In this document: one piece after another, positions 1-18,828 of the stretch
How the letters are laid out: the number at the start of each line of letters is the position of its first letter
Position numbering within the stretch: the stretch's first letter is position 1
Assembly (NCBI GenBank): GCA_025924435.1
Contig: JAICIL010000049.1
Coordinates: 1 to 18,828, forward strand
Source: Chloroflexia bacterium
Lineage (GTDB): Bacteria > Chloroflexota > Chloroflexia > Thermomicrobiales > JALYUS01
Length of the DNA: 18,828 bases
Direction: 5' to 3'
The notes under the pieces: model-generated
Databases searched by the model: none
What the model was told of the DNA's origin: nothing
Seen by the model: only the letters and a program-made list of their open reading frames with translations
Program-made: the position numbers and the translations under genes

Positions 1-1
1 A

Positions 2-142
2 GCGGAGGCGCGGACACGGGAGGCATTGGAGGAGGCAATCACTACGGCACTGACGACGATCACCCCGACGGACGCCGCAGGCTGGTTCACCGCCTGCGGC
101 TATCTGCTCGAAACGGATCAGTCATTATGCGATCCGCTCTAG
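2..142 (+). CDS. IS630-family transposase, C-terminal end only
   Basis: The reading frame is open from the window edge to TAG at 140-142 and encodes the last 46 residues of a protein. The tail contains ITPTDAAGWFTACGY, very like the ITPxDARGWFxHCGY ending I know from IS630-type DDE transposases. The preceding helix, rich in Ala and Glu, also fits that family. The 5' part, with the DDE catalytic residues, lies outside the window, so it cannot be said whether the element is intact. No terminal inverted repeat could be identified from one end alone. The assignment rests on recognising the family ending. Confidence 0.6.
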   Translation, partial: AEARTREALEEAITTALTTITPTDAAGWFTACGYLLETDQSLCDPL

Positions 143-170
143 TAGCCGGTAGCCGGTAGCCGGTAGTCAG
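143..170. repeat. Short heptamer tandem repeat
   Basis: The heptamer TAGCCGG is present three times in succession at 143-149, 150-156 and 157-163. A degenerate copy, TAGTCAG, follows at 164-170. The array begins immediately after the transposase stop codon and ends before the enoyl-CoA hydratase leader. It may mark the outer edge of the IS element or be an independent microsatellite. Confidence 0.75.
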
Positions 171-235
171 AAAACCGGGGACGAAGCACGGCTGGAGAGA
201 TGGCGATCGCGCAAGCAGGAAAGTGAGGGGGACAG

Positions 236-1021
236 GTGGAATACCAGAATATCCTGTGGGAACAGCAGGGCGGCGTCGGCATCATCACGCTGAACCGGCC
301 CGCTGCGTTGAACGCGCTCAACCAGGCCCATCTGATCGAGTTGGACCACGCCGTGCAGCGGGCCGGGTTCGACCCGCGCGTGCGGAGCCTGGTGATCACC
401 GGTGCGGGGCGCGGCTTCTCGGCCGGCGCCGATGTCAAGGAGTGGGGCGCCGCCCACGCGGATGAAGAGCCGTCCGCCGGTTGGATTGACCTGGCCCATG
501 CCCTCATCATGCATATCTATCGCCTGCCCAAGCCCGTCGTCGCCGCCATCAACGGCGTCGCGGTTGGCGCGGGCTGCGACATCGCCCTCGCATCCGACCT
601 GCGCGTCGCCTCGACCGCGGCGCGCTTCGGCCAGGCCTACATCAAACTCGGCTATTGCCCGGACGCCGGTGGCTCCTTCCTCCTGCCGCGGCTGATCGGC
701 GAGGCGCGCGCGATGGAACTGATCTACACCGGCCGCATCATCGCCGCCGATGAGGCCGACCGTCTCGGCCTGCTGAACGCTCTGGTCGAGCCGGATCGGC
801 TGATGCCGACGGCGCTCGAACTCGCCGGACGACTCGCGCAGGGCCCGACGATCGCGATCGGCCTGGCGAAGGAGAACATCCGCCGGAACGCCTCGCTCAC
901 CATCGAGGACGCGCTGCGCAACGAGCGCCGCGCCGGCGCGATCTGCGGCGGGACCGAGGACGCGAAGGAAGGCCTGGCCGCGACGCTCGATCGCCGCGAA
1001 GCCAACTTCCAGGGCCGCTAA
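236..1021 (+). CDS. Enoyl-CoA hydratase/isomerase-family protein (PaaG-like isomerase subgroup)
   Basis: This 261-residue protein has the crotonase fold. The oxyanion-hole segments are GRGFSAGADVKEW (residues 58-70) and INGVAVGAGCDIALASD (105-121). In classical enoyl-CoA hydratase two glutamates do the chemistry. Here the first position is Asp115 (GCD) and the second is Tyr135 (QAYIKLG), so ordinary hydratase activity is doubtful. Asp143 in CPDAGG, followed by SFLLPRLIG, matches the PaaG-type ring-opening isomerases and enoyl-CoA isomerases, where an Asp near this point is catalytic. The GTG start is chosen because GAGGGGG lies about 5 nt upstream. The stop is 4 nt before the next gene, so the two are very likely co-translated. 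The substrate is unknown; an aromatic or unsaturated acyl-CoA is plausible. Confidence 0.88.
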   Translation: MEYQNILWEQQGGVGIITLNRPAALNALNQAHLIELDHAVQRAGFDPRVRSLVITGAGRGFSAGADVKEWGAAHADEEPSAGWIDLAHALIMHIYRLPKPVVAAINGVAVGAGCDIALASDLRVASTAARFGQAYIKLGYCPDAGGSFLLPRLIGEARAMELIYTGRIIAADEADRLGLLNALVEPDRLMPTALELAGRLAQGPTIAIGLAKENIRRNASLTIEDALRNERRAGAICGGTEDAKEGLAATLDRREANFQGR

Positions 1022-1025
1022 GCCC

Positions 1026-3218
1026 ATGGCCACCGATCGCACCGCGACGGGGACGCCGACCGGCGCCGTGGACTGGGCGCGGCTGGCCGGGGACGACGCG
1101 GCGTCGCACCCGCTCTACCCGCTCTTCTATCCCCGCTCGGTCGCCGTCGTCGGCGCGTCGCCGAAGGGCGGCTACGGGCTGGGGGTGATCGCCGCGCTCA
1201 CGTCGTTCGGCTTCACCGGGACGATCTACCCGGTCAACCCGCACTACGACACGATCGCCGGCCTCCGGGCCTACCCGGAGGTCGGCGCGATCCCCGAGCC
1301 GGTCGACGCGGTCGCCATCGCGGTCCCGTCGCGGGCGGTGCCGGGGGTGGTGCGGCAGGCCATCGCCGCCGGGGCGAAGGGCGGGGTCGCGTTCGGCAGC
1401 GGCTTCGCGGAGGCGGGCGAGGACGGCCGGTCGCTGCAAGCCGAGCTGCGCGCGCTCTGCGGCGCGCGCTTCCCGCTCATCGGGCCGAACTGCCTCGGGG
1501 TGGTGAACTACCGCGGCGGCGCGGCCCTGTGGGCGATCACCATCGGGGCGCGGCGCGGGGCCGGCGCGGTCGGGCTGGTCGCCCAGAGCGGCAACATGGC
1601 GCTGACGCTGATCGCCTCCAGCCGCGGCCTGCAGCTCGCCCACGCGGTGTCGGTTGGCAATCAGGCCGTCGTCGACACCGTCGACGTGATGAGCTTTTAC
1701 CTGGACGAACCCGGCGTCCGCGTCATCGCCGCCGTGATCGAGGGACTCGCCGATGTCGCGAAATTCCGCCGCGTCGCGGCCCGGGCGGCCGAGCGGGACA
1801 TCCCGATCGTCGCCCTGAAGCTCGGCCGGTCGGAGAAGGCCGGCCGCGCGGCGGTGGCCCACACCGGCTCGCTGACCGGATCGGATCGGCTCTACGACGC
1901 GCTCTTCGCGCAATACGGCGTGCTCCGCGTGGACGACCTCGAAGAGCTGATGGAGACCGCCAAACTGCTCGCCGCCGACCGGCGTCCGGCCGGGCCGGGG
2001 CTGGGCGTGTTCGCCAGCTCTGGCGGGGAGTGCGTGCTGATCGCGGATGTGGCCGCCGCCGGTGGGGTCGCGCTGCCGGATCTGCGGCCGGAGACGCGCG
2101 CGGAGTTGCGCGGCATCCTGCCGCCGTTCGCCAATCCGCTCAACCCGCTCGACATCACCGCCTCCGGTTGGGGCAATCGCGCGATCTACGGCGACGTCGC
2201 CACGCTGCTGGCCGCGACGCCGGGGGTCGATATCGTCGCCTGCATCGGCGACACGACGCGCAACTCCGGGCCGCTCGAAGCGACCGGCTGGGACAAGATG
2301 ATCGCCGGCATGGCCGACGCCCGGGCGCGGACGGACAAGCCGATCGCCGTCATCAATACCCTGACCGACGTCGCCTACGAGATGACCGACGCGTTGGCCG
2401 CGCACGGGCTGATCCACCTCTCCGGCGCGCGGAACGCGGCGCGCGCGATCGGCCACGCCGGCCGGTATGCGCGCTGGCGGCGGGGACAGCGCGCCCAGCG
2501 CGACACCACCACGGTCGATGCCGCGCGTCGGGCTTGCGCGCTCGCGCTGCTGCCAGCCGCCGGCGGTGGCGGGGTCGCGGAGTCCGCCAGCAAGGAACTG
2601 TTGCGGTGCTACGGCATCCCGGTGCCGGCCGGCGGCCTGGCCGGGAGCGTTGACGCGGCACTCGCGCTGGCAGACGCGGTCGGCTATCCGGTCGCGCTGA
2701 AAGTCGAGGCCGACGGCGTCCACCACAAGACCGAGGTCGGCGGCGTCGCGGTCGGGGTTGCGTCCGGCGCACAACTCCGCGCGGAACATGCCGCACTGCT
2801 CGCGCGGGCCGCAGCCCGCGCGCCGGGCGCGCGGATTCGCGGCGTCCGGGTTGAACGGATGGCGTCCGGCCTCATCGAGCTGATCGTCGGCGGGCGCAAC
2901 GACCCGACGTTCGGCCCGATCGTCGTCGCCGGGCTTGGGGGCGTGCTGGCCGAGGCGCTTGGGGATGTCTCCACCCGGCTCGCGCCGCTCGATGCCGACG
3001 AAGCGCGGAGGATGCTCGGCGAGCTGCGCGGCGCGGCGCTGCTCGGCCCATTCCGCGGGCGACCGGCCGTGGATGTCGCCGCCGCGGCCGCAGTAGTCGC
3101 CCGCGTGTCGCAGCTGCTGGTCGAGTTGCCCGAACTCGTGGAGATTGACCTCAACCCGGTGCTCGTCGGCGCCGCTGGCGACGGCTGTGTCGCGGTGGAT
3201 GCGTTGGCGGTCGTCTGA
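1026..3218 (+). CDS. NDP-forming acyl-CoA synthetase (acetate-CoA ligase, ADP-forming type)
   Basis: This 730-residue protein carries the alpha and beta parts of ADP-forming acyl-CoA synthetases in one chain. A CoA-binding Rossmann domain spans about residues 33-155 (SVAVVGASPKGGYG; PNCLGVVN at 154-161). Two succinyl-CoA-ligase-like domains follow at about 175-310 and 320-480. A C-terminal ATP-grasp domain covers 515-730. His279 in AHTGSLTGSD is the expected phosphohistidine. His566 in HHKTEVGGV is the second phosphotransfer histidine, and EIDLNPV (706-712) is the ATP-grasp end motif. The enzyme would interconvert acyl-CoA plus ADP and phosphate with free acid, CoA and ATP. ATG lies 4 nt after the preceding stop with no strong Shine-Dalgarno of its own, consistent with coupling. 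Acyl specificity cannot be read from sequence. Confidence 0.9.
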   Translation: MATDRTATGTPTGAVDWARLAGDDAASHPLYPLFYPRSVAVVGASPKGGYGLGVIAALTSFGFTGTIYPVNPHYDTIAGLRAYPEVGAIPEPVDAVAIAVPSRAVPGVVRQAIAAGAKGGVAFGSGFAEAGEDGRSLQAELRALCGARFPLIGPNCLGVVNYRGGAALWAITIGARRGAGAVGLVAQSGNMALTLIASSRGLQLAHAVSVGNQAVVDTVDVMSFYLDEPGVRVIAAVIEGLADVAKFRRVAARAAERDIPIVALKLGRSEKAGRAAVAHTGSLTGSDRLYDALFAQYGVLRVDDLEELMETAKLLAADRRPAGPGLGVFASSGGECVLIADVAAAGGVALPDLRPETRAELRGILPPFANPLNPLDITASGWGNRAIYGDVATLLAATPGVDIVACIGDTTRNSGPLEATGWDKMIAGMADARARTDKPIAVINTLTDVAYEMTDALAAHGLIHLSGARNAARAIGHAGRYARWRRGQRAQRDTTTVDAARRACALALLPAAGGGGVAESASKELLRCYGIPVPAGGLAGSVDAALALADAVGYPVALKVEADGVHHKTEVGGVAVGVASGAQLRAEHAALLARAAARAPGARIRGVRVERMASGLIELIVGGRNDPTFGPIVVAGLGGVLAEALGDVSTRLAPLDADEARRMLGELRGAALLGPFRGRPAVDVAAAAAVVARVSQLLVELPELVEIDLNPVLVGAAGDGCVAVDALAVV

Positions 3219-3328
3219 CCCCAGCGCCATCGCGTGCGGAGACTGCGGCCGCGCCGAAGGGTGGCGGGGAGAGCAGGTCTCATTCCCTGCGACCGGTGGC
3301 ACCACCGCAGCGTATACGATGTGCCGTT

Positions 3329-4489
3329 TCATTCATCGTCCCCGATTATGAGCAGTCGGCTCGACGCTCGTCTTTCCGCGCGAAGGACGGCGAGAACGAG
3401 TATGGTGAGGAGGATTGCCAGCAGCCCGAGGGACACGAACGGCGGCAGAAAGAGCGACAGGCTCCCAACCACCATCAGCGCGGCGATACCCGCAAACCGT
3501 CGCACCGGGAGGATACCAATGACCGCCCACAGGTACCACGCCTGCGAAAATAGATAGAGGAGCGGGCCACCGAAGAGCAGCAGCGCGAGACTGAGCGGTG
3601 CGTGGCCGCGCGGCTGGGCAATGACGAGCGCGTTCCCCACCGCCAGCGCGATCAGCCCGGCCACCGCGATCAACAGGCCATTGACCGTCCGGCGCGCGGC
3701 GAAGAGCGGATCGGTCGTTGCCTCGACATACTGGCTGAGGAGACGATCCGATGCGGCGAAGTAGAGCGCCCACAGGGCGACGATCGCGACCAGCGCACAC
3801 GCGCCCGCCACGACCGTCGCGAGGGTTCGCGGCGCGTTGGCGATGGCGGTGCCGGTGGTCAGGACCGATTCACCCAAGGCGATAATCAGAAAGAGCCGGC
3901 AGCGTTCGATCATATGGTCGGCGTCGAATGCGACGTTCTCCGAGCGCAGCACGCGCCCGGGAAGGGGGTGGGCCAGCCACGTCCCGACCACATCAATGAC
4001 TGCGGCCCCTGCCCACCAGAACAACCGAGCCTCCGCCGTACTGATCGCCCCCGCGATCCAGAGCGGTGCGGTGGCGACGATCCAACTCAGCAGACGCGCG
4101 TAGTGCTCACGCAGCATGCGGATTGGCGTGGTGACGATCGTCACGATGGGGCGCACGATCTGGATGAGGAGGAGCGGGATCACGAACGCCGCCCCGCCAA
4201 CGTCGAAGGCGTGGCTGATCGCCGCGTTCATGAACAGCCCCACCAGCATCACGGCGAGCATCATCCAGCGGGTTTGCGACCGGCCGACGCGGAGCAGCGT
4301 CGCTTCGAAACTGGTGCCCGACCACACGGCGAAGACGGCGATGAGCAGCACCGCAGTCTCGGCGGCGCCGCGCCACGTGAGATGCTGCCGCAGGTGGGTT
4401 GAGAGCTGCGAGACCGCGAAGACGAAGACGAGGTCGAAGAAAAGTTCGAGCGGCGAAACCTCCTCACTCTCGGCGGACTGCGCGGGCAA
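3329..4489 (-). CDS. Low temperature requirement protein A (LtrA) family membrane protein
   Basis: A 386-residue polytopic membrane protein. The N-terminal hallmark VSPLELFFDLVFVFAVSQLS lies at residues 11-30 and the second family hallmark DHMIERCRLFLIIALGES at 191-208. About ten hydrophobic segments alternate with short Arg-rich loops. The length is normal for the family (PF06772). The name comes from a Listeria cold-growth locus; no molecular function is firmly established. The start is TTG at 4489, placed by AGGAGA at 4497-4502 with 7-nt spacing. The gene is convergent with the acyl-CoA synthetase and separated from it by 110 nt that hold no convincing terminator. It lies downstream of, and on the same strand as, the GNAT gene, about 250 nt away. 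Confidence 0.88.
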   Translation of the reverse strand: MPAQSAESEEVSPLELFFDLVFVFAVSQLSTHLRQHLTWRGAAETAVLLIAVFAVWSGTSFEATLLRVGRSQTRWMMLAVMLVGLFMNAAISHAFDVGGAAFVIPLLLIQIVRPIVTIVTTPIRMLREHYARLLSWIVATAPLWIAGAISTAEARLFWWAGAAVIDVVGTWLAHPLPGRVLRSENVAFDADHMIERCRLFLIIALGESVLTTGTAIANAPRTLATVVAGACALVAIVALWALYFAASDRLLSQYVEATTDPLFAARRTVNGLLIAVAGLIALAVGNALVIAQPRGHAPLSLALLLFGGPLLYLFSQAWYLWAVIGILPVRRFAGIAALMVVGSLSLFLPPFVSLGLLAILLTILVLAVLRAERRASSRLLIIGDDE

Positions 4490-4496
4490 CGTCCTG

Positions 4497-4502
4497 TCTC
4501 CT
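4497..4502 (-). promoter_or_regulatory. Ribosome binding site fixing the TTG start of the LtrA-family gene
   Basis: On the minus strand AGGAGA is followed by 7 nt and then TTG at 4487-4489. No ATG or GTG in the same frame is as well placed. Confidence 0.65.
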
Positions 4503-4602
4503 CGCTGGCGGGGCGCGCCCGGCTCGACGTGACGTCAACACCGAGCGCGCGTGCCGGACCGGTGAACGACGGAGTGCAATCGGAAAATACCATTTTTGCT
4601 GC

Positions 4603-4730
4603 TCAGCGACCGACCCTTGCGGCCAGGTGCGCGGGATAGCGAACCCCTTGCACCGCGATGGTGGCCAAGGCCCCGGCGATATCGCGGAGGTTGTCGGGCG
4701 TCAGTTCGACCTCGACACGGCTACGTCCAC
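4603..4730 (-). other. Short coding-like fragment without a recognisable start
   Basis: Downstream of the GNAT stop the minus strand has an open frame ending in TGA at 4603-4605. It encodes about 38 residues with coding-like composition, including VEVELTPDNLRDIAGALA and then VRYPAHLAARVGR. The frame continues upstream into the GNAT gene in a different phase without ATG, GTG or TTG. It may be a remnant of a deleted gene or chance. No homologous family was recognised. The rest of the 4490-4742 gap holds only the LtrA leader. Confidence 0.2.
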
Positions 4731-4742
4731 TCTGGCTGCCGC

Positions 4743-5195
4743 CTACTGGCTCCTCAGGTGCGCGATCATCATCATGTGCTCGATGTTCGCCATGTGGAAG
4801 GGCGTGCTCATCGGCTCGAAGCCGAACGCCTCGTAGAGGCCCTTCGCGTAGGTCTGCGCGCTCAGGGTGACGACGGGCAGGCCGAGGTCGCGCGCGGCGT
4901 CCATCAGATGCTGCATGACGAGGGTGGCGACGCCCATGCGCCGGAAGCGCGGCAGGACGCTGACCCAGGCGATCTGCCCTTCCGGGCCGCTCCGCGCGCG
5001 GACGATATGCAGCCGCCCCGTCCCCGCCGGCACGTCGTCCACGAGGCCGAGGGCGTGGACGGCGGTCGGGTCGTCCCGGTCGCCCTTCTCCGCGCCGTAC
5101 ACGCCCTGTTCCTCCGCGAAAACCGCCGCCCGGATCGCGTAGCAGGCGGCGCGGTCTGCGGGGGAGTCGGCGCGGCGGACGGCGATGTCAGCCAT
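4743..5195 (-). CDS. GNAT-family N-acetyltransferase
   Basis: This 150-residue protein is a single GNAT domain. The N-terminal part (RAACYAIRAAVFAEEQGV, 15-32) resembles the ElaA/YjcF type of GNAT proteins. The acetyl-CoA pyrophosphate-binding motif is seen as VLPRFRRMGVATLVM (80-94), and the closing motif A/B region is YEAFGFEP (121-128). Such proteins transfer an acetyl group from acetyl-CoA to an amine; the acceptor cannot be deduced. Its ATG overlaps the last 8 nt of the DUF1385 gene (ATGGCTGA at 5188-5195), so it is translated from the same transcript, probably by termination-reinitiation. Confidence 0.88.
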   Translation of the reverse strand: MADIAVRRADSPADRAACYAIRAAVFAEEQGVYGAEKGDRDDPTAVHALGLVDDVPAGTGRLHIVRARSGPEGQIAWVSVLPRFRRMGVATLVMQHLMDAARDLGLPVVTLSAQTYAKGLYEAFGFEPMSTPFHMANIEHMMMIAHLRSQ

Positions 5196-6264
5196 CCGCG
5201 CCGGAACTTGTCGGGATCGCCGCCATCACGGGCGCGGGACGGAGCGGCTGCCCCTTCTGATCGGCGGCCGTCGCGTTGTCGGCGATCGCCGCGCGCTCGA
5301 TCATGTCGTCGGCGGCGAGGACGCGCCGCAGCGCGACGGCGGCGACATCGAGCATCGTGTCGTCCGGCGCGCGCGTCGTCAGTTTCTGGAGCGCCATGCT
5401 CGGCGCGAGCAGGATGCGCATCCAGCGATGGTGGTAGAACTGCGCGCCAAGTTTGAGGAACTCGTACGCGATGCCCGCGATCACCGGCACGAGCACGATG
5501 CGGCTGAGGATACGCAGCAGGAAGGGCGGGCGGCCGAGCAGCGCGAAGACGAGGATCGAGAAGAGGACGACGACGAGCAGGAAACCGGTGCCGCAGCGCG
5601 GATGCTCGATCGGCATCGGCCGGATATGCTCGGCGTCGAGCGGCAGGCCGCGCTCGTAGGCGTGGATCGTCTTGTGCTCCGCGCCGTGGTACCGGAAGAC
5701 GCGCTTCACGTCGGGAATCAGCCCGATCAGGCCGAGATAGAGGACGAGGATGCCGAGGCGGATGCATCCCTCGACGATATTCGACACGAACGACGAGGCG
5801 ATGTACTGATCCGCGAAGTGGATCGCCAGGAGCGGCAGGACAAAGAACAAGCCCACGCCGAAGAGGAGCGAGAACGTGACGGTGATCCAGAGCGCGGGGC
5901 CGCTCAGTTCGGTCGGTTCTTCCGGCTTGTCATCCTTGCCGCGCTTCTTCTCCGGATTGGGTAGGAGCGCGGGCATCACATCGGGCGCGACGGTGACGGC
6001 GGGCGCGCCCTCCTCCTCCTGCAAGCCGACATTGGCGGAGAAGACGAGCGCGCGCGTGCCGAGCAGCAGCGCGTCCCACAGGAGGACGATCCCGCGCAGG
6101 AACGGCCATTTCATCACGCGCGACCGATAGACCCACGAGGTGAGCGGCTCCTGATAGTAGCGGATGCCGCCATCGGGCGCGCGCACGGCCACCGCCATCT
6201 CGCGCCGCCCGCGCATCATCACCCCTTCCATCACCGCTTGCCCGCCGTAGTGAAACGTGCCCAT
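5188..6264 (-). CDS. DUF1385 (YqhQ-like) membrane protein
   Basis: This 358-residue protein carries the DUF1385 (PF07136) signatures HYGGQAVMEGVMMRG (residues 5-19), RYHGAEHKTIHAYE (191-204) and HPRCGTGFLL (221-230). The family end motif KLTTRAPDD (294-302) is also present. Conserved His, Glu and Cys residues have led to descriptions as a predicted metal-dependent membrane enzyme, but no reaction is established. Transmembrane segments are visible at about 126-150, 160-184, 226-245 and 255-275. An acidic and Pro-rich linker at about 82-122 separates the soluble N-terminal motif from the membrane part. The frame is open further upstream, but ATG at 6264 is chosen because it starts the family motif and follows GGAGG by 4 nt. 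The C-terminal ~45 residues (Ala-rich) are an extension beyond the core. Confidence 0.88.
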   Translation of the reverse strand: MGTFHYGGQAVMEGVMMRGRREMAVAVRAPDGGIRYYQEPLTSWVYRSRVMKWPFLRGIVLLWDALLLGTRALVFSANVGLQEEEGAPAVTVAPDVMPALLPNPEKKRGKDDKPEEPTELSGPALWITVTFSLLFGVGLFFVLPLLAIHFADQYIASSFVSNIVEGCIRLGILVLYLGLIGLIPDVKRVFRYHGAEHKTIHAYERGLPLDAEHIRPMPIEHPRCGTGFLLVVVLFSILVFALLGRPPFLLRILSRIVLVPVIAGIAYEFLKLGAQFYHHRWMRILLAPSMALQKLTTRAPDDTMLDVAAVALRRVLAADDMIERAAIADNATAADQKGQPLRPAPVMAAIPTSSGADG

Positions 6265-6299
6265 GCATCCTCCGCCGTACCTAACCCATTCGCCCCTGC

Positions 6300-6308
6300 A
6301 TGATACCA
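6300..6308 (-). promoter_or_regulatory. Extended -10 promoter for DUF1385-GNAT(-LtrA)
   Basis: On the minus strand TGGTATCAT matches an extended -10 (TGn followed by TATCAT). It would start transcription near 6293, about 29 nt before the ATG. No good -35 hexamer is seen at 16-18 nt, which extended -10 promoters do not need. Confidence 0.45.
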
Positions 6309-6477
6309 TGAACGCGGTGAATGGTTTTGGACCTTTGAGGAAGGACTGATAAGGGGAATCGGTAAAGGGGATGCGGTACGAATGTGGCTGCCTGCTAAAG
6401 CCTCCCTTCGCTGTGCTTGCTTGAGGTCGAAGCGCATTTGGCTTCACCGCGAATGAGCGCGAGCAGCGCGTCGTGGC

Positions 6478-6482
6478 GAGGT
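6478..6482 (+). promoter_or_regulatory. Ribosome binding site supporting ATG 6491 of the MFS gene
   Basis: GAGGT lies 8 nt before ATG 6491, whereas the upstream alternative GTG at 6473 has no purine-rich site at a usable distance. Confidence 0.5.
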
Positions 6483-6490
6483 ATGCCGTG

Positions 6491-7684
6491 ATGCCGGACG
6501 TCACCGCCGTTTTCTTGCGCTGGATGGGGATGCGGGCGGTATTGCATCGCGGCTACTGGCTCGTCACCAGCCTCTATCTCGTCGTTGATGCCCACCTGTC
6601 GGCATTTCAACTCGTCTTCCTCGGTACCGCCCAGGGAATCATCTCGCTCGTGGTCGAGGTGCCGGCCGGGGTCGTGGCCGACACGATCAGCCGCAAGTGG
6701 GCGCTCGTGATCGCCCACGCCCTCATCGGTATCAGTATGGCGGTTACCGGTCTGGTCACGGCATTCCCGGCACTCGTCGCGACGCAGATGATATGGGGGG
6801 TGGGTTGGACGTTCGCGAGCGGCGCCGACGTCGCGTGGGTCACCGATGAACTCGGTCGCCCCGACCGCATCGCCGGGGTATTGACGGCGCGTGCGCGCTG
6901 GGAGCAGGTCGGGGCCGTCGGCGGCCTGATCGGGTTCGGCCTCCTCGCCCTGGCCATCGGCCGCGGCACGGCGATGGTGGTCGCCGGTGTCGCGATGGTC
7001 ATGCTCGGGCTGTACGTCGTGGTGCGGTTCACCGAACATGGCTTCACCCCGACCAGGGCGCGACGCTGGCAGCGGTCGGCGGCGATACTGCGGCGGGGGG
7101 TCACCCTCGCGCGCCGCGATCGCGAGATCCTGCTGATCCTCGCGGCAACCTTCCTGATCAATGGCGCCGCCGAAGCCTACGGGCGGCTGTACCCCAAGCG
7201 GCTTGTCGGGCTTGGCTTCCCTGACCAGTCCAACCCGATCGTCTGGTTCACGGGACTCGGTATCGGCGCGTTCGCGGTCGGCGCGCTCGCGCTACGGATC
7301 GTCGAGGCGCGCATCGAAGGTACGGGCGTTGCCCGTCGCGTTTATGCCGCCGCGTGCTTCATCGGCGCCCTCGGCTTGATCGCGCTGGCCTGCGCGCCCG
7401 GCTACCTCATCGGCAGCGCGGGCGTGCTGCTCGTGGGCGGCATCGCGCTGACCGTGACGCGCGCCGTCGGCGTGATCTGGGTCAACCGCCGCACCACCAG
7501 CGACGTGCGGGCGACCGTGCAGTCGTTCCTCGCCCAGGTCGAGTACGGCGGCGAAATCCTTTGCGGCGTCGCGCTCGGGGCCCTCGCCCAGTTCACCACC
7601 CTCACCGCCGCCTTCGTGTGTTCGTCCGCGCTCATCGCGGGTGCCGGCGTGATGGTTGTTCGGTCACGCACCGGCAGTCGCTGA
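6491..7684 (+). CDS. Major facilitator superfamily transporter
   Basis: This 397-residue integral membrane protein has about ten to twelve hydrophobic helices. The MFS motif A between helices 2 and 3 is VPAGVVADTISRKWALV (about residues 57-73). A charged cytoplasmic loop with many Arg residues lies near residues 185-205, separating the two six-helix halves. MFS proteins move small solutes by proton coupling or facilitated diffusion; this one has no motif that fixes a substrate, and drug efflux is only one possibility. An in-frame GTG at 6473 would add six residues. ATG at 6491 is preferred because GAGG at 6478-6481 is 9 nt upstream. The gene is divergent from DUF1385 and appears to be monocistronic. 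Confidence 0.87.
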   Translation: MPDVTAVFLRWMGMRAVLHRGYWLVTSLYLVVDAHLSAFQLVFLGTAQGIISLVVEVPAGVVADTISRKWALVIAHALIGISMAVTGLVTAFPALVATQMIWGVGWTFASGADVAWVTDELGRPDRIAGVLTARARWEQVGAVGGLIGFGLLALAIGRGTAMVVAGVAMVMLGLYVVVRFTEHGFTPTRARRWQRSAAILRRGVTLARRDREILLILAATFLINGAAEAYGRLYPKRLVGLGFPDQSNPIVWFTGLGIGAFAVGALALRIVEARIEGTGVARRVYAAACFIGALGLIALACAPGYLIGSAGVLLVGGIALTVTRAVGVIWVNRRTTSDVRATVQSFLAQVEYGGEILCGVALGALAQFTTLTAAFVCSSALIAGAGVMVVRSRTGSR

Positions 7685-7697
7685 ACACAGGCGGATA

Positions 7698-7727
7698 TTG
7701 GCAATCGCGCATTCCTGCGCGTATACT
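7698..7727 (+). promoter_or_regulatory. Sigma70-type promoter, TTGGCA-18-TATACT
   Basis: TTGGCA at 7698-7703 is followed after 18 nt by TATACT at 7722-7727, just after the MFS stop. The predicted start is near 7734. No start codon with a ribosome binding site follows until 7988, so the early transcript would be a long leader or a small RNA. Confidence 0.55.
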
Positions 7728-7932
7728 CCGCCGCTCGACTTGATGAGGCGGTGGTGGCTCGTCCGTTCCGGCCCCCATGAGCCGACCCCAGGAATACGAA
7801 AGGGAGACGGCTCCTCGGCCTGATGCGCCCCGCCTTCGCCCGCTATGATGCGCGGAAACACACCGCCAACGAGCCGGAAATCTAAGCCGCGAATCCCGTA
7901 TATGTAGGCAATCGTGCGAATCCACGCCGTCC

Positions 7933-7961
7933 TTGACGCCCCTTTGCGCGCCCGCTACGCT
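7933..7961 (+). promoter_or_regulatory. Sigma70-type promoter of the zinc-ribbon gene, TTGACG-17-TACGCT
   Basis: TTGACG (7933-7938), a 17-nt spacer and TACGCT (7956-7961) put the transcription start near 7968. That is only about 20 nt before the GTG start and just ahead of the ribosome binding site. Confidence 0.6.
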
Positions 7962-7973
7962 GTATGTACAACG

Positions 7974-7979
7974 AAGGAG
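7974..7979 (+). promoter_or_regulatory. Ribosome binding site deciding GTG start of the zinc-ribbon gene
   Basis: AAGGAG lies 8 nt before GTG 7988. The in-frame ATG at 7964 is upstream of this site and at or before the predicted transcription start, so it is unlikely to be used. Confidence 0.7.
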
Positions 7980-7987
7980 CGTGTATC

Positions 7988-8176
7988 GTGGAGCAACGAC
8001 CGCGCACGGAAAGCGATCCCCCTCCCCGGCGCGTGGGAGCAGACCGGCGGCCCATCCGCCCGCCCGGCGAAGAGACCCAGCCGTGCCCGCGCTGCGGCCA
8101 CGCGATGCCCGCGCTCAAAGGCGGCTCCGCCTCAATTTGCCCCAACTGCGGCTTCAAGGATTCCTGCTGCTACTGA
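7988..8176 (+). CDS. Small zinc-ribbon protein
   Basis: A 62-residue protein starting at GTG 7988. The N-terminal half is Arg- and Pro-rich and probably disordered. The C-terminal half has two CxxC knuckles, CPRCGHAM (residues 33-40) and CPNCGFKD (51-58), followed by CCY at the end. The spacing and the wording SASICPNCGFKDSC resemble the C-terminal zinc ribbon of adenosylcobalamin-dependent ribonucleotide reductases (pattern CPxCGxxLxxxxGCxxCxxCGxSKC). No reductase is attached here, so only zinc binding is inferred. It might be a free-standing relative or a nucleic-acid-binding protein. It has its own promoter and ribosome binding site and is convergent with dinG, with 14 nt between the stops. 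Confidence 0.72.
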   Translation: MEQRPRTESDPPPRRVGADRRPIRPPGEETQPCPRCGHAMPALKGGSASICPNCGFKDSCCY

Positions 8177-8190
8177 GCGCGCAATCAGCC

Positions 8191-11100
8191 TCAGTGCGCG
8201 GTCGGGTCCGTCCGTTGCCCCGCCATGGCGAGCCAGGCGGCGGCGCGGGCGGGGAGATCCACGGAACGGCCTTTCTCCACCGTGCAGCCGGGGAGGGAAT
8301 TGAGGAAGGTCCGACCGTACCGCTTGGTGAGGACGCGCGAATCGAGGACGGCGCAGACCCCCCGGTCGGTGCTCGAACGGATCAGCCGCCCGAAGCCCTG
8401 CCGGAACTGCAGGACCGCCTGCGGCACGGCGAACTCCGCGAACGGCTCCGCGAACCCCTCGGAGCGCGCCTGGAAGACGGGGTCGCTCGGCACTTTGAAG
8501 GGCAATTTCGTGATGACGAGCACCGAGAGCGCGTCGCCGACGACATCCACGCCCTCCCAGAACGACGACGTGCCGAACAGGACCATCTCCTGATGCTGCT
8601 TGAACCGCTCGATCAACTGGCGCGGCCCGCCGTCCAGACGCTGGCCGAGGACGACGATCCCCGCCGCTTCGAGCACCGGCTTGACGGCGCGATAGGTCGC
8701 CTGGAGCGCGCTGTACGAGGTGAAGAGGACGAGCGCGCGCCCGCGCGTCGCCTCGCACAGGCCGATGATCGCGTCCTGCAATCCCTTCTGGTAGCCGGGG
8801 CGGTTCGGCTCCGGCATGTCCTCGACGGTGTAGAGGAGGGCGGAGCGGCGATAATCGAAGGGCGAGTCCACCGCTACTTCGGTCGCCGCGTCGCGCTCGA
8901 TGCCGAGGCGGGAGCCGAGGTAGTCGAATTTCCCCTCCGTCGTCATCGTCGCGCTCGTCATGACGACCGTGCGGCGCGGCCCGAAAAGGTCCGCCTGCAA
9001 TGTCGCGCCGACGTGGAGCGGCGCTGCCTTGACGCTAACCGCGCGGGAGGCGTCCGCCGCCGGTATCCCCGGCATCAGGGCGGGCGCGCCGTCCGCCGGC
9101 ATTTGCTGCCCGCCGCGCGGGGAGTCAATCTCGGTCCAGTAGACCATCTCCGGGTCCGGCTCCGCGAGGGCCGCCGCCGCGCCGACGCGGAGATCGGTGC
9201 AGATGCGCAGGGCGCGGGTGAGCAGCAGCAGCGTGTCGTCCTGCTCCTGCATCGTCTCGTCGGGCAGGCGGTAGACCTGCTCGAAAATCGCCATCAGCGT
9301 CTGCTGGATCGTGCCGAGCGGGAAGGAGAGGTTGTCCCAGGCGATCTCCACCTCCGTCCAGCCGGTGTCGTTGCGAACGTTCTGCGTGATGCGCAGGCGG
9401 GTGTCCGTCTCGTTCTGCGGGCGGCGGGCGAGGAAGGCGGCGAGGCGGTCGAAGAGCGCGAGCGTCAAGGCTCGCGTCTCGTCAATGCGCGGCAGCAGTT
9501 CGCCGCAGAGGCGCGCGACATCCTCCTGCACATCTTTCGGCGTCTTGCCGGTGCGGACGCGGATCGGCAGGTCGGCGAGCAGGCCGCGCGGCCCCTCGGC
9601 GTGCGGCTCCGCGAGCAGGTTGAGGAAGTTGAGCACCGTCGCGCGCTCGAAGGCGTAGCCGAGTTGGTTCGTCGCCTCGTCTTCGAGGTGGTGCGCCTCG
9701 TCCACGATCAAATGCTCGTAGGGCGGCAGGACGCCGCTGTTCGTCGTCATGTCGGAGAGCAGCAACGCGTGGTTGACGATCACGACGTGCGCGTTCTCCG
9801 CCGCGCGCCGCGCCCGCTGGACGAAGCACTGCCCCCGCTTCTGGAAGACGCACGACGAGGGGCAACTGTCCGGCCCGGCGTTGACGCGGTTCCACGCCTG
9901 GATGATGCCGAGCCGTCGCTCGTCGTCCGTGAAGCGGATCTCGCCCACATCGCCTGAGTCCGTCGTCTGGAGCCAGAGCAGCAATCGGAGCATCAGCCGC
10001 GCCTCGGCGGGCGAGAGGGCGGGATTGCCGCGCAATTTGAACCAGCGGTAGAGGCAGAGGTAGTTCGCGCGCCCCTTGACGACCGTGGCGCGGAAGTCGG
10101 CGGGCAGCCCCGCGCCGTTCGCGGCGGGCGCGCCGCCGATCGCCGCCAGCACGTCCTGCAAATCGGGGATGTCCTTCTTCGCCAGTTGATCCTGCAAGGC
10201 AATCGTCGCGGTGCTGACGACGACGGTTTCGCCGTGCTCGACCGCGTGCGCGACCGCCGGGACGAGATAGGCGACCGACTTTCCGGTGCCCGTGCCCGCC
10301 TCGACGAGCAATGTCTCATCCTTGTTGAAGGCGTCCGCGACGGCGTCGAGCATCTCCATCTGCTGCGGGCGGTGCTCGTAGTGCGGGAAGGCCTCGGCGA
10401 AGGGGCCGTCGGGCCGGAAGGTGTCGAGGATGGCGGCGGTGTCGAGCGGTCGCTGGCTGCCGGTGCTGCGGAGCGGTTCGGGACGCGGGCGGGGCATCAG
10501 GTACATGAGGTCCACGCCGCCCTCTTTTTCCGCCTGCCCGCCGCCCGCCTGGGCGCGCAATTGCTGGAGGATGCTCGCCCCCGCGCCCGCTCCGAACGTC
10601 CCCTGCTGCTTCTCCCGCTGCGCCTGCCGGAAAAGGCGCGCGAAGGGCGACTGCCCGATGTCCGCGAGGCGCGCCAGTTCACCCAACATCTCCATGTCGC
10701 ACTCCGCGATGCGATCCAGCAGGGCGCGGAAGACGGCGGCGGTCAGCTCGCAGTCGCCGAGGGCGCGGTGCTCCTGCGGCGTGCCGACCTGCAGCCGCTC
10801 CGCGATGCGCGTCAGGCTGTAGACCGGCAGATCGGGCAGGAGCAATGTCGCCAGTTCGTAGGTGTCGTACGTCGGGTTGTCGAGCATCAGCCCCTGCGCG
10901 GCGAGCAGTTTCAGGTCAATCTCGACCGACTGCCCGACAATCGGATAGCGCTGGACGAAACGGCGCAATTGCGGCGCGGCACTCGCGAAGGGGGGCGCGG
11001 CCTGGAGCATCGCGTTCGTGATGCCCGTCAGTTGCGCGGTGCCGAGCGGCACAGGCCGGACGGGCCGGACGAACGACGACCACCGCTCGATAATTCGCTC

Positions 11101-11268
11101 GCCCGTGAAGGTGACCGCCGCGACCTCGATGATCTCGTTGTTGCGCTCGTTCGCCGTCGCCTCGACATCCACGGCGACGTAGATCGGCGTGCTGGGCGCG
11201 GCGGGAGTGGCGGGGCGGTTCGGGACAGTGCCGGGGCGCGGCCGGCTCGGTGGCGGTAGGGGTGACAC
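8191..11268 (-). CDS. dinG: DinG-type ATP-dependent DNA helicase with N-terminal DEDD exonuclease domain
   Basis: About 1025 residues from GTG 11268. A DnaQ-like 3'-5' exonuclease domain covers about residues 27-190. Its ExoI is VDVEAT (Asp34, Glu36), ExoII EIDLKLL (Asp117) and ExoIII HRALGD (His166, Asp171), so it should be active. After a Gln/Gly-rich linker comes an XPD/DinG superfamily 2 helicase. Walker A is AGTGTGKS (323-330) and the DEAH box is 522-525. Four cysteines (404, 468, 472, 480) are placed as in the 4Fe-4S cluster of XPD-like helicases. The late motifs are GTSSFWEGVDV (899-909) and QFRQGFGRLIR (954-964). This domain order is the Bacillus/Chloroflexota-type DinG. Its likely role is unwinding or trimming DNA during repair. 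The frame is open to 11496, but composition there looks non-coding. TTG 11361 is the main alternative start. Confidence 0.9.
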   Translation of the reverse strand: MSPLPPPSRPRPGTVPNRPATPAAPSTPIYVAVDVEATANERNNEIIEVAAVTFTGERIIERWSSFVRPVRPVPLGTAQLTGITNAMLQAAPPFASAAPQLRRFVQRYPIVGQSVEIDLKLLAAQGLMLDNPTYDTYELATLLLPDLPVYSLTRIAERLQVGTPQEHRALGDCELTAAVFRALLDRIAECDMEMLGELARLADIGQSPFARLFRQAQREKQQGTFGAGAGASILQQLRAQAGGGQAEKEGGVDLMYLMPRPRPEPLRSTGSQRPLDTAAILDTFRPDGPFAEAFPHYEHRPQQMEMLDAVADAFNKDETLLVEAGTGTGKSVAYLVPAVAHAVEHGETVVVSTATIALQDQLAKKDIPDLQDVLAAIGGAPAANGAGLPADFRATVVKGRANYLCLYRWFKLRGNPALSPAEARLMLRLLLWLQTTDSGDVGEIRFTDDERRLGIIQAWNRVNAGPDSCPSSCVFQKRGQCFVQRARRAAENAHVVIVNHALLLSDMTTNSGVLPPYEHLIVDEAHHLEDEATNQLGYAFERATVLNFLNLLAEPHAEGPRGLLADLPIRVRTGKTPKDVQEDVARLCGELLPRIDETRALTLALFDRLAAFLARRPQNETDTRLRITQNVRNDTGWTEVEIAWDNLSFPLGTIQQTLMAIFEQVYRLPDETMQEQDDTLLLLTRALRICTDLRVGAAAALAEPDPEMVYWTEIDSPRGGQQMPADGAPALMPGIPAADASRAVSVKAAPLHVGATLQADLFGPRRTVVMTSATMTTEGKFDYLGSRLGIERDAATEVAVDSPFDYRRSALLYTVEDMPEPNRPGYQKGLQDAIIGLCEATRGRALVLFTSYSALQATYRAVKPVLEAAGIVVLGQRLDGGPRQLIERFKQHQEMVLFGTSSFWEGVDVVGDALSVLVITKLPFKVPSDPVFQARSEGFAEPFAEFAVPQAVLQFRQGFGRLIRSSTDRGVCAVLDSRVLTKRYGRTFLNSLPGCTVEKGRSVDLPARAAAWLAMAGQRTDPTAH

Positions 11269-11274
11269 AGGCGG

Positions 11275-11281
11275 TTCTCCC
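11275..11281 (-). promoter_or_regulatory. Ribosome binding site favouring GTG 11268 for dinG
   Basis: GGGAGAA on the minus strand is followed by 6 nt and GTG. This is the only good site ahead of the exonuclease domain, although TTG 11361 remains possible as a leaderless start. Confidence 0.45.
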
Positions 11282-11368
11282 GACGGTCTCCGCGACGGGC
11301 GCGGCGGTGGTTTCTCAGGGTTGTCCGGCAGAACCGCGTCCCATTGCGGCAGACCGAACAAGACGATG

Positions 11369-11377
11369 ATTGTATCA
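11369..11377 (-). promoter_or_regulatory. Extended -10 promoter of dinG
   Basis: On the minus strand TGATACAAT matches TGn followed by the -10 hexamer TACAAT, with a predicted start near 11362. The -35 region is poor. The AT-rich composition of 11370-11578 compared with its neighbours agrees with a regulatory rather than coding role. Confidence 0.45.
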
Positions 11378-11489
11378 GAATCTGCCCGCCCCAACCGCTT
11401 CCGCGCCAACGCTGCCGCAAACTCAGTAATGGTACGCAAGCAACAAGAGATAACCGGCCAGGTGCGTGGGCTGAGAGACAATGCACGGC

Positions 11490-11518
11490 TTGACATCCAT
11501 TCGTTGTGACGTTACATT
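11490..11518 (+). promoter_or_regulatory. Promoter of the RHH-like gene, TTGACA-17-TACATT
   Basis: A consensus -35 TTGACA at 11490-11495 is followed after 17 nt by TACATT at 11513-11518. The predicted start near 11525 leaves a leader of about 54 nt. A large dyad overlaps the spacer and the -10. Confidence 0.65.
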
Positions 11519-11533
11519 GGTAACATTACAACG
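11502..11533. promoter_or_regulatory. Candidate operator: 32-bp interrupted dyad over the -10
   Basis: Outer arms CGTTGT (11502-11507) and ACAACG (11528-11533) and inner arms GTTAC (11511-11515) and GTAAC (11520-11524) are perfect reverse complements about one centre. It also contains the direct repeat TTACATT / TAACATT (11512-11518, 11521-11527), 9 bp apart. This covers the -10 of the downstream gene, where a repressor would block RNA polymerase. The gene it precedes is RHH-like, so autoregulation is an attractive inference. Confidence 0.5.
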
Positions 11534-11578
11534 AGTGGTACCCTGAGGAAAGGCTGCAGCTACGCAAGGAGGGATAGT

Positions 11579-11872
11579 ATGGCTGCTGATACGCCACCCA
11601 GTCACCATGCCAGGATACCCGTCGAGCGGGTACAAATCGGCGCCAGGATGGAGAAGCGCCTTGTGAAAGTGCTCAAGGCGCTCGCCGAATATCATGATCT
11701 ATCCCTCGGTGATCTCCTCGAAGGGATCGTCCTGCATGCCTTCGAAGGGAAGTCTCCATTCCGCGACGAAGCGCTCCGACAGATCGTGCAACTCAAGAGT
11801 GTCTACGGTGTGGACTACGGCGCGGAAGCCAGCCATATGTTCGTCGAGGATAGCGGCTCTCCGCGTGCGTAG
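11579..11872 (+). CDS. Small ribbon-helix-helix-like protein
   Basis: A 97-residue protein beginning at ATG 11579, with AAGGAGGG at 11566-11573 as ribosome binding site. Residues 16-24 (ERVQIGARM) look like the N-terminal DNA-contacting strand of a ribbon-helix-helix fold. EKRLVKVLKALAEYHD (25-40) and SLGDLLEGIVLHAFEG (42-57) look like its two helices. A C-terminal stretch (58-97) contains RQIVQLKSVYGVDY and resembles widespread small uncharacterised bacterial proteins with the ending YGxDxxxxxSHxF. The RHH reading is a structural inference; alternatively it is a scaffold or antitoxin-like protein. It lies 46 nt ahead of the flavin monooxygenase gene and probably shares its transcript. Confidence 0.72.
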   Translation: MAADTPPSHHARIPVERVQIGARMEKRLVKVLKALAEYHDLSLGDLLEGIVLHAFEGKSPFRDEALRQIVQLKSVYGVDYGAEASHMFVEDSGSPRA

Positions 11873-11918
11873 TGGGTAGATTCCTCGCGCATCGTGATAG
11901 CGAAATGGGAGGCAGACG

Positions 11919-12959
11919 GTGATCACGTTCGGCCCTTTGCTCAACACGGCCCAATTTCCTGGCTGGTCGCCTGCGGACGTTCTGGACGCCGCGCTCTCGT
12001 ACGCCGATGCCGCCGAATCTCTGGGCTATGAACGGCTCTGGATCACGGAGCATCATTTCATCCCCGTTGGCGTCTGCTCGTCCGCCATCACGCTCGCAGG
12101 TTTCATCCTGGGGAGGACGAAGCGGATCCGCGTCGGCACCGCGATTTGTCCGCTTCCCCTCTATCATCCCCTCCAGTTGGCGCAGGAATCCGCGCTCCTC
12201 GATCAGGTGAGCGATGGGCGATTCGACTTCGGTGTCGGCAAGGGGGGATTCCGCCCCGACCTTGAGACATTCAATATCGCCGGGGATACGCTTGGATCAC
12301 GCATGGAAGAGGGCATCGAGATCCTCATTCAGGCATGGACCCAGGAAAGCGTCGCTGCAGCGGGACAATTCGCACGCTTCCCCGCAGTCGGCCTCAATCC
12401 TCCCCCGCGTACGACTCCCCACGTTCCCCTCTACATCGCGGGTTCGGCGCCTGCGACAGTCGAACTCGCCGCGCGCCACGGAGCGTCAATGATGATCGGG
12501 TTCGGCAGCGACGAGGTCGCCATGGCCGCACAGGTAGGCCGGTATCGCGAACTCTCGCGGCACTCCGGGCACGATCCGGACGCGGCCACACACGCATGCA
12601 CCCTGCTCACCTCTATCGCTGACAGCGCGGAAGAGGCCCGTTCGCGGGTACAGCAGAACCTTGCCTGGTTTCTGGCCACAGCGTCGCGGTACTCCGGTAG
12701 CGCGCGGGCGCAGCCCCTGGAAAGAGCGCCGTCCGCACTCGCGCCGGAAGCGCATATCTCCGCCCATCTCGCGCAGTTGTTCGACCGTCAACTCATCGGC
12801 ACGCCCGCGCAGTGCGTGGCGCGCATCCGAGAGATCGTCGCGCACACCGGCATCCATCACTTCATCCTCCTCTTCGAAGGGGCAGCGGATCGAGAGCGTA
12901 CGATCGAGAATTTGGAGCGGTTCGCACGCGACGTAATGCCGACGATCGGGGCGATGTGA
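11919..12959 (+). CDS. LLM-class (luciferase-like) flavin-dependent monooxygenase
   Basis: A 346-residue TIM-barrel protein of the bacterial luciferase-like family (PF00296). Diagnostic segments are RLWITEHHFIPVG (residues 39-51), RIRVGTAICPLPLYHP (69-84), LLDQVSDGRFDFGVGKG (93-109) and VPLYIAGSAPAT (169-180), as in LuxA-type alkanal and F420/FMN-dependent enzymes. It would use reduced flavin, or possibly F420, to oxidise or reduce a small substrate; the cofactor and substrate are not determined by sequence. GTG 11919 is supported by GGGAGG at 11907-11912 with 6-nt spacing. It is preceded by the RHH-like gene, so it may be controlled by the 11502-11533 dyad. It is convergent with the phosphoesterase 16 nt downstream. 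Confidence 0.88.
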   Translation: MITFGPLLNTAQFPGWSPADVLDAALSYADAAESLGYERLWITEHHFIPVGVCSSAITLAGFILGRTKRIRVGTAICPLPLYHPLQLAQESALLDQVSDGRFDFGVGKGGFRPDLETFNIAGDTLGSRMEEGIEILIQAWTQESVAAAGQFARFPAVGLNPPPRTTPHVPLYIAGSAPATVELAARHGASMMIGFGSDEVAMAAQVGRYRELSRHSGHDPDAATHACTLLTSIADSAEEARSRVQQNLAWFLATASRYSGSARAQPLERAPSALAPEAHISAHLAQLFDRQLIGTPAQCVARIREIVAHTGIHHFILLFEGAADRERTIENLERFARDVMPTIGAM

Positions 12960-12975
12960 TCTCTCGCCCCCTCGA

Positions 12976-13659
12976 TCATCGCGAAGCGGTGAACCGGGCG
13001 TGCGCGGTGCGGAATCCGGCCTGCCAGTCAATGCATGGCGCGAATGCCTCATCGGGATGCGCGAGATCTACGTGCGTTACGAACGGCGCGCCGTCGTCGC
13101 GGATAGAGAGGATTGCGACACTCTGCATGCGCTGCCGCAATGCCGGGTTCGGGGCGGCAAGTGCGCCGGGATTGACGAGCAATACATCGTCGTACTCGAC
13201 GGCCATCGGAACGTGCGTATGCCCGAAGACGACAACCCGCGCACCCGCCCTGCGGCCCATCGCCGCCCGCCGCGCCAATTTCGGCTCCCATGCGTCGTCC
13301 TCGCGGGATGCCATCTCCGCCGCGCGGTCGGGATAATGCCCGTGCGTGAGGAGCATTCGCGCGCCGCCCGCGACGACGAGCTGCTGGTACGGCAACTCCC
13401 GCTGCGCCTCCGCCGTCTCGTCATTGCCGTGCACCGCGATCACCGGCGCAATCGCGCTCAACCGATCCAGCACCCACAACTCCCCGACATCGCCCGCGTG
13501 CAGCAGCAGATCCACGCCCTGCAATGCATCGAAGACCGCCGCCGGCAACTTCGCGCACCGCTGCGGCATGTGCGTATCCGAAATCAGCGCAATCCGCGCC
13601 GCAACACGCGCGGCGGGCAGTTCGGGCGGCAAAAACCGATCAAGCATGGTGGGCGTCAT
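12976..13659 (-). CDS. YfcE/MJ0936-type metallophosphoesterase
   Basis: This 227-residue calcineurin-like phosphoesterase has all five metal-binding motifs. They are SDTHMP (Asp28, His30), HAGDVG (Asp57), HGNDE (Asn79), LTHGHYP (His106, His108) and VFGHTHVP (His147, His149). LLVNPGA (160-166) is the usual YfcE end motif. It should be a soluble Mn- or Ni-dependent phosphodiesterase; the physiological substrate is unknown. The start ATG overlaps the stop of the upstream RusA-like gene in the sequence ATGA (13656-13659), which implies coupled translation as the last gene of the operon. ATG at codon 5 is a possible alternative start. Confidence 0.9.
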   Translation of the reverse strand: MTPTMLDRFLPPELPAARVAARIALISDTHMPQRCAKLPAAVFDALQGVDLLLHAGDVGELWVLDRLSAIAPVIAVHGNDETAEAQRELPYQQLVVAGGARMLLTHGHYPDRAAEMASREDDAWEPKLARRAAMGRRAGARVVVFGHTHVPMAVEYDDVLLVNPGALAAPNPALRQRMQSVAILSIRDDGAPFVTHVDLAHPDEAFAPCIDWQAGFRTAHARFTASR

Positions 13660-14675
13660 AGCTTGTCATCGCTATTCTCCCCTTCCGGCAAAAATCGTCC
13701 CCGGAAACGTGCCTTCTTGGTCTCAATGTCAATGTGGATCTTGAACAGTCTCGCTTCTCTATCGCTGTTCACGAGGCGCAACCCTAATCGCTTAATCTGA
13801 TCCAGGGAAGGGCTGGAAGCAGTAAAGAGCGGCTCGTATTGTGCGAATGTGGGCGTCGGCTCGAAATCGCAATAGAGCCATGGAAAGTCGCTGTCGTAAG
13901 ACTCCAAGACTCCCAACAGTTCATCGCCCTTGCGCAGTTCAAATCTGGGTTCCGGCCCGTGATCGATGGTAACGCTAACCGCGCCGTCAGGGACATTTGC
14001 GCTCTTCTTCTCCACGTAGAGCGACGTGATTCGCCAATCTTCCGGCGCACCGACAACCCCACCGAGAATTGGATAGAGACAATCAATCACTGATTTGACG
14101 CGCCCGGTCGCAATATCCCCGATGTTGACGGCCGAACCGCCGAATCGCAATCCCACCGCATAGCGGGATGCTTGTGTACGTGCCACCGCATGTTGCCTCA
14201 CCCAATCCGCGAATGGTTTATCCCTCGCGCTTCGAGGTAATACGCCCTCGTATGTGGCGGAGAATATTGTGCCGATTTTGGGCACCGCTGCTATCGTCGG
14301 TGGTGACGAATATACGACTACCCGACACCCCTGGATTGCGGCAGTAGAAGTGACGTACGTTTTCGAGACACTGTACCACTGAATATTTGGTCGTCGTCCT
14401 GAGAACCATCTCTGTCGTCCAACGAGTACAGCGAAGACGGGTTCACACAAGTTGTCGATGTCTACTTTCCGTTCTTCTCCCGCTTCTCCGGCGAGTTGGA
14501 ACGAGAGCGTTATTCCCTGCGCGTGTGCGACAGGCGGCGGTGGGATAGCATTCGCCAAAGTTTCCTTCCAAGGTTTCTCCCGACGTGTGGCAAATGTAGC
14601 CGGCATGCCGGGAATCCATTTCCACAGAGGAATGTCGCTCAGTGGAATGGAGGATGGATACTGTTCTATCTCCAC
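13656..14675 (-). CDS. Uncharacterised protein with two tandem RusA-like modules and a C-terminal domain
   Basis: This 339-residue protein has no family I can name as a whole. Residues 25-125 resemble the RusA Holliday-junction resolvase: ATRREKPWKETLANAI, then RKVDIDNLCEPVFAVL (Asp72, Asp74, Asn75), then IQWYSVSK. Residues 150-240 repeat the plan: VNIGDIATGRVKSVIDCLYP (Asp187, Lys194, Asp198), then PEDWRITSLYVEKK (Glu212, Asp213). The last 100 residues (DFPWLYCDFEPTPTFAQYEPLF, split at 263-284, ending FKIHIDIETKKARFR) resemble a small uncharacterised actinobacterial protein I remember with DFPW and HIDGD motifs. The first half keeps DxDN but lacks the Lys and late acidic pair; the second keeps Lys and ED but not the second Asp. 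GTG 14675 follows GGGAG by 7 nt. Composition is more AT-rich than its neighbours, suggesting transfer. Confidence 0.6.
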   Translation of the reverse strand: MEIEQYPSSIPLSDIPLWKWIPGMPATFATRREKPWKETLANAIPPPPVAHAQGITLSFQLAGEAGEERKVDIDNLCEPVFAVLVGRQRWFSGRRPNIQWYSVSKTYVTSTAAIQGCRVVVYSSPPTIAAVPKIGTIFSATYEGVLPRSARDKPFADWVRQHAVARTQASRYAVGLRFGGSAVNIGDIATGRVKSVIDCLYPILGGVVGAPEDWRITSLYVEKKSANVPDGAVSVTIDHGPEPRFELRKGDELLGVLESYDSDFPWLYCDFEPTPTFAQYEPLFTASSPSLDQIKRLGLRLVNSDREARLFKIHIDIETKKARFRGRFLPEGENSDDKL

Positions 14676-14682
14676 GACTTCA

Positions 14683-14687
14683 CTCCC
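14683..14687 (-). promoter_or_regulatory. Ribosome binding site fixing the GTG start of the RusA-like gene
   Basis: GGGAG on the minus strand lies 7 nt before GTG 14675, within the 21-nt gap after the HAD stop. It supports translation of this gene from the operon message. Confidence 0.55.
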
Positions 14688-14696
14688 AAGAGAAAA

Positions 14697-15407
14697 TCAC
14701 GTAAATCCCGCCACCACATCCGGCACCTCCGCCAGCGCCCGGATAACCGGATAATCCGCACGATGTTCGCTGCCCCGCCGGTCAATGAGCACCCCGTGCA
14801 TGCCGACCGCCCGCGCGCCGCCGACATCGGCGACGGCGTTGTCGCCGATCTGCACACACTCCTCCGGGCGCGCGCCGAACCAGCGGAGCGCGTAGTCGTA
14901 GATCGCGCGGTGCGGCTTCGATGCGCCGACGCGGGCGGAGGTGACGATGTGCTCGAAGTGCCCGGTGATGCCGAGGCCGTCGCAGAGATCGGGGAGGTTC
15001 CACGACCAGTTGGAGATGATGCCGAGCCGGTAACCCGCGCCGCGCAGCGCCTCGAGCGTCGGGATGGCGTCGGGGAAGAGATGGAAATGCGCGGGCGTCT
15101 CGAACTCGCGTTGCAGGTGGGCGAGGATCGCCCGCATCTTCTCGTCCATCGGCGCACCGGCGCGGCGGAGGATTGCGCCGTTGATCTCCTCGTAGTATCG
15201 CTGGTCCGCCTCCTCGGTCGCCTCGTAGGTCATGCGCGACTCGTCCGCATCCAGCGCGCCGAAGACTTCGCGCGTCGCCCGCACGAGCGCGTCGTGCTCG
15301 ACGTGGATGCCGTGCCGCGCGCAGGCATTGACGTAGAGCGTCTCCCACGAGGGGAGGATCGTCGTCAGCGTGTCGCCCATGTCGAAGAAGACGACGCGAA
15401 TGCTCAT
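14697..15407 (-). CDS. HAD-superfamily hydrolase (subfamily IA)
   Basis: This 236-residue protein has the HAD fold with a helical cap between motifs I and II. Motif I is VFFDMGDTL with nucleophile Asp9. The position of the usual second Asp (DxD) is Gly11, a variant I know from other HAD-IA proteins of the FDxGxTL type, which may alter the acid-base step. Motif II is GIISNW (Ser132), motif III SKP (Lys164) and motif IV VQIGDNAVADVGGA (Asp189, Asp194). It is most likely a phosphatase or dehalogenase-like enzyme for a small metabolite. The ATG overlaps the M20 peptidase stop as ATGA (15404-15407), so the two are co-translated. The start is fixed by motif I lying at residue 9. Confidence 0.88.
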   Translation of the reverse strand: MSIRVVFFDMGDTLTTILPSWETLYVNACARHGIHVEHDALVRATREVFGALDADESRMTYEATEEADQRYYEEINGAILRRAGAPMDEKMRAILAHLQREFETPAHFHLFPDAIPTLEALRGAGYRLGIISNWSWNLPDLCDGLGITGHFEHIVTSARVGASKPHRAIYDYALRWFGARPEECVQIGDNAVADVGGARAVGMHGVLIDRRGSEHRADYPVIRALAEVPDVVAGFT

Positions 15408-16660
15408 CCCGCGTCGTATCCCCCGAGGGCGAGGATGAGCAGGAGCAATTGCTGGAGGCCGGTGGGGATCGTCGAGATGCGGATGAACTCCTCCAGGCGG
15501 TGCGCGTTGCCGCCCTCCGCGATGCCGATGCAGACGGCGGGGATGCCGAGGCCAATCGGCACATTGGCGTCCGTGCTGCTCGCGTCGAGCGTCGGCGCGA
15601 TGCCGAGGGCCCGCAGCGTCTCCATGCACGCCCGCACGATCGGCGCGTCGGCGGGGAGGTCGCCCGCCGGCCGGTCGCCGAGGATCTCCGCCGTCACCTG
15701 CACGTCCGCGATGTGGACCGCGCGGACGGCGCGCTCGACGTGCGCGGCGAGCCGTTCGAGATTCGCCTGCGAGATCGAGCGCAAGTCCACGAGCGCGGAC
15801 GCGGCGGGCGCGATGGTGTTGACCGAGACGCCGCCCTCGATCGTGCCGACGGAAAGCGACGTTTTCGGCGTCGAGGGGATCGGCAGCGCGACGAGATCCG
15901 TGATCAGTTTGGCGAGGATGTGGATAGCGTTCGGGCGGCCGTAATTGCCCCATGAATGGCCGCCCGGCCCCTGCACGGTGAGCCGGTAGCGGCGGCTGCC
16001 GACGGCGCGATGCGTCACGCGGCCCAGGTTATGCCCCTCGACCGCGACGACCGCGCCGAGACGATCCCGATACGTGCTGACCGCCGCGCGCATGCCGCGC
16101 AGGTCGCCCAGCCCCTCCTCGCCGACATCCGCGACGAAGAGGATGTCGCCCGCCGTCGTCAGATCGAGCGTCGTGAGCAGCCGGGCGGCGGTGAGCATCG
16201 CCGCGACGCCGAGGCTGTTGTCGCCGACGCCCGGCCCCGCGATGCGCTCCGGCGTGCGGCGCACGGTGAGGTCCGTTTCGGCGGGGAAGACGGTGTCGGT
16301 GTGCGCGGCGATCATCACCGCCGGGCCGTCGCCGCTGCCCGGTCGCCGCCCGATGGCGTTGCCGACGCTGTCCGTTTGCACGTCCGCGAGGCCGATGGCG
16401 CGCATCTCCCGCGCGACGAACGCGGCGCGCTCCGCCTCCGCGCCCGTCGGAGCGGGAATCTGGGCGATGCTCGCGGTCAGGGCGATGGTGTCGGCCAGCG
16501 AAACTTTCGCCCGGCCCAGGAGCCGCTCGATGTCCGGCCGGGTGAGGAGATGATCTATCGTTGGTGTGATGGCGCTGATGGCTGGTGCCTCTTTCTTCGT
16601 CGAATTGGCCCCGAAATGACGGGCGCTCCGCCGCACCCCGCACGCAGTATAGCGCACCAT
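15404..16660 (-). CDS. M20-family metallopeptidase
   Basis: A protein of up to 418 residues. It has the di-zinc M20 pattern: MIAAHTDTVFP (His120, Asp122), GVGDNSLG (Asp147, bridging ligand), VADVGEEGLG (Glu181 general base, Glu182), VAVEGH (Glu208) and EGGNAHRLEE (His387). The dimerisation domain between about 215 and 330 includes GPGGHSWGNYGRPNA. This matches PepT-like peptidases and related amidohydrolases that cleave small peptides or N-acylated amino acids in the cytoplasm. The start is uncertain: ATG 16660 has no ribosome binding site, and a TATACT -10 lies inside its first codons. The conserved protein seems to begin near residue 28-31. It is the first gene of a four-gene operon. Confidence 0.87.
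   Translation of the reverse strand: MVRYTACGVRRSARHFGANSTKKEAPAISAITPTIDHLLTRPDIERLLGRAKVSLADTIALTASIAQIPAPTGAEAERAAFVAREMRAIGLADVQTDSVGNAIGRRPGSGDGPAVMIAAHTDTVFPAETDLTVRRTPERIAGPGVGDNSLGVAAMLTAARLLTTLDLTTAGDILFVADVGEEGLGDLRGMRAAVSTYRDRLGAVVAVEGHNLGRVTHRAVGSRRYRLTVQGPGGHSWGNYGRPNAIHILAKLITDLVALPIPSTPKTSLSVGTIEGGVSVNTIAPAASALVDLRSISQANLERLAAHVERAVRAVHIADVQVTAEILGDRPAGDLPADAPIVRACMETLRALGIAPTLDASSTDANVPIGLGIPAVCIGIAEGGNAHRLEEFIRISTIPTGLQQLLLLILALGGYDAG
16646..16651 (-). promoter_or_regulatory. Possible -10 hexamer (TATACT) of the M20-HAD-RusA-like-YfcE operon
   Basis: TATACT occurs on the minus strand just ahead of the operon. The best -35-like TTGGCA is 20 nt upstream, longer than usual. If used, transcription would begin near 16639, downstream of ATG 16660. 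Confidence 0.35.
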
Positions 16661-16671
16661 ATGGGTGCCGA

Positions 16672-16770
16672 TGCCAACCTACCCCCAAACCCCCTCCCGA
16701 CGCGGGAGGGGGCTTTTTTCTCCCCTTCCCGAAACGGGACGGGGCCGGGGGTTAGGAAAAGGGAGCGCAC
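16672..16770. repeat. Palindromic intergenic repeat (REP-like)
   Basis: The gap between the M20 and glyoxalase-fold genes contains nested complementary runs. One is a 10-bp hairpin with CCCCCTCCCG (16690-16699) and CGGGAGGGGG (16703-16712). Another is an imperfect hairpin of CCCCTTCCCG and CGGGACGGGG around 16722-16744. Outer CCCCC/GGGGG runs flank them. This composition is typical of dispersed palindromic repeats in GC-rich genomes. No gene was seen in it. Confidence 0.55.
16690..16719 (+). terminator. Terminator-like hairpin with T6 tail, plus orientation
   Basis: A perfect 10-bp stem with a 3-nt loop is followed by C and six Ts (16714-16719). This is formally a strong intrinsic terminator for plus-strand transcription, but both flanking genes run on the minus strand. 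It may be part of the repeat or may stop antisense transcripts. Confidence 0.4.
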
Positions 16771-16832
16771 CGGCGGGGCGGGCCGGTGCGCGGGGGGAGG
16801 GGACGAGGGGGGATGTACGGGGAGGGACGCGG

Positions 16833-17219
16833 TCAGTCCGCGAAAAGTTCGTGGAAGTTGCCGTCCGGGTCGGCGAAAAAGGCGGTGCGCTGGCCCCACG
16901 GCATCGTCGCGGGCGGTTCGACGGGCACCGCACCCTTCGCGATGACTTCCGCGTAGGCGCGGTCCACATCGTCCCGCGTCGGGCAGGGGAAGGCGAGTTC
17001 GAATGCCTGCCCGCGCGCCGGTTCGCTGAAACTGGGGTGATGCGTCGCGTTCACCAACTCGGTGCGCTCGCAGACCGCGAAGCGGACGCCCTCGCTGCGG
17101 AATTCGGTGTAGTTGTCCATCGCGTTCTCCGCCGCGAAGCCGAGCACGTCCCGATAGAAGGCGACGAGCCGGGGTACATCGTCGGTGAGGATCGTGATGA
17201 GCGCGATTCTGCTTTCCAT
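16833..17219 (-). CDS. Glyoxalase/bleomycin-resistance-fold (VOC) protein
   Basis: This 128-residue protein has the two beta-alpha-beta-beta-beta modules of the vicinal oxygen chelate fold. They are IALITILTDDVPRLVAFYRD (5-24, followed by VLGF) and QAFELAFPCPTRDDVDRAYA, closing with FFADPDGNFHELF. The final Glu ligand position (FHELF) is kept. The position that usually holds the first metal-ligand His is hydrophobic (IALITI), so it may not be a canonical metalloenzyme. The frame is open back to ATG 17306, but ATG 17219 is preferred. AAAGG (17228-17232) lies 8 nt upstream, the domain begins immediately, and the extra 29 codons would run through a perfect hairpin. It follows the 75-residue gene in the same operon. 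Confidence 0.8.
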   Translation of the reverse strand: MESRIALITILTDDVPRLVAFYRDVLGFAAENAMDNYTEFRSEGVRFAVCERTELVNATHHPSFSEPARGQAFELAFPCPTRDDVDRAYAEVIAKGAVPVEPPATMPWGQRTAFFADPDGNFHELFAD

Positions 17220-17237
17220 ACCGCCGACCTTTCGCAG

Positions 17238-17259
17238 GGAGCCGGCAGAGGCCGGCTCC
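17238..17259. repeat. Perfect 9-bp hairpin between two minus-strand genes
   Basis: GGAGCCGGC (17238-17246) and GCCGGCTCC (17251-17259) are separated by AGAG. There is no T-run on either side, so it is not a standard terminator. It may stabilise or separate the transcripts of the 75-residue gene and the VOC gene, or be a dispersed repeat. Confidence 0.6.
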
Positions 17260-17306
17260 ACGCCTAAGAGCGCCAACACATTGAATCCCATCGCCATCGC
17301 GCCCAT

Positions 17307-17534
17307 TTACACCGCTCGCCGCATCTCGAAGGACGGGGCGGTGTGCGCCCCACCGCCGAACGCTTCCAACCGGCGCCCGATCCGCACGAGGACGCTCCCC
17401 ACCCATGCCGCGCACACCGGGATGTATGCGCGCCGCGTGCCGATCGCGCGGAGCAGACGCTCTTTCTCGGCCGCCGCGATGCGCTCCTCGATAGAGAGAC
17501 GTACCAGTGCCACCATCCGCTGCTCGTCCATCAT
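17307..17534 (-). CDS. 75-residue protein of unknown function
   Basis: A short protein starting at tandem ATGs (17534 and 17531). AGGAGG at 17544-17549 lies 9 nt ahead of the first. The N-terminal half is a charged, probably helical segment (VRLSIEERIAAAEKERLLRA, 11-30). The middle has RRAYIPVCAAWVGSVLVRIG (34-53), an amphipathic or weakly membrane-associated helix with one Cys. The tail is Gly-rich. No family was recognised, though short Arg/Leu-rich proteins of this kind are common in Chloroflexota as I remember them. It has a promoter with a consensus -35 and a near-consensus -10, and its stop TAA directly abuts an ATG of the next frame. That makes a real, well-expressed gene likely despite the small size. 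Confidence 0.6.
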   Translation of the reverse strand: MMDEQRMVALVRLSIEERIAAAEKERLLRAIGTRRAYIPVCAAWVGSVLVRIGRRLEAFGGGAHTAPSFEMRRAV

Positions 17535-17576
17535 TTCGCGCCGCCTCCTGTGCACTTTCCCTGCTGCTGTACCGAT

Positions 17577-17596
17577 ACACAGTATAGAACGTGTGT
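17577..17596. promoter_or_regulatory. Candidate operator dyad around the -10 of the 75-residue gene
   Basis: ACACA (17577-17581) and TGTGT (17592-17596) flank the -10 hexamer symmetrically with a 10-nt centre. A 10-bp perfect palindrome, CGTACGTACG, lies at 17622-17631, just upstream of the -35. Either could bind a regulator. Confidence 0.3.
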
Positions 17597-17609
17597 TCGT
17601 AAATGTCAA
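17581..17609 (-). promoter_or_regulatory. Near-consensus sigma70 promoter, TTGACA-17-TATACT
   Basis: On the minus strand the -35 TTGACA (17604-17609) is fully consensus. It is separated by 17 nt from -10 TATACT (17581-17586). The predicted start near 17574 leaves a 40-nt leader to ATG 17534. It drives the 75-residue gene and probably the VOC gene. Confidence 0.75.
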
Positions 17610-17699
17610 GTCTCTTGCCCGCGTACGTACGAAGCAAAAGGGCGGATTCGTGGCAGCAATTGTGCGGCGTCCGACCGGTAGATTTGCCTCGTGGCGCGG

Positions 17700-17728
17700 T
17701 TGCGAAACCATGCCCTGTGCGTTATACT
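17700..17728 (+). promoter_or_regulatory. Promoter of yceD-rpmF, TTGCGA-17-TATACT
   Basis: TTGCGA (17700-17705), a 17-nt spacer and TATACT (17723-17728) predict a start near 17735, about 80 nt before ATG 17817. Longer in-frame starts upstream of this are therefore excluded. Confidence 0.65.
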
Positions 17729-17805
17729 TTGTCGGTTTAATCACGCGCTCGCCGGGCGGTTTTCGCGCGGCGGAGCGATAAATAGGGCGGGCCGCGCGAT
17801 GGCCC

Positions 17806-17810
17806 GGAGG
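17806..17810 (+). promoter_or_regulatory. Ribosome binding site deciding the YceD start
   Basis: GGAGG lies 6 nt ahead of ATG 17817. It falls inside the frame that would begin at ATG 17799, which lacks its own site, so 17817 is the better start. Confidence 0.65.
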
Positions 17811-17816
17811 CGAGCG

Positions 17817-18356
17817 ATGCCAGCAGCAGCGGAACATCTCACGGACACGACGATCAATGTCGTGGATTATCTCAAGAGCGACGCGATGGGCCGGACGCGG
17901 CGGTACATCATGGACGTTCCGTCGCTCGAACTCGACCGCGACCTCGTCGCGCGCTCCGTCCACGCGGAGTTCCGGCTGTTGCGCGTCGGCGCGGGCGTGC
18001 TCGCCGAGGGCGTCGTGCGCGCGGTCGTGGACCTCGAATGCGTGCGGACGCTCGATCCCTTCGCGCAGCCCATCGAGGCCGAATTCGCCGAGCAGTTCCG
18101 CCCGACGATTGATGTGGCGACAGGCCGGGCGATTGCGTACGACGACGACCCCGACGATGAACCGGAGATCTTTCCGGTCAACGAAAGCCACGAGATTGAT
18201 CTGCGCGAGCCGCTCCGGCAGGTGCTCCTCGTCGAGTTGCCGATGCAGCCGGTCAAGCCGGGCACGGAGCCGGTGCTCTTGGATGAGACGGCGTCCGACG
18301 CGGCGGATAATCCGTTCGCCGTGCTCGAAACGCTCTTGCGGGACGAGGGCGAATAG
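17817..18356 (+). CDS. yceD: DUF177/YceD-family protein
   Basis: This 179-residue protein belongs to DUF177 (PF02620), the YceD family that almost always sits beside rpmF. In some bacteria and chloroplasts it has been linked to 23S rRNA accumulation. Recognisable features are VVDLECVRTLDPFAQPIEAEF (residues 70-90, where C-x-R-C-L is usual), the acidic insert at about 109-117, and IDLREPLRQVLLVELPMQPV (127-146). The usual C-terminal cysteine cluster after LPMxPLC is missing: Cys75 is the only cysteine, and the tail continues VKPGTEPVLL. Metal binding is thus unlikely. The gene ends 86 nt before rpmF and shares its message from the upstream promoter. Confidence 0.85.
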   Translation: MPAAAEHLTDTTINVVDYLKSDAMGRTRRYIMDVPSLELDRDLVARSVHAEFRLLRVGAGVLAEGVVRAVVDLECVRTLDPFAQPIEAEFAEQFRPTIDVATGRAIAYDDDPDDEPEIFPVNESHEIDLREPLRQVLLVELPMQPVKPGTEPVLLDETASDAADNPFAVLETLLRDEGE

Positions 18357-18364
18357 GCTATCAT
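18336..18364 (+). promoter_or_regulatory. Internal promoter of rpmF, TTGCGG-17-TATCAT
   Basis: TTGCGG (18336-18341) and TATCAT (18359-18364), 17 nt apart, overlap the end of yceD. Transcription would start near 18371, giving rpmF a leader of about 70 nt. Confidence 0.5.
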
Positions 18365-18385
18365 GCCCGGACGACGGGCGATTGA

Positions 18386-18416
18386 CGCGGATGCCCGCGT
18401 GCCGAACGCGGGTTTT
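18386..18416 (+). promoter_or_regulatory. Possible attenuator in the rpmF leader
   Basis: CCCGCG (18394-18399) and CGCGGG (18407-18412) form a stem with a 7-nt loop followed by TTTT, a short intrinsic terminator. The same CCGCG (18395-18399) can pair instead with CGCGG (18386-18390). The two stems exclude each other, as in attenuators. It lies wholly between yceD and rpmF. Confidence 0.4.
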
Positions 18417-18442
18417 CGCCGAGATGATAGGAGAGCAAGCGC

Positions 18443-18646
18443 ATGGGAGCCGTACCGAAGTTTCGTAGTTCGCGCGGGAAGCGCGGGTCGCGCCGCAGCC
18501 ACGATCACATCGCGCCGGTGCATCTCGTCGTCTGCCCGAGTTGCCGCTCGTACATGCGCTCGCACCACGTCTGCCCGACGTGCGGCCAGTATCGCGGCAA
18601 CCAGATCATCGAGATTAAGCAGCGCACCCGCCGCACGGAGCAATAA
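18443..18646 (+). CDS. rpmF: 50S ribosomal protein L32
   Basis: A 67-residue basic protein. It has the L32 start (MGAVPKFRSSRGKRGSRRSH; usual family form MAVPKRKTSKxRRxxRRxH), then APVHLVVCPSC and HHVCPTCGQYRG. Cys31, Cys34, Cys44 and Cys47 form the complete zinc ribbon, so this is the zinc-binding (C+) form. It is a structural component of the large ribosomal subunit near the peptidyl transferase region. The C-terminal tail after YRG is slightly longer than in Escherichia coli. AGGAG at 18429-18433 is 9 nt upstream of ATG. It follows yceD, the classic arrangement, and is followed by a strong terminator. Confidence 0.95.
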   Translation: MGAVPKFRSSRGKRGSRRSHDHIAPVHLVVCPSCRSYMRSHHVCPTCGQYRGNQIIEIKQRTRRTEQ

Positions 18647-18678
18647 TTCCCGGCGCAAGCGCCAGGGCGAAATGAAGA

Positions 18679-18713
18679 ACGGGAGTGGTCATCGCCACTC
18701 TCGTTTTGTTGTG
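18679..18713 (+). terminator. Rho-independent terminator of yceD-rpmF
   Basis: ACGGGAGTGG (18679-18688) pairs with CCACTCTCGT (18695-18704) over 10 bp with one G-T pair and a 6-nt loop. TTTTGTTGTG follows. It starts 33 nt after the rpmF stop. Confidence 0.8.
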
Positions 18714-18731
18714 TCTTCGTCTATCGGTAGC

Positions 18732-18780
18732 GGGGGGGGTGCCGCCCCCGCCGCGCGGGGCCGGGGGGAAAACCCCCCCG
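18732..18780. repeat. G/C-run palindromic repeat
   Basis: An 8-G run (18732-18739), a C-run (18745-18749) and the hairpin CGGGGGG AAAA CCCCCCCG (18762-18780) follow the terminator. The G runs could also form a quadruplex. No gene is seen between the terminator and the window end. Confidence 0.5.
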
Positions 18781-18828
18781 CCCGTGCCGGCCAAGCAGAA
18801 AACCCCACATCACACCCCCGACGCGGCG

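Follow-up and report, generated by a model that had tools for sequence, protein, structure and literature searches.

The gene at positions 13656..14675 of the window (the whole stretch of 18,828 nucleotides that was analysed, from a Chloroflexia bacterium) encodes a protein which an earlier note, made from the sequence alone, had described as two RusA-like halves in one chain with complementary losses of catalytic residues. The question raised by this locus is whether such a chain still holds an active site and what it may do with it. Two options had been left by the note, a fused asymmetric pseudo-dimer with divided active-site roles and a structure-specific DNA-binding protein without cleavage. 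The features are listed below; E. coli RusA residue numbering was fixed via the D70N chain, and conservation is given over an alignment of 161 proteins.

13656..14675, minus strand: whole gene, 339 aa (339 codons), GTG start, the true start being uncertain
14295..14633, minus strand: half 1, residues 15–127, predicted RusA-like fold with the DxDN motif
13941..14294, minus strand: half 2, residues 128–245, predicted RusA-like fold with K194, D198 and E212-D213
14451..14462, minus strand: D72-I-D74-N75, corresponding to RusA D70/D72/N73, part of the proposed composite site; kept in 160, 159 and 160 of 161
14082..14096, minus strand: K194...D198, corresponding to RusA K76 and D80; each kept in 161/161
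14037..14042, minus strand: E212-D213, corresponding to RusA D90-D91, the conserved one being D213 (160/161; E212 in 100/161)
14109..14117, minus strand: D187-I-A189, degenerate DxD of half 2, part of the putative lost second site; position 187 is D or E in 131/161
14391..14444, minus strand: E78 (in place of RusA K76) to R95, half-1 side of the putative lost second site
13659..13955, minus strand: C-terminal DFPW domain, residues 241–339
12976..13659, minus strand: metallophosphoesterase, downstream; its ATG overlaps the stop of the RusA-like gene (ATGA)
14697..15422, minus strand: HAD-family hydrolase, upstream, on the same strand as the RusA-like gene

The predicted fold of each half matches RusA on structure comparison, and the model almost certainly contains two RusA-like folds in one chain. 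In a profile-profile alignment against 16 RusA sequences half 1 and half 2 were matched with probabilities of 92 and 73.5, an agreement which is inflated, since the RusA ORFs were chosen partly by the DxDN...DD pattern and the profile is therefore motif-rich. Each of the two scores was reached by 0 of 60 column shuffles; a run with another option gave probabilities of 87.7 and 25.9 for the same halves. The RusA profile was derived from 27 loci (L020–L046), from which 20 ORFs passed the pattern and 16 sequences were left after L032, L033, L037 and L040 had been dropped. The earlier note had named a profile search of each half as a check on its claim and halves unrelated to RusA in fold as its refutation; the claim of two RusA-like halves stands on both counts. 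The halves do not detect each other by profile (probability 0.08), so the case for a duplication is drawn from fold and motif order.

Toblerone-fold cyclic amide hydrolases were at the top of the Foldseek search by E-value with the whole model, where RusA had rank 50; they were set aside because of poor superposition (TM ~0.2, rmsd ~12–14 Å). Rows of FtsZ, TubZ, OmpA-like and DhaK proteins in VIA-align score below RusA and were taken as a shared arrangement only. TMq never exceeded 0.28 among the 50 viral structure matches listed, so none of them covers both halves.

The protein search matched 187 relatives of the query, 120 of which were listed; one relative, P0002, shows 74% identity over 96%. 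Most matches among the 120 listed are ~210–260 aa long and cover 58–70% of the query, and hence the two-half core is the unit of the family. A later profile search (93 matches), in which scoring was confined to the 7997 candidates with the most words in common, added a far subfamily of 12 proteins, 21–29% identical to P0075 (231 aa, from Desulfosporosinus); the subfamily includes P0155 from Ktedonobacter robiniae, the same protein as the ORF of genome G362 already inside family profile A3. The alignment of 161 proteins is made up of 149 near (query included) and 12 far ones, with the fragments P0130, P0138, P0146, P0151 and P0154 left out of the counts; alignments A1 and A2 contain 88 rows from 121 proteins. 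The query has no match in Pfam, NCBIfam, PADLOC or PHROGs at E up to 10, the curated RusA model PF05866 included, and P0075 and P0156 have none in Pfam or NCBIfam. A sequence search of the PDB gave nothing for the query, and profile A3 gave two matches there at chance level only (E 1.3 and 1.6). The query belongs to an unnamed cross-domain family of bacteria and archaea.

The profile alignment maps the residues of half 1 onto RusA as D72 = D70, D74 = D72, N75 = N73 and E78 = K76, and those of half 2 as D187 = D70, A189 = D72, K194 = K76, D198 = D80 and E212-D213 = D90-D91 (RusA numbers second). R95 of half 1, paired by eye, falls at or near RusA D91, where the profile alignment has a small gap. 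Half 1 of the query lacks equivalents of K76 and D91 and half 2 lacks that of D72; the full RusA set (D70, D72, K76, D91) is therefore not found inside each protomer. It is found across both halves: D72, D74 and N75 of half 1 occur together with K194, D198 and D213 of half 2 in 157 of the 161 proteins (146/149 near, 11/12 far), a residue agreement that is inflated, as the relatives were collected partly by words from the catalytic motifs. The reciprocal set is complete in none of the 161 by a strict rule and in one by a loose rule, which asks for an acid at 187 and at 189 or 190, Lys at 78 and an acid at 94 or 95; P0156 alone satisfies it. Conservation of Asp72/Asp74 and Lys194/Asp213 among homologues, on which the earlier note had staked its claim, is borne out by the counts given in the list. 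The halves do keep complementary residues, as had been claimed; the loss is better described as that of one whole composite site than as that of parts of two.

The residues of the second site are kept far less well. No protein of the 161 has an acid at both 187 and 189, and an acid at 187 is combined with one at 189 or 190 in 5/161 (an acid at 190 occurs in 13/161). Position 187 is D or E in 129/149 near and 2/12 far proteins; the corresponding figures are 100/149 and 0/12 for E212, 141/149 and 0/12 for E78, and 144/149 and 6/12 for R95. The composite set persists in the far subfamily despite this divergence, so that what survives is DxDN from half 1 together with K, D and D from half 2. Half 1 of the far subfamily scores 34.6 against the RusA profile (reached by 0/60 shuffles), and the RusA profile does not pick up its half 2 (11.95, reached by 21/60). 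Lys78, Asp82 and Glu95 are retained in four far proteins (P0156, P0157, P0158 and P0161), and an acid occupies position 94 or 95 in 11 far proteins. Such residues give the impression either of ancestral remnants or of a second site that this branch has partly preserved, and they count against a clean loss of the second site.

It is fairly likely that D72/D74/N75 and K194/D198/D213 form one composite RusA active site. The two groups of residues would have to meet in space, which we infer from their joint conservation in sequence. According to the RusA structure paper Mg2+ binding reportedly needs dimer formation, which suggests that the RusA site is shared between subunits; if so, the observed pattern fits a fused dimer with one working site. 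The available parts of PMC3834835, PMC3864405, PMC7824862, PMC10684548 and PMC3485210 hold no description of how the site is shared. EcoRusA is a dimer, its subunits being identical and of 14 kDa, and it depends on Mg2+/Mn2+ (PMC3485210).

The family gene is rare and patchy, moves alone and has apparently been transferred between domains. Carriers amount to 2/400 genomes in the phylum of G009, 4/149 in the order of G004, 2/10 and 2/398 around G006 and, with the far profile, 1/47 in the class of G362; they were already known, except for G362, which was newly added by the scan of the G009 phylum. When the genome collection was scanned with a pattern, 63 stretches came out, and 16 of them are relatives, in archaea and several bacterial phyla. 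A Methanoperedens copy, that of L005, shares 65% identity with a Clostridiaceae copy, 61% with a BMS3Abin16 archaeal copy, and only 47% with another Methanoperedens copy. The GC content of the window gene is ~54% (core 55%, C-terminal part 52%) vs 67% for the window, nine other window genes that were measured being at 64–74%. An offset of at least 10 points was also found in L001, L003, L008 and L012; in L006, L007, L009, L010 and L011 it is negligible. Within the class of G006 an HD-domain gene and a 591-aa neighbour lie near each other in nine genomes out of ten; in the tenth, where 1.7 kb of contig remain, the 591-aa neighbour was not found. The gap between them (L006/L015, L074–L080) holds the RusA-like gene in two genomes (the L015 copy contains a run of N), 128–497 bp without it in five and other ORFs in two. 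The insertion sites of the family gene differ between genomes. Viral contigs, phages, plasmids and IMG/VR yielded no family member at the sensitivity used.

In the window the gene stands in a same-strand row of HAD hydrolase, RusA-like gene and metallophosphoesterase, and none of the ten neighbours tested is a defence family by Pfam names. A helicase with an N-terminal RNase T-type exonuclease domain, presumably DinG-like, is encoded at 8191–11496 on the minus strand. Over 17 loci (L001–L016, and L055 for G362) known or candidate defence genes lie within ~10 kb in 7, a raw count with neighbours tested selectively; 5/17 are left without the weaker links L013 (YhcG nuclease) and L016 (DUF2971/PDC-S31), the family gene of the latter being a fragment with 48/243 profile positions. 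L014/L056 have a type I restriction enzyme, SIR2, HerA and PDC-S15 as neighbours, L002 has KwaA/KwaB and an Mrr-type nuclease, and L004 a type III restriction enzyme and methylase. The neighbours in L055 are KwaA/KwaB, a type I enzyme and methylase and a PtuA-like ATPase. This Ktedonobacter island has Kiwa between type I restriction genes (L055:339-8306; the first methylase and specificity genes by eye), and at L055:10528-15743 the PtuA-like ATPase stands beside a PDC-M62B-type protein and a type I methylase. The order in L010 is AAA/EVE protein, McrC and, 22 bp after it on the same strand (if the start is as read), the family gene. In G002 (4.5 Mb) and G362 (10.7 Mb) a single KwaB was found, ~1 and ~5 kb from the family gene, and in G010 (2.6 Mb) a single McrC, which ends 22 bp upstream of it; KwaB and McrC were chosen for this search after they had been seen near the gene, and the assemblies are partly incomplete. 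G004 has an McrC elsewhere in its genome. No clear defence gene was seen in L001, L003, L005–L009, L011, L012 and L015, where the neighbours are mainly housekeeping genes by inspection, some of the proteins having been tested. A PIN-domain gene lies near the family member in L005. A divergent uracil-DNA glycosylase superfamily gene (L011:5480-6124) adjoins the one on a Bathyarchaeota contig, and in an archaeon (L008:5648-7846) the family gene stands between hypA and a gene resembling hypE by eye, in an apparent hydrogenase maturation cluster. From these gene neighbourhoods a defence role of the family is plausible, if slightly doubtful: it would be suggested by the loci near Kiwa, McrBC, type I/III restriction and SIR2-HerA, but not by the window.

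The following mechanism may be proposed. The DxDN acids would come from half 1, the Lys and the late Asp from half 2, and both contributions would build one composite RusA site at the interface between the halves, the symmetry-related second site having decayed. The RusA homodimer makes two opposed nicks and so resolves a junction; the fused enzyme would nick branched or distorted DNA once only and in a fixed orientation. The lone gene travels and sometimes joins defence loci, its product possibly serving as an accessory anti-virus nuclease. We infer cutting, nicking, substrate and purpose alike. Nuclease activity of the fused protein is likely, and for nicking on branched DNA the scales are level. 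The reading as a whole, namely a gene-fused RusA pseudo-dimer with one composite site and a single oriented nick, encoded by a lone mobile gene and maybe acting as an accessory anti-virus nuclease, is held with somewhat more confidence than doubt. Its more far-reaching form is tentative and rather doubtful: a cross-domain family of single-chain, single-site RusA-derived nickases which would act as accessory anti-virus effectors by cutting branched intermediates of phage replication or recombination in one defined strand.

The second option of the earlier note, a RusA-derived structure-specific DNA binder without cleavage, agrees with the fact that neither half has the complete RusA set by itself. 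It is nevertheless unlikely, as the six residues of the composite site are intact in 157/161 proteins of bacteria and archaea, and a pure binder has no obvious need for the invariant D213 and K194. The joint retention of these six residues favours the note's first option, the fused pseudo-dimer with divided active-site roles. The opposite possibility, that both sites work in a relaxed form and the protein is a symmetric Holliday-junction resolvase for ordinary recombination, would suit the RusA-like fold of both halves and the second-site traces in some far proteins. Against it stand the absence of any protein acidic at both 187 and 189, the Glu in place of Lys in 141/149 near proteins and the rarity of the gene (2/400, 4/149, 2/398 and 1/47 genomes), and we consider it very improbable.

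A different explanation is suggested by the mobility of the gene. Monomeric LAGLIDADG homing endonucleases are homodimeric nucleases made into one asymmetric chain by fusion and encoded by lone mobile genes; the present family resembles them in these respects and differs in its unrelated fold. It may accordingly be asked whether the protein is a selfish, free-standing endonuclease of the homing type, in which a pseudo-dimer formed by one chain cleaves target sites and thereby spreads by itself between genes. The presence or absence of a single gene at one site, the foreign GC content, the apparent cross-domain transfer and the single-chain asymmetry all speak for it; the position near defence genes in several loci, the fusion to several different extra domains and the lack of members in phage, plasmid and IMG/VR collections at the sensitivity used speak against it. 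This explanation seems quite unlikely to us, and the single-site pseudo-dimer remains preferred.

With the RusA resolvase (PF05866; PDB 1q8r, 2h8c, 2h8e) the protein shares the predicted fold of each half and the order of catalytic motifs, and the equivalents of D70, D72, K76, D80 and D91 are found between its two halves; it differs in having two copies per chain, with the residues split between them and the second site degenerate. Accessory genes of restriction and defence islands (Kiwa, McrBC, type I/III restriction) are likewise patchy, mobile and located in or near such loci in some genomes; in contrast to them, the query has no PADLOC match and 10/17 loci have no clear defence gene. The SPP1 phage resolvase G44P is a 236-aa protein, a dimer in solution, which cuts Holliday junctions and D-loops, and is likewise a double-length protein of the RusA group; in the part of that source available only its C-terminal half is described as RusA-like, a difference from the present protein that is taken from description (PMC3485210). 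A tandem or fused RusA was not found in titles or abstract starts among the matches listed in the literature search, and novelty of the fused pair is claimed within the literature and libraries searched. The family offers a natural test of RusA active-site sharing, since the two contributions are apparently placed on two halves and one complete set is kept. If the proposal is true, a junction resolvase that makes two nicks would here have become an asymmetric enzyme with one site, a rare case. An unannotated candidate nuclease of bacteria and archaea joins the genes found near restriction, Kiwa and McrBC systems.

The third, DFPW-containing domain that the earlier note had seen attached is indeed present in the query, where it is mostly below pLDDT 50, but it is no general part of the architecture: 2/161 members have it (query and P0002), and it is incidental to the family. 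It matches a stand-alone 101-aa ORF (L058:1486-1791) with 43% identity over 42 residues (E 2.5e-6), and a match occurs in 2/158 genomes in the class of G016. Among the 161 proteins 125 consist of the core only, 25 have N-terminal extensions (at least 60 residues) and 11 C-terminal ones (at least 50); by BLAST these extensions form seven groups of two or more and five singletons. A DUF7669-type domain group has 11 members, 10 N-terminal and one C-terminal, with DUF7669 above its cut-off in P0007. A small, unnamed FNDFSG-type domain, with an FNDFSGxGxSG-like motif and a conserved Cys, is fused at either end of the core in five members (P0019, P0038, P0047, P0063 and P0072) and was recognized by eye at L001:9707-10000; its PDB match is a weak one only, to A118 integrase (E 0.015). 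Two of the extra domain types and the DFPW domain gave no match in plasmids. The N-terminal extension of P0137 (residues 1–130), with no Pfam match, resembles by eye a PD-(D/E)xK restriction-type domain.
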